Shown here in pieces: positions 1 to 64,000 of a stretch of DNA of 64,000 nucleotides (within the stretch, counting starts at the first letter, position 1; each line of letters starts with the position of its first letter). Origin of the DNA: a virus; the IMG/VR virus record IMGVR_UViG_3300030616_000001, positions 1 to 64,000 of that record, one strand, 5' to 3'. The position numbers were made by a program, and so were the translations under genes. Below the pieces are notes generated by a model that did not search any database, was not told the DNA's origin, and saw nothing but the letters and a program-made list of their open reading frames with translations.

Positions 1-1408
1 GATACGTGACTTGCGGCAGGTAGTTTCCGCCGAGCACACCGCTGACGTGAAGGCCGTTGTGGAGACAGAGCGGCTTGATGTCGTGGTACCACCGCTGGCT
101 GACCAGCTCGGACGATGCGCGCTCGGTGCGGTCGTTGAGGTGGCCGTAGATCGCGGTGAGAACCGCCATGACGTAAGACGCGCCGATGGACTCGGGGGAA
201 CCGGCGATCGGCTCGGTGCCGAGGTAGTTGGCGCCGGCCGTACCCGCGCCCTGCCCCATCAGGGTCTGGACGATGTTGTTCAGGGCACCGTACACGTCGC
301 CGACGGCGCCGACAGGCCACCCCGCGGCGGTCCATGCCGTGGTGAGGAAGCCGACCAGGGCGGCACCAAGGGTGGGCAACGCGCCGTTGGCCAGATCGTC
401 CACCACTTCCTGGAGGGCGGCCTGGACGTCCGTGGCCCCGATGAAGCCGTAGGGCGTGAACGTGATCGCCGACGCAGGGTGCTGTGGCGGCGCACCGCCG
501 ATGTGGTTGTCCAGATCGGTGGCGATGCTCATCAGCACAGACTGGAGATTGGCCGCGACCCACGGCGTGACGAACGGGAACGGACCGGAATCGGTGACCC
601 CGATCACATCCGACCCCGACGGCCCCGGGCCAGCCTGGGCCAGGTCGAACACGATCGCGTCGAGCGCGGTCTGGATCGTGGTCGGCGGCGGCGCTGGTCC
701 CAGGACTGGGGCGGCACCGAACCACGTCGAGGTGAACGTGAACGGCAACGCGCCGCCCCACGCATCGATCAGGGCCAGCATGTCCTCGGTCGCTTCCTTG
801 GAAGTGCCGTAGACCCGATCCCCGATGGTGGCGCCGGCGAACCGCACCCAGTCCTCGCGGCGCGAGAAGTCCATGTCCGTGTTGAGGATCGCCGTGAACC
901 CCTGCTGGACCAGGATGTCCACGAGGAGGACTGCGTCGTTCATCAGGGGCGGGGGGACCGCACCCGGTCCTGTCGCCGCCTCGGCGCCGATCCGCACGAA
1001 GAACTCCGCGTCCTCGAGCTGCTTGGTGTAGACCACCACGTTGTTGCCGTCGAGCGCCGGCTCAGTGAGATCCCGCTCGAACCGGACGAAGATCGAGATG
1101 TACCGCCACCAGCCCGCGGTCGGCGGGTCGGTGTTGGTGCCGAACTCGTCCTGGCTGCAATCCACGACCGACAACGTGTCGGCGACGTAGATCCGCTGCC
1201 CCTCCGGGTCGTAGGCGACGCCAGGGCCGACCACGTCCACGTTCTTGTCCGGGGTAGGCGCGTGCTGTTGCGGATCCAGGCCGTCCAGGATGCCGAGCAT
1301 GTCCGTGTCCAGGGAGATGCCGTGCATCGCGTTCTGGACGCGATCGAAGGCCCAGTCCATCTGGCTCTGGGTCACGATCTGCTTGAAGTACCAGTCAAAG
1401 ATGTCCAT
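1..1408 (-). CDS. Tail fibre-like structural protein, 3'-truncated by the window edge
   Basis: The frame is open from an ATG six bases after the preceding tail gene to the window edge, at least 469 residues. The protein starts MDIFDWYFKQIV. It contains a motif of the type IGATDVQAALQEV about 315 residues in, which recurs in phage tail fibre and tail appendage proteins. The ATG is preceded by GGGGAG, a usable ribosome binding site that overlaps the end of the upstream gene. It lies at the end of a block of baseplate and fibre genes, so a role in the distal tail or in host binding is inferred. The C-terminus, where receptor-binding domains usually sit, is not visible. Confidence 0.7.
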   Translation of the reverse strand, partial: MDIFDWYFKQIVTQSQMDWAFDRVQNAMHGISLDTDMLGILDGLDPQQHAPTPDKNVDVVGPGVAYDPEGQRIYVADTLSVVDCSQDEFGTNTDPPTAGWWRYISIFVRFERDLTEPALDGNNVVVYTKQLEDAEFFVRIGAEAATGPGAVPPPLMNDAVLLVDILVQQGFTAILNTDMDFSRREDWVRFAGATIGDRVYGTSKEATEDMLALIDAWGGALPFTFTSTWFGAAPVLGPAPPPTTIQTALDAIVFDLAQAGPGPSGSDVIGVTDSGPFPFVTPWVAANLQSVLMSIATDLDNHIGGAPPQHPASAITFTPYGFIGATDVQAALQEVVDDLANGALPTLGAALVGFLTTAWTAAGWPVGAVGDVYGALNNIVQTLMGQGAGTAGANYLGTEPIAGSPESIGASYVMAVLTAIYGHLNDRTERASSELVSQRWYHDIKPLCLHNGLHVSGVLGGNYLPQVTY

Positions 1409-1411
1409 CGC

Positions 1412-3793
1412 CTACTCCCCAAGCTCGGCGGAAACGTCGAGCTCGTCGATGCCGAGCATCCAGGCATCGGGCCACGGCAGCGGGTCCGCGGTTCGGATGT
1501 CTATCAGGTGCGTGTGAGCGGGTTTCATGTACTCCGCGACGCGCCGCACGATTGCCTGTTGCTCCGAGGTTAGCATGTTCTCTGTCTCTATGTCGAATGA
1601 GTAGAGGGTGTAGCTGTCCGACGGCGCCAGGACCGCGCCACCGGTCGAGCCGACCTCGGCCGTGTCGAACAGCAGGGCCGCGTTGACGGACCCTCCCGTG
1701 ACCTGAACCGACGCCTCCACTCCTGCCTTGTTGCTGTACACCGCGACCTGTCCGTGGTCCGTTCCGGTGGCCAACGTGATAGGAAGTCCCAAGATCCCCT
1801 GGACCACGCCTGCGCTTACCTGCAGGGAACCCAGGGCACCACGGACCACCGTCTCCATCGCCAACGCGCCACCGTCGTCGTACCCCACGACCTCTCCGGC
1901 CAGATCCTCGGTGACCCTCGCCGCGATCTCCGCCGCCGTGGCCGCGCCCGGTGTGGCGATGTCCTCTGTAGCGAACGTGATCGTGACCAACGGGCCGCCG
2001 TTGACCGACAGATCGAGTGTGTCCCCGGGAGAGATGGCGAACGGCTCCAGGTTGGTGCCCTCCACCACTGCTGGCTGGCCCGGGAACGTGGGATACGCGC
2101 CGACCTTGACCCCCTGGGCGACGATCACCGCCGCGACCTCGGCAGCGGTGACTGCGGTCGGATCAGCGAAGTCTCCAGGGACGAACGTGATCGTCTCCGG
2201 CGCGGTGCCGTCGGGCACGATCTCCAGCTGCCACGGCGCCCCGATCAGGGTGAAGTCCCACGTGTCCCAGGCCGCGCTCATGACCTCGGCGATGGCGCCG
2301 CTGCCCAACGCGTCCACTCCCAGAATCCAGCCGCCCGCGGCGTACTCGACGCACGTCACCACCTCGCCGAGCAGGAAGAACACGGTTTGCTCGATGCCCC
2401 ACGCCGTCCCCTTGGATTTGTAAATCTCGATCAGGATCCGCAGGAGCTTGCGCTGTTCAGTGGGCGTGAGGTCCAGCTCCGTCCACTCTGCGAACGGGTT
2501 GCCCATGTCGTACAGCATCGCCGCGATCTGCTCGTCCGTTGCCTTGTCCGGGTCCCACTGGTCCGTGAACCTGTCCACGTAGTACAGCATCCACCCCAGG
2601 ACCTCCTCGATGCAGTTGGAGGTGCGCTCGAGATCGCGCGTCGCATCCTCGATCCTGTTCTTGAGGGGCACCATGTGGCGCCAGTGGGAGAAGGCGCGGC
2701 CCTCAACAGGCTCGGGGGTGAAGCCGTCGAAGTCGGTGGTGTTGAACACCGGGTCCATCGCGTTGCCGTTGTCGTCCTCGATCGCGGCGCCGGCGGTGAT
2801 CTGGTAGCGGCAGCCAGGCGTCTGCTCCCAGTTGACGGTGATGTCCCACTGGGTCGCCGGGGTGACCTGGCGCCACGCGGGACCGGTGATCGTCGGCGTG
2901 TGGCCGTACAGGAAGTGGCCGTACAAGCTGCCACCGTACCCGCCGCTGAGGACGGCAGCGATATCGATCAGCTGCCAGTACGTGGAGTCGCTCTCCTGGA
3001 ACGCGATCTGGCCGATTTCCTCGGAGGTGAACCCGGTCGCGGCGAGACGAGCCGCCTCGTCCGCGTAGGTCCACTCCACGGGGATCGTCAGGGCCGGCGC
3101 GTCGGCGGCCGCTATGGCGACGGCCTCCAGGGTTACCCCAGGCAGAGGATCCACGTTCCACCGCTGGAACGCGGCGGTCCAGTTGGCCAGATCCAGCACG
3201 GACCCGGCGCCGGTCGTGGCCATGTCGTCGTCGAAGGTGACCCGCACCGTGTGCGGATCGATCCCCTCCGCCGCGATCAGGGACGGCGGCGTCAGGTCCT
3301 CGATGTAGAACACATACTGGAACGACGTGACCACCGGTCCGGGCGGTGAGTGCCCCCACGGGAAGTGCCCCCACGGACCGTGGCCCCAGCCGCCTGTGGC
3401 GGTCAAGTCCACCTGGACGTTGACTTCCTGTTCCGACTCGAAAACCAGTGGCGCGTGGGACGCCGCGACCTTCCAGAACGCGAACGGCGAGGCGATTGTG
3501 TGTGTCGTGACCGTGCCCGACCACGGCGCGGTCCACGTGGGAACGCCGCCGCTGTAGGACAGGACCGGGTCCCCCTCGATGGTGACGTCGAAGTCCGGCG
3601 CGGGCAAGGTCGCGTCCGTGGGATCCCCGTCCAGGTCCACCAGGACGAACTCCACCTCGGTGTCGGCGCCGATCCCTTGCTCGGACGGCTGCGGATCCCG
3701 CTGGATCAGGACGTAGCGGCCAGTCGCCGACACCTCGACCGCGGCAAGGTCGATGCCGAGAGTCGCAAGCAGTTGTTCGACGGTCAGCGCCAT
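1412..3793 (-). CDS. P2 gpI-like tail protein with large inserted beta domains
   Basis: This 793-residue protein contains a central helical section (around residues 395-480) with the pattern of P2 gpI tail proteins: a block reading DKATDEQIAAMLYDMG, then LTPTEQRKLL and an IYKSKGTAWGIE segment. P2 gpI links baseplate and fibres and is about 180 residues, so this version is greatly enlarged. The N-terminal part has beta-rich segments, a Gly-His-Trp repeat and a YADEAARLA module shared with another tail gene. The C-terminal part carries two copies of a domain ending in TAAEIAAR or TAAEVAA, also seen in the tail sheath. The ATG has an AGGAGTAGG ribosome binding site. Position after gpJ and the fibre genes fits a baseplate-fibre connector. 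Confidence 0.7.
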   Translation of the reverse strand: MALTVEQLLATLGIDLAAVEVSATGRYVLIQRDPQPSEQGIGADTEVEFVLVDLDGDPTDATLPAPDFDVTIEGDPVLSYSGGVPTWTAPWSGTVTTHTIASPFAFWKVAASHAPLVFESEQEVNVQVDLTATGGWGHGPWGHFPWGHSPPGPVVTSFQYVFYIEDLTPPSLIAAEGIDPHTVRVTFDDDMATTGAGSVLDLANWTAAFQRWNVDPLPGVTLEAVAIAAADAPALTIPVEWTYADEAARLAATGFTSEEIGQIAFQESDSTYWQLIDIAAVLSGGYGGSLYGHFLYGHTPTITGPAWRQVTPATQWDITVNWEQTPGCRYQITAGAAIEDDNGNAMDPVFNTTDFDGFTPEPVEGRAFSHWRHMVPLKNRIEDATRDLERTSNCIEEVLGWMLYYVDRFTDQWDPDKATDEQIAAMLYDMGNPFAEWTELDLTPTEQRKLLRILIEIYKSKGTAWGIEQTVFFLLGEVVTCVEYAAGGWILGVDALGSGAIAEVMSAAWDTWDFTLIGAPWQLEIVPDGTAPETITFVPGDFADPTAVTAAEVAAVIVAQGVKVGAYPTFPGQPAVVEGTNLEPFAISPGDTLDLSVNGGPLVTITFATEDIATPGAATAAEIAARVTEDLAGEVVGYDDGGALAMETVVRGALGSLQVSAGVVQGILGLPITLATGTDHGQVAVYSNKAGVEASVQVTGGSVNAALLFDTAEVGSTGGAVLAPSDSYTLYSFDIETENMLTSEQQAIVRRVAEYMKPAHTHLIDIRTADPLPWPDAWMLGIDELDVSAELGE

Positions 3794-3802
3794 TCCCTAC
3801 TC

Positions 3803-5002
3803 CTACCTGGTGAAGTCGATCCACGCCTCGTCCACCACTGCCGTGGCGTGCGTGTTCTCCACCGAGATGTTGCCGTTGGCGACGAGGCGCCGCACCCGGA
3901 CCTGCGCCGGATCGAAGTCCTCCGTGTACTCGAATCCAGCGTCGGTGATCTTCAGGCCGTACGCGACAAGGCGCACCGTCGGTCCCAACTGGAGAACCGT
4001 ACCGTGCGCCAATGGACCGCTGACGTAGAGCCGCTCCACCGTGCCGAAGATCCCCCCGTGTTGCTCCGGCGACTTGTAGTGCAGTGCGTACGACGGCGTC
4101 TCCCAGCCGCCGTGCGTCATGTTCATCAGCTTGTCGTTGTTCGTCCAATCCCGATCCAGGCCGAACCACCACTGCTCGAACACCGCAGAGTCGTTCTGCA
4201 CGTGACCGTTGCCGGCCCAGATGATCCACCCCATGACCCCGGGGCTGATCTCGGCGCCGACCAGTGTGATCTGGCCAGGCATCCCGTAGACGCGCATCCG
4301 CCGCCACGGCGCGGGGAAGTCCACGAAGAACTGGCCGTAGATTTCCGCGCTGGTTATGGCGTAGTTGGTGTCCAGGATCAGGTATTGTGTGCCGGATCCG
4401 CTGCACGACACGTGGAACACGAGTCCCGGTGTCGGCGCGGGCAACGTCACCACGTCCCCGTTGGCCGCGATGATCGACTTGCCGTTGTCGGCGACCGCGA
4501 TTGCGCCACCACCGCTGAGATCCCTCGAACCAGTGGCCAGGAACCCGGGCATCGCAGTGGCCTCGCGGCACAACGGCATGAGCTCGGCGCCGTTGCGCCA
4601 AACGATGGGGAGGCCGCCAATCGGCATGTTCCACGGAGCGCCGCCGTGGAAGGACCCACCTGCGACGTGGCTGGACTGAATCGGCCGCGTCCACGCCCCG
4701 TCAATGGATATGCCCCACACACGACCGTCGGTGTACCCGCTCGAGTTGCCCGCCGCCACCGTGACCGTGCCGCCCATCAGCTCGAAGTAGATCGTGAAGT
4801 CGTTCCAGTACAGGACGTCCCCGACGAGGTGGAACGCGGCCGCTCTGTAGTCCACCGCGGCGCCGAGGGCGTCCACGACCAGCAACGCCTGCTCCAGGCT
4901 GTCGATGAAGTTGGTGTCCCAGTAAGTCCACCACGGATCGACGTTCTCCTTGGGATACTGGATCTCAAAGATCGGGCTGCTTTTGAGGTTCGGATCGGCC
5001 AT
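3803..5002 (-). CDS. Tail fibre/appendage protein (beta-rich)
   Basis: This is a 399-residue protein rich in Gly, Trp and beta-type sequence. Its N-terminus (YPKENVDPWWTYWDTNFIDSLEQAL) resembles that of the next upstream gene (YPDENDDDWWGIEDGAAGRMETLDKAL), suggesting a shared attachment module that docks both proteins to the same partner. The start is the ATG behind AGGAGAACACCG, not an upstream start in the same frame that would overlap the previous gene. No enzymatic motif is visible. It is probably a fibre or host-recognition component, inferred from context only. Confidence 0.65.
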   Translation of the reverse strand: MADPNLKSSPIFEIQYPKENVDPWWTYWDTNFIDSLEQALLVVDALGAAVDYRAAAFHLVGDVLYWNDFTIYFELMGGTVTVAAGNSSGYTDGRVWGISIDGAWTRPIQSSHVAGGSFHGGAPWNMPIGGLPIVWRNGAELMPLCREATAMPGFLATGSRDLSGGGAIAVADNGKSIIAANGDVVTLPAPTPGLVFHVSCSGSGTQYLILDTNYAITSAEIYGQFFVDFPAPWRRMRVYGMPGQITLVGAEISPGVMGWIIWAGNGHVQNDSAVFEQWWFGLDRDWTNNDKLMNMTHGGWETPSYALHYKSPEQHGGIFGTVERLYVSGPLAHGTVLQLGPTVRLVAYGLKITDAGFEYTEDFDPAQVRVRRLVANGNISVENTHATAVVDEAWIDFTR

Positions 5003-5012
5003 CGGTGTTCTC

Positions 5013-5465
5013 CTATCCACGCATCGCGTCGTTGAGCCAGGCGAACTTGCCGCCGAGCACCCGCCCCAAGACAACCACGTCAGTGTCCGGGGAGAAAGAC
5101 GCGCCGGCCACGAGCGTCCCGGTCTGCGCACCATCGACGGGCCAGGCCGTGACCACGAACCACACGTAGTCCCCATCCGTCACCGGGACGGACTGGCCGT
5201 CGGCGAAGGTGATCGTGCCGCCGGAGGGCGAACTGACCACGACGTCTCCCATCATGACGTCGAACGAGTCGGCCCTGTCGTAGTCCCAGTAGCCTGCGCT
5301 CAGCAACGGATCCTTGTGCAGAGTGGGCCGCTCCAGGGCGGCGCACAGTGCCTTGTCCAGTGTCTCCATCCTGCCCGCGGCGCCGTCCTCGATTCCCCAC
5401 CAATCGTCGTCGTTCTCGTCGGGGTACGGGATGGCGAGGCGCGTCGTTGTCTTCGGTGTGCCCAT
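5013..5465 (-). CDS. Tail fibre-associated protein
   Basis: This is a 150-residue protein. The N-terminal 40 residues (IPYPDENDDDWWGIEDG and following ETLDKAL) match the N-terminal pattern of the fibre-like gene just downstream. The remainder is a predicted beta-rich domain (GGTITFADGQSVPV, GASFSPDTDVVVLGRV). Short phage proteins of this layout often serve as adaptors or distal fibre segments. A strong GGAGG site precedes the ATG. The function is inferred from position and from the shared N-terminus. Confidence 0.6.
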   Translation of the reverse strand: MGTPKTTTRLAIPYPDENDDDWWGIEDGAAGRMETLDKALCAALERPTLHKDPLLSAGYWDYDRADSFDVMMGDVVVSSPSGGTITFADGQSVPVTDGDYVWFVVTAWPVDGAQTGTLVAGASFSPDTDVVVLGRVLGGKFAWLNDAMRG

Positions 5466-5466
5466 C

Positions 5467-6633
5467 TCAAGCCTCCTGGAGGGTCAGGCGGAACCCAACC
5501 TCGCACGCGCCCGCCAGGTGGCGGACCGGCGCCTTGAAGTCTGTCCATCGCCGCTGCTCGTCCGGGGCGATCACGCGCTCCGCGTACACCTCGGCGTTGA
5601 TGATGATCTGCATCAGCCACTCGTAGTCAGTTGGCGTCGGCATCGACGTGCACGCGGCGTAGGACGCGGCAATCTCGGCCGGCGTCAGGGTCGTGTCGAT
5701 CATCCGCATCTCGTCGATCGCGCCCCACAGCAACGGGGCCGCCGCGGTAATCGGTGTCGCCGGCGCAGGAGCCAACGGGGAGTTGCCCATCACGGCGAAC
5801 GGCGTATAGGGAACGGGGTTGTCGTTGATGTACATGAGCAAGCGATCCCAGGTGAACGCGAACCTGTTCCACGTGACCGTGATCAGGATCCACCCAGGGT
5901 TCGGCGTGTCGATGGTGTACCCCGGGAACACCGTCACCGAGGAACCGCCGAAGTGGTGGCCCACCATGAACTGCCACGAGTGTGCTCCTGGGCCGACCGC
6001 GCCGCTGAGTCCGAAGTGCCACCCCGCAGGCACCCCGTCCCTGCAATAGAACAGGTATGGATTGACTCCCCAGGACGTGGCGTGGGCCACCGCGTCGAAG
6101 TTGAGCCAGAACTGGGCCGTGTAGTTGTTCAGCGGCGAGGGCGCGAACCACTGGGGCGTGTTGACTGCGCCGAGTCCAGCCGTGACCGACCCGACCGGGA
6201 TCACGCGGCAACGCGTTCCCATCGGCGAGTAGGTTTCCACGCCGACCTCGATGTCCCCGACGTTGTCCAGGTCGAACGCGCCGGCGACGAGATTGCGAGC
6301 CGGGTCGAGTCCGATGTCGTAGTTGAAGTGCCAAAGCTCATCGCCGCTCGGCGGCGCCGGGAACCCAGGGGCGGGCTGTGCTTGCCCCATGATCGTGCCG
6401 ATGGTGTCCATCGTGGCCGCGACAAGATCCCAGTCGGACAGGTCCACGATCTGCTTGATCTCGGAGAAGTCGCCGGGGACAAGCAGCGTCGGGTTGCCGC
6501 CGGACAGCACTGCCGACTCGGGCACGTCCGCTCCGCCGAGAATGAAGACGTGCGCCCCGTCGGGCGGATCGAATCCCTGGGGCTGGCACCGCCCCTGCGC
6601 CGATCCGCGCAGCCTGTCGAACCACGTCGTCAT
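5467..6633 (-). CDS. LamG/concanavalin-like tail protein
   Basis: This is a 388-residue protein. Residues from about 165 to 330 have the features of a laminin-G-like jelly roll: an FWLNFDA strand, WHFGLSG, WILITVTWNRF, MYINDNPV and the closing LLWGAIDEMRMIDTTLTPAEIAASY. LamG-type domains bind carbohydrates, so cell-surface glycan binding at the tail tip is likely. The ATG overlaps the stop of the preceding tail gene (ATGA), so translation is probably coupled. Sequence outside the LamG region is not recognised. Confidence 0.65.
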   Translation of the reverse strand: MTTWFDRLRGSAQGRCQPQGFDPPDGAHVFILGGADVPESAVLSGGNPTLLVPGDFSEIKQIVDLSDWDLVAATMDTIGTIMGQAQPAPGFPAPPSGDELWHFNYDIGLDPARNLVAGAFDLDNVGDIEVGVETYSPMGTRCRVIPVGSVTAGLGAVNTPQWFAPSPLNNYTAQFWLNFDAVAHATSWGVNPYLFYCRDGVPAGWHFGLSGAVGPGAHSWQFMVGHHFGGSSVTVFPGYTIDTPNPGWILITVTWNRFAFTWDRLLMYINDNPVPYTPFAVMGNSPLAPAPATPITAAAPLLWGAIDEMRMIDTTLTPAEIAASYAACTSMPTPTDYEWLMQIIINAEVYAERVIAPDEQRRWTDFKAPVRHLAGACEVGFRLTLQEA

Positions 6634-7382
6634 CAGGTCACCCGGTATGCCTCGATCGCGTCGAACGCGCCGCGGCGGTTCAACGATTCAGTCACCTGGA
6701 ACGCGAAGCCCGCGTACCCACCCCACAGGGGCGGCGACCCGGTGAGGATCTGGAGCACGTCGTCCACGACGCCGCCGCTTGGGAACCCGGGGATGTTCTG
6801 CCAGTACGGGGTGTCCCCGACCGGATGGGCCGCGAGATCGTTCTCGGACGCCTTGAGCAGCACGTCCCCGTTCGGCTCCACGATGGCGTCCAGGCGCAGG
6901 TGGTGCCACAACCCGTCGCCCATCGCGTACTGGGACGCGGATCGGGCCAGGATCGTGACGTTCTCCTCGTCCGGGACCAGGCCGCTCACCAGCTGCGCCT
7001 TGGCCAGCACGATCTCGTATGGATCGGCGTCGGACAGGCCCAGGATGTACGCGTAGTCGTTGACCGACACCGGCGCACCCTGGCCGCAGAAGAACAGCAT
7101 CGGGGACATGCCCGTGTTGTTCGGCGAGCTCACCCGCTTGACGCAGCCGCGGATCGAACCGCCGCCGTCGGGATCGGACAGGAGGCCGCCCGTGGGAGTG
7201 AACCCAGTCAGGTCGACGTACTTGCCGGCGGCGCCGGTCACCGTCGCATCGAGGGAGTTGAACCCGTACACGAAGTCGTTGGTGATGCTGCTGTTGGGCC
7301 GGTCGATCCCGTTGGTCACGCCGCGTGCAAGCGTGGCCGTGCTCAGCGCCCCACCGATGTCTTTCCAGTCAAGCTGACCCAT
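6633..7382 (-). CDS. Tail protein, putative surface-binding
   Basis: This is a 249-residue beta-rich protein with no recognised catalytic motif. The composition (Gly, Asp, Val) and segments such as HHLRLDAIVEPNGDVLL and YAGFAFQVTESLNRRGAFDAIEAYRV resemble concanavalin-like domains used in phage tail appendages. It sits between a 1052-residue tail protein and a LamG-type tail protein. It starts at an ATG behind TAGGAGG. Assignment as a tail component rests mainly on context. Confidence 0.55.
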   Translation of the reverse strand: MGQLDWKDIGGALSTATLARGVTNGIDRPNSSITNDFVYGFNSLDATVTGAAGKYVDLTGFTPTGGLLSDPDGGGSIRGCVKRVSSPNNTGMSPMLFFCGQGAPVSVNDYAYILGLSDADPYEIVLAKAQLVSGLVPDEENVTILARSASQYAMGDGLWHHLRLDAIVEPNGDVLLKASENDLAAHPVGDTPYWQNIPGFPSGGVVDDVLQILTGSPPLWGGYAGFAFQVTESLNRRGAFDAIEAYRVT

Positions 7383-7391
7383 CTGGTCCTC

Positions 7392-10300
7392 CTACGTCGG
7401 GAACGGCTCGTCGGGCCATTCCGCGGCCTCAAACTGCTCCAGCGGTTCGGTGCCGCCGTCGAACAGGGCTTGCGTCAGGGACACCGATCCCAGATCGGGA
7501 ATCCACACAGCGGTCGGCGCGACCCAGCCCCGCAGGGTGAATCGCTCCAGGATCGTCGGATCCGGCACCGCCGTGTCGAAGGTGGCCTGGTTCATGTCGT
7601 TCTCCTTGATCCACAACCCCACCACAGGATCAAGAAGCACGGCGAAAGAGTTGGCGCTCCACGAGTCGATCAGGAATCGGTCCGTGGTGGCGACACCGGC
7701 CGGGAGCGCCGCCGGCGGATACAGCCACGCCGGGATCCCGACTCCCGTCGCGTAACCGTTGGGGCTGAACGACCGCAGACCGATCGACTCGCGCATGTCG
7801 CGGAACCTGTCGGACTCGAGCGCGGCGAAGGCCCACCAAATGCCGACCAGGGACACCCCGTCCCACCCGAACGTCAGCCCCTCCTCGGCGCCTTCCGACC
7901 ACGACCCGAACTGCAACCCCAGTCCGCTCATGTGGAGCGCGACCGCGGCGTTGAGGTCCGCGACCAGGGTGGCGACGTCCGGGTAGTCGTTGCTCGGCAG
8001 CGAGAACATCGCCGGGCCGGCGGCGTCGGTGATGATCACGATCTGGTTCTCGTTGGGCGGGATCTCGAGCGGGAACGTGATCGGCGCACCCACCATGACA
8101 CCGTTTGGCGCGGTATCGGGACACCACCGCTGGCCGCCGCTGGTGGACAGTGGATCGTTGCCCCACGCCTCCTCAAAGTCCTCGGTGCAGATCGGATCCA
8201 GGTTGGTGCCGAAGACGTGGTCATACCACCCGTCGAACCCAGTCGGACCGCTGTAGGGGCCGAGCACGTCCTCGCACGGCCTGATCAGGTTGTACGAGTC
8301 GAACCACGGCAGGCCGGTGTAGGTCGGCGCGTCCCCGGGCGGGAAGCCCCACAGCGCGAAGATTTCCTGCGTCGTCTCGTAGGTGCCGACCCCCTCGTTG
8401 AACAGGGCCGCGGCAAGCAACGCGCCCGGGAGATCCGCGACGGCCCCCTGGTTCTCGCCCACCGCCGACTCGGTCCACGTGATCGGGCTGTGGTTGGTCA
8501 GGATGTAGTTTCTGTTGACATCGATCTGCCACGCGGCCTTGCCCACGTCGTCCGCCGTGAAGGGACCAGCGGCGAGCCGGGCCGTCTCGTCGGCGAACGC
8601 CCAGGAGTACGCCCGCAGCCATCCACCCTCGAACCCTTCTCGGCCGTACCGGTACGGTGCCAGATCGGCGCGGTATGCGCAGAAATCGGCCCACCAGCCC
8701 ACGTCCTGGAACGACTGCCACTCCCACCCCTCGGCCTCACCGGGGCGGCCCGAGCTCGCGGCCGTCTCGAACGACGGGTTGTTGAACCCACCGTCCCCGT
8801 CCGTGTCGAACGCGTGGCGGATGTCCGTGTCGGTGGCCGGCTCGTAGAAGGTGGCGCCGCCGAACCAGTGGCCCAGGAACGACTTGCGGCCAGCCACCGG
8901 GTTGCCGGTTCCGATGGTGCCGACCCAGGTCGAGCCGATGAACAGGGCCGGGAACACCAGGGTGGCCACCGTCGCGCCATCCACGACGATCCGCAACTCC
9001 AGGTTGTCCCGGTTGATCAGGTAGCCGAAGTTCCCGGTCCAGCTGAACCCAAGGTCCACGACGCGCCCCTCGTACTCGTCGAACCGCAACGGCGCGACCA
9101 GCTCGAGGAAGGACCCGGCGGCGTTGTCCCAGTATTTGAGAACAAGCTCGCCGCCGTTGGCGTCCCGCCACGTCATGCCGATCCCGTTGTACGTGCCCGA
9201 CGGAGGGGCGGTGCGGAAGCCGGCGAACCCGAACGACACGAGGCACCTCTCGTCACCCCAGGTCGCCATGTCCTTGAGCTTATACCTGCCGACGTAGGTG
9301 AACGGCAGCTGGGAGCCGAAGGCCATGTCGTCGGCTAGGCAAACCGGCACGTGCTTGCCCAGGGTGGGCGTGATCGTGATGATCTTGCGGTCCTCGATGG
9401 CGCTCATCGCCAGGACGGTGTCCTGGTTGAACTCCACACCCCATCCGCCGTCATCGTCGAAGTCGCGCACCTTCTCCGGCGCGTAGTTGGACGTGCCCTC
9501 GGGATAGTGGACCAGATCGATCACCGGGGTCCGCGTATAGACGGGACCAAGGTATGACGGGATCGGCGCGAGTCCCATCTCCTCGAGACGCGCCAGGTAC
9601 TCCCTGGCGTTGACCTCGTTGAGATCCAGGACCCACGGCTCGAACTGGGACACCGACACCTGGCGGAAGTACGTGTCCTGATACGGCGGCGGCGTGGGCA
9701 TCGCCCCCGGGAACACCTTTGTGGCGCCGTGGAACAGCTGCCCGCTGAGAAGAAGAAGGTCCTCGAGTCCTGGTGCGGCGTGGCTTTGCAGGTCCACCAC
9801 GTCGGTGCGCAGATCAACCCAGTCCGGGATCCCAGGGTCCCACGCCTGGGTCGTGACGGTCCACGTCGGCGGACCGCCGGTGATCAGAAGCCGCACCCTG
9901 CCAGCGTCTACACCGTCCCACGGGGTCAGGTCGCCGCCGGACACGATGAACGCGCTCGCGGGATCGTCCACCCACGCGCCCCGGTACTTCCAGGAGAGGT
10001 CGCCGAGGCGCTTGCCGTGGAGCGCGTACATGAGGTGATCCGCGGCCTGGTTCTTGCCATCGAACAGGGTCGCCACCAGACCAGTCCACGCACCTCTCGT
10101 GTCTGCCGCGCCACGGGTCGCACCATCGCCCCACCGCACCTGGAAGTCCACGTTGAGCACGTCCTGGGCTACACTGGCGATCCAGCCGCGCAGCGCCATC
10201 CTGAACCCGGTGTTGACGTAGCGGTAGTTCTCGGCGTTGTACGTGTCCGCGGCGTCGTCGGGCAGTGGTTCACCGTTGGCGGGATCCGCCACGAAGAACT

Positions 10301-10550
10301 CCATGTTCTCCGGCATGTACTGGTAGCCGCGCACCTGGAGGCCGCGCAACGGGTCCACCCCGTCCGCGATCTCGAGCTCCGCCGAGTACCCGATACCACT
10401 GAGGGCGGCGTACAGGACGGGCTGGATCCACTCACGGCAGAACAGGGGCCACCGCTCGTCGGCGCCGTCGATGACCAGTGGGCCGTCCGCCGACTTGACG
10501 AACAGGTCCACGTTCACCGAGGGGTCCCACCTGTTAATCGGCCGCGCCAC
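7392..10550 (-). CDS. Large tail/baseplate-associated protein
   Basis: This 1052-residue protein starts with GTG behind an AGGAGGACGAA ribosome binding site. The N-terminus (INRWDPSVNVDLFVKSADG) directly follows gpJ in gene order, where many myophages encode large baseplate-to-fibre proteins. A LamG-like middle region is suggested by alternating hydrophobic strands and VAGRKSFLGHWFGG. Around residue 650 lies a FADETARLA...FTADDVGKAAWQ module that also occurs in the gpI-like protein. The C-terminal third contains a short NENQIVIITDAAGP...NDYPDVATLVADLNAAV segment like the repeats of the sheath. The overall function is probably adhesion or structure; no lytic motif was seen. Confidence 0.6.
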   Translation of the reverse strand: MARPINRWDPSVNVDLFVKSADGPLVIDGADERWPLFCREWIQPVLYAALSGIGYSAELEIADGVDPLRGLQVRGYQYMPENMEFFVADPANGEPLPDDAADTYNAENYRYVNTGFRMALRGWIASVAQDVLNVDFQVRWGDGATRGAADTRGAWTGLVATLFDGKNQAADHLMYALHGKRLGDLSWKYRGAWVDDPASAFIVSGGDLTPWDGVDAGRVRLLITGGPPTWTVTTQAWDPGIPDWVDLRTDVVDLQSHAAPGLEDLLLLSGQLFHGATKVFPGAMPTPPPYQDTYFRQVSVSQFEPWVLDLNEVNAREYLARLEEMGLAPIPSYLGPVYTRTPVIDLVHYPEGTSNYAPEKVRDFDDDGGWGVEFNQDTVLAMSAIEDRKIITITPTLGKHVPVCLADDMAFGSQLPFTYVGRYKLKDMATWGDERCLVSFGFAGFRTAPPSGTYNGIGMTWRDANGGELVLKYWDNAAGSFLELVAPLRFDEYEGRVVDLGFSWTGNFGYLINRDNLELRIVVDGATVATLVFPALFIGSTWVGTIGTGNPVAGRKSFLGHWFGGATFYEPATDTDIRHAFDTDGDGGFNNPSFETAASSGRPGEAEGWEWQSFQDVGWWADFCAYRADLAPYRYGREGFEGGWLRAYSWAFADETARLAAGPFTADDVGKAAWQIDVNRNYILTNHSPITWTESAVGENQGAVADLPGALLAAALFNEGVGTYETTQEIFALWGFPPGDAPTYTGLPWFDSYNLIRPCEDVLGPYSGPTGFDGWYDHVFGTNLDPICTEDFEEAWGNDPLSTSGGQRWCPDTAPNGVMVGAPITFPLEIPPNENQIVIITDAAGPAMFSLPSNDYPDVATLVADLNAAVALHMSGLGLQFGSWSEGAEEGLTFGWDGVSLVGIWWAFAALESDRFRDMRESIGLRSFSPNGYATGVGIPAWLYPPAALPAGVATTDRFLIDSWSANSFAVLLDPVVGLWIKENDMNQATFDTAVPDPTILERFTLRGWVAPTAVWIPDLGSVSLTQALFDGGTEPLEQFEAAEWPDEPFPT

Positions 10551-10559
10551 TTCGTCCTC

Positions 10560-12089
10560 CTAGATCGCCGTCGCGGTTTCGCCGTTGATCACGGTCAGAG
10601 CACCCATTCCAGGGAACTCCCAGTTGTAGATCGGCACGTCGTCCGTGACCCCGTTGAGTTGGAGCGTGTGCTCGAGCTTGCGCACGCCCTCGGTGTCGCG
10701 GATCACGTTGAAGATGTCCGACCACGGGATCGCGCCGGCCGGTGCGCCGGTGCTGTCCTTGTAGTAGTAGCCGAAGTCCACGTTGGGGTTCGGCTCGCCG
10801 CTGGCCAGCATCGGTTCGTAGTAGTCCTCCAGGTTGGCCTGGATCGCGGCCTTGACCGCGCTCGCCACGTACCCCTCCCGCAGCCAGATCGTGCAGTAGT
10901 GGTCGATCGCCTTGTACACCGGCGGCAGCACCTCCAACTGGAACGTGAGGGTGTGCGGGTAGCCGTCAGGAGGCGGCAGTGTGAGGATGTCCTCGACCTG
11001 CTGGAGCAGCAACGAGCTCGGCGTGCCACCCGTGGTGGGCACCACGAACAGCTTGCCCCGGTTCTCCCCGATCACCGAGTCCTCGTTGCTGGTGAGCATC
11101 AGGGCGCGGCCCACGCCGGCGACTCGTTTCGCGTTGATCTCGAAGTCCTCGCGGGCGACGGTGCGGTTCAGGACCCTGGTGGACTCGGGCGCGTTGACCC
11201 GCGCCGCATCCACTTCCTCCCGTGGTGTCCCACCCGTGGCCGCCGCGGCGTTGGTGGCCTCCAGGTAGGCGACGGTGCCGAGGCTGTCCGTGAACGTGCC
11301 CTTGACCTTGACCAGGGCGTTGGCCTCGACGTTGCCGTAGATCCCGCCGCCGGTCTTGTACGTGGTGGTGATGTTGCCCACCGGGATCGCGCCGTTCTTG
11401 CCGTCGCCGAAGATCACCGTTGCCCGGTCGTTCTGGTCGATCTGAACCCGGTAGTGCAGGTCGGTCGGCCCGGAGTTGTAGAACGAGTCCACGCGAGTGA
11501 ACGCGCCCTGGGTCGGCGTGGAGATCGCTTCCGACTCCCACAGGAACGGGCCGAACGGCAGGAGGATTTCCTGGTCGGCGCGGCCGTTCGAGGCCACGAT
11601 GTATGGGGTCTGCGTGGTGCTGTGCTGCCACGGGAACGTCTTGGACGTCTCGCCCAGGCCGAGGTCGAACGACACCGCGCCCTGGATCTCGCCCTTGATC
11701 GGGTCGGTGACCTCCTGGGTCTGCACCACGACCGGTGTCGCCGCAGGGGTCACCACCCCGGTGAGCGCGGTCGCGTTGGTGATCGTCAATGTGACGTCGG
11801 TGGACGCGGCGACTGCCGGCGAAAGCTCGTAGCCGAGGAGCTTGCACAGGGCGATCATGTTGCGGCGCAGCTGGACGAACGCGATCCTGCCCTCCCGCGC
11901 CTGCTGGTCCTGGTAGAAGGTGAGGACGTCCAGGATCCAGCTGAACGACTCGACCAGGATGTTGCCGAAGTTGGCCACGGCCTCGTCGCTCCAGTCCGGG
12001 AACACGGACCTGATCAGGTTGAACGTGCGGTCACGGATCGCCGCGAAGTCCTTGTCCGTGTAGTCGTAGCTCGGGGGCAGCAGGGTCAT
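10560..12089 (-). CDS. Baseplate J-like wedge protein (gpJ/Mu gp47/T4 gp6 type)
   Basis: This 509-residue protein has the hallmarks of baseplate J family proteins. The N-terminus (YDYTDKDFAAIRDRTFNLI) is typical. The middle has a VQIDQNDRATVIFGDGKNGAIP segment followed by TYKTGGGIYGNV. Near residue 310 is the characteristic APESTRVLNRTVAREDFEINAK motif. The family forms the wedge ring that triggers sheath contraction. It follows gp25 with one base between stop and start, the conserved order for contractile baseplates. Length is within the normal range. Confidence 0.92.
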   Translation of the reverse strand: MTLLPPSYDYTDKDFAAIRDRTFNLIRSVFPDWSDEAVANFGNILVESFSWILDVLTFYQDQQAREGRIAFVQLRRNMIALCKLLGYELSPAVAASTDVTLTITNATALTGVVTPAATPVVVQTQEVTDPIKGEIQGAVSFDLGLGETSKTFPWQHSTTQTPYIVASNGRADQEILLPFGPFLWESEAISTPTQGAFTRVDSFYNSGPTDLHYRVQIDQNDRATVIFGDGKNGAIPVGNITTTYKTGGGIYGNVEANALVKVKGTFTDSLGTVAYLEATNAAAATGGTPREEVDAARVNAPESTRVLNRTVAREDFEINAKRVAGVGRALMLTSNEDSVIGENRGKLFVVPTTGGTPSSLLLQQVEDILTLPPPDGYPHTLTFQLEVLPPVYKAIDHYCTIWLREGYVASAVKAAIQANLEDYYEPMLASGEPNPNVDFGYYYKDSTGAPAGAIPWSDIFNVIRDTEGVRKLEHTLQLNGVTDDVPIYNWEFPGMGALTVINGETATAI

Positions 12090-12090
12090 G

Positions 12091-12507
12091 TCACGCCTCC
12101 TGTTCCACGTAGATCGGCAGCGTCTCGAGTTCGCCGACCTGCGCCGATTTCGGCGCGAAAGTCAGGTTGATCTGCAGGGTGCGGTCCTGGTCCCGCTTGA
12201 CCGTGACCGGTCCGACCCGCACGCGCCGTTCGTAGACTCGGATCGGCGTGGCCGTGTACTGCTCGGCCAAGGCCCTGGTCATCTCCAGGTGGAGGCGCCG
12301 GTGACGCAGCGAACGGATGCGGCTCCCACGGTCCGGGTCCCACGGCAACTCGCCTGGTTCGGTCGGGGTGGAGCCGATGATCCCGACCAACTCCTCGATG
12401 TCCGACCGCAGCAAACGGATCCCGGTGTCGTTGGCGAAGTCGCCCTTGCCGTCCCGCTGAAACGGGCACACGATTCCGCGGCCGAACTGTTCACGAAACT
12501 GCGTCAT
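12091..12507 (-). CDS. gp25-like baseplate wedge protein
   Basis: This is a 138-residue member of the GPW/gp25 family. The segment FANDTGIRLLRSDIEELVG near residue 24, followed by LPWDPDRGSRIRSLRHRR, is the conserved core that initiates sheath assembly in T4, P2 and related systems. The C-terminal half (RVYERRVRVGPVTV, TLQINLTFAP) gives the beta strands typical of the fold. It lies immediately upstream of gpJ, the usual arrangement. Another open frame on the same strand overlaps most of it but has no family resemblance. Confidence 0.9.
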   Translation of the reverse strand: MTQFREQFGRGIVCPFQRDGKGDFANDTGIRLLRSDIEELVGIIGSTPTEPGELPWDPDRGSRIRSLRHRRLHLEMTRALAEQYTATPIRVYERRVRVGPVTVKRDQDRTLQINLTFAPKSAQVGELETLPIYVEQEA

Positions 12508-12517
12508 TTAGTCCACC

Positions 12518-13294
12518 TTAGCACCTCATGTCTCCTAGCGCGAGAGTCAACACGAGGTCCGGGTCGGGGATCGCGTCGGCGATCATCTCCAACACGTCCG
12601 CCAGGCCCGTCAACAGGTCCACGATCACATCGAATCCCTCGGCCAGGTTGTCGCTGATCAGGGTGCCGAAGCACGGGATCTCCTCGCCGCCGAACAGGCC
12701 GATCAGGATGTTGATCAGCAGGATGATGCGGCCGATCCCCTTCAGCGCCTCAGCCGTGGACATGACCGAACCCTCGACCGTGTCCTGGGCGCAGACCAGG
12801 AACCCGTTGAGCTTGACGTCGTTGAGATCGGCGGCCCGGTCGATCATGTCCGCGATCCGCTGGAGTTGGCTCTGGAGGTACAGGAAGTCGGCGGCGATGG
12901 CGCGTAGGAGCGCGGCCAGGTTCTTGATGGCCGCGATGATCATCTTCGGGATGGACAGCTGCGGGATCAGCTTGAGGATCTGGTCGATCAACTCCGCCAG
13001 CGCGGGGATGCAGTTCAGCAGTTCCGACGGGTCCAGTTCGGTGATCACCTTGGGGATCGCCTGGACGCACCTGAAGATCGCCAGAACCGTGTCGAGCAGG
13101 TTGAAGAACGGCTGGAGCGGCGCCATCGCCGGCCCGATCTGGGAGAAGAAGTCCAGGGAGATGTCCGCCAGGTGCGGGATCTGATCGATCGCGTCCCAGA
13201 TGTAGCTGAGGCAGAAGCCGCCTGGGAAGCAGATGTCCTCGAGATCGGGGATCTCGGGAAGGTCGAAGCACAGGTCCGCGGGTGGAAATGCCAT
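12518..13294 (-). CDS. Hydrophobic helical protein of the baseplate region
   Basis: This 258-residue protein is very rich in Ile, Leu and Ala, with Pro-delimited helices (DLPEIPDLEDICFP, LIPQLSIPKMIIAAIKNLAALL). At least one stretch near residues 190-210 (RIILLINILIGLFGG) could span a membrane. It sits between the spike and gp25 genes, a place where contractile phages often encode a helical baseplate or injection-related protein. It is not recognised with certainty. A membrane-active or tail-tip role is speculative. Confidence 0.6.
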   Translation of the reverse strand: MAFPPADLCFDLPEIPDLEDICFPGGFCLSYIWDAIDQIPHLADISLDFFSQIGPAMAPLQPFFNLLDTVLAIFRCVQAIPKVITELDPSELLNCIPALAELIDQILKLIPQLSIPKMIIAAIKNLAALLRAIAADFLYLQSQLQRIADMIDRAADLNDVKLNGFLVCAQDTVEGSVMSTAEALKGIGRIILLINILIGLFGGEEIPCFGTLISDNLAEGFDVIVDLLTGLADVLEMIADAIPDPDLVLTLALGDMRC

Positions 13295-13297
13295 CGT

Positions 13298-13405
13298 TCA
13301 CACCGAGGGGTCCAGGCCGTCCCTGGCTCCCCGTTCTCCCTTCCATGTGACCACGAGGTCACGTTGACCAGAACGTCCACTGAGGGGCGCCCTGGGGGTT
13401 CTCAC
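13298..13405 (-). CDS. Small protein between spike and baseplate gene (35 aa)
   Basis: This short open frame begins with a GTG whose bases overlap the TGA of the spike gene (GTGA) and ends three bases before the ATG of the next gene. It therefore fills the gap exactly, as other coupled genes in this genome do. The translation begins VRTPRAPLSGRSGQRDLVV and is basic. No family is recognised. The support is the junction geometry; comparison with relatives would decide whether it is real. Confidence 0.45.
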   Translation of the reverse strand: MRTPRAPLSGRSGQRDLVVTWKGERGARDGLDPSV

Positions 13406-14010
13406 CGTATCGGCCGCGACGCGGGCATGACCTTGCGCCGTCGGACCTGAATGTCACCGTCGCTGTCCAGGTCGGTGAGGCCGCCGCTGGTGACCTGCAC
13501 CGCCGCGTCGCCCCTGACCTGGATCGAGTTCTCGCCCAGGCGCACCCAGGCCGTGTCAGTCTCCGAACCGTCGCCCAGCTTGGCCACCTGCTTGATCACC
13601 AGACTGGGCGTGAGCTCCGCCGCCTCGTCCTCGCGCAGATCGATCACCAGACGGAACGGGCCGAACCCGGCCACGATCACGTCCGGGTCCTCGTGCTCGG
13701 GGAACACCTCCGGCTCCCCGTCGCGCACCCCGTAGTCGGCAGGCTCGTACACGGGCCGCTCGATGTCCCCGTTGATGAACTGGATCAGGACGTCGGCCTC
13801 GAGAGGCGGGACGGCCACGATGCCCCACAGCGGCGATCCGCCGCCCCTGGGCACGGCCCACGCCGACCTCCCGTCGATCATGCCCGGGATCTCCACCCTG
13901 ACGCGCCCACGATGGTCTGGATCGGCGCGGTCCACGACGCGCCCCATGTACAGGCCCTCGTACCTGGGTCCGCGGAATTCGTCGCCTTCGAAGCCGGTGT
14001 TGCCGCTCAT
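13402..14010 (-). CDS. Baseplate spike protein (gpV/gp5 OB-fold type)
   Basis: This 202-residue protein has the oligonucleotide-binding fold signature of gpV and VgrG spikes: YMGRVVDRADPDHRGRVRVEIPG near residue 20, then VPPLEADVLIQFINGDIERPVY, in which the FINGD-xx-RPVY motif is diagnostic. The C-terminal part (KLGDGSETDTAWVRLGENSIQVRGD) suggests a beta-helix needle. It follows the gpD hub gene and so completes the hub-spike unit that punctures the outer membrane. The start is the ATG directly after the gpD stop, with AGGTGTGAT upstream. Confidence 0.88.
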   Translation of the reverse strand: MSGNTGFEGDEFRGPRYEGLYMGRVVDRADPDHRGRVRVEIPGMIDGRSAWAVPRGGGSPLWGIVAVPPLEADVLIQFINGDIERPVYEPADYGVRDGEPEVFPEHEDPDVIVAGFGPFRLVIDLREDEAAELTPSLVIKQVAKLGDGSETDTAWVRLGENSIQVRGDAAVQVTSGGLTDLDSDGDIQVRRRKVMPASRPIR

Positions 14011-14017
14011 ATCACAC

Positions 14018-15412
14018 CTACATCGCGCTGTCCGGCTCGGCGCTCTGGCCGCCAAGCTGGTACAGGGTGTCCAGGGTCTTGTCGTTCATGCTCAGGATCT
14101 GCTCCGGCGTCAGCTGGGAAAGCAGCCCCTGTGTCGTGTCGCCCTCCTCGGTGAACGTGAACGCCGGCACCACGTTGCCTGCCGGGTCCGTGGTGAGGGT
14201 CACGGTCTTCTTCAACGACGGGGTCTGCTCCACCGCCGTGGACTCGTCCATGTCCGTGGCGTTGGGGTTCTTCTTCTCCTTGGATCCGCGCCGGGCAGAT
14301 TTGGCTACCTTGAGGCGGTTCACCGCGTTCTTGCGGCACTTCAACCCGATGGTCCACTTGCCGCCCTCGATCATGTGCTCGGCCTCGGCGATGTACCACA
14401 GCCCGTCCAGCATCTCGCTGATCCCGGCGAAGCCGACCAGGAGCTTGGCGCCGACACGCGGGTCGCCGATGATCGGCACGCTCATTTTGTACCGCTTGCT
14501 TGCCGTCTCGTAGTACCTGGCGTTTGCCTCCCGCTGGGCCTCGTCCGCTGTCATGACGCCGCCGCACCGCACGTCCATCCTGGTCATCCGGTCGGCCCGG
14601 CGCCCCTGGTCGGAGTCGTCCGGGTTGCCCATCTCGGTTTCCTCGCCCAGGCTGTCCAGTTCCGTGTCGTCCGGGCCGCCGAAAACCTCGCCGTATTCCT
14701 TGGTGACTGGATCCCTGTAGGTGACGCGCACCTTGGAGATCCCCTTGGTCATGTTGATCTCAATCTGTGGTTCGCCAAGGATGTCCCCGCGCCCCTCGTC
14801 CTGGCGGTAGATGAACCACCGCACCGGCTCCTTCTTGAGGTCCCGCGTGTGCCAGTGGAGGCCTGTCGCGTCCTCGTAGAACACGAACCCGTTGCGGCGG
14901 GCCAGCTTGTTGAGCATCCGCGCATCGGTGATGTGGTTCTGTGTGATGTCCACGCGCTCCGACGTCTCCTCAACCCACTGGTACGTGCCGCTGTAGCCGT
15001 ACTCCTCGGCCACCATGCGGACGAACTCGCTGTGCGTCATCCCCTCCTCGAACCGCGACTTGCGCTCCTTGTCCAGCAGGGACAGGCGGCAGTGGGCCTT
15101 GACCGTGACCCGCTGCCCACCCTTGACCTTCTGGACGATGAACCGGCGCGGCGGCACCATCTCCCCGGGCCACCCCCACGTCACGAGCAGCTTCTGGCCG
15201 CGGGCGAACACCGGCGACTCCACCATCGCGTAGTCGTTGTTGCGAAAGGTCAGCTCGAGCACGTCCTTGCCGCGGTCCCGGTCCAGGACCTTGAACGAGA
15301 GGAGGCGCGTCTGGATGAACTCCACCATCTGGAGGTAGTCGCCATAATAGGTGTCGTCGCCCTGATCGAAGTCGATGGGCTGGATGATCACCTGTGCGCC
15401 TCCGAACGGCAT
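14018..15412 (-). CDS. Baseplate hub protein (gpD/late control D family)
   Basis: This 464-residue protein is of the P2 gpD, T4 gp27 or VgrG N-terminal type. Visible features are the early YLQMVEFIQTRLLSF strand, FRNNDYAMVESPVFARGQKLLVTWG, then MTHSEFVRMVAEEYG and NKLARRNGFVFYEDATGLHW, the core of the family. A later SVPIIGDPRVGAKLLVGFAGI strand and the following YIAEAEHMI segment complete it. It forms the trimeric hub on which the spike sits. The C-terminal about 110 residues are a charged extension. AGGAGG precedes the ATG. Confidence 0.88.
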   Translation of the reverse strand: MPFGGAQVIIQPIDFDQGDDTYYGDYLQMVEFIQTRLLSFKVLDRDRGKDVLELTFRNNDYAMVESPVFARGQKLLVTWGWPGEMVPPRRFIVQKVKGGQRVTVKAHCRLSLLDKERKSRFEEGMTHSEFVRMVAEEYGYSGTYQWVEETSERVDITQNHITDARMLNKLARRNGFVFYEDATGLHWHTRDLKKEPVRWFIYRQDEGRGDILGEPQIEINMTKGISKVRVTYRDPVTKEYGEVFGGPDDTELDSLGEETEMGNPDDSDQGRRADRMTRMDVRCGGVMTADEAQREANARYYETASKRYKMSVPIIGDPRVGAKLLVGFAGISEMLDGLWYIAEAEHMIEGGKWTIGLKCRKNAVNRLKVAKSARRGSKEKKNPNATDMDESTAVEQTPSLKKTVTLTTDPAGNVVPAFTFTEEGDTTQGLLSQLTPEQILSMNDKTLDTLYQLGGQSAEPDSAM

Positions 15413-15420
15413 CGGTCCTC

Positions 15421-15771
15421 CTAGTGGTGGTAGCGCCGCCGCTCGCGGCTGAACGCGTAGTTGCGCACGATCCGCTCAGCGGGGATCACCACCTGCTGGT
15501 TGCCGGTGATCGCGATCGTCGGGTCCACCACCGGCTCGGGCTGGAACTCGCACAGCAGGAACCACATCAGCGACGGGTTGCGGAACGACCGGAAGAACTT
15601 CCACGCCAGGCCCCACCACGTATCACCGGCGCGGGCCGTGTAGTACACGTTGTCCGCCTCGTCGCGGAACAGGAACGGCTCGCGCTCGTCCAGGAGCTTG
15701 ACACCTGACGTGCCGCCGATGTCTCCCCAGTCCATGACGGTGCAGTAGCGGTAGCGGCTGTTTTCCTGCAT
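15421..15771 (-). CDS. gp53/LysM-like baseplate protein
   Basis: This 116-residue protein contains YYTARAGDTWWGLAWKFF, which resembles a LysM-type beta-alpha unit, followed by NPSLMWFLLCEFQP and VVIP, the pattern of small T4 gp53-like baseplate proteins. In contractile systems this protein sits between the tube adaptor and the hub, as it does here. An internal Met at residue 13 is an alternative start. The assigned ATG is only a base beyond the stop of the previous gene. Confidence 0.7.
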   Translation of the reverse strand: MQENSRYRYCTVMDWGDIGGTSGVKLLDEREPFLFRDEADNVYYTARAGDTWWGLAWKFFRSFRNPSLMWFLLCEFQPEPVVDPTIAITGNQQVVIPAERIVRNYAFSRERRRYHH

Positions 15772-15772
15772 C

Positions 15773-16408
15773 CTACTGCCCCCACGTGCGGAACATCCCG
15801 TTCATCAGGACGTCCTCCATTGTGACCCGGGCCATCGGCGCCTCGCTGAACTGGACGGACAGGCGCAGCGCGGTGATGTTGCCCTCGATGTCACAGTCCT
15901 CGATCACCTCGCCCATGCGCTTGAGCTTCGCCCGGATCGTGCAGATCCCGGGCAGGCACAGGATCACCGGCGCCTGCTGGTTGCCGATCACGCCAGGGGC
16001 GTTGTAGCCCGGATAGAACAGCGACTGGAGCCAGCGCCGGTGCTGCTCGATCTCCGCGCTCATCTGGTTGAGGAGGGACTTGCCGCCCTCCTTGAATCCT
16101 TCCGCCGTCGTCTCTTTGATTGCCATCAGCGCGTTGTAGTACAGGTCGAACGACACCGATGCGTTGGCGGTGTTCTGGTACACCTCGTACGAGTGGGACT
16201 GCCCCAGGACGGCCATGTCGTCGTCGTTGACGGAGTTGTCGATCTTCACCATCGCCGGGCGGAACGGGAACGTGATCAGATCGGGGTAGTCCGGGTTGCC
16301 CGTCTCCTCCAGGAGCAGGTTCTTGCAGTACCCACGCGCCGCCGTGTCTGGCCGCTGCCCGGCCATCGCGCCGAGGTTGGGAGTGGGGTCTGTGCTTGGC
16401 GCTGGCAT
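15773..16408 (-). CDS. Tube-baseplate adaptor (contractile injection system tube protein type)
   Basis: This 211-residue protein has a layout seen in tube-initiator or LysM-adaptor proteins of contractile systems: DLITFPFRPAMVKIDNSVN near the N-terminus, SYEVYQNTANASVSFDLYY, then VILCLPGICTIRAKL and CDIEGNITALRLSVQFSEAP. It lies directly downstream of the tape measure gene. In relatives it connects the tail tube to the central baseplate hub. An AGGAGAACGCG site precedes the ATG. The assignment to the exact family is by pattern only. Confidence 0.7.
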   Translation of the reverse strand: MPAPSTDPTPNLGAMAGQRPDTAARGYCKNLLLEETGNPDYPDLITFPFRPAMVKIDNSVNDDDMAVLGQSHSYEVYQNTANASVSFDLYYNALMAIKETTAEGFKEGGKSLLNQMSAEIEQHRRWLQSLFYPGYNAPGVIGNQQAPVILCLPGICTIRAKLKRMGEVIEDCDIEGNITALRLSVQFSEAPMARVTMEDVLMNGMFRTWGQ

Positions 16409-16417
16409 CGCGTTCTC

Positions 16418-19096
16418 CTAGAAGCCCGGGGCCACGGCGACCTCCTCGAGGGAGTCCTCACCGGTCATTGACGGCTGGCGGCCGACGATCTGGGCCAGCT
16501 TCTCACCGTCCAGCGAAACGTTGATCGGGGTGCCCGCCATCTTCTCCAGGCGCTTGTTGATCCCCGCGAGCTCGTTCATGAACTGGGCTTGCATCTCCTT
16601 GGACGCCGCAGAGAACGGGATGTTGCCCTCGGCGCCGGTTCCCTTGGTCATCGCCGCCCACTGTTCCGGTGTGGCGCCGACCCACTCCTCGATCTGGCGC
16701 TTGCGTTTGGTCAGACTGTTCAACTCCTTGGCCTGGCGCTCTCGTCGCGCATACTCAGCGTCCCTGTCCTCGTTCTGCTGCATCTTGTCGGCCATCTGCA
16801 TCTGCAGGTCGGCCAGGTCGCCGGCGGCTCCGGTGGTCCACGAGAACGCCTTGGACGGGTCCAGGATCCGCTGGTAGTAGTCCTGAACCTTCTTCTCGTC
16901 CTGCTTTGAGCCGAACAGCTTCGCCCACACCGAGTCGATCCCGTAGCCCAGGCCGTTGGCCAGGAACGTCAGCGCCTCCAGGATGGCGGAGATCACCATC
17001 TTGACGAAGTAGTACAGGGTGCCGATGCCGGTCTTGACCCCTTGGAGCACGGTGCCAATCGTGTTGAACGCGTCGACGATGCCCATGATCGCGTCGCGGA
17101 TGTCGTCCGCCTCGATGTCCTTGACGAACTCGTAGAACGACTTGCCGAAGCTGATCAGCTTGCCGGCGATGTCCGCCGCTGTTTCGCCGAGCCTGGCCAG
17201 GTAACGTCCCGCCTCCGCGCCGCGCTCCGCCCATTGCTCCAGAACCTTGGGGCTGTTCTCCGCGTCCGACCCGGTGAAGATGCGGATGATCCCCTCCAGC
17301 TTGTCGCGGAACGCCGCGAACGCGGACGACTTGGACAGCATCTCCACGCCCTGGTTGAACCCAGCGACGAGGCCCTTCCAGAACACCTTGACGCGATCGA
17401 CCCACCGCGAAAACGATTTGAGGAACTTGACGATCCCCTTGTTCTCGGCCTTGTCCAGGTTCTTCTGGAGGTCGTCGCTGAACTCCTCCCCGCTGAGGAT
17501 CGACATCATGCCCGACGCGGCGAGCCGCACCTTCTCCATGATCGTCTTGATGTCCATCCCGTCCTTGCCGAACAGGTTCATCGCCTTGGCCAGTGAGGTG
17601 AACCCCACGCCGAGGCCGGACAGGACCACCAGCAGCGGTGCGCCGATCAGAAGCAGCTTGCCGATGCTGAACACGAACCCCAGCAGAGATCCGCCGAGCA
17701 TGTTGGTGATGCCGGACAGGATCAGGAGGCCGCCGCCGGCAGCCGCCAACACGCCGAGGGCGACCGCGAACTTGAGGATCATCTGCTTCGCCTGTGGCGA
17801 CATAGATTTGATGAACAGGGTGACCGACGAGATCAGCTCGTACAGGGCCGCCGCAGCGGGCTTCATCGCCTTGGCGAAGTCCTCCCCGATCACAACCATC
17901 AGCGTCTGCCAGGCGCCGCTGACCAGCTGCTTCTGCCCCTCGTACGTCTCGAGGAGGGCGTCCTTGAACTGGCCCGCCACCCCGGTGGACGTCTTCAACA
18001 CCTTGGACAGATCCTCGATGCCAAGCGCGGCCTGGAGGGAGGCGAGGTGGTTCTTCTCCAACTCGATCCCATTGGCCGACAACTCCCACCGCATCGCGTT
18101 GATCGCGTTGATCCCAGTGAGGGTTTTCTTCGTGCCGTCCACCATGACCGCGTAGGTCGCGTTGGCGACGGAGTTGTACGCGGCCATGCCGCGCACACCG
18201 AACGCGATCGTGGTAAGGCGCATCCGTTCCCTGTCGGTGAGGTCCGCGGTCTTCTCGACCAGCTGGGTCATGACGCCCAGCATGTCCTTGATCTTGCCGT
18301 CCTTGTCCTTGAAGATTTTTACGCCCTTGGCCTCCACGGCCTGTTGCGCCCGCTGATCCGCGGCGAGTCGGCGCCACGCTTCGCGCAGGGACGTGGACGC
18401 GACAGTGGCCTCGATGTTCATGTTGCGCATCAGGCCCATCTGGATCATCGCGTCGTCCAGGCTCTGCCCGTACAGCTTGGCAGTGGACGCGACGCGCCCC
18501 ATCGACACCGAGAAATCACGCGCCTGGAAGTTGGTCATCTGCGTGATCTTGAGCAGCTTGTCCGTGACCTCGCCTGCTTGGCCGATCTCGTACCCCATCG
18601 CCTTGACCGTGCCGACAACGGCGTCCGCGGCGCCGGCGACACCGAGTTGGCCCAGTGAACCGGTGGCCAGGTTGAGGACAGGCAGGATCGACTCGATGGA
18701 CTCGCCGGCTTTGAGGCCCATCGCGGACAGGGTTTGCAACCCCTCGATGGTTTCGTCCGGTGAGAACTTAGTTCCCAGGGCAGCCTCGATCGCCTTGTCG
18801 TGCAACTGCTCGAGTTCCGACGCTGTGGCGCGGCTGACCTGGCCCACCGCGGCGAGACTCTGTTGGAACTTGCCCGCGGCGTCGGCGGTGGTCTTGGACA
18901 GCTTGACCAGGCCCAGGCCCGCCTGGAGCGCGGCGTACCCCATCGCCGTATTGGCCATGGAGTTGTTCATCCCCATCGACGCCTTCTTGACGGTGGACCG
19001 GAGGCGGCCGAAGTTGCGCCCGACACGGCGCAGCACGTGGGAGGCCTTGTCCCAGGCTTGGAGGACGAACCCGGCACCCATTTGGTTCAGAGCCAC
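16418..19096 (-). CDS. Tail tape measure protein
   Basis: This 892-residue protein has the typical layout. The N-terminal helical part (AGKFQQSLAAVGQVSRAT, then LGQLGVAGAADAVVGTVKAMGYEI) matches the TP901/Mu-like tape measure core. Around residues 435-500 are hydrophobic segments (FAVALGVLAAAGGGLLILSG, LLLIGAPLLVVLSGLGVG) that could insert into the membrane during injection. It determines tail length. At the usual about 1.5 angstrom per residue, the tail would be roughly 130 nm. The ATG overlaps the end of the chaperone extension by ten bases. Confidence 0.9.
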   Translation of the reverse strand: MALNQMGAGFVLQAWDKASHVLRRVGRNFGRLRSTVKKASMGMNNSMANTAMGYAALQAGLGLVKLSKTTADAAGKFQQSLAAVGQVSRATASELEQLHDKAIEAALGTKFSPDETIEGLQTLSAMGLKAGESIESILPVLNLATGSLGQLGVAGAADAVVGTVKAMGYEIGQAGEVTDKLLKITQMTNFQARDFSVSMGRVASTAKLYGQSLDDAMIQMGLMRNMNIEATVASTSLREAWRRLAADQRAQQAVEAKGVKIFKDKDGKIKDMLGVMTQLVEKTADLTDRERMRLTTIAFGVRGMAAYNSVANATYAVMVDGTKKTLTGINAINAMRWELSANGIELEKNHLASLQAALGIEDLSKVLKTSTGVAGQFKDALLETYEGQKQLVSGAWQTLMVVIGEDFAKAMKPAAAALYELISSVTLFIKSMSPQAKQMILKFAVALGVLAAAGGGLLILSGITNMLGGSLLGFVFSIGKLLLIGAPLLVVLSGLGVGFTSLAKAMNLFGKDGMDIKTIMEKVRLAASGMMSILSGEEFSDDLQKNLDKAENKGIVKFLKSFSRWVDRVKVFWKGLVAGFNQGVEMLSKSSAFAAFRDKLEGIIRIFTGSDAENSPKVLEQWAERGAEAGRYLARLGETAADIAGKLISFGKSFYEFVKDIEADDIRDAIMGIVDAFNTIGTVLQGVKTGIGTLYYFVKMVISAILEALTFLANGLGYGIDSVWAKLFGSKQDEKKVQDYYQRILDPSKAFSWTTGAAGDLADLQMQMADKMQQNEDRDAEYARRERQAKELNSLTKRKRQIEEWVGATPEQWAAMTKGTGAEGNIPFSAASKEMQAQFMNELAGINKRLEKMAGTPINVSLDGEKLAQIVGRQPSMTGEDSLEEVAVAPGF

Positions 19097-19287
19097 GTTC
19101 CCTCACCCTTTCCGCCAAAGGCGTTGCGCGCCTCGCTCTCGCGCTCGTCCAGAACCCGCTTGAGCAGGTCCACGGCTTCGTCCATCTCCAGGTCCAGCGT
19201 CTCCATGTATCCGATCCGAAGGCCGGCGCCGAACAGTGGAAGCCAGGAGAGGTGAAACCGCAGGGTGCGGATCTCGTCTTCTGTCAA
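19087..19287 (-). CDS. Tail assembly chaperone extension, probably made by -1 frameshift
   Basis: This 66-residue segment (beginning LTEDEIRTLRFHLSWLPLF) overlaps the end of the gp26-like gene in the -1 frame and ends inside the tape measure start. It has no ATG at its beginning. A TTG overlaps the upstream TGA (TTGA), but the adjacent GGAGGG is too close to act as a normal ribosome binding site. The -1 frame is open back beyond the slippery heptamer CCCTTTC, so it may be read as a fusion with the upstream gene, as in many tail chaperone pairs. Its helical sequence resembles the small protein that follows gp26-like chaperones in other contractile systems. Confidence 0.65.
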   Translation of the reverse strand: MTEDEIRTLRFHLSWLPLFGAGLRIGYMETLDLEMDEAVDLLKRVLDERESEARNAFGGKGEGTWL

Positions 19288-20159
19288 CCCTCCGATGGGC
19301 GCTCGGATCCCTCCGAAGCCTCCTCTCTCATCGCGGCCCGCTCTCGCCGCGCCACGCGCTGCTTGTCGGCGCGGGCCGGGGTGAAGATGCGGTCGAAAGG
19401 GAGGTCGATTGTGAAGAACTCGCGGCAGGCCGACCGCGTGCACTCCACCTCCACTTCCGTGTCAACGCCGCAGTCGACGCGCTCGAACATCGCCTTGATG
19501 TCGTCCACGTCGTCGCTGCACAGGCCCTCGAACTTGGTGGACTCGCGGCCGTTGCGGTCCAAACCGTCCAGCCACATGAGGATGTCCTTGCCGTCCACCC
19601 CCTCCACCGACTTGATCCTGGTGCGGAACAGGCACGCCATCTCGCGCTCGGGGTATCGCTTCTCCCACTTCTCCTGGGCCGCGGCGTCCTTGACAAAGCT
19701 CAGGTTGAACTCCACCTTGCGCCCGTCCACCTCCATCGTCAGCGGCCGGCCCTCGTGCAACGCCTCCGCGCTTTCCTCGGGCAGGGTCTTGACGAACAGG
19801 TCGTTGTCCAGATCCACCTTCCAGCCGAACCGGTTGTTGCAGGCGCGGCTCGGGCACTTGACCTGGATCTCGTACTTGGCGCCCTCGCGGTAGCTCAACT
19901 TGCGGAGCTCGATCATCGCGCCGAACCAGTCGCCGCTCAGCATCTCGTTCCAGTCCACCTTGCCGCCTTCCTCGCCCCACGGGTAGGGGCCGGGATCGAC
20001 GAACCCCACGGTGCAGCGCGACACAACATCGACGAGGGTTTGCTCCTGGGCGGCACGCCGCGACCGGGCCTGGCTGGCGATGAAGTTCTCCTCGCGCAGC
20101 GTGAGCTTCCGCATCTCGATCACGGCACCTGACGGTAGATTGACGTTCGTGGTCTTCAT
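19284..20159 (-). CDS. T4 gp26-like baseplate/tail assembly chaperone
   Basis: This 291-residue protein starts with VNLPSGAVIEMRKLTLREENFIAS and is followed by DWNEMLSGDWFGAMIELRKLSYREGAKYEI. This resembles the T4 gp26-like family found in contractile phages and phage tail-like particles. Two Cys pairs (CPSRAC near residue 101 and CTRSAC near residue 248) suggest metal binding. It lies between the tube and tape measure genes, where tail assembly chaperones are encoded. It has an excellent AAAGGAGGGG ribosome binding site. A perfect slippery heptamer lies in frame about 110 bases before its stop. Confidence 0.75.
   Translation of the reverse strand: MKTTNVNLPSGAVIEMRKLTLREENFIASQARSRRAAQEQTLVDVVSRCTVGFVDPGPYPWGEEGGKVDWNEMLSGDWFGAMIELRKLSYREGAKYEIQVKCPSRACNNRFGWKVDLDNDLFVKTLPEESAEALHEGRPLTMEVDGRKVEFNLSFVKDAAAQEKWEKRYPEREMACLFRTRIKSVEGVDGKDILMWLDGLDRNGRESTKFEGLCSDDVDDIKAMFERVDCGVDTEVEVECTRSACREFFTIDLPFDRIFTPARADKQRVARRERAAMREEASEGSERPSEG
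19395..19401 (-). promoter_or_regulatory. Candidate -1 ribosomal frameshift site CCCTTTC
   Basis: On the coding strand the bases C-CCT-TTC fit the X-XXY-YYZ slippery pattern with CCT and TTC as zero-frame codons of the gp26-like gene. A one-base backward slip gives CCC-TTT in the frame that continues without a stop through the downstream chaperone segment. Phe UUC and UUU share a tRNA, and Pro CCU and CCC can share one, so re-pairing is plausible. A second possible slip point just before the stop (GAG-GGT-TGA) is weaker. Confidence 0.5.
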
Positions 20160-20211
20160 GACCCCTCCTTTGCCTGTTTCTGTTTCCTATCCCCGAAGGG
20201 ACCGGCCGACG

Positions 20212-20233
20212 GGGACCGCGCATTCACGGTCCC
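20212..20233 (-). terminator. Stem-loop between tail tube and chaperone genes
   Basis: A perfect 7-bp stem (GGGACCG with CGGTCCC) closes an 8-base loop. It lies mid-way in the 120-base gap between the tube gene and the chaperone gene. No U-tract follows, so it may be an intrinsic terminator of reduced strength, an RNA processing site or an mRNA stabiliser that lets the abundant tube mRNA exceed the downstream message. Confidence 0.4.
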
Positions 20234-20258
20234 GCGCCGGCGTTGCCTATTCCCTACC

Positions 20259-20273
20259 AGCCGCGGCGCGGCT
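20259..20273 (-). terminator. Stem-loop just after the tail tube stop codon
   Basis: AGCCGC and GCGGCT form a 6-bp GC stem with a 3-base loop, seven bases after the tail tube stop codon. Together with the second hairpin 25 bases further on, it suggests partial termination or mRNA end protection after the sheath-tube unit. No T-rich tail is present. Confidence 0.4.
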
Positions 20274-20279
20274 CACCGA

Positions 20280-20735
20280 TCAGCTCGGCACCTTCTCCGG
20301 GTAGTCGTAGCGGATCACCACCGACTCCATCAGGGCCTCGCTCGCGTTGTTGTCCCAGTCTCCCGAGGACCACCGCTTGCAGTAGGCCTTGTACAGTCGG
20401 TAGCGGCGCAACTCCTCGCCCTCCTCGTCCAGCTGGATCACGTCCACGGTGCGGTACAGGTCCGGGGGCGCTTGCCCCGTGCCCGCCGCCGCGTCGTAGC
20501 ACTCCTTGAACCAGTTGTAGAGGTCGAAGTCCTCCGTGCTGCCGCGTGTCAGCGTGACGTCGGGGAAGTCCACCAGCCCCGGCGCCTTGTGAGGGTGTCG
20601 CCGCCCGCCCTCGCGGTGGTTCACGTCCTCGAACTCTCCCGCGATCTCGGAGCAGGTGGTGAACCCGGCCCAGCCCACGCCATCGATCTCCACGATGAAC
20701 GCGAACTTCTTGTCGTAGTAAACCGGCTCTCCCAT
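20280..20735 (-). CDS. Tail tube protein (gp19-like)
   Basis: This 151-residue protein matches the T4 gp19-like tail tube family: the N-terminal YYDKKFAFIVEIDGVGWAGFTTCSEI is the conserved start of contractile tube proteins. HPHKAPGLVDFPDVTLTRG follows (the P-LTLKRG-type motif), then FDLYNWFKECYD. The C-terminus WDNNASEALMESVVIRYD is also typical. It forms hexameric rings inside the sheath. It lies directly downstream of the sheath gene, the standard order. Confidence 0.92.
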   Translation of the reverse strand: MGEPVYYDKKFAFIVEIDGVGWAGFTTCSEIAGEFEDVNHREGGRRHPHKAPGLVDFPDVTLTRGSTEDFDLYNWFKECYDAAAGTGQAPPDLYRTVDVIQLDEEGEELRRYRLYKAYCKRWSSGDWDNNASEALMESVVIRYDYPEKVPS

Positions 20736-20748
20736 CGTTCAGCCCTCC

Positions 20749-23016
20749 CTAGGCGGCGAGGCTCTCCTCGAGCGCCCTGGTGTCCTGCGTGATCAGCAGG
20801 ATGATCCAGTCGGTGGGCTTGTTCGTGGCCAGCCCGATCCGACCCGTCATGATCCCCGCGAACTCGTTGGCCACCGGGTTCAGCGCGTCCGAGAAGTCGA
20901 CGAAGAAGGCCCGGGCCGGGTCCGTGCTGCGGAACGCGCCCTTGTTCATCTCGGCTTCCAGGAACACACGGGACGCTCGCTCGGCCCTCATGCGGTTGGT
21001 GCGGTTGTTGAAGCGGTGGCGGAAAATCTGCAGCCCGTTCTTGATCGACTCCGCGATGAAGATCACGCCGCGCCGCTCACCGATGCTGGGGAAGTTGCCC
21101 GTGGACTTGAGGGTGCGCGACCCGTCGATGTACCACAGGCCCCCCGTGGTGCGGTTGAAGGGGTTGATCCGGTACGGGTAGACGTAGTCCCGCGTCTTCT
21201 CGTCCAGGACCTCGTGTTCGGTCTGGCCCGATGGGTCGTCCTCCACGTCGGTCATGCCCCGGATCACGCCCCACCCCTCGCCGAATCCGGCCGGCGCCTC
21301 GTACACGCCACCGCGCCGCTGGTCGTTGGCCGCGCACTTGCCGGCGATCCAGCCCGACGGCGGGATCGTGATCTCGTCCCCGGTGCCGAACACGCTCGGC
21401 TGCGGGTTGCCGACCTTGATCCACGGCCAGTGGATGGCGCCGAACTCGCTGTACTCGAGCAGGCCCGCGCTGGTCAGGTACGTCACCACCTGGGTGCGGG
21501 TGTTCTGGGGCGGGCAGTCCAGGAGGCAGAACATGGACCCGTTGCGGTCGATCTCCGCGTAGTCCAGCATCCCCTTGTGGACCACCTCGGTGTACAGGCC
21601 CGGGATGATCAGGATCCGACCGGTCTGGATCCTGTCGAACGTGTAGAGGCCGGTCGGCCCCGCCACGTTGCCCACGTAGTCCGCGTCCGCGATCCCCAAG
21701 AGGCCGTCGTCGCCGCCGGTCATCGTCGCCGATGTGCCGTTGGCGGGCCGCTTGATCCCGACAGGGGTGAGGCCCTGGTCCGTGACCGCGATCAGGCGCG
21801 AGCCGAGGTTGATGTTGTTGATCAGCGTCTCCACGTAGTCCGTGGACGAGTCGTCCATCGAGCAGTTGGGCCACGTCTCCTTGACCACGCCGGACACCTC
21901 CACCTTGAGGTTGAAGTACGCGGCGTTGCCGTTGGTGGCGTCCTCGATGATGATGCGGATGTCGTCCGTGTAGGCGCCGGGCGTCTTGCCCTCCACTTCC
22001 AGGGTGGGCTGGACCGCGGCGTCCGCGCCGTTGTGGAGCAGGTTGTCCAGGCCGAAGTCCACCGTGGAAGCGGGCATGACCTGGATCTGGGCCGCGATGC
22101 CGGTCGCCACCGTCTCGATGGAGATGTCGCCGGGGACTCCGGCGCCGACCACCACGTCGACGAGGCCGAGCAGCCCGAGAGCCGCCTCGATGCGAGCCTC
22201 GACCTCGAGCGCGGTCACCGCCGCGATGTCACCGACGTTGCTTGGGCCAGCGACGGGTGCGAAGGCGAGGATCGGAGCTGCTGTCCCACCGGCTACAGCC
22301 ATCGTGTAGTCGGAACCCGCCCCGTCCGTGTAAATCTCGAGCGAGAACGGCGCGGGACCTGCGGAGAGTCCGCAGTGGGCAGCGGTGATGTCCGTGTTGA
22401 TCCTGGCCGCCACCTCGAGCGCCGTTGCCGCGCCGGGCACCGCGAAGTCAGTGGGCTGGAACGTGACCGTCTGAAGGCCTCCGTTGATCACCAGATCCAG
22501 GGTTTCGCCGCCTAGCAGAGCGTACGGCTCCGGGGTCGCGGGATTGATGAGTCCAGCGGGCTGGCCGTTGAACGCCACGACCACCGGACCGGCGCCGATG
22601 TCGATGTCGATGTGCATCCCGTCCGTCATGACGAACGGGGACACACCGGTGCCGGGGCCGACCACGGCTGGTGTGGCGAGCGAGCCGTCGTTGTTCAGCA
22701 TGATGCTGCCCTTCGCGGCCGTCGCGGTGTTGGGGTCGGTCAGGTCCGTGAAGTGGCACGTGCGGCTGACCCACATGAACGTGCCGCCCTGGCGGAAGAA
22801 TCCGTACGCGGCCACGGCCACGTCGCTGTCCAGGGTGAACCCGCCGAACATTCGGCTGTAATCCTCGAACGAGGTGAGGAGCTGCGGATCGGCGATGGGA
22901 CCGCGCTCCGTGATCCCGAGACACAAGGTGACCGCGCTGGGCAGCGCGGCGATGGTCGGGATCGACGGCTCCTCCTCGAGGATCACGACTTTGCTGGCAA
23001 GGAGTTCTGCTGCCAT
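20749..23016 (-). CDS. Tail sheath protein with large inserted domain
   Basis: This 755-residue protein has the N-terminal ALPSAVTLCLGITERGPIADPQLLTSFEDYSRMFGGF segment and a YGFFRQGGTFMWVSRT strand that identify tail sheath proteins. The C-terminal domain (VIFIAESIKNGLQIFRHRFN, then FSDALNPVANEFAGIMTGRIGLATNKPTDWIILLI) mediates sheath-sheath contacts. It is longer than P2 FI (396) or T4 gp18 (659). The extra length is an insertion around residues 100-370 that includes a beta repeat ending in TALEVAARINTDI, also present in the gpI-like tail protein. Such insertions usually decorate the sheath surface. AGGAGG precedes the ATG. Confidence 0.93.
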   Translation of the reverse strand: MAAELLASKVVILEEEPSIPTIAALPSAVTLCLGITERGPIADPQLLTSFEDYSRMFGGFTLDSDVAVAAYGFFRQGGTFMWVSRTCHFTDLTDPNTATAAKGSIMLNNDGSLATPAVVGPGTGVSPFVMTDGMHIDIDIGAGPVVVAFNGQPAGLINPATPEPYALLGGETLDLVINGGLQTVTFQPTDFAVPGAATALEVAARINTDITAAHCGLSAGPAPFSLEIYTDGAGSDYTMAVAGGTAAPILAFAPVAGPSNVGDIAAVTALEVEARIEAALGLLGLVDVVVGAGVPGDISIETVATGIAAQIQVMPASTVDFGLDNLLHNGADAAVQPTLEVEGKTPGAYTDDIRIIIEDATNGNAAYFNLKVEVSGVVKETWPNCSMDDSSTDYVETLINNINLGSRLIAVTDQGLTPVGIKRPANGTSATMTGGDDGLLGIADADYVGNVAGPTGLYTFDRIQTGRILIIPGLYTEVVHKGMLDYAEIDRNGSMFCLLDCPPQNTRTQVVTYLTSAGLLEYSEFGAIHWPWIKVGNPQPSVFGTGDEITIPPSGWIAGKCAANDQRRGGVYEAPAGFGEGWGVIRGMTDVEDDPSGQTEHEVLDEKTRDYVYPYRINPFNRTTGGLWYIDGSRTLKSTGNFPSIGERRGVIFIAESIKNGLQIFRHRFNNRTNRMRAERASRVFLEAEMNKGAFRSTDPARAFFVDFSDALNPVANEFAGIMTGRIGLATNKPTDWIILLITQDTRALEESLAA

Positions 23017-23060
23017 CGTCTTCCTCCTGCTCCCCTACGGGAACGGTGATTGGTCGTGTC

Positions 23061-23426
23061 CTACTTCTGCCCCTTCTTGCCGCCGCCGCCCTTCTTCTCG
23101 TCGGGCTTCGACTGCTCGTCTTCCTTCGCCTTGGCCTTCGCCGCCTTCTTCACGGCTTCCTCGCTGGGCGCGGCGCCCACGATCTTCACCTTGGGCCGCT
23201 TGCCCGCCAGGTCGCGCTTGAGCTCCGGGATCAGCACGACCCCGGGGTGGAGCGGCGCGGACCGCTTACCCTTCCCGCCGGGCACGTGGATCGAGGCCGC
23301 GACCAGGCTCCGCCGCCCCTGGCGACAGAAGCACTTGCCGGCCTTCACGCACACGGTCTGGTGATCGATGCGGTACTGGATGTGCCGCCCGGTCTGGTTC
23401 TCGATGACAATGTGTCCGGTTTCCAT
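23061..23426 (-). CDS. Hypothetical protein before the tail sheath
   Basis: This is a 121-residue protein. The N-terminal about 75 residues have beta character with three Cys (VCVKAGKCFCRQ). The C-terminal tail is highly basic and repetitive (AVKKAAKAKAKEDEQSKPDEKKGGGGKKGQK), probably disordered and able to contact nucleic acid or acidic partners. It lies between a connector-type gene and the sheath. No family is recognised. Confidence 0.65.
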   Translation of the reverse strand: METGHIVIENQTGRHIQYRIDHQTVCVKAGKCFCRQGRRSLVAASIHVPGGKGKRSAPLHPGVVLIPELKRDLAGKRPKVKIVGAAPSEEAVKKAAKAKAKEDEQSKPDEKKGGGGKKGQK

Positions 23427-23435
23427 GTCGTCCTC

Positions 23436-24404
23436 CTAGATCGACTGGATCTGCAAAACGGGATCCCCGTTGTTCTGCGTGATGCTCCAGCCGCGCTCGA
23501 CTATCGTACCAACATCCTCGTCAAGATGCACGCCCCGAACGAAGAACGTGGTGGCGGCGTACATCAGATCGTCCGTGGTCGGGTCGCTGTTGACCTCTGG
23601 GTATGCGTCCCAGGCCATGCGGATCTCGTAGTCCTTGGTGCCCGCGGCGGGGTCCGTGGGATCACGCGGAACCTTGACCAGCTTTATGTCGCGTTGAAAC
23701 AGCAGCAGCGCCTGAACCAGGCCTTCCATGTGGAAGACGCTGTTCGCCCACGCCGTCACCAGGAAGTCCACGTCCACAGTCACCGGCGGCTTGCGCCGCA
23801 TCATGCCGTTGACGCCTCCCAGTGGGTCCGCCTCCGGTTCCTCGCGCTCGATGGAGTGGAACCTGTTGAGGATCAGGCGCGGTCCACCAAGCTGCACCAG
23901 CGGCCCCTGGGCGCGGATCGTCTCCTGGGTTGCGGGCGCCAGGGAGAAGTCCCTGGAGGTTGTGTGGTGCGTGTTCTGGAGGACGTGGCGCCGGAACAGG
24001 CGGATCACCTCGCGCACAGTCCGTTGCAGGTACGACTCGGCGGCCAGTGAGGGACGGTCCACCTCGTAGCCGTCGACAAGGGTCACGTTCTCCACTGGGA
24101 TCTCGACGCCGCTCGCGTCCAGGTTGGCCACCCGCACGTCCAGGCCGGCCGGGAACGGCACGTCGTATGGTCCCTCGTACACCGGGACCCGTGCCAGGAT
24201 CAGTTCGTCGGTGGCGGCGTACGCCCACGGCGACTCCTGGCCCTGAAACTGGACCGACACGGTCTTCTCCTGGTCGGTGCCGATGTAGCCCGTCGCCGGG
24301 ATCGGATCCGGCAGGCGGAAGTTGGTCCCCTCGATCCGCACCATGTTCTTGCCGCGGGTCGGGCCGCTCGACGGGGTGACGGAGGTGATGGTCGGGACAG
24401 CCAT
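23436..24404 (-). CDS. IPT/TIG-domain protein, candidate tail terminator/neck component
   Basis: The protein is 322 residues from the ATG that overlaps the upstream TGA (TGATG, with GGAGGTAATTG before it). The first about 90 residues form an immunoglobulin-like IPT/TIG domain: VPTITSVTPSSGPTRG, MVRIEGTNF and the later VRVANLDASGVEIPVEN. TIG domains occur as surface decorations on phage structural proteins. The remainder (QRTVREVIRLFRRHVLQN, VDFLVTAWANSVFHMEGLVQALLLFQRD) resembles tail terminator proteins that cap the sheath and tube. Its position between neck and sheath genes agrees. Confidence 0.6.
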   Translation of the reverse strand: MAVPTITSVTPSSGPTRGKNMVRIEGTNFRLPDPIPATGYIGTDQEKTVSVQFQGQESPWAYAATDELILARVPVYEGPYDVPFPAGLDVRVANLDASGVEIPVENVTLVDGYEVDRPSLAAESYLQRTVREVIRLFRRHVLQNTHHTTSRDFSLAPATQETIRAQGPLVQLGGPRLILNRFHSIEREEPEADPLGGVNGMMRRKPPVTVDVDFLVTAWANSVFHMEGLVQALLLFQRDIKLVKVPRDPTDPAAGTKDYEIRMAWDAYPEVNSDPTTDDLMYAATTFFVRGVHLDEDVGTIVERGWSITQNNGDPVLQIQSI

Positions 24405-24955
24405 CAATTACCTCCGAACGAGACGCCGCCCATCGCGCCGCCGATCCGGCCGCGGGCAGAGCCGAGCATGGGCACACCGATGTCCTTCGCCACCATCTCC
24501 GCGAACCGCTTGTTGGCGTCGTACTTCCAGGCGTTGTACGAGGGACGGAGAAACGGTCGCGCCGGCGGCCGGTTCGTGACCTTCTTCGAACCGAACTCGT
24601 GGATCTCCGCGATGTTCCACATCGGCTTGCCGTTGCGCCCCTTGACCGAGCGGTGGATGCCGACGAAGTACGACAGGGCGTCGATCTTGGTGACGTTGAC
24701 CGACCGCAGCATGTCCCCGTGGTCGATCAGTGCCTTGGAGGATCCCTTCTGGGCCTTGGTTGACTCGGCCAACGGGCGGAACTGCAACCCACCCGGCGCC
24801 TGCTGCTTGATCCCCGTCACGATCTCCCGGCGAAGCTCGTGGGCCAGCTTGCCCGTTGTCCGCGCCACCGCCCCCTCGGACCGTCGCGCCCACCGCTGCA
24901 CCGAACCGAAGATCCGGTCCAGTCCTCGCTGGGTCACGGTGAGGCGGATCGACAC
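24404..24955 (-). CDS. Head-tail joining / tail completion protein (Mu gpG or HK97 gp10-like)
   Basis: This 183-residue protein starts with GTG overlapping the upstream TAG by one base. It has the pattern of phage neck or virion morphogenesis proteins: a basic helical N-terminus, then TKAQKGSSKALIDHGDMLRSV and IAEIHEFGSKK followed by RPPARPFLRPS. The HEFG and RPFLRPS elements are typical of HK97 gp10-like and Mu gpG-like families that complete the tail end. It lies among connector genes. Confidence 0.72.
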   Translation of the reverse strand: MSIRLTVTQRGLDRIFGSVQRWARRSEGAVARTTGKLAHELRREIVTGIKQQAPGGLQFRPLAESTKAQKGSSKALIDHGDMLRSVNVTKIDALSYFVGIHRSVKGRNGKPMWNIAEIHEFGSKKVTNRPPARPFLRPSYNAWKYDANKRFAEMVAKDIGVPMLGSARGRIGGAMGGVSFGGN

Positions 24956-25485
24956 TACGCACCTCCCACTGCCGCGCCGGCGACGCGGTCATACGAGCAG
25001 TAAGTGTAGAGGAGATTCGTGCGCGGGTTGCCGAACGGCGCCTGTCCGTGACCGGCCCGCTCAAACCCGGTGATGAACATGCCCGGGGGGTTGTCGAAGG
25101 TGGCCTCGACGTCGCCCTTGCGCGTCTCGATGTGGTCGATCCGGTCGCCCTTCTTGAGGACAGGTTCCCCATCGGCGCCGATCAGGCCCATGTTCTCCAG
25201 GTCCGGCCAGTGGAACACCAGCACGATGTCCGCGACGATCTGCTTGCCGCCACGGGCCATGTTCTGTTCGCCCCAGCTGGTGCGGTCCAACTGGCAGTTG
25301 AGGCGCAACTCGGGCATCTCGCGCCGGGACGATGCGCCAAGCTGTGTGCCGTCGTCCACAGGGATCGGGGAGTCGAACTCCGGGTCGTAGCCGCCGCCGG
25401 TGACCAGGGACGTCTCCTCGGTGTCGAGGCGCCGGATCACGGCAACGAACTTGTTGATCAGCCTGCCGCGTGTGACGATGCTCAT
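24955..25485 (-). CDS. Head-tail connector / joining protein
   Basis: This 176-residue protein overlaps its upstream neighbour by four bases (ATGA). It shows beta strands (RLNCQLDRTSW, IVADIVLVFHWPDLE, GDRIDHIETRKGDVEA) that resemble small head-completion or stopper proteins. The family assignment is by context: it lies between a gp6-like adaptor and a gp10-like protein, which is the normal place of the stopper. Confidence 0.55.
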   Translation of the reverse strand: MSIVTRGRLINKFVAVIRRLDTEETSLVTGGGYDPEFDSPIPVDDGTQLGASSRREMPELRLNCQLDRTSWGEQNMARGGKQIVADIVLVFHWPDLENMGLIGADGEPVLKKGDRIDHIETRKGDVEATFDNPPGMFITGFERAGHGQAPFGNPRTNLLYTYCSYDRVAGAAVGGA

Positions 25486-26537
25486 CTGCCAGCCGCCCCC
25501 ATTCGGAGGGGACCGGTGTAGCGCATCAGGATGTTGTCCACCTCGATGTTGCCGGTCAACCCGTAGGAGGCGTCCGGGTTGGCGCCGCCGCCGCCCGGAT
25601 CGGAGAACTGGATCTCCTGGTCCCTGGTCTTGATCTTGGTGACACGGGACTGGAGCGCGGCCTCCTGTTGCTCATCTGCCGGCAGCATGTAGGTGAGGGC
25701 CAGGAGCAGACACGCTCGCTTGATCTCGGCCGGTGTCTGCCCGTAGCTGATCGGCACCTGGGAACCGTCCACCGTCTCGGCCGCTATGTCACCCGCGCCG
25801 AGCTCCGTGTAGCCGAACACCCCCTTGAGAAGGACGTTCTTCCGACCAGCGCCGAACAGGGCCGCGTCCGCGTAGATCCTGCGGCGGCGACCCCGGTAGC
25901 CCGGGAAGAAGTCCAGGGCGTAGGTCACCTTTGGATTGGCGCGGTCGTCCGGGTTCAGCTGGCCCCTGGTGAGGTGGCGGTTGAATACCTCCACGTCGTC
26001 CAGTTCCACCACCACGTCGTCCTGGTTCAGGGCGTGGAGGGCGCAGATCGGCAGGTCCAGCCACATCTGGTCGTGATCTGTGCCGTCGAACGTGAACTGC
26101 GCGTACCGCGGCTCGAACCACTGGCGGCACAACGCGTCGATGGTCGCGCAGGCCCGGTCGATCCCGCGCCACACCTTGTCCGGCGTCCACGGTGGGTTGA
26201 CGTACCCCTCGGCCCACACGTCATCAGGCGTGATATAGCACCGCCTCGCCTTGTCCGCGTGCACCGGTGTCCCCGTGGCCCCGTCGCTCGTTCGGTACGG
26301 TGTCGCCCGATAGCTGCCGTTCGCCTCGCCGCTGACAGCGTCGACAGGTCCAGAGGGATCGGTGTAGCGGTAGCTGAAAACCGTGGCCACCAGTGGTGGG
26401 CGCGTCGTCGGGTAGGAGATTTCGATCCAGCTGCCGCCGCCGTTGTCGCGCTCCGCGAGCCATGCGTCGTAACCGGCGGCAACCAGTCCGGCCAGTGTGA
26501 CCTCGTCCACGGTCCATTTGAGGTTCACAATCGCCAC
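25482..26537 (-). CDS. Head-tail adaptor-like protein
   Basis: This 351-residue protein starts with GTG behind GGGAGGTGAGAC. Features include TPDKVWRGIDRACATIDALCRQWFEPR and a later AEIKRACLLLALTYMLP helix, which resemble the helical core of gp6-type adaptor proteins that dock under the portal. The middle part is beta-rich and larger than in typical adaptors. It lies after the capsid genes and before the connector proteins. Confidence 0.55.
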   Translation of the reverse strand: MAIVNLKWTVDEVTLAGLVAAGYDAWLAERDNGGGSWIEISYPTTRPPLVATVFSYRYTDPSGPVDAVSGEANGSYRATPYRTSDGATGTPVHADKARRCYITPDDVWAEGYVNPPWTPDKVWRGIDRACATIDALCRQWFEPRYAQFTFDGTDHDQMWLDLPICALHALNQDDVVVELDDVEVFNRHLTRGQLNPDDRANPKVTYALDFFPGYRGRRRRIYADAALFGAGRKNVLLKGVFGYTELGAGDIAAETVDGSQVPISYGQTPAEIKRACLLLALTYMLPADEQQEAALQSRVTKIKTRDQEIQFSDPGGGGANPDASYGLTGNIEVDNILMRYTGPLRMGAAGR

Positions 26538-26540
26538 GTC

Positions 26541-26816
26541 TCACCTCCCGCCGTTGCGGGTCGTCCGTTTGCAAAGGCGCTTCAACATCCGCACCGACGC
26601 GTCGTGTCGCTGCGCCTCGGAGTTGGCGAAGTCAAGGCAGAGAGTTTCCCACCGCTCATCCGGGTCCTCGATCGTGAACCTGTACTCGGTGATGCGGCCA
26701 CGTTTCATCTCCTCCGCCTTGACGACGCGGAAGCCGTTCATGTGGGCGTAGGCCGCCAAGGCCAGGTCGCCCGTGTCTCGGATCGGCGCGTGTCTCGGCG
26801 CCGGTGCATTCCCCAT
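26541..26816 (-). CDS. Small head-region protein
   Basis: This 91-residue protein contains DLALAAYAHMNGFRVVKAEEM followed by YRFTIEDPDERWETLCLDFANSEAQRHDASVRMLKRL. The sequence resembles a small phage family of DUF5659 type that occurs near capsid genes; its function is unknown. It has a GGAGGGCGAC ribosome binding site. Confidence 0.6.
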   Translation of the reverse strand: MGNAPAPRHAPIRDTGDLALAAYAHMNGFRVVKAEEMKRGRITEYRFTIEDPDERWETLCLDFANSEAQRHDASVRMLKRLCKRTTRNGGR

Positions 26817-26833
26817 GTCGCCCTCCTTGACGG

Positions 26834-27448
26834 CTACTCGTCGTCAGCAGGGCGGACAGACCGACCGCGCGCCGGGGCGCCGTCGATGGCCTCCCGGATC
26901 TGCGCCTTGGTCATCTTGACCCCGACCTCCACGCCGCGCTCCTCGGCCTCGGCGATCAGTTCGCGCTTGGTCATGGCGTCCAGATCCACGTCCTGACCAT
27001 TCTCCCCGTCGTCCTTGGTTCCCTTCTCGGACCCCTGCGTGGACGGCTGCCGTCCCTTGCCGGTGGTGTTGGGGTCGGTAACCGGACCGGATGCGGCGGG
27101 GGGCAGGCGGTCGCTCACGGACGGTCGCACGTGCTTGGTGGCACCGGACCGGCCCGAGGGGCCGCCCATGATCGGAGCGCGTACCGCCGGCAGACCCTGC
27201 CTGGCGCGGGACTCCATCTCGGACTGGACGACCTCCCGGAGGTGGTCCATGTCGTCGAACTCCAGGATCTCGAACTGCGGGAACTCGGAAAGCTCGCGGA
27301 GCTCGGTCTTGTTGCGCACCACGCGGAACGCTGACGGACTCATGGCCGTCCCCGCCGTGTACTTGGTGCCCGTCGCCGCGGACGTGTAGGTCCGCATCCT
27401 GTGGCCCTTGCGCCTGTCGTACGCTCTCAGTCGAACTGCGGTGATCAT
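26834..27448 (-). CDS. Head-region protein with SAP/LEM-like C-terminus
   Basis: This is a 204-residue protein. The first about 85 residues (RAYDRRKGHRMRTYTSAATGTKY, FPQFEILEFDD) form a beta-rich part. A flexible Gly/Ser/Thr/Pro region follows. The C-terminus (LDAMTKRELIAEAEERGVEV, KMTKAQIREAID) resembles the two-helix SAP or Rho-N-like fold that often binds nucleic acid and is common at the end of phage head-tail joining proteins. It is preceded by an AGGAGAACCGAC site. Confidence 0.6.
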   Translation of the reverse strand: MITAVRLRAYDRRKGHRMRTYTSAATGTKYTAGTAMSPSAFRVVRNKTELRELSEFPQFEILEFDDMDHLREVVQSEMESRARQGLPAVRAPIMGGPSGRSGATKHVRPSVSDRLPPAASGPVTDPNTTGKGRQPSTQGSEKGTKDDGENGQDVDLDAMTKRELIAEAEERGVEVGVKMTKAQIREAIDGAPARGRSVRPADDE

Positions 27449-27484
27449 GTCGGTTCTCCTTCCTCTACTACCCCTGCACGGTTC

Positions 27485-27540
27485 GACGGCGGCCCCCCGC
27501 TAGATGTGGGGGGGGCATCCGGGGACGAGGGACCGCCGTC
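27485..27540 (-). terminator. Large GC-rich stem-loop after the decoration gene
   Basis: In the 116-base gap after the decoration gene, an outer 8-bp stem (GACGGCGG with CCGCCGTC) encloses an inner stem of seven C/G pairs (GCCCCCC with GGGGGGC). One side carries an unpaired bulge of about 16 bases. This would fold very stably in RNA. No U-run follows, so it could be a terminator, an attenuator that lowers expression downstream of capsid genes, or an RNA processing signal. Confidence 0.5.
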
Positions 27541-27564
27541 TCCCCTTGCTGAAAAGCGCGGCTG

Positions 27565-27918
27565 CTACTTGCAGACCGCGACGAACTCGAACGTGGTGCC
27601 GCTCATGTTGGCGACGACCGACTCCGCGTCGGTGCTGTTGTCGTAGACGAACAGCTTGTCGTTGGCGAAGTCGTAGCTCGGCACGTACACGCCGGCCCGG
27701 ACGGGCACGACGTACATGCACTCCACGCTCTCGTGGCCGCGCACGTTGGCGTCGGCCTTGGCGTCGTTGTACGCCTTCACCGCGGCCTGGAGCGTCGCGT
27801 TGAAGTCGGCGGTGCCGCCGGCGACGTACGCGCCGTCACCCGGGCAGCTGAGCAGGATCTCCTGGCCGCCCGCCTTGGTTTCGCGGACTGCCTGAATCGT
27901 GATGGTTCCGAGGGCCAT
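27565..27918 (-). CDS. Candidate capsid decoration protein
   Basis: This 117-residue beta-rich protein (TITIQAVRETKAGGQEILLS, YMYVV-type strands, NDKLFVYDNSTDAESVVANMSG) lies immediately downstream of the major capsid gene. It has a very strong GGGAGGAAAAC ribosome binding site and a stable hairpin (27936-27951) just before it. Both features suggest high expression, as expected of a decoration or cement protein. No homology is certain. Confidence 0.55.
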   Translation of the reverse strand: MALGTITIQAVRETKAGGQEILLSCPGDGAYVAGGTADFNATLQAAVKAYNDAKADANVRGHESVECMYVVPVRAGVYVPSYDFANDKLFVYDNSTDAESVVANMSGTTFEFVAVCK

Positions 27919-27935
27919 GTTTTCCTCCCTGGTCA

Positions 27936-27951
27936 GGCGGCTCGTGCCGCC
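27936..27951 (-). other. Stem-loop in the leader of the decoration gene
   Basis: GGCGGC and GCCGCC pair over a 4-base loop (ACGA), 17 bases before the ATG and just upstream of the ribosome binding site. A 10-bp palindrome CCGTCGACGG (28004-28013) sits a few bases after the capsid stop codon in the same gap. These may separate or stabilise the two most abundant structural mRNAs. Confidence 0.4.
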
Positions 27952-28015
27952 GTTTCGTTCCTGGTTACGCGCGGTCCAGTCGCCTCACGGCTCCCGCGCA
28001 CCTCCGTCGACGGCG

Positions 28016-28954
28016 CTACTGGGTCTTGACGCCGATGACCTTGACGACCGCGTCCTCCTCCTTGTACTGGAAGCCGCCGCGGAGCGAGGTGACCATGATC
28101 CACTCGCCGGTGCGGATGTCCCGGTCCGTCTCGACCCGGATCTTGCGCCAGAAGCCCCAGATCGCGACCTTGGGGTCCAGGAGCAGGATCACGGTCTGGT
28201 CCGAGCCGATCCCCAGGTCGTCCGGGAACACCGGCACGCCCAGGATGGCGCGGTTGCCGTACCGGTCCGGGGAGTCGTCCTGGACCTTGGAGTCGCCCAG
28301 GGCGGTGGCCCGGTCGGCCAGGTAATCGTGGTAGTCGATCTGCGCGTCCTCGGACGTCAGGAACCGCTGGTTCCGCTTCATCCGGTTGTACTGGGACGGC
28401 ATCGCCTTGATCGCGTCCTTGAGCATCGACTTGGCGATGGGGACGCCGCCGGCGTTGACGATGTGGCTCGTCGCCGACGCGATCATGCCGTCGAACAGCG
28501 CGAGCAGCGGATCGGCCGAGGTGGTGTCGCCGTTGGCGAGCAGGTCGTCCAGGTCCAGGGCCGTGTGGTCGGCCATCATGGCCATGACCGTGGACTTGAA
28601 GTTGCCGCCCTCGATGTTGTCCTCGAGCACCTCGTCGTTGAGGTTGATCTCGGACTTCATCAGGTGCGTGTGGAGCGTCTCCTGGTCGGTGGTGGGCTTG
28701 ACCCGATCCGCCGCCGCGAGCGCGTGTCCGCTGGTGCCCGGGCGCAGGACCCGGCCGCTGATCCCGACCTTGTCGATCAGCTTGGTGTGGGACTTGGTCG
28801 TCTGGACGTTGACCATGCCCATCAGCACCGAAGCCTTGATCATGTCCACGACGAACTTCTCGGCCTGCTCGTCCTGCAGGTATCCGCCGTCGGCGATCAG
28901 GTCGGCGACCTCCATGTCGGCCTTGGCCATGATGGTCTGGTTACGAGTTGCCAT
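28016..28954 (-). CDS. Major capsid protein (HK97 fold)
   Basis: This 312-residue protein lies downstream of the XkdF-type protease and scaffold-like genes. The sequence has an N-terminal helical arm, the E-loop-type region with LRPGTSGHALAAADRVKPTTDQ, a long helix (LNDEVLEDNIEGGNFKSTVMAMMADHTALDLDDLLANG), and the late YHDYLADRATALGDSKVQ and ILGVPVFPDDLG strands typical of XkdG-like HK97-fold capsid proteins. Length and neighbours agree. GGGAGG precedes the ATG. Confidence 0.85.
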   Translation of the reverse strand: MATRNQTIMAKADMEVADLIADGGYLQDEQAEKFVVDMIKASVLMGMVNVQTTKSHTKLIDKVGISGRVLRPGTSGHALAAADRVKPTTDQETLHTHLMKSEINLNDEVLEDNIEGGNFKSTVMAMMADHTALDLDDLLANGDTTSADPLLALFDGMIASATSHIVNAGGVPIAKSMLKDAIKAMPSQYNRMKRNQRFLTSEDAQIDYHDYLADRATALGDSKVQDDSPDRYGNRAILGVPVFPDDLGIGSDQTVILLLDPKVAIWGFWRKIRVETDRDIRTGEWIMVTSLRGGFQYKEEDAVVKVIGVKTQ

Positions 28955-28983
28955 TGCTATCCTCCCTGTGGTTCGTGTCGGTG

Positions 28984-30033
28984 TCAGTCCTTCGCTACCG
29001 CCGCCGCGATGTCTCCACCGGTGGCGAACGTACCGCGCGAGGGGCTGGTTTTCTCGGCATGGGCAGGCTGTCCGTCCGTCGCGCCGACCTCACCGGTCTG
29101 GATCACGCTGGACTTGCCCACGCCCTTGGACAGACGCGCCACCTTCGCCTTCATCGCGGTGATTTCTCGCCGCGCCTTTTTGAGCTCGGCCTCGAGCTTG
29201 GCGATCTTGGCGTCGCGCACGTCCGGCACATCATTCCCTGCCTCTTCCCCGACCTTCTCCACGGGAGGCGCCGCCGTGGGTTCGATCTCTTGCGCCTCTT
29301 TGGATGCCGCGTCGTCGTCGGCGTCTCCGTCGGCTTGGGCGTCGAGCGCGTTCTGGACAGCGATGTCCAGGGAAAGCGTCTCGACGTGTTCACCCGCGTC
29401 ATTGAGCCAGGACGAGAGATCGTCGCCCTCCGGGGTGGTCCCGTTGCCGTCGGCGTTGTCGTCGCCGCCGTCCTTGTCGGCCTCCGCCTTTTCCTTGATG
29501 CGCTCCTTCAGATCGGCTGGGAGCGCCTCGTACACGTCGTCGTCCTCCTGGTACGTGACGGAGATGTCCTCGGCCAGCGCCGCCTCGATGATCCGCGACA
29601 GCACGGCCACCTTGGACTTCATCTCCTCGTACTCGTCCGCCGCGCCGCTGAACCGTGCCAGTGCGTTGCGGATCCGGCCGGCATCCCGCTCGTTGTCGGT
29701 GCCGCCCAGGGGGTATTTGAGGTTGACCGGATCCCCGTACAGGGACTCGGTGGTGGGGTCGTCCGCTGGGTACGTCAGACTGGCGTCGTTCCGCAGTTCG
29801 ATCCCGTAATGCGAGGCCCTGGCCTGCGCCGCCTCGCGCTTGGTTTCGTTGTCCGCGTCCGCGTCGGGGACGGCCTTGGCGGCGTCGTCCTCCTTCACCA
29901 CCTGGAACTCCTTCTGGCGGTTGGCACCCGCGCCCACCAGCGACACGAACTCCACGTCCATGTCGGTGAGGCGGTGGACCTTCTTCTCGCCGCCCGGAGC
30001 GGCCTTGCTGATCGTGGTGCGTGAACGCTTCAT
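28984..30033 (-). CDS. Scaffold-like capsid assembly protein (XkdF-linked)
   Basis: This 349-residue acidic protein has the N-terminal VEFVSLVGAGANRQKEFQVVK segment that is characteristic of XkdF-associated proteins. A DUF6582-like block (YGDPVNLKYPLGGTDNERDAGRIRNALARF) follows, then a strongly acidic middle and a C-terminal coiled coil (AKIAKLEAELKKARREITAMKAKVARL). Acidic, coiled-coil proteins directly before the capsid gene usually act as scaffolds. It is probably degraded or expelled by the neighbouring protease. Ribosome binding site TAGGAGG. Confidence 0.65.
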   Translation of the reverse strand: MKRSRTTISKAAPGGEKKVHRLTDMDVEFVSLVGAGANRQKEFQVVKEDDAAKAVPDADADNETKREAAQARASHYGIELRNDASLTYPADDPTTESLYGDPVNLKYPLGGTDNERDAGRIRNALARFSGAADEYEEMKSKVAVLSRIIEAALAEDISVTYQEDDDVYEALPADLKERIKEKAEADKDGGDDNADGNGTTPEGDDLSSWLNDAGEHVETLSLDIAVQNALDAQADGDADDDAASKEAQEIEPTAAPPVEKVGEEAGNDVPDVRDAKIAKLEAELKKARREITAMKAKVARLSKGVGKSSVIQTGEVGATDGQPAHAEKTSPSRGTFATGGDIAAAVAKD

Positions 30034-30044
30034 GGTGGTGCCTC

Positions 30045-31076
30045 CTAGTCCACTTCCTCGCGGATCGCGGTGCCGCCGATGCTGTAGGCGCCGAGTTCAC
30101 CGGCCTTGACGTCGGCCCACAGGTCGTCGTCGGCGACGCGGACGCCCAGCATCCACGTTCCTTTGATGATGTCGTACGCTTTGTCCCCCTCACCCAGCGA
30201 GAAGGCGACCGGTGCGATGTAGCACTCCAGGACGCGGACCTTGTCCTTGCCCAGTGCCTTCCACGAGTGGTGGAGATCGATCGCGCCGTAGTTCTCCATC
30301 CAGGCGTGTGCCGCCCTACGGATGTCCTCGGCGCTGTAGATGTCTCCCTGCGTGTCCGGCTTGAGCGGGGCGTCGCCTTCGCCGTCGTTGGGTTCCAGGA
30401 CCAGGGACATGACGAACCGTTCCTCGGCGCCGTCCTCGGCCTTGTTGACCGTCGCCGTCTCGGTCAGGATCCGCAGCCCAGCGGCCATGATCCCCTTGTT
30501 GACCGCGTGGACGGCCTCCCACCGCTTGATCGAGTCGGTCAGCGACTTCTGCCCATCGTCGGTGCTGCGCTCCGTGTCCTTGTCGATCTTGCCGTAGGCC
30601 GCGCTGATCCCCGTGTCCACGGTGATCGTGCGGTACTCCGAGAAGAACTGCGGGTCGTACTGGCGGAACCGGTACGACGTCTCCGTCTCGTCCACCCCGT
30701 AGTCCCCGAACCCGTCGTGATCTGTGACCCACTTCCGCGCCTCCTCCAGGGTGAACTCGTCCTTGGAGAAGATCAGGGTCTGGATCGCCCACGTGCCATT
30801 GGAGCCGGGGGGCACGCGCCCGCCCTCCGGCTTGGCGGCTTCGTCGTCCGCCTGGATCACGTACACCGACTCGTCGTCCACACCGGCCACCGTGACGGCG
30901 CCGACCTTGCGCACCTTCATTCCGGCCGGTGGATCGAAGCAGTCCATCCCCGGTCCGGCGATGGCCACGGCCGCCTTGTACAGTGCGTCCAGGATCTGCG
31001 CGTCGCTCATCCCGAAGAACGAGATCGGCACGCCGTCGTCGTTCTCCTGGCTCGATGTGAAGATTCCGATTTCCAC
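30045..31076 (-). CDS. XkdF-type phage prohead protease
   Basis: This 343-residue protein starts with GTG behind GGGAGG. The C-terminal half is typical of XkdF-like serine proteases (Peptidase_S78_2 type): SAEDIRRAAHAWMENYGAIDLHHSW, then VLECYIAPVAF and GTWMLGVRVADDDLWADVKAGELGAYSIGG. The His in LHHS and the Ser in GAYSIGG are the candidate catalytic residues. It matures the prohead by processing scaffold and possibly capsid. The N-terminal half includes a domain of unknown role. Confidence 0.8.
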   Translation of the reverse strand: MEIGIFTSSQENDDGVPISFFGMSDAQILDALYKAAVAIAGPGMDCFDPPAGMKVRKVGAVTVAGVDDESVYVIQADDEAAKPEGGRVPPGSNGTWAIQTLIFSKDEFTLEEARKWVTDHDGFGDYGVDETETSYRFRQYDPQFFSEYRTITVDTGISAAYGKIDKDTERSTDDGQKSLTDSIKRWEAVHAVNKGIMAAGLRILTETATVNKAEDGAEERFVMSLVLEPNDGEGDAPLKPDTQGDIYSAEDIRRAAHAWMENYGAIDLHHSWKALGKDKVRVLECYIAPVAFSLGEGDKAYDIIKGTWMLGVRVADDDLWADVKAGELGAYSIGGTAIREEVD

Positions 31077-31102
31077 GGTGTACCTCCCAGGGGATCAGCG
31101 GG

Positions 31103-32026
31103 CTAGTCGCGGCCGCGCTCCTTCGCCTTGCGGATCTGCGAGGCCTGCTCCTCGGGTGTCTGGTTCTTGGCCGCCAGGTCGCGCCCGCCGAGCCACGCGC
31201 TCGAGGCCTTGCTGACGTCGCCGTCGCCGTCCCCCTCGTCGCCGTCGCCGTCGCCGTCGCCACCCTCGTCGCCCTCGTCACCGTCGCCGTCGTCCAGCTT
31301 CTCCAGCTCGGGCAACACCGCCTCGGCCGCGGCCTTGAGCTCGTCGCACTTGGCCATGATCGCGGCGCTGGTGCGGATCGCGTCCTTGAGGGGCCAGTCG
31401 TCCCACAGGGAGTCCAGCTGGTCCTTGGTCAGTTCCCCGGACTCGATCGCGGCCTTGATCTTGCCGTACTTCTCCAGGAGGGTGTCGATGGCCTCCATGG
31501 CGAGGGCCTGGGCCGTTGGCTTGTCGCCCTGCTTGCCCGCCGCCGGTTCGACCGAACCGTCCCCGTCGCCGCTGTCACCGGTCCCCTCGTCCCCCGCGCC
31601 CTCGTCACCTTCGCCGGCGCCGTCCATGTCGTCCTGCTTGGCGGCCTCCAGGGCAGCGATCCGATCCTCCAGTGCGGCGATCACGTCGGCCTCGGACTTC
31701 TCCACGGGGAGTTCCACCGCGACCAGGCCCTCGGAGTCGGTGACCCCCTGGGCCTTGACCGCGGCCAGGTTCTTCTTGACCAGTGGCAGCAGGTCCATGT
31801 CGCCGTCCTCGATCTTCTGGACCGCGTCCTCGTGCCACGCCTTGAACTCGGCCAGGGTCATGGTCTTGAGGGTGGTCGCGGCCTCCTCGTCGGCCTCGGT
31901 CGCGGCCTTGATCGCCGCGCTGATCTTCGCCAACTCGGCGGCCTCCTCCTTGGACAGCTTGTCCTTGGCGCTCTTGGCCGCGAGAACGGCCTGACGCTTC
32001 ACCAGCTCGAGAAATTTCTTGTTCAT
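31103..32026 (-). CDS. Acidic coiled-coil protein, putative internal scaffold
   Basis: This 307-residue protein is made of long charged helices (KLSKEEAAELAKISAAIKAATEADEEA, ADVIAALEDRIAALEAAK) and two Gly/Asp/Glu-rich low-complexity tracts. It precedes the protease and the acidic scaffold-like gene. Such composition is common for scaffolding or inner core proteins of proheads. It may share the scaffold role with its neighbour. There is no defined domain. The ribosome binding site AAGGAGACACCCA is good. Confidence 0.55.
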   Translation of the reverse strand: MNKKFLELVKRQAVLAAKSAKDKLSKEEAAELAKISAAIKAATEADEEAATTLKTMTLAEFKAWHEDAVQKIEDGDMDLLPLVKKNLAAVKAQGVTDSEGLVAVELPVEKSEADVIAALEDRIAALEAAKQDDMDGAGEGDEGAGDEGTGDSGDGDGSVEPAAGKQGDKPTAQALAMEAIDTLLEKYGKIKAAIESGELTKDQLDSLWDDWPLKDAIRTSAAIMAKCDELKAAAEAVLPELEKLDDGDGDEGDEGGDGDGDGDEGDGDGDVSKASSAWLGGRDLAAKNQTPEEQASQIRKAKERGRD

Positions 32027-32391
32027 TGGGTGTCTCCTTCCGGCACGCCGTAGGAACCCCTCGCAGGAGCCGGCGTGTAGATTCCTCCGTCCAGTTCACA
32101 GCGCAACGCGCGTCCCATCTCGGCCTCGATCCTGGAGATGGAGTATCCAAGATCGCCGCGGAACACGCGGAACCAACGCGCCATCTTCTCGGCGCGTCTC
32201 TTCATCTCTGACCCGGTCTGAACCCGTTCCCGGAAGGCCTTGCCCATGACCTTCTCGTCGTGGTCGAACGACTCGCGGAGGACCCTCTCGAACATGGCCA
32301 TCGCTCGCTTCGCCTGGTGCGGTTGCAGCATCAGGTCCGCGAATGGACCGCCCGTCGCCGAGCCAATGGGCTTTGGGATTAGCACTTCCAT
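32023..32391 (-). CDS. Hypothetical head-region protein
   Basis: This is a 122-residue helical, basic protein (KRAMAMFERVLRESFDHDEKVMGKAFRER, MKRRAEKMARWFRVFRGDLGYSISRIEAEMGRAL). It overlaps the downstream scaffold-like gene by four bases (ATGA). The AAAGGAG upstream is rather far from the ATG (about 13 bases). No family recognised. Confidence 0.6.
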   Translation of the reverse strand: MEVLIPKPIGSATGGPFADLMLQPHQAKRAMAMFERVLRESFDHDEKVMGKAFRERVQTGSEMKRRAEKMARWFRVFRGDLGYSISRIEAEMGRALRCELDGGIYTPAPARGSYGVPEGDTQ

Positions 32392-32421
32392 TTTCTACAG
32401 CCTACTCCTTTCTGCTGGATC

Positions 32422-32443
32422 TCGTCAACTCTATCGTCAACTC
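32422..32443 (-). repeat. Tandem 10-bp direct repeat, possible promoter or binding site
   Basis: GAGTTGACGA occurs twice, separated by two bases, in the 45-base gap after the putative immunity gene and at the end of its coding sequence. Each copy contains TTGACG, close to a sigma70 -35 element. A weak -10 (TAGGCT) lies 18 bases after the second copy. This could be an internal promoter for the scaffold, protease and capsid block. Confidence 0.3.
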
Positions 32444-32739
32444 GGCCAGTCGACGTGTTCGTCGTCAACGTCCAGCCCGATGCTGGGCAGCGCCAAGCAG
32501 AGCGCCTGGTAGTTGCCCGAGAAACCCTTCCACCCCTTGACCACGCCGGCGTCCATGCTCATGTCCGAGAACGTCACCGCTCCCAGATCGGCGCGGACCT
32601 CGAGCAGCCTCGTGATCGCCTTCTCCGTCTCCTTGGTGGCGTACCACCACTCACCCTTGCCTGTTCTGTCCCCGCCCTTCCAGCGCAGGATCGCCGCCAC
32701 GTTGCCGTTGCGGTCCGTGATCGGAATCTGACCCGTCAT
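32437..32739 (-). CDS. Small protein coupled to the MuF-peptidase gene, candidate immunity protein
   Basis: This 100-residue protein starts at an ATG that overlaps the stop of the large MuF fusion gene (ATGA). It contains ITDRNGNVAAILRWKGGDRTGKGEWWYAT and ITRLLEVRADLGAVTFSDMSM. It is cytosolic, with no signal peptide. No family is recognised. Its placement directly after a protein with a toxin-like C-terminal peptidase is that of an immunity gene; this is inference only. Confidence 0.6.
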   Translation of the reverse strand: MTGQIPITDRNGNVAAILRWKGGDRTGKGEWWYATKETEKAITRLLEVRADLGAVTFSDMSMDAGVVKGWKGFSGNYQALCLALPSIGLDVDDEHVDWPS

Positions 32740-35700
32740 GGAATGAAGCTCCCCTTGGCCTGGGCCATGTAGTAGCCGACGTGATCCGGGTTGGCCTCGT
32801 ACATCACGTTGAGCTTGGGGTTAACGGCGGTGTCGGCGGCGAACGACTCCGACATCACCGAGTTGGTTTCCGCGCCACGGTGGCTGTAGACGCGGCCGCA
32901 GTACGAGTCACCCCACTTCCCGCGCTTGTACCGGTAGGAGTAGCCGCTGGAGTACGTCTTGGTGAACACCTTGCCACCGTGCGTGGCGTATGTATCGCGG
33001 AACGCCAGTGCCGCATCGAGTCCCTTGCCCAACGTGTCCACGTAGTGCCCGAACTCGTGGCGGAAGATCGCGGACAACCGGGTCGCGCTCGCATCGGCGG
33101 GCAGCACGATCACGTTCAGGCTCTGCATGTAGTAGGCGCCGTCGTAGGCGTGCGTGGCCTTGAAGATCCTGGGCAGTCCCCTTTTCAGCGCCTCGTCCAT
33201 AACCCGCTGGGACAGGTGCTCGAACGCCTCGTTGTACAGCTTGGCGGCGGCGTCGTGGGACACCTTGCGCAGCCCCACCTTGGACGGGGCGACGAACGCT
33301 CCCATCGACCCCTCCTTGACCGACCGCTGCGTGGCCTTGCGCACAACGTCCGTCTCGACCTGGAACACCTTGTCCGTGTGCTTGCTGACGATCCCCTTGT
33401 TGAACCGCCTCACCTTGCCCGTCTCGGCCTGGACGAAGTCGCGGATCCTGGCGGCACGTTCGTGCTTATGGAGGTTGCGGCCGAACCGCCGCTGCATCTT
33501 GGCCGTCTCGGTGGCCAGGTAGTCGGACAGCCGTGCGCTCTCCCGCTTGATCCGCTCCTTCAGCTGCTTCTTCACAGACACCCCATCGAGGAGGCCATAC
33601 TCGCTGTAGTCGGCAGCCTTCCCGGCGCCGGGCTGTTGCGGCTTGGGTGGCGCAGGCGGCTTCTTCTTCGGCTTCTTCTTTTTCGGCCCCTCGATCTTGG
33701 GCTTGGGCTTCGGCCTGACCGTGGGATCGGTGGGCTTCTTTTTCGGCTTCTTCTTGGGCGGCGTGGTGGGACGCTTGGGACCTGGGCCGGACTTGGGCGC
33801 CATCTTGGGCGCGGGTTTGCCGAACGTGACCTTGGAGGGATCGGTGGTGCGCTGAATGTATCCACGCTTCTCCATCCTGCCCAGGACCGTCTCGATCCGC
33901 TCGTCGGTGGCGGCCTTCCTCAGCGCCTTGATGTCGTGGCGTGCCGCGACCCGCAGATCGCTGTTGAACTTGATGTACTGGAGGTCCCCGGTGGTGCTGC
34001 TGCGCAGGGTGTAGACCCGGTGGGCCGCGGGTTGTGCCGTCTCGGCGAGCACCACCTCGCGCGTGGTCGCGCTGCCCAACCTCTCGATGTGCATCACCAC
34101 GCCGTTGGTGTCTGCGGACAGGTTGAGCTTCTTGGACAGGTCGGACAGCACGTCCTTGACCGGGTCCTTCGCCTTGGCCACCTGGGCCGGTTTCGCCATG
34201 CCGCGGATCACCCGGTACTCCGGGTCGTACTGGTATCGCTGATAGACCGCCGCCGGTTTCATCTCGCCCGTTGCCGGGTTGGAGAACCACCGCTTGTGCA
34301 GCCGTCCCGGCGCCACGAAGTCCTCGGTGAACGGATACCGTTCGATCAGGTCGGGATCGCCCACCGACACGGGCTTGTCCTGGGACGGAACGGGGTGACC
34401 GATCTGCGGCCGCGGCCCGACCCCGCTCGGCACCTTGCCGCCCTTGGGCACGATCTTCGGCGCCACTGGAGCTCCGCCGCCTGCACGGGGCATCTGGTTG
34501 CGCGGCACCGACACCGTGGTGGTGACCGGGATCGTCCACGACCTGCAGAGGTGGTGGTACGGTGGCGGCCCGATGTTGGCGTCGGCCAGTTGGTTGCCGG
34601 CCTTGTAGTATTTGAAGATCCCTCTGTCATCGAGGCGCCCCATGCCGCTGCGGACCACGTCCGCGATCTTGGTGCCGTTGTTGGCCGTGACGATGGACTT
34701 GACCCCGGTCTTCTGGTCCACACGCTCACGGAGGAACGGCGATGCGTCTCGGATGTCCTCGGGACGTGCCACGTTCATCGCGCCTATGATCTGCTGGCTC
34801 ACAACGTGCGTCTCGATGATCTGGCCGTCCAGGCACCGGCAGATTTCTGTGGTGCGTTCGTCCAGAACCGCCTGGACCTCGAGCGCCTCTATGCCCACCT
34901 CGATGTAGCCGCTGACCTCGGCGTAGGAACGGGCGCGGTTGATCGCCGCCGACGCCACCGCTGTGAAGTACCTGGCCCCCATCGCCTGCCACGCCTGGGG
35001 GATCGCCTTCTGGAGCGCGGCACCGATCTCGGTGCGGCCCAACCCGTCCCGCAATCCCTGTTGCACCACGTTCCGCGCACGTGCGGTCAACCTGTCCGAC
35101 CGGACACCGGCGGCGTCCCGCATCCACCACCCGTTCTGATCCGCGATGGTCTGGATCGCCACGAGGTCGGGCTGGCGCAGGGACATGCCCACCGACGGCA
35201 GGAAGTTGGACCGCACCACCTTGCGTGCGTTGGTGAACACACCCTGGAGCTTGGTTTCCACCTTGGTGCGCCACGTCGGCATCACGTCCTTCGCAGCTGC
35301 CCCCAGCATCTTGCGGAGATCGCCACGGATCATCGCCAGCTTCTTCGCGCTGTCCTGGGCGGACAGGTTGGGCCAGTCGATGTTGAGGCGCCGAACGTAC
35401 TTCTCCAGCTTGGGCGCCAGGATCTCCCGCTCGGCGAATCGCAGCTGCCCGGCGAGTCGTTGGGCGATCAGGCGCGAGTCCACTGGATCCTGCGGGGACA
35501 GGGCCTTCTCCACCAGCACACCACTCGGCCCAACCATCGACGCCGCGGCGTTGAGCTCGGCCTCGGCGGGTCGCATCGGGGTGATCGTCTCCACCCTCTC
35601 AAACACCGTGCGCCGTCCCCTGAACCGGGAACGGAGGATCGTGACCTCCCCCATAGGGAGACACTTCACGGCCTCCTGGCGGACATGCTGCATGGTGCGT

Positions 35701-35888
35701 GCGTCGACGTGGACCGGGACCACCCCGGCCCCGCCCATAACGACCATCGCGTACCCTTCGGCCTTGACCAGTGGCGCCTTGCCCCGCACGCCCACCTTCC
35801 ACAGCGCCACAACGGGGTCGGTCCCCAGGTCAGCGACCGGATCCAAGGTCATGAACCCGCTCGCGGGCGTGGAGTACGCGCCGAGCAT
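32736..35888 (-). CDS. MuF head morphogenesis protein fused to a C-terminal HEXXH metallopeptidase domain
   Basis: This 1050-residue protein starts at an ATG sharing one base with the upstream stop (TAATG). Residues about 300-455 are a MuF/SPP1 gp7-like minor head domain: AAINRARSYAEV, DERTTEICRCLDG and PPYHHLCRSWTIP with conserved Cys and His. A region of unknown type follows, then a Lys/Pro-rich linker (about 690-765). The C-terminus contains HEFGHYVD (His944, Glu945, His948) and a downstream Glu at about 1014 in MSESFAAD, the pattern of a zinc peptidase. MuF proteins lie inside the capsid, so the peptidase could be injected with the DNA. Most minor head proteins of this family are 250-500 residues; this one resembles MuF polymorphic-toxin fusions. 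Confidence 0.85.
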   Translation of the reverse strand: MLGAYSTPASGFMTLDPVADLGTDPVVALWKVGVRGKAPLVKAEGYAMVVMGGAGVVPVHVDARTMQHVRQEAVKCLPMGEVTILRSRFRGRRTVFERVETITPMRPAEAELNAAASMVGPSGVLVEKALSPQDPVDSRLIAQRLAGQLRFAEREILAPKLEKYVRRLNIDWPNLSAQDSAKKLAMIRGDLRKMLGAAAKDVMPTWRTKVETKLQGVFTNARKVVRSNFLPSVGMSLRQPDLVAIQTIADQNGWWMRDAAGVRSDRLTARARNVVQQGLRDGLGRTEIGAALQKAIPQAWQAMGARYFTAVASAAINRARSYAEVSGYIEVGIEALEVQAVLDERTTEICRCLDGQIIETHVVSQQIIGAMNVARPEDIRDASPFLRERVDQKTGVKSIVTANNGTKIADVVRSGMGRLDDRGIFKYYKAGNQLADANIGPPPYHHLCRSWTIPVTTTVSVPRNQMPRAGGGAPVAPKIVPKGGKVPSGVGPRPQIGHPVPSQDKPVSVGDPDLIERYPFTEDFVAPGRLHKRWFSNPATGEMKPAAVYQRYQYDPEYRVIRGMAKPAQVAKAKDPVKDVLSDLSKKLNLSADTNGVVMHIERLGSATTREVVLAETAQPAAHRVYTLRSSTTGDLQYIKFNSDLRVAARHDIKALRKAATDERIETVLGRMEKRGYIQRTTDPSKVTFGKPAPKMAPKSGPGPKRPTTPPKKKPKKKPTDPTVRPKPKPKIEGPKKKKPKKKPPAPPKPQQPGAGKAADYSEYGLLDGVSVKKQLKERIKRESARLSDYLATETAKMQRRFGRNLHKHERAARIRDFVQAETGKVRRFNKGIVSKHTDKVFQVETDVVRKATQRSVKEGSMGAFVAPSKVGLRKVSHDAAAKLYNEAFEHLSQRVMDEALKRGLPRIFKATHAYDGAYYMQSLNVIVLPADASATRLSAIFRHEFGHYVDTLGKGLDAALAFRDTYATHGGKVFTKTYSSGYSYRYKRGKWGDSYCGRVYSHRGAETNSVMSESFAADTAVNPKLNVMYEANPDHVGYYMAQAKGSFIP

Positions 35889-36265
35889 TAGGACTCCGAG
35901 GGTTCGATCTCGAGCTTGGGCGGCGGCTTGACGCCTGCCTTGGCCAGCTTCTTCGGGATGGGCCTGGACGGGCGCACCGGAGGTTCGCACTCGGTGGCTC
36001 GCCCGTTCTTGATCGTGAACCAGATCCCGCACTTCTTGCAGTGGCCGCTGCCGCAGTGGATCGGGCGGTCCAGGGTGGGCGAGGACTTGGCGTTGTACAC
36101 CTCGGCCCTGGTGAACTGCATCGCGTGGCACTTGGGACACCGGAGGATCACGGCGCCGCTACGGTGGGCCATGATGTCACCGAGGGCGGGGTGGGGACGG
36201 CGCCCAAGGGTGTCCACGCCGTCGATCACCTTGTACGGTCCGTCGTACCATTCCCGCTCGGTCAT
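35888..36265 (-). CDS. Zinc-ribbon protein of the head region
   Basis: This is a 125-residue protein. CPKC (near residue 43) and CGSGHCKKCG (near residue 71) provide the Cys ligands of a zinc ribbon. The C-terminus is Lys/Pro-rich (SRPIPKKLAKAGVKPPPKLEIEP). It overlaps both neighbours by 1-4 bases. The function is unknown; it may bind DNA or RNA. Confidence 0.65.
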   Translation of the reverse strand: MTEREWYDGPYKVIDGVDTLGRRPHPALGDIMAHRSGAVILRCPKCHAMQFTRAEVYNAKSSPTLDRPIHCGSGHCKKCGIWFTIKNGRATECEPPVRPSRPIPKKLAKAGVKPPPKLEIEPSES

Positions 36266-36786
36266 CTGTCCCCTCCAGGTGGGCGCCCCTTGGCCCACAG
36301 CGGCCCGAACTGGACGTCCACGGTGCCGACCGCGTCCGGGTCCAGTGAGTGGACGCCGGCGCAGAACCCACGGAACGCGGCGGTGCCGTCGAGCACGGTC
36401 AGGACCTCGGTGGAGAACGGGGTGAACGCCCCGGGGTTGGCCGGGACGGGCTGCGGCGGCTCCTGCTTGGTGTACGCCAGATAGAACGCCGCGTACTTCG
36501 CAGCCGCGTTGGCGATCATGGCCAGGGCGCCTTCCAGCTTGCCGGTCTTCTGGTTGACGACCAGACCGAACGAGTTGGCAGCGACCTCACACGCCCAGTC
36601 GTACCTGGCGGCGGCCATCGACTCGCCGAGTTCACCGCCGCCGTACTGGCGCTCCAGTCCCTTGGTGAATGTGAACTTGAGCTCCACGAGGTCGTCCTCG
36701 CGCGGCCGAGGGATCGGGATCGGCAACGGAACCGTGATCGGGTCCAGTTCGTCGGGGAATGTGTCCCCACCACCACCGCTTGCCAT
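36262..36786 (-). CDS. Hypothetical helical protein
   Basis: This is a 174-residue protein. The first 30 residues are Gly/Pro-rich and probably flexible. The central part is helical (GELGESMAAARYDWACEVAANSFGLVV, GALAMIANAAAKYAAFYLAYTK). It is encoded directly after a 22-codon open frame and overlaps the next gene by four bases. No family is recognised. Its place between the fibre-like gene and MuF suggests a virion or head assembly role. Confidence 0.6.
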   Translation of the reverse strand: MASGGGGDTFPDELDPITVPLPIPIPRPREDDLVELKFTFTKGLERQYGGGELGESMAAARYDWACEVAANSFGLVVNQKTGKLEGALAMIANAAAKYAAFYLAYTKQEPPQPVPANPGAFTPFSTEVLTVLDGTAAFRGFCAGVHSLDPDAVGTVDVQFGPLWAKGRPPGGDR

Positions 36787-36855
36787 CTAGTCCTCGTCCT
36801 TCGGCGGCCAGTCCTTGGGTACTGGGCGCGGTTTCGGTTTGTCGTCGGATCGCAT
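36787..36855 (-). CDS. Very small open frame (22 aa)
   Basis: An ATG behind AAAGGACACGAC, a good ribosome binding site, opens a frame for a charged peptide of 22 residues (starts MRSDDKPKPRPVPKD). It ends one base before the ATG of the following gene, the tight junction typical here. It is too short to classify. It may be a leader peptide that couples translation to the next gene. Confidence 0.4.
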   Translation of the reverse strand: MRSDDKPKPRPVPKDWPPKDED

Positions 36856-36874
36856 GTCGTGTCCTTTCCGCCGT

Positions 36875-37993
36875 CTACGCGGGTGCGCCTGTCGCGTCTA
36901 CCCAACCGGCGCCGGCCCACCAGATAGGCATGCCGAGTGTCGTGTCGAAATACTGCTTGCCGGTGTCTGTCGCTCCCAGGGCACCGGGCCTGTCGCCCGT
37001 GACGCCGTAACCCAGGTGCATCGACACCGCGCCCTTGTCCACGTACTTCGTCTCCTTGGTGGCGGGGTCGCGTGCCAGGATGTGTGTCAGGACGTCGTCC
37101 TGGGCCGGGTCGTCCCAGATGTTGAGGTTGCGCTGGTACACCTTGTCGGGGTCGGTGATCGTGACGCCGTTCAGTCCGATGGCCACCGACCTGTCGGCGG
37201 TCGCTTCCATCACCACCGTCCGGCCGCCGATGATCTGCGCCTCGGTGGCGCCGGCCTTGATCTCGTGGTTGAGGCCACCCCAGATCCCGCACCGTGTCGC
37301 CGCCGCGCCGGTCTGGGTCGCACCGTAGGACCCGTTGACCGTGGAGAAGTTGTACGAACCCTGCCCGCGTGCCTGGAGGTAGCGGATCGTGGCGCCGCTC
37401 CAGTATCCGTTGCCGATCGCGACGGCCGTGGCGGCGGTCGCCTTGCAGAATCCGCCGATCGCCACCGCGCTCCAGTACGTCGCCTCACACTCCATGCCGA
37501 TGGCGAGCGCGTACCCCTCGTTGGCCTTGGACTTGTAGCCGAGGGCGGTGGCTCCCCACCCCTTGGCCTCGTTCTCCTCGCCTCGGGTCATCGCGTAGGA
37601 TCCAGACGCTTCGGACTGGCCGGCCAACGCGGCCGCGGCGTACCCCGACACGTCGTTGAGGAATCCGGCCGCGAACGAGGACGGCCCAAGGGTGGCGCCT
37701 GGATCCCGTGGCGGGTATGCCGGGCCGTACGCGTCGATGCTCGAGATGTCGAACGCCCCGTGGACCGTTCCGAGTCCCGCGATCAGGTCGAGCGCGTTGA
37801 GTGCGCCGATGTCGATGTCCAGTGGCATGGACATGACCGCCGAACTGCCCACGTCCAGGACGCTCTGGAGATCCTGCATGATCCCGCCGGCGTTCACGAG
37901 GTCCACAAGCTCGTTGATCTTCTCCACCACGGGATGGTCCATCCCGTTGAGGATCCCTTGGATGTCGTCACTGGTGAGTTTCTCCGCTGTCAT
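36875..37993 (-). CDS. Fibre-like protein with YadA/Hep_Hag head repeats
   Basis: This 372-residue protein starts with a helical part (VVEKINELVDLVNAGGIMQDLQSVL) and then, around residues 115-190, repeats of about 14 residues (GWGATALGYKSKANE, GYALAIGMECEATYW, SAVAIGGFCKATA, TAVAIG). These have the pattern of the left-handed beta-roll found in YadA-type trimeric adhesin heads and in some phage fibres. The C-terminal part is Gly-rich beta. It is encoded between the portal and minor head genes, away from the tail fibres, so a capsid or neck fibre is possible. Confidence 0.65.
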   Translation of the reverse strand: MTAEKLTSDDIQGILNGMDHPVVEKINELVDLVNAGGIMQDLQSVLDVGSSAVMSMPLDIDIGALNALDLIAGLGTVHGAFDISSIDAYGPAYPPRDPGATLGPSSFAAGFLNDVSGYAAAALAGQSEASGSYAMTRGEENEAKGWGATALGYKSKANEGYALAIGMECEATYWSAVAIGGFCKATAATAVAIGNGYWSGATIRYLQARGQGSYNFSTVNGSYGATQTGAAATRCGIWGGLNHEIKAGATEAQIIGGRTVVMEATADRSVAIGLNGVTITDPDKVYQRNLNIWDDPAQDDVLTHILARDPATKETKYVDKGAVSMHLGYGVTGDRPGALGATDTGKQYFDTTLGMPIWWAGAGWVDATGAPA

Positions 37994-38220
37994 TGATCTC
38001 TCCTGTATTCGCGGCCCAGCGTGGCGGGAGAGACGACCCGCTCCATACCGCCGAGGCCAGAGATGGCGGACGTGAGGCGGATCATGCCTGTGTCGTCCAC
38101 CTCGGCGACACGGACGCGGCGCATCGGGTGCGGTTCGCCGGCCTCGTCGATCGCCAGGTTGATGAAGTAGTCCCCGACGTGGACTGACGGATCCTTTGCG
38201 GCGTCGAACAGGCTACCCAT
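37990..38220 (-). CDS. Small protein after the portal
   Basis: This is a 76-residue protein with an early VGDYFINLAIDEAGEPHPMRRVRVAEVDDTGMIRLTSA segment that looks like a small beta barrel. It overlaps the portal gene by eight bases and the fibre-like gene by four. Function unknown. GAGGAGGACG precedes the ATG. Confidence 0.6.
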   Translation of the reverse strand: MGSLFDAAKDPSVHVGDYFINLAIDEAGEPHPMRRVRVAEVDDTGMIRLTSAISGLGGMERVVSPATLGREYRRDQ

Positions 38221-40171
38221 CGTCCTCCTCCGCCTCCAGGTCGTCCACGTCCCGGAACTCCGCGGACAGGTCCATGTCGAACCCGGCCTGGCGCAACTCG
38301 TCGGTGAGGATCGCCTCGACCCGCTTCGCCAACTGGTTCAGCTGGTTGGTCAGCTGCGCCATCGTCGCCACCTGCTCCTCGTCCCCCTCCTCGGGTACGA
38401 CCTGGCCGCCCTCGCCGATCCCAGCGAGGGTCATCGGCATCGGCCACCGGCTCCACTCCTCCTCGACCTTGGCCAGGCCGCGGTTGAGCGCGTCGCCGAG
38501 CAACGTGCGGATCTCGTAGGGCAAGAGGCCGCCGTGGGGCGCCGCCACCTTGATCAGATCAGCGATCTCCTCGGGGCTACGGGTCGGCGGGGAGTTGGAC
38601 CGGAACTTGTGCAGGCCGACGCCGATCCTGGGCAGGATGTACTTGTTCACAACCCAGTCGATGTCCTCGCGCTCAGGCTCGAAAACCTGTTCCTCCGCGA
38701 ACGACAACGCCGCGATGGCCGTGGCACGGTTGAGGTTCTTCGGGGTGTAGCCCCGCAGCATCGGTGGCAACCGGAACGAGGCGCCGATCCGATCCGCGCT
38801 GCGCTCGTCGTAGTTGGTGAAGGTGGCGTCGTTCTGCTGGGCGGACCGAAGGGACTCGAACTCCATCGTGGGCATCAGGGTGCGCTCCTCACCCTTCTGC
38901 TTCATGGGGTGCGCCTCCACGACCAGGATCTTGTGGCGGTTCTCGGACCCGCCGAACTCCTGGGTCATCCGCTGCTCGAGGCGGTCCTTCATGTCCCGGG
39001 GCACCTTGCCGCCGCCGACGAACAGGATCCCAGGCGGGATCGCGCTGCTGTCCAGGTAGAAGTAGTTCGTCTCGTCGGCCTCGCGCACTCCCAGAACGGC
39101 CAGGAGGTTGCCGATCCAGCGTGGCGGCGGACACGGGCTACGCGGGTCGTGGAGCGGGATGTAGATCAGCTCGTTGGCTTCCTTCGCGTCCTTGCCCTCG
39201 CCGCCGTCTTCCTCTGGGCGCCGCATCTCCTGGACCGACTTGTAGATCGTGCCCGTGGTGGCGCTGATCACCCGTGGATCCCCGGGGGACTTGTAGTAGG
39301 ACTTGCGGTCGCCGACGATCTGGACGTACCTGCGGAACCGACGGTGCACCAGGACCTCGCGTCCTTCGGACAGCGGTGTGACAGGATCCGGCTCGGTGAC
39401 CTCGACCAGTTCGCCCTCGTCCCGTAGCGGCCGCACCGTGTAGCCCGGGATGTAGTTGAGGCGCTTCAACCGGTCGTAGCCGTCGGTCAGCATCTCCCAC
39501 GCGCCCCACCCGTGCGCCTCGATGTCGTACCTGGTGACCCGGCGGAGTTTGATGAACGACATCGCGCTGCAGCACGTCTTGAAGAACGCCTCGAACAGGA
39601 ACTGCTCTCGGCGCAACGCAACGCGCAACTGCTCGCGGACGTCGTCGATCTCCTGGTCGGTGATCTCCCCGTCGTCGTCCTCGTCCACCGGCTCGCCGGC
39701 GTCGGGATCCAGTTCAGGATCCGGCTCGTCCTCGTCGGCCTTCTCCGCGGCGTCCAGGGCGGCTTCCTCCTCCTCGACCCACCGCTCGATCTGGAGCGCG
39801 TTGCGGATCGCCTCGGTGGCCTCCTCGCTGTCCAGGTCCTCCATCCACGACTCGCACACCACGGCCTGGAAACCATATCCCTCGATGTTGGTCTGATAGG
39901 CGGCGATGTTGGGCGCGACGTGGGGCGTCAGCTCGATGTAGTTGAGAAGGGACTCGGGGTCGTAGGGTGGTTCCACCGCGCCGGCGTCACCGTACACCTC
40001 GCGCCGACGGTCCAGGGCGCCGATCGCCTGACTCTCGTCGACGGAACGGCCGGTCATCACCGCTGCCTTGGCCAGGACCTCCCGGATGTCCACCACGAAC
40101 CCGGTGTCGTCCGTCTTGCCCTTGGTGGTGTGCCCGCCCTTGGCCCCGCCTCTTTTCGCGGGACCCCCCAT
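38213..40171 (-). CDS. Portal protein
   Basis: This is a 652-residue portal protein of the PBSX/SPP1-like type. Typical elements are the early YDPESLLNYIELTPHVAPNIAAYQTNIEGYGF, FLFEAFFKTCCSAMSF, then RLKRLNYIPGYTVRPL, IYIPLHDPRSPCPPPRWIGNLLAVLG and the stem/crown segment FDRLEQRMTQEFGG-like, followed by DERSADRIGASFRLPPMLRG. The middle has a long acidic insert (about residues 135-180). The dodecameric ring is the DNA entry and exit channel of the head. It lies downstream of the terminase, as usual. The start ATG shares one base with the upstream stop. Confidence 0.85.
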   Translation of the reverse strand: MGGPAKRGGAKGGHTTKGKTDDTGFVVDIREVLAKAAVMTGRSVDESQAIGALDRRREVYGDAGAVEPPYDPESLLNYIELTPHVAPNIAAYQTNIEGYGFQAVVCESWMEDLDSEEATEAIRNALQIERWVEEEEAALDAAEKADEDEPDPELDPDAGEPVDEDDDGEITDQEIDDVREQLRVALRREQFLFEAFFKTCCSAMSFIKLRRVTRYDIEAHGWGAWEMLTDGYDRLKRLNYIPGYTVRPLRDEGELVEVTEPDPVTPLSEGREVLVHRRFRRYVQIVGDRKSYYKSPGDPRVISATTGTIYKSVQEMRRPEEDGGEGKDAKEANELIYIPLHDPRSPCPPPRWIGNLLAVLGVREADETNYFYLDSSAIPPGILFVGGGKVPRDMKDRLEQRMTQEFGGSENRHKILVVEAHPMKQKGEERTLMPTMEFESLRSAQQNDATFTNYDERSADRIGASFRLPPMLRGYTPKNLNRATAIAALSFAEEQVFEPEREDIDWVVNKYILPRIGVGLHKFRSNSPPTRSPEEIADLIKVAAPHGGLLPYEIRTLLGDALNRGLAKVEEEWSRWPMPMTLAGIGEGGQVVPEEGDEEQVATMAQLTNQLNQLAKRVEAILTDELRQAGFDMDLSAEFRDVDDLEAEEDDG

Positions 40172-40488
40172 CACAGAACCTTGCCGGCGATCTTGAGCTC
40201 GGCGCTGTTGAGGACCCCGGCGTTGGTGCCGTTGACCCGCACGTAGTTGTACTGCGCGGGGATCACCCCCTGTGCGTCCGCCGGTCCCAGGCCCGCCTGG
40301 ATCGCGGTCCACACGTCGCCGGCCACCGAACCCTCCAGGGTGAACACAGCCACCACCCCCACGTCGGTCTGGTACTCGTACCCCTTGTCCGACATCTGGC
40401 GCACGTCGTGCTCGTGGCCGGCGCCCAGGGGCAGCGAACCTACCGGGTTCTCGTCGAACGGATACACTCTGATCTCTGGCATCGCCAT
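40171..40488 (-). CDS. Small beta-rich protein between terminase and portal
   Basis: This 105-residue protein (MPEIRVYPFDENP, VGVVAVFTLEGSVAGDVWTAIQAG, YNYVRVNGTNAGVLNSAELKIAGKVL) has the character of a single beta domain, such as a decoration or head-fibre component. No family is recognised. Its AGGAGGACCAC ribosome binding site is strong, which would fit an abundant structural protein. Confidence 0.55.
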   Translation of the reverse strand: MAMPEIRVYPFDENPVGSLPLGAGHEHDVRQMSDKGYEYQTDVGVVAVFTLEGSVAGDVWTAIQAGLGPADAQGVIPAQYNYVRVNGTNAGVLNSAELKIAGKVL

Positions 40489-40498
40489 GTGGTCCTCC

Positions 40499-41038
40499 TC
40501 AGTTCATCGAAGCTCGGGACGCGGCCATCGCCTTTTGCGCCAGGTCCCGCGCGTCTTGGTCGGCCAGTGGGTCGGCGGCCTGTCGCATCAGGATCCGCGT
40601 CGCCGCCACCCGAAGGTCGTTCCAGTCCTTGCGTCGGTGCATCAGTTCCAGGACCTTGTTGACCGCGTCCTTGGACGCCTTGGCCTTGCGGTCGTCCACC
40701 ACGTCCCGGAAGAACGCGGCCAGGATCCGGGGCTTCTGCTCGTCCGGTGCCGCGTGAAAGTCCGCGAGGAGGTGCTCATGGAACACCCCGTCGTCGATCT
40801 GCTGCGCCGCCTCTTTCATGATCCGGTCGAACTCGTCGGGCTGGACACCACCGTCGGCTCGGCTCACGCACCGGCAGATGATCGGGATCTGCTGCGGCCC
40901 GTTGCCGTCGCCCAGGTCGGCGTTCTTGTACCCCACGATCCCGCGGCCGTTGCACCGCTTGCACCCGGGCTTGGCCTTGGCCAGGTCCACGTGCTTGGCA
41001 AGCCGCACACGAGGCGGCGCCTGATCACGCTTGGTCAT
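40499..41038 (-). CDS. DnaJ-type zinc-motif protein
   Basis: This is a 179-residue protein. GCKRCNGRGIVG and CRC within the first 60 residues resemble one repeat of the DnaJ zinc domain (CxxCxGxG). The remainder is helical (DEFDRIMKEAAQQ, KASKDAVNKVLELMHRRKDW). It overlaps the previous gene by 14 bases. Function unknown; it could be a packaging or assembly factor given its neighbours. Confidence 0.6.
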   Translation of the reverse strand: MTKRDQAPPRVRLAKHVDLAKAKPGCKRCNGRGIVGYKNADLGDGNGPQQIPIICRCVSRADGGVQPDEFDRIMKEAAQQIDDGVFHEHLLADFHAAPDEQKPRILAAFFRDVVDDRKAKASKDAVNKVLELMHRRKDWNDLRVAATRILMRQAADPLADQDARDLAQKAMAASRASMN

Positions 41039-41618
41039 CGTCCCCCTCCAGTTCCTTGACCCGTCCCTGCCACCACCGCCGCAGACAGCCGCGGCACTTG
41101 GTCTTGCCGAAGTCCTTGGGGTGGTGACGGCACTTCGTCTCCCTGTCCACGTGCGTCCCTGTGCCTGGTTCTGCCCGTTGGAAGTGGTCACGTAGGGTTC
41201 CGGTCGGGACCAGGACGCGGACAGGCGGCAGGTCCCCGTCTCGGACCACGCACGGCACCAGGAGTTCCATGTGGTCGGGGCCGCCAGTGAACAGGTCCGG
41301 TCGGATCTCCACCGCCTCCTCCCACACCTCGTCGCACTCCTCGATGTCCTCGAGGGCGCGTTCGAGCTCGGCGTCGTCCACGTCCACCTCGGTGCCCCCG
41401 GGAAGGCCCAGGCGCAGACCCAGGACCCGCTCCCACTGGTCGTCGTTGACCGCGGCGATCACGGTGTCGTTCAGGGTAACGAACGCCTTGCCCGCGAGGG
41501 CGCGGTATGGGTGCTGTGCAATCTCGGTGGTCACGGTCACGTCTCCGTTGTCGTAGCGGCTGTACTCCGCGCCGGTTTCCACATCGCGCATGGTCGTGGA
41601 TTTAGAACGGGTACTCAT
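41025..41618 (-). CDS. Hypothetical protein with C-terminal Cys/His cluster
   Basis: This is a 197-residue protein. The start chosen is ATG with GAGGACGAGC upstream; a GTG 15 bases earlier is possible. The acidic core (VDVDDAELERALEDIEECDEVWEEAV) is followed by a Cys/His cluster (CRHHPKDFGKTKCRGCL), probably metal binding. It overlaps the end of the large terminase. No family recognised. Confidence 0.6.
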   Translation of the reverse strand: MSTRSKSTTMRDVETGAEYSRYDNGDVTVTTEIAQHPYRALAGKAFVTLNDTVIAAVNDDQWERVLGLRLGLPGGTEVDVDDAELERALEDIEECDEVWEEAVEIRPDLFTGGPDHMELLVPCVVRDGDLPPVRVLVPTGTLRDHFQRAEPGTGTHVDRETKCRHHPKDFGKTKCRGCLRRWWQGRVKELEGDDDQA

Positions 41619-43191
41619 GCTCGTCCTCGTCACCGATGTGGATCTCCATTACATCTTCCCCCCCGTCGGCGTCCACGTCAAGGAAGTGCGTCCGTGCAGC
41701 ACCGACCAGCTGCGAAAAGGCGTCCACCATGTCGTCGTGCTTGCCGAACGGGAACTCGATCAGTTCGTCCACGAGGCTGCCGCGGCTGCCGTCGAACAGG
41801 TCGCCGTTCGGGTCCAGGTGGGCCGAGAACACCACCTTGCCCTTTTCCAGCAACGGAGTGGCGCCGAGGAGGCGCATCTGCTTGCTGATCTTGGGCTTGG
41901 TGACCTTGATGTGGCCCTCCATCTCGGGGTGTTCGTTAATGACCCACTCGTCCACGGTGGACAGGCCGATCTTCTCGATCAGGACCAGCCACGGATCGTA
42001 TGTCTGCGCCTCGGCGTGGATCACGTCGGCCAGGGTCTTGACCGACATCCGCTGGTGCCAGGCGTCCACGATGTACAGGACCCCGCGCTCCTGGTCGATC
42101 GCGCCGACGCAGCACCCAGTGTAGTCCTGCTGCTTGCTGGTCTTGGACCGTGGGTTGGGCGTGCCGGCGGGGTCGTAGCTGGTGAAGAACACCAACCGAT
42201 CCTGCTCCACCAACTCGGCGAACCGTTGGTCCTGGCGCAGGTCGCTGAACTCGAACCAGTCCGGTCGGATCAGCGCGGACTCTATGTCGATCGCCTGGTT
42301 GCGGAAGGCCCGGTTGAACTCGATGCTCTGGATCTCGTCGAACCGCATCCGCAGCGCGGCCTCACTCCACTTGTCCGGCCAGATCGCGCCGAAGTTGGCG
42401 TCGATGTCGTACCGCAGCACCTTGTACGTGGTGCCGCCCATGATCTCGTGGGACAGGTCCCCGGGGTGCCACAACGTGCAGATGTACCAGACGCGGCTGT
42501 CCGGCTCGAGGAGGTTGGTCCAGTCCGCCTTCCACGCCTGCTTGATCTGCTCGCGGAGGGCCGGGAAGGTGAGGGCGTTGCGGCGGTCCACCACGTCGTC
42601 GGCGATCAGCAGGTCGGCGCGGCCGCCCGTCGCCGTGGAGGTGATGCCCAGTGCCTCCACCGACGCGTCCCTGTGTCTCGCGGATCGCATCAGGACCAGA
42701 CGGTGCGCGTTCCATGGCGCGTCAGGGTTCGGCCGTAGGTCGGGGAACACCTCCCGGACACGCGGGTTCGTGGTGATGTGCTGGTCGATCTCGAACAGGC
42801 GTTCCTTGGCCCGCCCGTCGCTCGCGCACACCACCTTGGTCCGCAGGTTCGGGTTGTTGCCCAGTTCCCAGATCACGCGGCCCACCACGTTGCTGGTCTT
42901 GGCGTGGTCACGAGGCGCGATCACCATGACCCGCTGATACCGATCCCAGGCCTTATGCCACTCGTCGTGGAACCACTGCTGGGCGTAGGGAAGGCGGCTC
43001 GACTCGTCCAGGAACGCATACTCCATGAACGCCGACGCCGACTTGCGAGCGAGGGCGACGTGGTGGTTGCGAATCGCCACGGCACGCTTGACCAGGCGCT
43101 CCCGGGACGGTGGTCGGATGAACTTGTCCGCGACCAGCCGCGGGAGGTGGCCCACCGGAGGGCGGAAGTCCTTGTGGATCGCGCCGTCCAC
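41602..43191 (-). CDS. terL: Terminase large subunit
   Basis: This 529-residue packaging ATPase-nuclease starts with GTG. The Walker A-like APRDHAKT lies at residues 92-99 and the Walker B LLIADD at 194-199. The C-terminal RNase H-fold nuclease has Asp in FTSYDPAG, the VLIEK region and the final HDDMVDAF, which carry the metal-binding acids. It cuts concatemers and drives DNA into the prohead. It lies between the ParB-like gene and the portal region, the usual head of the structural operon. Confidence 0.95.
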   Translation of the reverse strand: MDGAIHKDFRPPVGHLPRLVADKFIRPPSRERLVKRAVAIRNHHVALARKSASAFMEYAFLDESSRLPYAQQWFHDEWHKAWDRYQRVMVIAPRDHAKTSNVVGRVIWELGNNPNLRTKVVCASDGRAKERLFEIDQHITTNPRVREVFPDLRPNPDAPWNAHRLVLMRSARHRDASVEALGITSTATGGRADLLIADDVVDRRNALTFPALREQIKQAWKADWTNLLEPDSRVWYICTLWHPGDLSHEIMGGTTYKVLRYDIDANFGAIWPDKWSEAALRMRFDEIQSIEFNRAFRNQAIDIESALIRPDWFEFSDLRQDQRFAELVEQDRLVFFTSYDPAGTPNPRSKTSKQQDYTGCCVGAIDQERGVLYIVDAWHQRMSVKTLADVIHAEAQTYDPWLVLIEKIGLSTVDEWVINEHPEMEGHIKVTKPKISKQMRLLGATPLLEKGKVVFSAHLDPNGDLFDGSRGSLVDELIEFPFGKHDDMVDAFSQLVGAARTHFLDVDADGGEDVMEIHIGDEDEHEYPF

Positions 43192-43192
43192 G

Positions 43193-43789
43193 CTACTTCT
43201 TCTTGCCGCTCACCTGGAACTTGTGGCCGCACTCGGGACACGTCGCCTCCACGGTGATCGTCACGTTGGACTTCGCGTCCTTCTTCTCCTGGAGGGCCTT
43301 CAGCTGCTCGTCGTTGGCCTTCTTGAACGCGTTCCAGTCGAAGTCGACCATCTGGGAGAACCCCTCCAGGGTTTCCCGGTCGAACGGCATCGTGGTGTTG
43401 AGGTCGGCCACGTTGAACTCGGCGCCGCTGCCGCTGGTCATCTCCTTGATCAGGACCGCCAGCTTGGCGTCGTCGCGCTTGAACTTCGTCTCGTTCGTCT
43501 CGATGGCGATCCGCCACGCCTGGGAGTCGGTGATCGGGCCAAAGTTGAAGCACACCGCTTTCTTGATCCCCAGGTGGTTGAACGCGGCGAGGCGGTGGTT
43601 CCCGTTGATCACCTCGAAGAACCCCGTGTCCAACTCGCGCACTAGGATGTTCTCCACCTGACCGTTGCGCTTGATGTTGGCGATCAGCTTCTCGGCCTGG
43701 TCCGGGTCCTCCACCTTGTAGTTCCAATCGGCGCCTACGAGCTTGCCCACGGGCAACTCGATCCATCGCGGGTCATTGAGCTTGGCCAT
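43193..43789 (-). CDS. ParB-like N-terminal domain protein with Cys pair
   Basis: This is a 198-residue protein. ELPVGKLVGADWNYKVEDPDQAEKLIANIKRNGQVENILV followed by FEVINGNHRLAAF is the ParB/Srx-type nucleotide-binding fold, in which NGNHR (62-66) replaces the usual GHRR. The C-terminus carries CPECGHKF, one Cys pair of a zinc ribbon. Phage ParB-like proteins near terminases act as nucleases or CTP-binding DNA clamps. It overlaps dpdA by 17 bases and ends just before terL. Confidence 0.75.
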   Translation of the reverse strand: MAKLNDPRWIELPVGKLVGADWNYKVEDPDQAEKLIANIKRNGQVENILVRELDTGFFEVINGNHRLAAFNHLGIKKAVCFNFGPITDSQAWRIAIETNETKFKRDDAKLAVLIKEMTSGSGAEFNVADLNTTMPFDRETLEGFSQMVDFDWNAFKKANDEQLKALQEKKDAKSNVTITVEATCPECGHKFQVSGKKK

Positions 43790-44636
43790 CGCGCATCTCC
43801 TGTTGCGCCGTGTCGGCGCGTGTCTGGTCGTTCCACTCGATCCCGCGCTCGCGCCACATCGACGTGACGGACTCCTGGAGGCGGTGTCGTTTCATCAGCC
43901 ACCGCGTGAACCGCACCTTGCACTTCTCGGCGCCAGCCAGGTCCTCGCGTTGTTCAACTTGGGCGGCGAGCACGGCCTCGACGGTGTTGAGTCCCTTCTC
44001 GGCCAGGTCCCGCAGCTTGTAGGTGCGCCCGTCCTGCATGTGCCACGTCTTGTTGCCCGCCTGGAGGGATCCGGCCGACGAGTCCGCGGAGTAGAACGGG
44101 TAGCGGCGCAGGATCTTCTCGCTGCCCACGCCGAACATATGGATCTTGCGGGTGTCCCGGTACTTGGCCAGGACGCGGGCGTATAGGTCGTCGAGCCAGA
44201 TGATCTTCGCCGCGTCGCTCTTGCCCACCACGCCGCCCAGGCAGAAGAACTCGTACCGCTCGGCCAGTTCCTCGAGCACCGCGATCGGCTCCCCGAAGTG
44301 GTAGGTGGGCAACGGCGCGAACCCCGCCTCCTCCATGACCCGCTGGTTCTCCGCGCTGGCCACCGGGTCGCCGATCACGTCCAGCCCGGCGTACACGTCG
44401 ATCAGGTGGGACCGGTCGGCGATGAACTTCATGTACTCGTCGATGTCGATCTCGATGCCCAGGGTGTTGGCGCTGTGGGCGCCGCTGTCCAGGAAGAAGT
44501 GGAACCTGTCGTCGAGCAGGTCCACGGTGGGCAGGAACCGCTGGGCGTAGACGTAGCTGATCAGGACGTTGGGATACAGCGTCTCGATCACCGCCTCGAG
44601 ATCCTGGCGCTTGATCACGACCTCGAACACCCTCAT
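43773..44636 (-). CDS. dpdA: DpdA-like DNA transglycosylase for 7-deazaguanine insertion
   Basis: This 287-residue protein is a short member of the tRNA-guanine transglycosylase superfamily of the phage DpdA type. DSGAHS (Asp50) corresponds to the family acid-base DSG motif, and YSADSSAG (Asp185) to the nucleophile region. YAGLDVIGDP and FCLGGVVG complete the TIM barrel. The CxCxxC zinc site of tRNA enzymes is not seen. DpdA exchanges guanine in DNA for preQ0 or a derivative, protecting phage DNA from restriction. It is encoded immediately after queE, with ATGA overlap, in a cassette that supplies the base. Confidence 0.85.
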   Translation of the reverse strand: MRVFEVVIKRQDLEAVIETLYPNVLISYVYAQRFLPTVDLLDDRFHFFLDSGAHSANTLGIEIDIDEYMKFIADRSHLIDVYAGLDVIGDPVASAENQRVMEEAGFAPLPTYHFGEPIAVLEELAERYEFFCLGGVVGKSDAAKIIWLDDLYARVLAKYRDTRKIHMFGVGSEKILRRYPFYSADSSAGSLQAGNKTWHMQDGRTYKLRDLAEKGLNTVEAVLAAQVEQREDLAGAEKCKVRFTRWLMKRHRLQESVTSMWRERGIEWNDQTRADTAQQEMRDGQAQ

Positions 44637-45223
44637 GACAGCCCCCATGCCTTGTGCGCCTGGACGTTGAGCCGCCAGGGAATCTCGCTGGTGTTCTCCT
44701 CGATCAGGTGGACCGCCCACCGCACGTTCTCGGGAACCAGGCGGTCCCCGTCGTACGCGGGGGACAGGAAGTAGTTGTCCGCGGCGATCAGTGGCACCGG
44801 GATCTTGCACCCGGCCTCCACGATGTACTTCAACTCGGCGACGGGGCGGCTGAAGTTCTCGATCAGGCGCGACGGGCCGACCTTGGGACTGACCACCACG
44901 TAGTCTATCCCCTCGGGCACGGCAAGCGTGCCGTTGGTTTCGATTGTGAGCATGGCGCCGAGCGCGTGGAGTGCGCGGACCAGAACGTTGTCGACCTGGA
45001 GCGCGGGTTCGCCGCCGCACAGGGACACAACGTCGGCCCCCAACTCCTCGACCTCGTCCAGGATCATCTGGAGGGACATCTCCCTGGCGTTGACGTGCTC
45101 CTTGGTGTCGCAGAACGGGCAGTTGAGGTTGCACCCGCTGAACCGCAGGAACGTGGTTGGGATGCCGATCCTGGCGCCCTCGCCCTGGATCGACCGCACG
45201 ATCTCGTGGACCTTGTACAGCAT
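44633..45223 (-). CDS. queE: QueE, 7-carboxy-7-deazaguanine synthase
   Basis: This 196-residue radical SAM enzyme carries the CxxxCxxC motif as CNLNCPFC (Cys31, 35, 38), which holds the [4Fe-4S] cluster, with GEG (14-16) and GGEP (70-73) for SAM binding. It converts 6-carboxytetrahydropterin to 7-carboxy-7-deazaguanine. The start shares one base with the queC stop (TGATG) and the stop overlaps dpdA (ATGA). Length and motifs are normal for the family. Confidence 0.92.
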   Translation of the reverse strand: MLYKVHEIVRSIQGEGARIGIPTTFLRFSGCNLNCPFCDTKEHVNAREMSLQMILDEVEELGADVVSLCGGEPALQVDNVLVRALHALGAMLTIETNGTLAVPEGIDYVVVSPKVGPSRLIENFSRPVAELKYIVEAGCKIPVPLIAADNYFLSPAYDGDRLVPENVRWAVHLIEENTSEIPWRLNVQAHKAWGLS

Positions 45224-45978
45224 CAGTTGTGCCCCCTCTCGTCCCGGTGCGCCCGGTCGTAGGCCAGTTGCTCCGGGGTCTTGACATTCTGCTCCCCGTC
45301 GTACCAGCCGCCGGCCCACAACGCTTCCTCCCGCTGGCGGCATGAGTCGCACTCGCCGCAGTGGGCGTCGCCGTCCAGGTAGCACGACCACGTGGCGTCG
45401 TAGTCCACGCCCAGCTTGCGCCCCAGGTCCACGATCCTTGCCTTGGGCCAGGTGGCGAACGGAGCACAGATCCGCGGGTGGAACGACGGGTCGGTGCCCT
45501 CCCGGGCCGCACGCTCCATCGCCTCCACGAACTCGAGACGGTCGTCCCAGTAGTTGCCGCTGTCCAGGCCGTTGGCGCCGAGGTAGATGCTGCTGATCCC
45601 GTGGGCCTCGGCGAACCCGACCGCGTAGGCCAGGAAGATCCCGTTGCGGAACGGGACGTAGCTGGCCGGCGTGCCGCCCTCCTCGATCTGGCCGCGACTG
45701 CGCCCCTTCGGAAGCCCCTGGACCGCGCTGGTGTTGGCCTTCAACAGGCCGCACTCCGGGGCCATCCACCCCATGTCCACCCGCACGATCTTGGTGGTGG
45801 CGCCGTACTTCTGCGCGTTGTCCACGGCAACGTCGAGCTCACGCCGCAGCGTCTGTCCGTAGTCGAAGATCAGTGCGACGATCTCCTCCGGGTTGAGCAG
45901 GTGCATGTTCTGCATCCGCGCCAGGCACGTGGTACTGTCGATCCCGCCTGACAGTAGGATCACCGCTCCTCGATTCAT
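45223..45978 (-). CDS. queC: QueC, 7-cyano-7-deazaguanine (preQ0) synthase
   Basis: This 251-residue ATP-dependent enzyme has the PP-loop SGGIDS (10-15) and a zinc site of four Cys near the C-terminus (Cys199, 207, 210 and 213, in CYLDGDAHCGECDSC). It converts 7-carboxy-7-deazaguanine and ammonia to preQ0; some phage versions can stop at the amide. No extra amidotransferase domain is fused. It begins three bases after folE and precedes queE. Confidence 0.93.
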   Translation of the reverse strand: MNRGAVILLSGGIDSTTCLARMQNMHLLNPEEIVALIFDYGQTLRRELDVAVDNAQKYGATTKIVRVDMGWMAPECGLLKANTSAVQGLPKGRSRGQIEEGGTPASYVPFRNGIFLAYAVGFAEAHGISSIYLGANGLDSGNYWDDRLEFVEAMERAAREGTDPSFHPRICAPFATWPKARIVDLGRKLGVDYDATWSCYLDGDAHCGECDSCRQREEALWAGGWYDGEQNVKTPEQLAYDRAHRDERGHN

Positions 45979-45981
45979 CTC

Positions 45982-46560
45982 CTACCCCTCCCGGCCCGCG
46001 AAGGCCATGAACTCGGCCCTGGTGCGCGGGTCCTCGAGGAACCGTCCACGCAGGGCCGTTGTGGTCATCCATGCTTCCCGTTTCTCCACACCCCTCGCCA
46101 CCATGCACAGGTGACGACCACGGACCAGCACGCCCACGCCCAGAGCACCTGCGGTGGACTCCACTACGTCCGCGATCTGGTCGGTCATCCGCTCCTGGAT
46201 CTGGAGGCGGCGGGCGTACACCTCGACGGCACGCGCCAGCTTGGACACCCCCACCACCTTGCCGTTCTTGTCCGGCAGGTAGGCGACATAGACGTGGCCG
46301 TAGAACGGCAGGATGTGGTGCTCGCACGTGGACCAGTATTCGATGGGACCGAGGCACACCATCTGGTTGTAGCTGTCACTGGCGAACGCGGTCTGGAGGA
46401 TCCCCTGGGGCTCCTTGTCGTAGCCGCCGAACAGGTGCTTCCAGGACTTGACCACGCGCTTCGGCGTGTCCTTCAACCCCTCCCGGTCCGGGTCCTCACC
46501 GATGTACTCCAGCATGGTCCGAACCGCGGCGAGCGCGTCTGCTTCTGTCGGCCTGGTCAT
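45982..46560 (-). CDS. folE: FolE, GTP cyclohydrolase I
   Basis: This 192-residue enzyme opens the guanine ring of GTP to give dihydroneopterin triphosphate, the first step to 7-deazaguanines. [14 protein letters not shown] (Cys79, His81, His82) and the later [11 protein letters not shown] (Cys152) provide zinc ligands and active-site residues. The core [25 protein letters not shown] is typical. Its ATG overlaps the queD stop (ATGA). Confidence 0.94.
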
Positions 46561-47045
46561 TGGATCGCCTCCTCGTAGTCCGCCTCCCACGTGGCGCACG
46601 ACTTCTCCGTCTCCCACACGTCCACCCTGATCACGTCCGCGCCGACCACCGGGATCTCGGCCAGGCCCCGGGCGATCATCGACGCGAGCAGGGTGGCCAT
46701 GTTCTCGGCGGTGGGCATGTTGATCATCACCACGACCCGCAGGTCCAGGTCCGCGGCACGGAGCACCTCCAGGAGCGGATCCTGCTCCCACAGGATCACG
46801 GCGTGGTCCCACGGCACCGTGTCCGCGCCGCACCACTTCCCCTCGTCCAGGATCCCGCGCACCACCGTGGACAGGTCCTTGAAGTCGGCGACCATGCCGG
46901 TGGAGGGACCGACGCGGCGCAACTCGGCCCCCTCGAGATGGGCGACGACGCGGTAGCTGTGGCCGTGCAGGTTGCGGCATCCACCCTCGTGGAGTGGCAG
47001 TCGGTGTGCCGCCTCGAATTTGAATTCCTTGCTGATACTGTGCAT
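46557..47045 (-). CDS. queD: QueD, 6-carboxytetrahydropterin synthase
   Basis: This 162-residue enzyme has the family motif set: FEAAHRLP (His14), CRNLHGHSY (Cys23 nucleophile; His27 and His29 zinc ligands), DFKDL and PTAENMA. It converts the FolE product to 6-carboxytetrahydropterin, the QueE substrate. It is the first gene of the cassette and follows a zinc-ribbon gene without a gap. Confidence 0.93.
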
Positions 47046-47519
47046 CTAGTCCTCCACCTCGTCTGGTCCGTCGAACGCGACCGGGCCGACGTCATCGCCG
47101 CCGTCGAGCGGCAACTGTTCAAGATCCTCATGGGCCGCGCCGGTCAGGGCGAACTCCACCAGCTGACCCGGGACCAGTGGGCCGCCGCACCCCTTGCACT
47201 CCTCACCAACGCGCTGTCCCGTGTTGGCCCGGAGTCCGCACTTCTGACACGTCACATCGTAGATGGCCGCGATGGCGCCGACGCCCGTCTTGTCCTGTAC
47301 ACCGAACAGGCCGTTGAGCAAGCCCAACGTGCCCAGCAGGTACAGGGTGCGCCCGTCGTCCGCCTTGTGGAACAGCACCTGGACCGTGGGGTGGTGAGCC
47401 ACCGGCGGCTCCACCGCGATCCGCGTGTTGACCAGGACCCCCATGCCGTCCCGGTCACGCTCCACCAAGTCGTTGAGCAGTTCGATCACCTCGTGCACAC
47501 TGACATTCGCCTTGATCAT
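47046..47519 (-). CDS. Zinc-ribbon protein upstream of the 7-deazaguanine genes
   Basis: This is a 157-residue protein from an ATG behind GGGAGAGG. The N-terminal half ([43 protein letters not shown]) is an alpha-beta fold. Two Cys pairs (CQKCG and CKGCG, near residues 92 and 109) form a zinc ribbon. An acidic tail follows. It is co-transcribed with queD but is not a known part of the pathway. Confidence 0.65.
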
Positions 47520-47536
47520 CGCGCCTCTCCCGTTGT

Positions 47537-47713
47537 TTATTCGGCCACCTGGGGCCGTTGATCGTCCGCCGCGGTGACCCGGATCCCCGGGGCTGCTTCT
47601 TGCCGCACCGAACACTGTTCGTTCCACGCCACCCGCAACAGCCGGTCCACGGTCCACGGCCACCGGCCGCGTTCCACTCGGATCGTGAATGTTCCCGCGT
47701 CCTTGGACGGCAT
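47537..47713 (-). CDS. Small hypothetical protein (58 aa)
   Basis: This complete frame starts at an ATG three bases after the stop of the upstream gene and ends before the zinc-ribbon gene. It codes for a Trp/Arg-rich protein (starts MPSKDAGTFTIRVERG, then WPWTVDRLLRVAWNEQC). It fills the space between two genes that would otherwise leave nearly 200 bases unused, unlike the rest of this compact genome. Confidence 0.6.
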   Translation of the reverse strand: MPSKDAGTFTIRVERGRWPWTVDRLLRVAWNEQCSVRQEAAPGIRVTAADDQRPQVAE

Positions 47714-47716
47714 CAC

Positions 47717-48205
47717 CTATCCCTCCTGAACCTCGCGCTTGAGGTCGACCAGGACACGACGCAACGCGTCCCGTTCGTCACGGACATCGCACAGGTAGGT
47801 CACGATCTCCTTGAGGCGTCCGAGCATCTCCTGGCGCTCGACCCGCTGTTCCTCGATCCTGTTCACCGCCTCGGCCCGACGCGCCCTGGTCTGGCCCAGC
47901 TCCTCCTCGAGCGCGGCCACGCGGCGGCACAGGTAGTCCACCACCGCCGTGGGCGGCACCTCGTTGTCGGTGGCGCACGTCTCCGGGGTGGTGAACACGA
48001 CGCGCTCGTCCAGGTTGCGGACGGTGGCGTGGTCCGGGATCCCCAGGAACCGCCGCAACCGGCCCCGTTCGGCGCTGTCCTCGATCAGTGCACCAAACCG
48101 CCGCGCGATCTCTGGGTGCTTGGTGGTCAGGATCTGCGCGTCCTTGGCGCCCATGACCTCCCACAGCATCTCCAGGGCCACGTTCTTGCCTGGTCCCTCG
48201 CCCAT
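47717..48205 (-). CDS. Coiled-coil protein
   Basis: This is a 162-residue protein. The N-terminal half (NVALEMLWEVMGAKDAQILTTKHPEIARRF) may be globular. The C-terminal half is a long coiled coil (VAALEEELGQTRARRAEAVNRIEEQRVERQEMLGRLKEIV). The ATG sits next to the stop of the previous gene. No family is recognised. Confidence 0.6.
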   Translation of the reverse strand: MGEGPGKNVALEMLWEVMGAKDAQILTTKHPEIARRFGALIEDSAERGRLRRFLGIPDHATVRNLDERVVFTTPETCATDNEVPPTAVVDYLCRRVAALEEELGQTRARRAEAVNRIEEQRVERQEMLGRLKEIVTYLCDVRDERDALRRVLVDLKREVQEG

Positions 48206-48206
48206 C

Positions 48207-48689
48207 TTACTGCTCCACCCTGGCGCACCGGAGGAGCATCCGCACCGTGAACATCCGCACCTCGCCGGCGACGCCCACGTCGGTGGCGCCGCACTCCCCG
48301 GCGGTGACCACCCCGATCTTGATCGGCACCTTGGACGCGATGCACGGCCGCCCGCCCTCGGGACCGGGCAACTCGTTGGGGTATTCCAGCATGTCCGCCG
48401 CCGCACCGCCTAGCAGCATGTCGATCATCGACTTGGCCGCCACCTCGGGCATGCCCATCGCGGCCTCCACGGTTAGGTTGGCCTCGGCGATGAAGTCCCT
48501 GCCGTCCTCGAGCTCCGCGACGACGCCCATCCCCACGTCGCCGGCCACGTCCTGGTCGCCGTCGATGGGGTGGATCAGGTCCTCCATCGCGTAGCCGCTG
48601 CACTGCACGTCCACGGGGCACCAGTGGACCTCGCCGTCGAACACGTTGGCGCCGTCCACAAACTTCTTGAGTAGTTCCCTTGGCTCCAT
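48207..48689 (-). CDS. Hypothetical protein
   Basis: This is a 160-residue acidic protein. ELLKKFVDGANVFDGEVHWCPVDVQCSGY begins it, and it later has EANLTVEAAMGMPEVAAKSMIDMLLGG and a beta-rich C-terminus (VPIKIGVVTAGECGATDVGVAGEVRMFTVRMLL). A GCAGGAGGCCGAG site precedes the ATG. Not recognised; it lies between the candidate small terminase and the modification genes. Confidence 0.6.
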   Translation of the reverse strand: MEPRELLKKFVDGANVFDGEVHWCPVDVQCSGYAMEDLIHPIDGDQDVAGDVGMGVVAELEDGRDFIAEANLTVEAAMGMPEVAAKSMIDMLLGGAAADMLEYPNELPGPEGGRPCIASKVPIKIGVVTAGECGATDVGVAGEVRMFTVRMLLRCARVEQ

Positions 48690-48703
48690 CTCGGCCTCCT
48701 GCC

Positions 48704-49348
48704 CTATCGGGCGTGATCGGGCATCTTGCCCGTCGTCATGAACTCCACCACCTCGTCCTCGGTCCAGTCCCGGAACGGGTCGTCGCCGCGGTGCTCGTGG
48801 ATCTGGTCCGGTCCGCCCAGGAACCGCTCCATCAGCCGCGCCCCGCGCTCGTAGGTCGCCAGGGCCGACGCCAGCGACGCGCCGGTCTTGATCTTCTTGC
48901 CGTCGCTGTCCTGGTACTCCTTGACCCGCACCAGGATCTCCGCCTTGATCAGCCGCAACTCGGCCAGGCTCACCTGGATGATCTCGTCCAACTCCTCGGC
49001 CTGTTCCTCGTGGAACCTGATCAGGGACAGCTGCTTCCGCTCCTGCGCCTCGGCCTGGACGTCCAGGAACGCCTTCCGAATCGGCGCCATGCCCTCGTTC
49101 GGCCGCCCCGCACCGTCGATGTAGAATTTCGCCGTGGACCAGCCGACGCCCGCCGCCTTCGCCGCCTTCTCGATGTTCTGGTCCTTGAAGAACGCGTCCT
49201 GGAGCTTATTGAAGGTGGCGACGTTGATCCGCGGTGCCCGGACTTTCCCCGGCTTCTTCGGTGGCTTGCCCTGGCCGGGCGACTTGCCCCTACTAGCCTT
49301 TGCCGGCGGTTTGGCCGAACCACCACTGCCCTTGCCCTTCGCTGTCAT
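48704..49348 (-). CDS. HTH protein, candidate terminase small subunit
   Basis: This is a 214-residue protein. A Lys/Pro/Gly-rich basic N-terminus is followed by a helix-turn-helix (FNKLQDAFFKDQNIEKAAKAAGVGWSTAKFYID) and a long helical region (AQERKQLSLIRFHEEQAEELDEIIQVSLAELRLIK). HTH plus coiled-coil architecture matches small terminases that recognise the packaging site, and terL lies downstream in the same transcription unit. It could equally be a DNA-binding regulator. It overlaps the RHH gene by four bases. Confidence 0.55.
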   Translation of the reverse strand: MTAKGKGSGGSAKPPAKASRGKSPGQGKPPKKPGKVRAPRINVATFNKLQDAFFKDQNIEKAAKAAGVGWSTAKFYIDGAGRPNEGMAPIRKAFLDVQAEAQERKQLSLIRFHEEQAEELDEIIQVSLAELRLIKAEILVRVKEYQDSDGKKIKTGASLASALATYERGARLMERFLGGPDQIHEHRGDDPFRDWTEDEVVEFMTTGKMPDHAR

Positions 49349-49551
49349 GAGCCGTGCTCCTGGAGGAGACGCCGGAGCGTCCCCTTGAACTGGGACCCGT
49401 CTTGACCATTGATCTTGTCAAGGGTGGCGCCCACCATCAACTCGGTCACGGTGACATCGAGCGCAGTCGCGGCGTTGCGGATCGCGGTCAGCTCCTCCGG
49501 TGTGAGTCGGAGGTTGACCTGGGCAGTGCGCCGTTTCTCGCGTATAGACAT
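49345..49551 (-). CDS. Ribbon-helix-helix DNA-binding protein (DUF1778/CopG-like)
   Basis: This 68-residue protein has a basic arm (SIREKRRTAQ), a strand (VNLRLT) and two helices (PEELTAIRNAATALDV and TVTELMVGATLDKI), the RHH fold of antitoxin-like or Arc-type repressors. No toxin gene is adjacent. It is the first gene behind a strong promoter with GTATATAC-type palindromes, so autoregulation is likely. With the mapped -10 element the leader would be only about five bases, so the mRNA may be nearly leaderless. Confidence 0.75.
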   Translation of the reverse strand: MSIREKRRTAQVNLRLTPEELTAIRNAATALDVTVTELMVGATLDKINGQDGSQFKGTLRRLLQEHGS

Positions 49552-49561
49552 CGTTGCCTCT

Positions 49562-49569
49562 GTATATAC
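49562..49569. promoter_or_regulatory. Palindromic operator GTATATAC over the -10 element
   Basis: This 8-bp perfect palindrome overlaps the -10 element of the RHH gene promoter. A second, 10-bp palindrome of the same type lies at 49593-49602. Centres are 32 bases apart, about three helical turns, so two RHH dimers could bind on the same DNA face and block the promoter. Confidence 0.5.
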
Positions 49570-49592
49570 GGGATCGCGGCGGCGCCTGTCAA
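49563..49592 (-). promoter_or_regulatory. Sigma70-type promoter of the RHH/terminase/modification unit
   Basis: On the minus strand TTGACA (49587-49592), a perfect -35, is followed after 18 bases by TATATA (49563-49568), a near-consensus -10. It is the best promoter match I see in the window. It would drive the RHH gene and, through coupled genes, the candidate small terminase, modification cassette and large terminase. Confidence 0.7.
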
Positions 49593-49602
49593 GTATATAT
49601 AC
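49593..49602. promoter_or_regulatory. Palindromic operator GTATATATAC next to the -35 element
   Basis: This 10-bp perfect palindrome abuts the -35 hexamer of the RHH gene promoter. It shares its sequence type with the palindrome on the -10 element, giving a two-site arrangement typical of RHH autorepressors. Confidence 0.5.
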
Positions 49603-49610
49603 GCCTGGGA

Positions 49611-49847
49611 TTACTGAGGCCCGAAGTCGTCGCGCTGAAGGATCCGCACCTTGCCCTGGCAGAACATGGGGTGAGCGTTCTCCAGCATCGCGTCCGCCCA
49701 GGTGTAGCCGGGAGGTTCCCCGGGGTACTGGTGAGACTTCTCCTCGCGGAACGCGGCCAGTTCGGCGTCGGTGAGCTCGCGGCACTCGGTGCCGGCGGGG
49801 ATCGTGAACCCGTAGAAGCGCAGATCCCTGGTGAGTTGATGGGTCAT
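49611..49847 (-). CDS. Hypothetical protein
   Basis: This is a 78-residue protein. LTRDLRFYGFTIPAGTECRELTDAELAAFREE and PPGYTWADAMLENAHPMFCQGKVRIL are visible. Short proteins with such an early "FYGFTIPAGTE" element look like small SH3-like or beta-barrel phage proteins. It overlaps its upstream neighbour by four bases and is the last gene before the RHH promoter. Confidence 0.6.
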   Translation of the reverse strand: MTHQLTRDLRFYGFTIPAGTECRELTDAELAAFREEKSHQYPGEPPGYTWADAMLENAHPMFCQGKVRILQRDDFGPQ

Positions 49848-50182
49848 CGGTCGCCTATCCTCTCCGGGCGCAGATTAACGGATTGCGCCACACAGCTGCG
49901 CCGACCACGGGGCGGATCCCCGAACCCTCCCAGGACCAGTGGGTTGATCAGGCGCATGTACCTCCCGTCCTCGTTGCGGATCTCCATGTCGGGCAGTCGC
50001 CGCCGCACCACGTCGGTCAGCGCGTAGAACAGGTCCCGGTCCCTGGTGCGGACGCACCGGATCGACACGTCCCCGGGGCGGGCCGTGAACCGCTCGCACT
50101 TGATCGTGGTGGTGTGGACCAGGGGCGGCGTGACCGTCCCAACCTCCTTGCCGTCGATCAGCAGCTGGCTCTTGTACGACAT
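49844..50182 (-). CDS. Hypothetical protein
   Basis: This 112-residue protein begins with a beta meander (SYKSQLLIDGKEVGTVTPPLVHTTTIKCERFT) and is basic overall, with DLFYALTDVVRRRLPDMEI and a C-terminal PRGRRSCVAQSVNLRPE. No family recognised. It lies in a run of small coupled genes. Confidence 0.55.
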   Translation of the reverse strand: MSYKSQLLIDGKEVGTVTPPLVHTTTIKCERFTARPGDVSIRCVRTRDRDLFYALTDVVRRRLPDMEIRNEDGRYMRLINPLVLGGFGDPPRGRRSCVAQSVNLRPERIGDR

Positions 50183-50185
50183 CGC

Positions 50186-50464
50186 CTACTCCTCCACCGC
50201 CTCGACCCGGAGGCCGTTGAGCGCCATGTGGGTGAACCCGGCCGGGTCGTCGTGGGCCTTGTCGCCGGCGCCACGCAACAGGACCTTGACCACCCCGGGG
50301 ATCGGCTCGGGGAACCGGGTACGGAACCGCATCGTGCCGGCCTCGACACGCCGCACCTCGTCCCGGATCGCCTCGATGGGAACGGCCGTGCCGCCGCTGC
50401 CCTGGAGGTAGCCCACCGCCTCGGCGCCGGTGAGGACGTTGGTGAACTTGTACAGGTACGCCAT
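50186..50464 (-). CDS. Hypothetical protein
   Basis: This is a 92-residue protein (MAYLYKFTNVLTGAEAVGYL, then IEAIRDEVRRVEAGTMRFR). The ATG shares one base with the upstream stop (TGATG). An alpha-beta fold seems likely. Not recognised. Confidence 0.6.
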   Translation of the reverse strand: MAYLYKFTNVLTGAEAVGYLQGSGGTAVPIEAIRDEVRRVEAGTMRFRTRFPEPIPGVVKVLLRGAGDKAHDDPAGFTHMALNGLRVEAVEE

Positions 50465-51033
50465 CACCTGTCCTCCGTGGCGTCGTGGACCGGGTTCTGG
50501 CAGTCGTCGCACCTGTACCGTCCCGGCTCGAGTTCGGCGCCGCACGTGCAACGACTGGGTGGCGCGTCGTCCCGCTCGTGGGCGACGATGTGGCTCAGGG
50601 CCATCTCGGTCAGGACTTGGCCCAGGGAGATCCCGGTGGCCTCCGTGATCGTGCCCACCTCCGTGGCCAGGATCTCCAGGAGGTCGTCCTGGTTGAGCGG
50701 ATCGCTGCCCTGCTCAAGCTCCACCGTGGACTCGGTGATCATCGACACCCCTTCCTCGGGGGACTTGTTCCGCTCGAACTGGATCACGACGCGCCCCTTC
50801 TGGCGCTGCCGCTCCGGTGGCACCTGGACGAGGTCCACCGCGAACCGCATCGTCCACTCGTTCTCGCAGTGGCCGCAGTACACGTCGATCTCCCAGTACC
50901 CCTCCTCCGGGTTCGGTTCGCCGCACTCCACGTCGAACTGGTCGGCCAGTGTTGGTGTCGCCGCACCGCACCTGGGGCACTCCAGGATCTTCGGCAGGCC
51001 GAGCATCTTGTTGAGGTCCAAGTTGTTGCCCAT
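50464..51033 (-). CDS. Protein with two zinc-ribbon elements
   Basis: This is a 189-residue protein. CPRCG (19-23) with CGHC (53-56) form one ribbon; C-terminal CTCG with CDDC form another. Between them lies a helical part (QDDLLEILATEVGTITEATG). Such proteins are common in phage early regions, with unknown role. AGAGGAAAGGG precedes the ATG. Confidence 0.62.
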   Translation of the reverse strand: MGNNLDLNKMLGLPKILECPRCGAATPTLADQFDVECGEPNPEEGYWEIDVYCGHCENEWTMRFAVDLVQVPPERQRQKGRVVIQFERNKSPEEGVSMITESTVELEQGSDPLNQDDLLEILATEVGTITEATGISLGQVLTEMALSHIVAHERDDAPPSRCTCGAELEPGRYRCDDCQNPVHDATEDR

Positions 51034-51049
51034 CGGATTACCCTTTCCT

Positions 51050-51226
51050 CTAAAACATCACCACGGTGACCACGGTGATGAACCCGGCGATCCCGGCGCC
51101 CAGGGCGAGCGAGATCAAGACCAGGCGCCTGTTCCAGCGCACGTTGCGCTCCACCGACCGCTTCCACTCCATCTCCGGCTCGTACCACGGGGACTCGTTC
51201 TGGCCGGGGTGTCGTGCGAACTTCAT
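51050..51226 (-). CDS. Small single-pass membrane protein
   Basis: This is a 58-residue protein. The basic N-terminal part (MEWKRSVERNVRWNRR) is followed by one transmembrane helix (LVLISLALGAGIAGFITVV). The N-terminus would remain in the cytoplasm. The start is the ATG with AAGGGGG six bases upstream; a GTG two codons earlier overlaps the previous stop. Possible roles include superinfection exclusion or lysis control, but nothing specific is shown. Confidence 0.6.
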   Translation of the reverse strand: MKFARHPGQNESPWYEPEMEWKRSVERNVRWNRRLVLISLALGAGIAGFITVVTVVMF

Positions 51227-51228
51227 GG

Positions 51229-51528
51229 TCACCCCCTTCTCTGCGGCACGATGCCCATCATGGACTCGACCGCGTCCTGTTCTTCTTGCGCCTCAATCCA
51301 CTGCTCCACGTCCGGGAGTTCGCGCTGTGCACGGTACAAGGCGTCGGCGGTCTGACGCATCAGGTCCAGCTTGGCCGCTCCCCGTCGGTAGAGGCTCGGA
51401 TCGAAGATCGGCGCGACCGTCTGGCTGCGCTGGATCGCGTTCAGGAAGCCCGCGAGATCCAGATCGCGCAACACCGCGGCGATGGCGGTGATCTTTGTCT
51501 GGGTCGCCGTATATTCGGAAGGATCCAT
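51229..51528 (-). CDS. Hypothetical helical protein
   Basis: This 99-residue protein is mainly helical (TQTKITAIAAVLRDLDLAGF, LDLMRQTADALYRAQRELPDVEQW). GGAGGGGGTGACCG precedes the ATG. Unrecognised. Confidence 0.58.
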   Translation of the reverse strand: MDPSEYTATQTKITAIAAVLRDLDLAGFLNAIQRSQTVAPIFDPSLYRRGAAKLDLMRQTADALYRAQRELPDVEQWIEAQEEQDAVESMMGIVPQRRG

Positions 51529-51531
51529 CGG

Positions 51532-51774
51532 TCACCCCCTCCCTGTCAGAACCCGGTCCAGGCGTCGGGCCACGCGCAACATGCCCACGCCGATCCCGTG
51601 GGCGAAGATCGCCGGGACGGAACTGGGCTGCCGTTCCTGGAGTTGGACCATCGCCGTGCCCGGGACGACCGTGTCCAGGACGTTGACTTGGATTGTGAAC
51701 GGCAGGTCACCACGGTGCTGGTCCAGGAACTCCTCGACGGCCCGCTTCAAGTCGCTGTTGGTGATGATCCTCAC
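51532..51774 (-). CDS. Hypothetical protein
   Basis: This 80-residue protein starts with GTG overlapping the upstream stop (GTGA). It has ITNSDLKRAVEEFLDQHRGDLPFTIQVNVLD, suggesting a small alpha-beta fold, and a C-terminal basic helix. Unrecognised. Confidence 0.55.
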   Translation of the reverse strand: MRIITNSDLKRAVEEFLDQHRGDLPFTIQVNVLDTVVPGTAMVQLQERQPSSVPAIFAHGIGVGMLRVARRLDRVLTGRG

Positions 51775-52157
51775 GGCTCACCTCCTTGGCGCGTCTCCGC
51801 CGCGATCTGCTTGTACCGCTGGAGGAGGTGGTCAAGCTCGTTGACCTTGCCCCGGATCGCGTCCAGCGCCTTCTCGGTGGCCATGACTGGATCTGCGAAG
51901 ACCCGGTCCACCGGCCAGTTCACCACGTGGCCGAGATGGGTGGCCAGGCGCATCCCCTTGATCGGAGGGGACTCGCCGCCGCGCTCCGACGGGGGGTACT
52001 TGACCTCGGACAGGAACACGAGCCGCTGAACGCGGATCCGCTCGTTGTACACGGCGTCGTCGTGGCGCGACGTGATTCCGCACCACTCGGGCCACGGGTC
52101 CACGATCCACACCTCCTGGCCGAACTTGAACTGGGGAACTTTCTGTGCCTCTTCCAT
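51771..52157 (-). CDS. Hypothetical protein
   Basis: This is a 128-residue protein. The N-terminus (VPQFKFGQEVWIVDPWPEWCGITS) resembles a small beta barrel and is followed by a C-terminal helical stretch (MATEKALDAIRGKVNELDHLLQRYKQIAAE). An AAAGGGTAAGCGG site precedes the ATG, which is preferred over upstream in-frame codons that would run into the previous gene. Confidence 0.6.
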   Translation of the reverse strand: MEEAQKVPQFKFGQEVWIVDPWPEWCGITSRHDDAVYNERIRVQRLVFLSEVKYPPSERGGESPPIKGMRLATHLGHVVNWPVDRVFADPVMATEKALDAIRGKVNELDHLLQRYKQIAAETRQGGEP

Positions 52158-52192
52158 CCGCTTACCCTTTCTGCGCCTGGCTGCGGCGCGTT

Positions 52193-52567
52193 TCAAATCG
52201 ACAACTCCCCGTCGTCGGACACGGCCCGGCGCATATCGGGAAGTAGTTTCCTGTCCAGCGTCGCCCACAAGTGGCGACAGAACTCGTGGTGGTTGACGTG
52301 CTCGTCCTTTGGCGCGTGGATCTCCACCGCGGTCGCTTCCGCGCCGAACCAGTGCCGCTTGAGGTAGCAAAGCTCGTCGTAGGTCGGGAGGCGCCGAGGA
52401 TGGGACAGGGACACGTGGAGCCACCGCTCGCCCTCGATCTCGTCCACCGACGCCAGGACCCGCAGCTTCTTCTTGCGGTTGTACCAGGCGACGGCGTTGC
52501 CCCACGTGCCCACCACCTTCCAACCTGGCGGCTTGTCCCTCCAGCACTGGTCCTCGATCTTGGTCAC
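52193..52567 (-). CDS. DUF7694-like phage protein
   Basis: This is a 124-residue protein with RWLHVSLSHPRRLPTYDELCYLKRHWFG followed by the HVNHHEFCRHLW segment. This pattern is shared by a family of small proteins found in many tailed phages (DUF7694 type) whose role is unknown. It starts with GTG overlapping the upstream stop (GTGA). Confidence 0.68.
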   Translation of the reverse strand: MTKIEDQCWRDKPPGWKVVGTWGNAVAWYNRKKKLRVLASVDEIEGERWLHVSLSHPRRLPTYDELCYLKRHWFGAEATAVEIHAPKDEHVNHHEFCRHLWATLDRKLLPDMRRAVSDDGELSI

Positions 52568-53079
52568 TTCTCGCCCTCCGCCTCCGCGATGGCCCGCGCC
52601 GCCTCCTCGTGCGTCGCTCCCCAGTACAGAGGTTCACCACGCACCTTGGCGACGACGTGACCCGCGCCGATCACAGCCGGGAACGCGCCGAACCACACCA
52701 GCGATCCGATCCACGCGCCGACCTCGAGCGTACCGACTGCGGCGAACCCGATGAACACGATTAGGCCCAGGACCGCGCCGGCCAGGGCCATCGCCTCGTA
52801 CTGCTCCACGTGGACACCCTCGTGCCGCTCGGTGCGTGTGGTGTCCTGTCGCGTACCGAACGCCTCGGCGGTCAACACGCCGCCGTGCCCCAGGGTGACT
52901 CCAAGCCACACGCCCAGGTCGTGCCGCCGGTACTGTCGCCCCGGGAGGACGGCCCAGACCCCCATGTCCTGCCAGGCCAGCTTGCCGCGGGTCACGAGCG
53001 CGACCACCACGGCCGCGAGCCACACCAGCAGATCCCACGGCAGGGTCCACAGGTAGGTGAAGATTCTTGTCCATCTCAT
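52564..53079 (-). CDS. Membrane protein with HEGVH motif
   Basis: This is a 171-residue protein. There are hydrophobic segments near residues 10-30 (LWTLPWDLLVWLAAVVVALV), 95-115 (AMALAGAVLGLIVFIGFAAV) and 120-140 (VGAWIGSLVWFGAFPAVIG). Between the first two is RHEGVHVEQYE, an HExxH-type motif also found in a class of small bacterial membrane proteins. Whether it binds zinc is not shown. The start ATG has AAAGGACTCTCCG upstream. Envelope modification or exclusion are possible roles. Confidence 0.65.
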   Translation of the reverse strand: MRWTRIFTYLWTLPWDLLVWLAAVVVALVTRGKLAWQDMGVWAVLPGRQYRRHDLGVWLGVTLGHGGVLTAEAFGTRQDTTRTERHEGVHVEQYEAMALAGAVLGLIVFIGFAAVGTLEVGAWIGSLVWFGAFPAVIGAGHVVAKVRGEPLYWGATHEEAARAIAEAEGEK

Positions 53080-53095
53080 CGGAGAGTCCTTTCTG

Positions 53096-53503
53096 CTACT
53101 TGGCCCACGGGGAGTCCCCGGTGGGCCACGTCTTCGGAATCCAGATCCTTCCTTCCAGGACACCCCAACCTCCCAGGACGCGCTGTCCATGGCGCACCAG
53201 GGTTTCGCCCCAACCATCGTTCTCCTCCGCGACCGCGAACCCGGCCGGATCCTCCTCCAGGCAGCACGGCCCGGGCAGATCCCCGAACGTGCCATTCATC
53301 CCCACCATGTACCCGTCCTCGTCGGCCGTGTCGTACCGGTAGAAGTACGCGTACAGCCTGGCCAGGTAGCGAGCGCCGCACTTCCCGCACCGCAGTCGCT
53401 GAGCGCAACAATCGCACCCGGTGTGATCCTCGTCGTCCATGACCGGCCCCTTGTGGACCGTGCCCGCCGCCGCCGCCGCCTTGAGCTCGAGCGCGAGTTG
53501 CAT
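53096..53503 (-). CDS. Cys-rich hypothetical protein
   Basis: This 135-residue protein carries a Cys cluster (CDCCAQRLRCGKCG near residue 30), likely a zinc site. The start preferred here shares one base with the stop of the upstream small frame (TGATG) and has GGAG upstream. An earlier ATG 57 bases upstream is the alternative and would give 154 residues. Confidence 0.6.
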   Translation of the reverse strand: MQLALELKAAAAAGTVHKGPVMDDEDHTGCDCCAQRLRCGKCGARYLARLYAYFYRYDTADEDGYMVGMNGTFGDLPGPCCLEEDPAGFAVAEENDGWGETLVRHGQRVLGGWGVLEGRIWIPKTWPTGDSPWAK

Positions 53504-53601
53504 CACCTGCTCCACGCTGGGTTCCAGAACGCGTTCCAGCCGCGGTTCCACCACTGCCACTGGCTCCGCTCGTTCACCACGTGGTACGGATTACGCACCA
53601 T
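53503..53601 (-). CDS. Trp-rich small protein (32 aa)
   Basis: This short frame starts with ATG inside the last codons of the upstream gene and ends on the TGATG junction of the next. The product (MVRNPYHVVNERSQWQWW, then NRGWNAFW) has the NPY...WW.RGWNAF pattern seen in small phage proteins. It is too short for a confident family assignment, but pattern and junctions together make it likely. Confidence 0.5.
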   Translation of the reverse strand: MVRNPYHVVNERSQWQWWNRGWNAFWNPAWSR

Positions 53602-54043
53602 CGCCGGATCCCCGTCTGCCGCGCGGCACGCGTCCCGTCCCTCCCTGAATGCGCGTAGGTGCTGTTCTGTGGTCGGTTGCATCGATCATATCCTCCGTCT
53701 CGGCGAGCCGTTTCTGTGCCCGCCGCAATCTCGCCTTGACTCGTCGTTCCTCGCGCTTCAACTCCTGGACCTGGCCTTCGTACCGCCGCACCTCCTTGCG
53801 CGAGTAGTAGAGGTTGCGCTCCTTGTGGGCCAGTTCGAGCAGCACGGCGATCGGATCAAGCTCCACGTCACATTCGCCGCAGTAGCACCGCCGATCCTCC
53901 GCGCTCACCACGACCTGCAGGTGGTGGCACTTCTCCCGCTTATGGTACTCCCTGCGCAGCCACGGTTGCTCGGGCCTGTCGCGCCCTGGGTCGAACGGGA
54001 TCACGTTGTTCGGTTCGTCCGGTTTTGGTCCGTCGATCTTCAT
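53591..54043 (-). CDS. Coiled-coil protein with Cys motif
   Basis: This is a 150-residue protein. An N-terminal segment has CYCGEC (53-58) preceded by KCHH, a likely metal site. A highly charged coiled coil follows (SRKEVRRYEGQVQELKREERRVKARLRRAQKRLAETEDM). The ATG overlaps the upstream stop (ATGA). Function unknown. Confidence 0.6.
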   Translation of the reverse strand: MKIDGPKPDEPNNVIPFDPGRDRPEQPWLRREYHKREKCHHLQVVVSAEDRRCYCGECDVELDPIAVLLELAHKERNLYYSRKEVRRYEGQVQELKREERRVKARLRRAQKRLAETEDMIDATDHRTAPTRIQGGTGRVPRGRRGSGDGA

Positions 54044-54429
54044 TCACCTCTCCTGGAGCACACCTCCACGACGCGCCGACACTGGTCCACGTCGAACATG
54101 CCGATGTGGCAGCGGTGTTCCTCGATTCCCAACGTGTCGGCGAGCCACCGATACCCAAGCCTGCGGGCGATCCCCTTCGAGTATCCGGTCGCCATCTTGG
54201 CCTTCCACAACACGTCGAACGCGTCGTGTGCCCGCCGCTTCCACTGGCGCAGTTCGGCGTCGGCGAGTCGGCCCAACGGTTCCCACTTGAGGGGTCCGGC
54301 CTTGTGGACACCGACCCAGGCCTGGCACGGGCGGCACAGATAGATCGGGCCGTAGCTGCGCCCGTCGTACACCTCGGCGCTATCGACAAGCTCGGCGTCG
54401 CCGCCGCAGTAGGGGCACGTCACGGTCAT
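54040..54429 (-). CDS. DUF3268-like zinc-finger protein
   Basis: This 129-residue protein matches the pattern of the zinc-finger DUF3268 family: CPYCGGDAELVDSAEVYDGRSYG, then YLCRPCQAWVGVH, followed by PLGRLADAELRQWKRRAHDAFD. These proteins occur in phages and prophages with unknown function. The two CxxC pairs would bind one zinc. Its ATG overlaps the TOPRIM gene stop. Confidence 0.8.
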   Translation of the reverse strand: MTVTCPYCGGDAELVDSAEVYDGRSYGPIYLCRPCQAWVGVHKAGPLKWEPLGRLADAELRQWKRRAHDAFDVLWKAKMATGYSKGIARRLGYRWLADTLGIEEHRCHIGMFDVDQCRRVVEVCSRRGE

Positions 54430-55391
54430 GGCCTGTCCCTCCGTCGCCGCTCCCACTTGTCGATCCACCGCTTGGAGTCGTACTTCGCCGCCATCTCGGA
54501 CAGTTCGGCCTTCATGATCTTCTCGTCGTTGACCGCCTCGTCCCACAGGTCCTCGTCGCGCAGATCGATGATCTTGCGCTTCACCATGTCGGCGAGGACG
54601 CGCGGCTCCAGTGCGTCGAGCTCCCACGACTCGTCACCGTGCTTCTTGCGGTAGTCGGCGAACCTGCTGTCCGTGACCTTGGCCGGGTTCGGCGGCGGTC
54701 CGTAGTTGTTGATCTGGGTCATGGTGAGGGCGACGCGCCGCACGTCCACGTCGCGCACGTCCGTTGCCGCGAACATCCACAGCCGCTCCTGGACGTCCCG
54801 GTCCATGTCCAGGCCGGACGGGTCGTGATCGCCCAGGTAGAGCACCACCACCTTCTTCCCGTCCCGGATCGCGCCGTCGATCTCCTTGCCCTTGCGGTAC
54901 ATGAACGACTGGGACGCGTACCCCTTGTTGCTGGTGAACGGCACGTCCAAACCAAGGCACACCGGCACCAGCACGCCCTCGAGCGCCTGTTTTTCGCACA
55001 TGACCTCGACGTGGATCGGCTGGTCCTTCCACTTGTCGATTGTGAACCACCTCGATGCGGCGAACAGGATCCCCCCGGGGTGGGACCAGTGGGAATTGGC
55101 CTCGGTTTCGCGGCCGCGATCCACGATCACGTCCCAGTCCAGCAGACCAGCTAGCCGGGCGTCGTTCACAATGTTGCCAAGGCGGGTGTAGTTCTTCTGG
55201 CGGTTCTTCGTGCCCGTCTTCGGATCCGCCCACGACGCTGGGAACAGATCCCGCGCCACCAGTTGGTAGTACAGCTGCCGCAGCGTCAGGTCGTACCCCT
55301 CGGCCGCATACTCGTCCAGGATCTCCTCGCAGATTTCGATCACCGCCAACGTCTCGGGTCTGAACCCCTTCTCCTTGAAACGCTCCTTCAT
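54426..55391 (-). CDS. TOPRIM-domain protein (Spo11/TopoVI-A-like)
   Basis: This is a 321-residue protein. The N-terminus (TLRQLYYQLVARDLFP followed by RLGNIVNDARLAGLLDWDVIVDRGR) is a winged-helix-like region shared with a family found in phages and islands. The centre has VEVMCEKQALEGVL and VVVLYLGDHDPSGLDMDRDV: the Glu and the DxDxxGxD-like acids form the TOPRIM site of Spo11 and topoisomerase VI A subunits. It may cut or nick DNA. It is coupled to the nuclease-like gene upstream. No TopoVI-B partner is seen. Confidence 0.75.
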   Translation of the reverse strand: MKERFKEKGFRPETLAVIEICEEILDEYAAEGYDLTLRQLYYQLVARDLFPASWADPKTGTKNRQKNYTRLGNIVNDARLAGLLDWDVIVDRGRETEANSHWSHPGGILFAASRWFTIDKWKDQPIHVEVMCEKQALEGVLVPVCLGLDVPFTSNKGYASQSFMYRKGKEIDGAIRDGKKVVVLYLGDHDPSGLDMDRDVQERLWMFAATDVRDVDVRRVALTMTQINNYGPPPNPAKVTDSRFADYRKKHGDESWELDALEPRVLADMVKRKIIDLRDEDLWDEAVNDEKIMKAELSEMAAKYDSKRWIDKWERRRRDRP

Positions 55392-56137
55392 TGTGCCTCT
55401 CCCTGGGGCGCCCGTCCGCGCCCGCGTACCCTGGGTGGGTCCTTCTTCGGCCACAGGGTCCACGCCCTGCCGTCCCGCCGTGCCTCGATCCCGGGCACCA
55501 CGCCGCGCTCGATCAGGTTGATCATGCTCGACTTGGCCCCCTTGTCCGACGCGTAGTGGTGGTCCACCGCCGCGACGATCTCCTTGAGCGTGCATCCTGG
55601 GTGGGCCTCGACGTGTCGCCGCCACGCCTCGCACGTTCCCTTGAACGGCGTCCAGTACCGGTTGTGCGCGTTCCCGGCCTCGCCCCACTCCTTATGCTCC
55701 TCGCGCAGCGATGACCGGAGGTGGTCACCGACGCGCCGACGCAACCGTGCCCCCTCTGTTTCGGTGACCCGGATCCCTGCCTGGTACTCGCCGGCGATGT
55801 ACTTATGCGCCTCGTCGACACCGTACACGCCGATCCCCTGCTCGCGGCAGAAGTGCTTGAGAATGGAACGGCCGCGGACGCGGGACGAAGTCTTCTCGGT
55901 CGGAACGGCGACGTGGACGAGGTTGGCGTAGTTGGTCCAGAACCAGGCCTGCTCGAGGAGCGCCGCGGTGAACGACGTCTTGACCTCGATGACGCGCACC
56001 ACCGGTCCCTGGACGGCCACGATGTCCGCACGGTTGCCGCCACAGTTGACCTGCACCTCCTGGTACACGTCCCACCCCAGCTGCTGGAGGTACGTGACGA
56101 CAACGCCCGCGATGTGCTGTTCGCTGACATTGGCCAC
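55388..56137 (-). CDS. PD-(D/E)XK nuclease-like protein
   Basis: This 249-residue protein starts at GTG with an ideal AGGAGGAGAC ribosome binding site; no ATG is available in this frame. GWDVYQEVQVNCGGNRADIVAVQGPVVRVIEVKTSF carries Asp38, Glu51 and Lys53, the PD-(D/E)XK core. A basic middle and a C-terminal winged-helix-like part (GCTLKEIVAAVDHHYASDKGAKSSMINLIERGVV) could bind DNA. Possible roles are recombination, host DNA degradation or restriction. The next gene encodes a TOPRIM protein. Confidence 0.7.
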   Translation of the reverse strand: MANVSEQHIAGVVVTYLQQLGWDVYQEVQVNCGGNRADIVAVQGPVVRVIEVKTSFTAALLEQAWFWTNYANLVHVAVPTEKTSSRVRGRSILKHFCREQGIGVYGVDEAHKYIAGEYQAGIRVTETEGARLRRRVGDHLRSSLREEHKEWGEAGNAHNRYWTPFKGTCEAWRRHVEAHPGCTLKEIVAAVDHHYASDKGAKSSMINLIERGVVPGIEARRDGRAWTLWPKKDPPRVRGRGRAPQGEAQ

Positions 56138-56145
56138 GTCTCCTC

Positions 56146-57051
56146 CTACTCCCCTATGCAGATCGCACGTGCGCTGTAGGTGAGGAAGTTGATCCCCACC
56201 GGCGCCCCAGTGTCGAAATTCATGCCGATGGTCTGGTGCAGCGGATCCTCCGGGTCGTATGGTGCGGTCCAGAAGATCATCGGCGAGCACGTCGTCCCGA
56301 ACACCGACTCCTGCCAGTGGCAGCCCGACGCACCCTCCGGTTCGATCAGGGTGTTGAGTTCCCCGTAGTAGGCGGGGATCCGCCAGGATAGGCCGCCGAT
56401 GGTGAGTGCGCCGCACCTGGCCTCGGTGACGTAGTAGCCCGCGTTCGGATAGGTCGGCCCGTCCACCTCCCACACCAAGCCGGACTCGGGATCGCACCAC
56501 AACCCAGGATCCGCCGGGGCCGTGGCGCACAGGTCCGGCCCAGCGTCTACGTCCGATAGGGTGTCCGTCTCCGTGTCGGTGTCCGTCTCGCTGCCCGTGT
56601 CCGTATCGGCATCGGCGTCGGTGTCGGTGTCGGCGTCGGTGTCCGTGTCGGTATCGGTGTCCGCGTCCGTGTCGGTGTCCGCGTCGGTGTCTTGGCCGCC
56701 ATCCGGCCAATCATCTGTTTCAGTGTCGGTGTCGGCCACGGTGTCAGTGTCGGCATCCGCGTCGGTGTCCGTATCTGCATCGCCGCCTCCCCCATCTGGC
56801 GCACCGCTGTCTTCATCATCTCCAGCGTCAGTGCCGCTGCCCGTCCCAGTCTCGGTATCAGTGTCCGCGTCGGTGTCGCTATCGCAGTCGCTATCGCCGT
56901 CGCCATCCGCGTCCGTGTCTGCGTCCGTGTCGGTGTCCCCATCGGCATCGCCCCCTCCATCCATCTGGTCGTCCTGGTCCTGGCCGTAGTTGACCTGCGC
57001 CGACTCGCACCCTGCGAGCGCGACTAGTATCAGTGCGATGACTCTAACCAT
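56146..57051 (-). CDS. Asp/Thr-repeat lipoprotein with DUF1566-like C-terminus
   Basis: This is a 301-residue protein. The N-terminus VRVIALILVALAGCES is a lipoprotein signal with the lipobox LAGC. Residues about 25-190 are a low-complexity tract of Asp-Thr and Asp-Ala repeats. The C-terminal about 110 residues resemble DUF1566 (CDPESGLVWEVDGP, LSWRIPAYYGELNTLI, and paired Cys). This architecture is characteristic of surface lipoproteins of Myxococcota and relatives, so the gene may be host-derived and used for superinfection exclusion or surface change. The DNA of the tract is a GC-rich imperfect repeat. Confidence 0.8.
   Translation of the reverse strand: MVRVIALILVALAGCESAQVNYGQDQDDQMDGGGDADGDTDTDADTDADGDGDSDCDSDTDADTDTETGTGSGTDAGDDEDSGAPDGGGGDADTDTDADADTDTVADTDTETDDWPDGGQDTDADTDTDADTDTDTDTDADTDTDADADTDTGSETDTDTETDTLSDVDAGPDLCATAPADPGLWCDPESGLVWEVDGPTYPNAGYYVTEARCGALTIGGLSWRIPAYYGELNTLIEPEGASGCHWQESVFGTTCSPMIFWTAPYDPEDPLHQTIGMNFDTGAPVGINFLTYSARAICIGE
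56540..56960 (-). repeat. Imperfect hexanucleotide-type repeat encoding Asp-Thr/Asp-Ala
   Basis: The coding strand repeats units such as GACACCGAC and GACGCGGAC many times with variation, so the protein reads DTDTDADT. The plus strand reads as Ser/Val repeats, which is only a shadow. Length variation by slippage is expected in such tracts. Confidence 0.8.
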
Positions 57052-57406
57052 TGCGTCTCCTGTACACCTTGGCCTTGATGTCGATCTTGCTCCCAGGCTC
57101 GCGCTTGATCTGGTTCGACGTGTGCACGTAGCCGTAGGCCGCCAGGATCTCCTCGGCCCGCTTGCGCTTCACCCACCGATCCAACCCTGGATCGCGGGAC
57201 GAGTGGGACCTGGCGTTGCAGATGTGCGGATTCGCGCCCCACAGGAAGATCAGGCACTCCTCCTGATCGCACCACTCCTCCAGAACGACGTGGGGATCGC
57301 GGCCGTCTGGTTTCGGCGCGACCTTGGGCGCGTTGGCCGGCGCCGGTGACCTGCCGCGGCCTGTCGTAGTCGGCGGCTCGAGGCCCAGTGAAAGCTGGCC
57401 GGTCAC
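57044..57406 (-). CDS. Hypothetical protein
   Basis: This 120-residue protein starts with GTG overlapping the upstream stop (GTGA). A flexible Pro-rich N-terminus (GLEPPTTTGRGRSPAPANAPK) precedes HVVLEEWCDQEECLIFLWGANPHICNARSHSSRDP and a basic C-terminus (KRKRAEEILAAYGYV). The CNARSHSSR segment suggests a metal or nucleic-acid site. Not recognised. Confidence 0.58.
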   Translation of the reverse strand: MTGQLSLGLEPPTTTGRGRSPAPANAPKVAPKPDGRDPHVVLEEWCDQEECLIFLWGANPHICNARSHSSRDPGLDRWVKRKRAEEILAAYGYVHTSNQIKREPGSKIDIKAKVYRRRNG

Positions 57407-57621
57407 GCCGCCACCTTGCGGAAGTTGCACTCCGACTCCACGAGGACCAGGGCGCCGCACTTGGGGCAATCCGCGCTGTCCTTCCACCACCAGCCCCAGA
57501 CGTGGACTGGGGAAACCAACTCCTCCCCGTTCTCGTCCTCCTCGACGAACGGGGCAACGTAGTCCTCGCACACCACCTCCGACCACTGGCCGCAGTATGG
57601 GCACTGCCCTTCTTCTTTCAT
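57403..57621 (-). CDS. Small zinc-ribbon protein
   Basis: This is a 72-residue protein. CPYCG (7-11) and CPKCG (52-56) form a typical treble-clef or ribbon zinc site, with acidic sequence between (FVEEDENGEELVSP). Such small phage proteins often act as adaptors. The start overlaps the previous stop (ATGA). Confidence 0.65.
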   Translation of the reverse strand: MKEEGQCPYCGQWSEVVCEDYVAPFVEEDENGEELVSPVHVWGWWWKDSADCPKCGALVLVESECNFRKVAA

Positions 57622-57785
57622 CGATCACTCTCCCTCACCGATGCTCGCCGGCGCAACGCGCGTCGGCGCAGGTACTCGGACACGGTCAGTCCTTCGCGCT
57701 CCGCGAGCTCACGGAGCCGCTCCGCCTCCTCCTCGGTGACCCGCACCTTGACCATCTGATCCTTGTTGACCTTCTTCCCTGTCAC
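57618..57785 (-). CDS. Small RHH/CopG-like protein
   Basis: This is a 55-residue protein from a GTG overlapping the upstream stop (GTGA). VKVRVTEEEAERLRELAEREGLTVSEYLRRRAL gives the strand-helix-helix of ribbon-helix-helix proteins, with a basic tail. It may regulate transcription of the early genes, possibly through the TTGTGGCCACAA sites nearby. An alternative start 45 bases upstream would lengthen it without adding domain sequence. Confidence 0.68.
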   Translation of the reverse strand: MTGKKVNKDQMVKVRVTEEEAERLRELAEREGLTVSEYLRRRALRRRASVRESDR

Positions 57786-58036
57786 CGTCGCCTCCGCCGG
57801 CCCCGCTCTGGCCGCACCTTGATCCGCCACTGGTCCGGGGTGGTCCCCTCACGCTTACGCAGCCGGTCCGTGAGGTCCCTTTCGGCTTCCTCCCTCCCCA
57901 CCCCTGCCGCGTCTATACGGACGTTGCAGTGGACGCACCGGGTGAGCAGGTACACAAGACCGGCCTCCCGTTGTTTCGCCGTGGTCGTCTCCCCCACCAC
58001 GATGGGCCGACCACAGAATGGACAGCGTGCGTTCAT
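57782..58036 (-). CDS. Small zinc-ribbon protein
   Basis: This is an 84-residue protein. CPFCGRPIVVGE (5-16) and CVHCNVRIDA (34-43) form one zinc site, followed by a charged helix (GREEAERDLTDRLRKRE) and an Arg-rich end. It is coupled by ATGA overlap to the RuvC-like gene and may assist it. Confidence 0.62.
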   Translation of the reverse strand: MNARCPFCGRPIVVGETTTAKQREAGLVYLLTRCVHCNVRIDAAGVGREEAERDLTDRLRKREGTTPDQWRIKVRPERGRRRRR

Positions 58037-58545
58037 CGTTTGCGGCGGAGGTTGCGATAGGCCTCCCGGATCGCGTGGTAGCGGCCGATCAGTGCCGCGT
58101 CCGCCGCGTCCTCCCCGACCTTCTGATCCCACAGGCCGCGCGTCTTCATGGCGCATCTGCGCTTGACCTCCTTGCTGTCGATCTTCGCGGTCCCAAGCTC
58201 CGCGGTCTGCCATGTCTGGGGGTTGATCCAGACCACCGGAATGCCGCGGCTGCGGAACGCCTCCTCCCACCGACCGCCGTTGCGGGCCAGCTTCTTGAGG
58301 GTGTTGACGTTGAGGCCCAGGAATTGGTCCTCGATGGCCGCACAAACGATGGTATGATCGAACCGACCGACGGACTCGATCACGTTGCCCACGACGGCGT
58401 GCGGCGTGTTGGCCGCCAGGTCCTTCTTCGTCCCAGGCTTGGGCCACTGCACCGCGTCGTGCAGCAGCAGCTTGGGGTTCGGATCCACCGTAACGACCGC
58501 CCACCCCGACCGCGATCCGGGGTCGATTCCCATGATGCAATCCAT
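58033..58545 (-). CDS. RuvC-like Holliday junction resolvase
   Basis: This is a 170-residue protein. MGIDPGSRSGWAVV (Asp8), AAIEDQF (Glu72) and GEDAADAALIGRY (Asp146, Asp149) reproduce the RuvC-family RNase H-fold site, which binds two metals and resolves branched DNA before packaging. Several starts are possible (GTG and two ATG); the chosen one lies just after the TTGTGGCCACAA palindrome, which suggests that the gene starts a new transcription unit. Upstream spacing is 54 bases. Confidence 0.82.
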   Translation of the reverse strand: MDCIMGIDPGSRSGWAVVTVDPNPKLLLHDAVQWPKPGTKKDLAANTPHAVVGNVIESVGRFDHTIVCAAIEDQFLGLNVNTLKKLARNGGRWEEAFRSRGIPVVWINPQTWQTAELGTAKIDSKEVKRRCAMKTRGLWDQKVGEDAADAALIGRYHAIREAYRNLRRKR

Positions 58546-58563
58546 GTGGATCACGGTAGCAAG

Positions 58564-58575
58564 TTGTGGCCACAA
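58564..58575. promoter_or_regulatory. Operator candidate TTGTGGCCACAA upstream of the RuvC-like gene
   Basis: This perfect 12-bp palindrome lies in the 54-base gap before the RuvC-like gene, between a possible -35 (TTGTGT) and a weak -10 (TACCGT) with 17-base spacing. The identical palindrome lies upstream of ssb. The two sites are the only ones I found by reading, and both are intergenic. Confidence 0.65.
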
Positions 58576-58599
58576 ACACAAGCATCGAACGCGCCGAAA

Positions 58600-59127
58600 C
58601 TACGCGCCACCGAGACGCGTCACAACCGCGTCCCGGACGTCCTGGGGAAGTCGCCACAGCCGCTGTCTGCCGCGGCACATCACCCCGTTGGTCAGTGGTC
58701 GGATGTTGCGAAGGCGCCACCCGAACTGCTCCGGGACCCACCACGGCCACTCCCTGGGATCGTCCACCCCGGGCACGAGGAGGCTGTCGAACTCGGCCAC
58801 CGCGACCACGTACCCCTGATCGATCGCCAGCATCCGATCCTGGATCACCACTGGCGCCTCTACGGAGTAGGCCTTGATCATGTTGGACGCCACGTCGTAC
58901 CCGACGCGCCACCCCGCCCTGCGGGCCATCTGCGCCACCGGGTCGAACACCCTCTCCACGCTGAACTTGCCCTTGAGCTGGCCGCCGCCGAACGTCGCCC
59001 CGGCGTGGATCGCGATCCTGGTGCCCTCCACCACCGAGGACGGGGGGCGCCACGTGCGGTTCTCCACGTCCTTGCCGAGGCGCCGCACAGCCCAGGCCCA
59101 CTCGGGCCACAGGGTCAGGGCCTTCAT
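58600..59127 (-). CDS. ASCH/PUA-like domain protein
   Basis: This 175-residue protein has the N-terminal MKALTLWPEWAWAVRRLGKDVENRTWRPP pattern, followed by GTRIAIHAGA and VVAVAEF and FGWRLRNIRPL, the ASCH domain fold. ASCH proteins bind RNA or modified nucleosides, and phage versions are common. The start overlaps the stop of the previous gene by three bases. Confidence 0.78.
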   Translation of the reverse strand: MKALTLWPEWAWAVRRLGKDVENRTWRPPSSVVEGTRIAIHAGATFGGGQLKGKFSVERVFDPVAQMARRAGWRVGYDVASNMIKAYSVEAPVVIQDRMLAIDQGYVVAVAEFDSLLVPGVDDPREWPWWVPEQFGWRLRNIRPLTNGVMCRGRQRLWRLPQDVRDAVVTRLGGA

Positions 59128-59531
59128 CTCGCCGCCTCCTGGCACGTGGACTCGTTGTCCAGGATCCACTGGTACGGGTTCTGGAGATAGGTCGGCGGCG
59201 CGTCGTCGGGGATCGCGGTCTTGACCACGCGCCATCCGAGACGCTCCACCACCTTCGTGGCGTCGTCGGCCTCCATCTCCACCTTGGCCACGATCCTGCC
59301 GCGTCCGGGCGCGGCCATCAGGATCTTGTCGGCGTGGGAGTTGTATCCCACCGTGACCAAGTCCCCGGTCTGGTACTTGCCGCCGGCGACGGCCTGGGCG
59401 ATCTTCGCCGCGGCGAACACCCGCTCCCGGTATCCATCGCACGTGCGGAGCCACTTGAAGATCACGATCTCCTTGTCCACGCACTGGGACTCGGCCTCGA
59501 TGATCGCCGCCACTGTCTCTGTTCTGGTCAT
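59124..59531 (-). CDS. Hypothetical protein
   Basis: This is a 135-residue protein. TRTETVAAIIEAESQCVDKEIVIFKWLRTCDGYRERVFAAAKIA is helical and VTVGYNSHADKILMAAPGRGRIVAKVEME is beta. The start overlaps the stop of the previous gene (ATGA). Unrecognised. Confidence 0.6.
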   Translation of the reverse strand: MTRTETVAAIIEAESQCVDKEIVIFKWLRTCDGYRERVFAAAKIAQAVAGGKYQTGDLVTVGYNSHADKILMAAPGRGRIVAKVEMEADDATKVVERLGWRVVKTAIPDDAPPTYLQNPYQWILDNESTCQEAAR

Positions 59532-60529
59532 CCTTCCTCCGTTGGTTTGCGGCGCCGCCCGGTGCGCTTGCACTGGGTGCACCTGTTGTCCATGTAGCCG
59601 TCCATGTGGTCCGCCAGGACCGTGGACAGGCGGTTCCTGAATCGCTTGTTGTCACCTGCCTTGTACATGAGATCGTCGCTGATCCTGAACGCGACGGGAC
59701 GGCCGCAGATCGGACACTCCCAGTTGAACAGGGTGCCGCCAGCGATCACGTCCCTAGTTGCGGATCGCAGTCGCACGTGACCGTAGGAACCGGGACGCCG
59801 CCGCGCTCGCCGCAGTTCCGCGTCCTCGATGAACCAGTCCACGTCTCGCTGGTTCGGCATCCTGGTCCTGTCGTACTCGGGACCGCCGCGAGCTCGAGCG
59901 CGACAACTCTCGCACCTGTTGTCCGACCTGCCGTCCCACATGGCGAACAGTCGATCCAGCAACGTCTCCATCGCGGCTGGTTCCTGGGCGGCGTAGCCCG
60001 CCTCCTTCCAGCTGATCGTGTACTGGACCCGGGTGCCGCAGTGGGGACACGGCCACGTGAACGTCGCCACGTCGTCGAACGGCCCCTTTGGGATCACGTG
60101 GGGCACCCGACCGAACGGTCCCGGAGGCGCGGAGTGGGCCGCCCACCGGCCCGCCACGTACGCCGCGAACTCGCTGAGCTTCCGTCCCCGGAACTTGGTG
60201 CCTGGGTCTATGGGATCGAACCCGCTCGCGGCCTCCCTGGTCCCCCTGTTGAAGTCCCTCCCAGCCTGGGCAGCACGCCAGAATGCGTCGGCGAAGTCAT
60301 CCATGACCGACGAGAAGTGGACCGACCAGCCGCCGAACCCGGTGGAACAGCCGGTGGAACGGTACGTGTGACCACTGGACGACCGTGTTGAAGATGGCCG
60401 CGGCGCCGCCCCGTACTTCTTCTCGTGTTCCGCGATCCGCCGACGGGCGTTCTCCCGCTCGGCCTCTGTGGCGCCTTGATCGGCGGCGAGTCGCCGCAAC
60501 GCGTCGATCCTGGCGCGAGGCGTGGTCAC
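59528..60529 (-). CDS. Zinc-ribbon protein with DUF2786-like N-terminus
   Basis: This 333-residue protein starts at GTG overlapping the upstream stop (GTGA). The first about 40 residues (ARIDALRRLAADQGATEAERENARRRIAEHEKKYG) resemble the helical DUF2786 unit. Two zinc ribbons follow: CPHCG...CESC (near residues 164 and 210) and CPICG...CTQC (near residues 280 and 320). A larger open frame upstream exists but lies within other genes. It may handle DNA during replication or degradation. Confidence 0.65.
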   Translation of the reverse strand: MTTPRARIDALRRLAADQGATEAERENARRRIAEHEKKYGAAPRPSSTRSSSGHTYRSTGCSTGFGGWSVHFSSVMDDFADAFWRAAQAGRDFNRGTREAASGFDPIDPGTKFRGRKLSEFAAYVAGRWAAHSAPPGPFGRVPHVIPKGPFDDVATFTWPCPHCGTRVQYTISWKEAGYAAQEPAAMETLLDRLFAMWDGRSDNRCESCRARARGGPEYDRTRMPNQRDVDWFIEDAELRRARRRPGSYGHVRLRSATRDVIAGGTLFNWECPICGRPVAFRISDDLMYKAGDNKRFRNRLSTVLADHMDGYMDNRCTQCKRTGRRRKPTEEG

Positions 60530-60756
60530 TGCTCGATCCTCACCGTCCCAACGGTGTTGCCGTTGGTATCCAGGAGGGCGTCGCTGATCTGGCGCTTGGA
60601 CAGGACCCCCATGTGGTAGGCGACGTGCGCCGATGTCGTGTCCACGGCCCTGGCGAGCACGTGTCCCACCTCCTCGCGCACACCATCGACGCCGCCGAGA
60701 TGGGCCGCGTCGGTGAACGCCGCGTTGTCCACGCTGAATTCGATGATCACTTTCAT
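60526..60756 (-). CDS. Small hypothetical protein
   Basis: This 76-residue protein (KVIIEFSVDNAAF, EEVGHVLARAVDTT, LLDTNGNTVGTVRIEQ) looks like a compact alpha-beta fold, common in phage early regions. Its ATG overlaps the previous stop (ATGA). Not recognised. Confidence 0.62.
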   Translation of the reverse strand: MKVIIEFSVDNAAFTDAAHLGGVDGVREEVGHVLARAVDTTSAHVAYHMGVLSKRQISDALLDTNGNTVGTVRIEQ

Positions 60757-61193
60757 AGGCCAGTTGTCCTTTCAAACGACGCCATCGCGTGTTGGATCGT
60801 GGCGATCTCGTCCCGTGCGATCACGAGGACAGCGTTGATCGCGGCCTGTGGTGTCGGTCCGTCGGCGTGCCAGTTGCCCCTGGCCATCTGGATGTTTGGT
60901 GTCTTCGACCGTTCGAAGAACGCGGTGTAGCTTTTGCCGCCATGGACCGGCGGGTGGACGCTCATGGTGCCATCCTCCGACTCGGCCTTGAAGAACCACC
61001 CCAGGTTCTCCCACACCTCCGGGCGCCAACCATTCCCGAGGGACTCGGCCAACTCCTCAGCCCCCCTCAACGCGGCCTGGTACTCCTCCCACGTGCATCC
61101 TCGGCCGCACCCTGGTGAACAGTAGGTCACGCCGTCGCGCAACACCGGCTTCCAGCGGTTCCTGGACTCCGCGCTTGTTCCTGTGTCGTTCAT
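60753..61193 (-). CDS. Hypothetical protein with Cys motif
   Basis: This is a 146-residue protein. TYCSPGCGRGCTWEEYQAALRGAEELAESLG followed by WRPEVWENLGWFFKAESEDGTMSVHPPVHGGKSYTAFF and the NWHADGPTPQAAINAVLVIAR segment. The last part has the pattern of phage proteins with a C-terminal helical module. Several Cys near the N-terminus may bind metal. GGAGGTGTGAG precedes the ATG. Confidence 0.62.
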   Translation of the reverse strand: MNDTGTSAESRNRWKPVLRDGVTYCSPGCGRGCTWEEYQAALRGAEELAESLGNGWRPEVWENLGWFFKAESEDGTMSVHPPVHGGKSYTAFFERSKTPNIQMARGNWHADGPTPQAAINAVLVIARDEIATIQHAMASFERTTGL

Positions 61194-61194
61194 C

Positions 61195-61623
61195 TCACAC
61201 CTCCGCGTCTGGGTCGTCCTGGCGCAGGACCACGACCAGCTTGCTTGCCGTGTACACCTTGCACGCGGGCTTCTGCTTGGGATGACACGCGATCGGCAGG
61301 AGCCGCTTCTCGTCTACCCACTCCTGGAGGTAGGCCTGGATCGCAGCGGCCTGATCCTCCACGGTCTGATCGGCGGCGGCGACGGCATTGTCCAGGCCCT
61401 CCCGGTACTCGTCCCGGTCGTCCTTGTCGCGCAGGGCCAACCGTGAGAGGATGTATTCCTCTCCCGACTCCCCATCAATCCTCGTCATCCGACGGCGGCG
61501 GGCCTGCTCCTGCAGGGTTCGGCGCGTCTGGTCCCGGTGCCACGCGTCCAGGTTCCGGTGCTGTCTGTGACCGCGCACCTTCTTCTTGTGGGCGCCCTTC
61601 TGCTTGATCTTGCGCCTACCCAT
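61195..61623 (-). CDS. Basic hypothetical protein
   Basis: This is a 142-residue protein. The N-terminal about 45 residues are extremely basic (GRRKIKQKGAHKKKVRGHRQHR), suggesting nucleic-acid binding. The remainder (DQTVEDQAAAIQAYLQEWVDEKRLLPIACHPKQKPACKV) is a small alpha-beta domain. It overlaps the previous gene by eight bases. Not recognised. Confidence 0.6.
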   Translation of the reverse strand: MGRRKIKQKGAHKKKVRGHRQHRNLDAWHRDQTRRTLQEQARRRRMTRIDGESGEEYILSRLALRDKDDRDEYREGLDNAVAAADQTVEDQAAAIQAYLQEWVDEKRLLPIACHPKQKPACKVYTASKLVVVLRQDDPDAEV

Positions 61624-61954
61624 TGTCGGCCTCGCTGGCGCGGAGATAGAAGAACCCCTCGAGGCGCGGCTCGTTGGCCATCAGCATCCGCGAGTAGAAC
61701 GGTTTGTGGTTGTTGTTGAGCTTGAACGGATCCGCGGAATCGGTGTCCATCGCACGGTGCCAGCGCAGAACCTCGAACAGGCCCGCGATCCCGTAGTGCT
61801 TGAACCCACGGTCCACGAGATCCAGGGCAAGGCGCCGCAGTTCCCGGTAGACCCACGGGTTGTCCCGGTGGAACTGGCGGAACGCCTTCCCCATGTCGGA
61901 CTCGTCGTCCCGTGTCGCCGCGTCGAGCTCGGGCAGCGTCATCTGGTCATCCAT
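61616..61954 (-). CDS. Conserved phage hypothetical protein
   Basis: This 112-residue protein (KAFRQFHRDNPWVYRELRRLALDLVDRGF, HYGIAGLFEVLRWH, FKLNNNHKPFYSRMLMANEPRLEGFFYLR) has a pattern I associate with small proteins of many phages and prophages. It overlaps the methyltransferase gene by eight bases. Function unknown; a role in DNA metabolism is suggested only by neighbours. Confidence 0.68.
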   Translation of the reverse strand: MDDQMTLPELDAATRDDESDMGKAFRQFHRDNPWVYRELRRLALDLVDRGFKHYGIAGLFEVLRWHRAMDTDSADPFKLNNNHKPFYSRMLMANEPRLEGFFYLRASEADNG

Positions 61955-62627
61955 CGGCGTCCTCCTTCTCGATCCGCACTCGCGGTTTCGCCTCCTCCTC
62001 TGTCATGAGTGGCTTGTTGTCGATCCAGTGGATCCTGGTCTGGCCCTCCCACTTGCGGCGCATCTCGTCCAACGCCGCACCGACCCAGAAGATGAAGCAG
62101 TATTCCTGGGCCATGTCTGTCTTGCCGTCCCCGGTGAACGAGGGCCGGGCCGTGAGGATCCACACCTCCGCCGGCGGCCGCTCCAGGTACAACTTGCTGC
62201 GATCCTGGGTGCCCAGGAACGCCATCTTGGTGAGGAACGCCGCCGCACCGTAGGGGCACAGAAGTTCCAGGGATCGCCGGATCACCGACTCGCCGATGCG
62301 GAACGGGGGGTTCGTTGCGATCACGTCGAACCGCGGCTGGTCCCACCACACCTCGTCGAACTCGGCGGCCGATGTCTCCCTGTAGAGGTGATCGGGATCC
62401 TGATCCCGCCACAGAGGCGGGTCCACGGGCCGCACGTCGTAGCCGTGTGGACGCAGGCCCATCTCACGACCGGCCGACGCGAAAGGCGCCGTGTCGCCGC
62501 AGCACGGTTCCAAGATCCTGGCCAGATGGTTGTCGCTGATCGCCGCCAACTCGATGGCGTGCCGTACCGCCCACCTGGCCAGGCCAGTGTGGGTGCCGTA
62601 GTTGTCGAAGTCTCGTCGCTTGCCCAT
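61947..62627 (-). CDS. SAM-dependent DNA methyltransferase (NPPF type)
   Basis: This is a 226-residue protein. LEPCCGD (39-45) is motif I for SAM binding, Asp64 in GYD probably motif II, and TNPPF (105-109) is the catalytic motif IV of N6-adenine (or N4-cytosine) methyltransferases. A later region (AQEYCFIFWVGAAL) completes the fold. No endonuclease gene is adjacent, so it is an orphan methyltransferase. Such phage enzymes guard phage DNA or mark it. TAGGAGGCACCG precedes the ATG. Confidence 0.82.
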   Translation of the reverse strand: MGKRRDFDNYGTHTGLARWAVRHAIELAAISDNHLARILEPCCGDTAPFASAGREMGLRPHGYDVRPVDPPLWRDQDPDHLYRETSAAEFDEVWWDQPRFDVIATNPPFRIGESVIRRSLELLCPYGAAAFLTKMAFLGTQDRSKLYLERPPAEVWILTARPSFTGDGKTDMAQEYCFIFWVGAALDEMRRKWEGQTRIHWIDNKPLMTEEEAKPRVRIEKEDADG

Positions 62628-62636
62628 CGGTGCCTC

Positions 62637-63122
62637 CTAGAAGGGAATGTCGTCGTCGTCGGGACCGTAGCCGCCGCCCTGGTTACCACCACCGCCGCCG
62701 CCCTGGTCCCCGCCACCACTGGGTCCGCCGCCGCCCTGGTAACCGCCGCCGTCCTGGTTACCAGATCCCTGGCGACCCTGGCCGCCCTGGTTGCCGCCGC
62801 CCAGGAAGATCACGCGCATCGCCTTGATCTCGGTGATCCACTTCTTCTGACCGGTGTTCTGGTCCTCCCAGCTGCGCGTCTCGATCTTGCCCTCGACGCA
62901 CACCTCCCGACCTTTCTCCAGGTACTTCCCGGCGGACTCGGCCTGCTTGCCCCACACCACCACGTTGTGCCAGTCGGTCTTCTCCTGGCGCTCGTTGTTG
63001 CGGTCGAAGTACACCTCCGACGTGGCGACGGAGAACCGACACCGTGCGGTGCCGCTCTGCGTGTAGGACAGTTCGGGATCCTTCCCGAGCCGTCCGATGA
63101 TGATCGCCTTGTTCAGTGACAT
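62637..63122 (-). CDS. ssb: Single-stranded DNA-binding protein
   Basis: This 161-residue protein has the OB fold of bacterial-type SSB: SLNKAIIIGRLGKDPELSYT, ARCRFSVATSEVYF, TDWHNVVVWGKQAE, YLEKGREVCVEGKIETRSWED and GQKKWITEI. A Gly/Gln-rich linker leads to the acidic tip DDDDIPF, which binds partner proteins. The ATG is chosen for its AAGGAGATCCGC ribosome binding site; upstream in-frame codons lack support. It is the first gene behind a promoter with the TTGTGGCCACAA operator. Confidence 0.95.
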   Translation of the reverse strand: MSLNKAIIIGRLGKDPELSYTQSGTARCRFSVATSEVYFDRNNERQEKTDWHNVVVWGKQAESAGKYLEKGREVCVEGKIETRSWEDQNTGQKKWITEIKAMRVIFLGGGNQGGQGRQGSGNQDGGGYQGGGGPSGGGDQGGGGGGNQGGGYGPDDDDIPF

Positions 63123-63253
63123 GCGGATCTCCTTCCCCGGATCACAGGTCCGGTGCTTGAGCCGTTCGGCCCGTAACTGCACTTCCTGGCGGGGGATCTG
63201 TCCGCGTCGGTGTTGGTCAATCCGCCCCGCCCAGGAACGGTGTCAACACTGAG

Positions 63254-63282
63254 ATCCTACCCCGACCCGCGGCGGATCTCAA
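63254..63282 (-). promoter_or_regulatory. Sigma70-type promoter of ssb
   Basis: On the minus strand TTGAGA (63277-63282) and TAGGAT (63254-63259) are separated by exactly 17 bases. The predicted start is near 63247, leaving a leader of about 125 bases to ssb. The leader begins with GTGTTGACACC, another -35-like element without a partner. Confidence 0.6.
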
Positions 63283-63287
63283 GATAA

Positions 63288-63299
63288 TTGTGGCCACAA
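63288..63299. promoter_or_regulatory. Operator candidate TTGTGGCCACAA upstream of ssb
   Basis: This perfect 12-bp palindrome lies five bases upstream of the -35 element of the ssb promoter, centred near -46. It is identical to the palindrome before the RuvC-like gene. The position fits an activator site or a repressor that blocks RNA polymerase entry. Confidence 0.65.
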
Positions 63300-63321
63300 A
63301 ATTTGTGCGAAGTAGTCGCGC

Positions 63322-63651
63322 CTAGGACCGCGCGTCCTTGTTGTAGCCGAAGGCGCGGAGGGCATCGTCGCCGGTGAGGCGGATCGAGATCACGCCGGGC
63401 ACTTCAAGCTCGATGCACGGCGCATCCGTGGACTCTGGAGACAGTGGTGCATCGCCGCCAGCCTTGATCTTGGCGAGTTCGTTGCGCCAATTCTCGTGGG
63501 CGCGTTCGTATCGCTCGTTCGCCGCCGCGACCTGTGCCTGGAGCCGGTCGTTGGACTCCAGGGCAGCGTGGAGCTCGCGCTCGAGTCGGGCATTTTCCGC
63601 CTGGATTTCCTCGGAGGTCATGGTGTCCCCCTTGTTCTCCCCGACCGTCAT
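63322..63651 (-). CDS. Coiled-coil protein
   Basis: This is a 109-residue protein. Residues 12-65 (EEIQAENARLERELHAALESNDRLQAQVAAANERYERAHENWRNELAKIK) form a coiled coil, followed by an alpha-beta tail (CIELEVPGVISIRLTGDDALRAFGYN). A Met at residue 11 is an alternative start. It overlaps the upstream gene (ATGA). Unrecognised. Confidence 0.6.
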   Translation of the reverse strand: MTVGENKGDTMTSEEIQAENARLERELHAALESNDRLQAQVAAANERYERAHENWRNELAKIKAGGDAPLSPESTDAPCIELEVPGVISIRLTGDDALRAFGYNKDARS

Positions 63652-64000
63652 TCGGCCGCGATCCTGGTCTTGCCCAAGGTGATCGGCATCAGCCCCGGGT
63701 CAATCCCAGCCGTGGGCATGTGCACGTCCACGGGTCCTTCCTTCATCTGGTTCGCCGCGTCCAGGGCGCGTCGTCTCGCCGCCTCCCTGAGTCGCTCACC
63801 CTTGCCACCTCGTTGCTCCTCGACGGCTTCCGTCGCGGCCTTGGTCTGCCCGGAGATGCACAGCAACCCCTTGCACCTGGGGCACGTGAGGTTGTGTCCG
63901 TCCCCCTGCATCTTCTGGGGCAACCGGTACTCCTCCAGGAGCGGCCGGAACCCCGACCACACCGACCGGGACGAGAGGAGGAACCCCTTGTCCCCGACGT
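63648..64000 (-). CDS. Protein with Cys motif, N-terminus beyond the window
   Basis: The frame is open to the window edge; a GTG about 40 bases inside is possible but not needed. The visible part has GFLLSSRSVWSGFRPLLEEYRLP, then LTCPRCKGLLCISGQ (a CxxC pair with a further Cys) and a basic helix (GERLREAARRRALDAANQMK). It is probably the C-terminal part of a longer early protein. Not recognised. Confidence 0.55.
   Translation of the reverse strand, partial: VGDKGFLLSSRSVWSGFRPLLEEYRLPQKMQGDGHNLTCPRCKGLLCISGQTKAATEAVEEQRGGKGERLREAARRRALDAANQMKEGPVDVHMPTAGIDPGLMPITLGKTRIAAE

Follow-up and report, generated by a model that had tools for sequence, protein, structure and literature searches.

The record IMGVR_UViG_3300030616_000001 comprises 94,958 bases and may be incomplete; the window analysed here is its bases 1-64,000, and all predicted genes of the window lie on the minus strand. 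Six consecutive genes on this strand form a compact cassette. They encode, in order of transcription, the 162-residue 6-carboxytetrahydropterin synthase QueD (46557-47045; Pfam PTPS, 5.8e-26; PHROG 2389; QueD relatives in the PDB), the 192-residue GTP cyclohydrolase I FolE (45982-46560; Pfam GTP_cyclohydroI, 7e-66; PDB code 1wm9, 6.8e-49), a variant 7-cyano-7-deazaguanine synthase, QueC, of 251 residues (45223-45978; Pfam QueC, 1.8e-49; PDB code 2pg3), a short 7-carboxy-7-deazaguanine synthase, QueE, of 196 residues (44633-45223; Radical_SAM, 9.6e-15; PHROG 2076, 1e-31; QueE of PDB code 4njg, 5.3e-20), the 287-residue DNA-guanine transglycosylase DpdA (43773-44636; identified by its PHROG family, alignment, fold match and tree position) and a ParB-like protein of 198 residues (43193-43789; PHROG 723, 9.1e-21; ParB/Noc fold). 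The gene for the terminase large subunit (41602-43191; PHROG 38, 3.9e-72), which is outside the pathway, is the immediate downstream neighbour.

The junctions between these genes are tight. The folE and queD genes overlap by 4 bases, queC and folE are separated by 3, queE and queC overlap by 1 and dpdA and queE by 4, with alternative dpdA starts possible at 44648 or 44630. The ParB-like gene overlaps dpdA by 17 bases, such that the dpdA stop codon falls within its start and its own AGGAG ribosome site lies inside dpdA. Gene order and spacing are therefore exactly as in the original prediction, which described a complete cassette of five adjacent genes; the five are indeed intact, but the sixth, overlapping gene had been missed. 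The active-site motifs listed there are also present in all five enzymes, whose families are backed by Pfam or PHROG matches, and include LHGHS in QueD, CEHH and HLC in FolE, and CNLNCPFC and GGEP in QueE.

The same six genes and their neighbours recur in two other IMG/VR contigs at 92-100% protein identity. Comparison of the window with these contigs gave dN/dS values of 0-0.29, showing all six genes to be under purifying selection, and the ParB-like gene differed from its close relatives by eight synonymous and no amino-acid changes. Thus, the cassette reflects neither chance nor decay. Although the record still avoids restriction-type hexamers (see below), as might be expected if the genes were a decaying remnant without activity, the open frames, the retained catalytic residues, the low dN/dS and the occurrence of the same cassette in separate samples make such a remnant scarcely credible. 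Major capsid and terminase matches all came from phages with unrelated hosts and stayed below 40% identity, and a close-relative scan revealed no DpdA relative in cellular genomes; no host is therefore proposed. No tRNA genes or Rfam families were detected in the 64-kb window.

DpdA has no Pfam match and was assigned through PHROG 887 (1.1e-41), the phage DpdA family, which carries the database label "queuine tRNA-ribosyltransferase". Its catalytic core aligns with those of 9g, CAjan and Rosebush-type DpdA, with D50, D86, H113, H166 and D185 invariant. Asp-50, located in the D50-SG motif, corresponds to Asp-72 of the 9g enzyme, Asp-185 to Asp-215, and His-166 to His-196, which DpdA2 characteristically lacks (PMC6884629). 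The protein thus combines the two catalytic aspartates, the histidine at 9g position 196 and the TGT-like fold that define the first phage DpdA family. It contains only two cysteines, Cys-132 and Cys-239, and lacks the Cys3-His zinc site of TGT, as well as the near-invariant Trp that follows DSS. In the DpdA tree it forms a very deep branch, with a path of >6 to the nearest non-sister. A structure-based search, which had been named originally as a check on this protein, matched the model (pLDDT 73, a moderate confidence) to archaeal TGT (PDB code 1iq8), the bacterial DNA-guanine transglycosylase DpdA (PDB code 7UI4) and bacterial TGT with a probability of 1.00 and a best E-value of 7e-5. The DpdA structure was recovered, but so were tRNA enzymes, and the predicted fold alone does not separate the two activities. 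The family profile searched against the PDB gave 7UI4 as its sole match, which was weak (E = 0.16). Assignment of DNA as the substrate relies instead on the sequence grouping with phage DpdA of proven DNA product (9g, CAjan and Rosebush), the presence of the histidine, the lack of a zinc site and the partner gene.

An enzyme of this family could in principle serve tRNA, with the cassette boosting a queuosine precursor for host tRNA rather than modifying DNA. The database family name would fit such a role, and phages without dpdA may indeed boost queuosine precursor (PMC6884629). However, the record has no QueF, and DpdA has only two cysteines, no tRNA-enzyme zinc site, a sequence that aligns with those of phage DpdA of demonstrated activity on DNA, and a coupled gene of the ParB type. 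A tRNA function is consequently regarded as highly improbable.

The ParB-like protein is proposed to be a DpdB-like partner of DpdA, by analogy with bacterial systems in which DpdB, a ParB-like ATPase, is used for base insertion and is dispensable in some clusters (PMC12839542). As with DpdB, it is a ParB-superfamily protein encoded alongside dpdA, while PADLOC returned no DpdB match. Its model (pLDDT 72) retrieved ParB, Noc and sulfiredoxin folds with Foldseek, and similar ParB domains show matches to the DNA methyltransferase family PHROG 498 as well. ParB likewise adjoins dpdA in some ten further lineages, among them phages of Mycobacterium, Gordonia, Rhodococcus, Arthrobacter and Cellulophaga, and most of the pairs overlap; the ParB beside dpdA in phage CRB2 has already been suggested to be a dpdB homolog (PMC6392294). 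Adjacency alone is no proof of a role, and some of the carriers are related through common descent. An independent partition or packaging gene, simply placed between dpdA and the terminase, would also abut the terminase gene as observed, and in phages without a neighbouring dpdA, ParB-like genes adjoin ABC-type ATPases. Against this, Finch, Sonali, Mufasa8 and Cellulophaga phi47:1 display ParB next to dpdA without a terminase gene in the retrieved locus, each such genome has one sole PHROG 723 gene, next to dpdA, most pairs overlap, and related ParB domains match a DNA methyltransferase family. Independence of the ParB-like gene is possible but rather unlikely.

Neighbouring genes were typed with profiles in 103 dpdA loci, drawn from annotated phages and a scan of viral contigs. 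A sliding clamp is encoded within 2.5 kb of dpdA, without ParB, in 83 of the 103 loci, while in 13 ParB is found at most 800 bases from dpdA and no clamp gene lies at such a short distance; at the Knocker locus ParB lies 1.2 kb from dpdA. Searches of whole records with PHROG 723 gave a single ParB, adjoining dpdA, in each of 11 of the 12 ParB-type records searched; the remaining one, L008, encodes a ParB-like protein not recognised by the profile. Of 27 other DpdA records, none contained a PHROG 723 gene. Of 13 ParB-type records, 12, including the window's own, lack the clamp family, and Cellulophaga phi47:1 alone encodes both. DpdA phages thus have either ParB or a sliding clamp near dpdA, and almost never the two together. 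Phages with ParB group together in the DpdA tree, where the state changes four times; a supported clade is made up of 39 rows that lack ParB and nearly all have a clamp. The association is therefore real but reflects few independent events, and several branches are long. The clamp near dpdA may merely belong to a replication block. No sliding clamp was detected in the 94,958-base record despite its genes for RuvC (58033-58554), DnaB helicase and RecT (beyond the window, L002:9570-11039 and L002:12227-13465), all on the minus strand. The division into ParB-coupled and clamp-coupled enzymes makes it testable whether DpdA requires a DNA-loading partner.

Together, these genes very probably constitute a six-gene phage operon for post-replicative exchange of DNA bases, in which ParB would help DpdA and the product would block restriction in part. 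We infer from the enzyme families that FolE, QueD and QueE would convert GTP to 7-carboxy-7-deazaguanine, which QueC would amidate to ADG and, most likely, further to preQ0. DpdA would then swap guanine at certain positions of the phage DNA for the deazaguanine, and the ParB-like protein may assist it on DNA through loading, targeting or nucleotide-driven remodelling, as described for DpdB. A route from GTP to a 7-deazaguanine in DNA, as originally predicted, remains the best explanation in view of the DpdA grouping, although the variant QueC renders the end product less sure. Families of QueF, GATase, ArcS, DpdC-like proteins and preQ0 transporters were all absent from the 94,958-base record. 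The lack of amidotransferase, ArcS and QueF places the system in group 2 of Hutinet 2019, which combines DpdA with a preQ0 pathway without amidotransferase (PMC6884629). In two phages, Rosebush and CAjan, dPreQ0 replaces ~28-32% of G, dpdA being needed in CAjan, and the modification is effective against a subset of restriction enzymes (PMC6884629). By comparison, the product here would most likely be dPreQ0 at a fraction of the guanines, protecting against part of the host restriction enzymes. The full pathway had also been taken to mean that the phage does not rely on host queuosine precursors. Such independence is plausible, but the step is weak: a full pathway is usual, found in 87 of the 103 related dpdA loci, including those of E. 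coli phages whose host makes preQ0, so completeness alone does not indicate that the host lacks the precursor.

The identity of the base depends on QueC. The PP-loop and four cysteines noted in the original prediction are present, as SGGIDS (Ser-10 to Ser-15) and the zinc ligands Cys-199, Cys-207, Cys-210 and Cys-213, and VPxRN (Val-108 to Asn-112) is also conserved, but a departure from two of the five canonical QueC motifs had been overlooked. Canonical QueC (cluster 1 of PMC13329287) displays complete YxQxHxxE and YPDC motifs, which here read YGQTLRRE and YWDD (residues 143-146). In the published model of QueC, both motifs lie at the entrance to the substrate pocket (PMC13329287). Residues Tyr-40, Arg-111, Tyr-143 and Tyr-200 are retained and correspond to E. 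coli Tyr-35, Arg-99, Tyr-131 and Tyr-189, which mutagenesis has identified as essential to the formation of preQ0 (PMC13329287). Plain QueC combines His at position 44 with YPDC and Gat-QueC combines Ala with YPDN, whereas the window protein has Leu-44 and YWDD. Of 60 phage QueC domains that retain the four cysteines, not counting that of the window, 29 have H44/C146, 29 A44/N146 and 2 L44/D146; the last state is thus found in the window, L004 and L008. The A/N group consists of Gat-QueC proteins, of which the 9g member makes dG+; the 251-residue QueC described here has no fused glutamine amidotransferase domain. In bacterial QueC, Pro occupies position 144 in 80 of 80 proteins compared and Cys position 146 in 78 of 80. 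A search of 2.9 million viral contigs for further YWDD QueC added none to the three contigs known before. YWDD is unchanged between QueC proteins that share just 52% identity, which indicates that it is selected. The window QueC therefore represents a third pocket type, for which the predicted product is less certain.

Since QueC departs at two signature positions, dPreQ0 is likely rather than certain, with dADG as its main rival. A variant QueC that stops at 7-amido-7-deazaguanine or another amide would leave dADG or a new base in the DNA, and the three clean states at pocket positions 44 and 146 among phages, the location of both altered motifs at the pocket mouth in the published model and the selection acting on YWDD are compatible with this. 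Nevertheless, the equivalents of the four essential E. coli residues and the base-reading Asp are retained, and the H and C positions are not among the essential residues reported in the text of PMC13329287, rendering an amide end product unlikely. The broader combination of a base other than preQ0, made through the third pocket type, with a DpdA that depends on ParB in place of the clamp, appears quite unlikely. With their three states, QueC positions 44 and 146 provide a rule for predicting from sequence the base that a phage makes.

Expected hexamer counts for the 94,958-base record were obtained with codon-preserving shuffles. Several hexamers are absent, namely GGTCTC/GAGACC (0 versus 70 expected), GGGCCC (0 versus 52), AGGTCT/AGACCT (0 versus 38), TCCGGA (0 versus 32) and AGATCT (0 versus 17), and GCGCGC is rare (2 versus 80). 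AGCGCT, AGAGCT, GGTACC, GGGCTC and AGGGCT are also absent or almost so, with 17-80 expected each. Counts below a quarter of the expectation were observed for 12 of 36 palindromic hexamers versus 27 of 1,416 others, and no degenerate motif uniting the avoided words was apparent by eye in the hexamer tables. A close relative displays a like avoidance. This pattern fits strong past or present restriction of the lineage beside base modification, and the complete absence of restriction-type hexamers argues that any protection by the cassette is incomplete. Carriage of the pathway need not, therefore, free a phage from restriction pressure. Separately, GATC is enriched (1,121 sites in the record; 788 in the window versus 356 in shuffles), and the Asp codon GAT accounts for 31% before C versus 5-9% before other bases, so the GATC word itself seems favoured. 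A 226-residue protein (61947-62627, minus strand) without a Pfam match displays, by eye, a methyltransferase-like SAM motif, EPCCGD, and is a possible second DNA modification enzyme. At 66587-67429 of the record (L002:2587-3429), the minus strand also encodes a DUF5131 protein (E = 1.5e-22) that begins with a Cys-rich stretch.

Known systems resemble the cassette to different degrees. Bacterial Dpd islands (DpdA, DpdB and DpdC) likewise pair a transglycosylase with a ParB-like protein acting on DNA; however, bacterial DpdA falls into clusters separate from the phage enzymes (PMC6884629), and no DpdC-like family was found in the present record. ParB-dpdA-queD-queE-folE cassettes in which no queC was detected in the locus were observed at L017:202-4316, L062, L068 and L030:5932-7387; these may use a substrate of QueC, or a derivative, as their base. 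The cassettes of Mufasa8 (L014:4554-4961) and Knocker (L020:1310-1702) contain a second short "GTP cyclohydrolase" gene besides folE. The contig IMGVR_UViG_3300036401_000407 (L008) has ParB-dpdA-queD-queC-queE-folE near the terminase and represents the one further lineage in which a YWDD QueC was found, but this protein is 52% identical to that of the window, the gene order differs and there is no comparable hexamer avoidance. CAjan and 9g (Queuovirinae) encode the same enzymes, with 39-40% identity in the central region of DpdA, which has been shown to be required for the base. Unlike the window, they have no ParB and dpdA lies beside the sliding clamp and DNA polymerase; 9g, in addition, has Gat-QueC and makes dG+. 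Rosebush-type phages (Bclasvirinae; Godines and Quesadilla) share ParB, dpdA, queC, queD, queE and folE with short overlaps, a cassette adjoining the terminase and the absence of amidotransferase, and dPreQ0 has been proven in Rosebush DNA (PMC6884629). They differ from the window, where the order is queD-folE-queC-queE-dpdA-parB, DpdA is about 25% identical to theirs, QueC has L44/YWDD and the 95-kb genome has a baseplate J gene. Judged by its genes, the system is of an already known kind, that of the Rosebush/CAjan group of Hutinet 2019, and the cassette represents a new, deeply diverging branch among the phage 7-deazaguanine pathways described so far.
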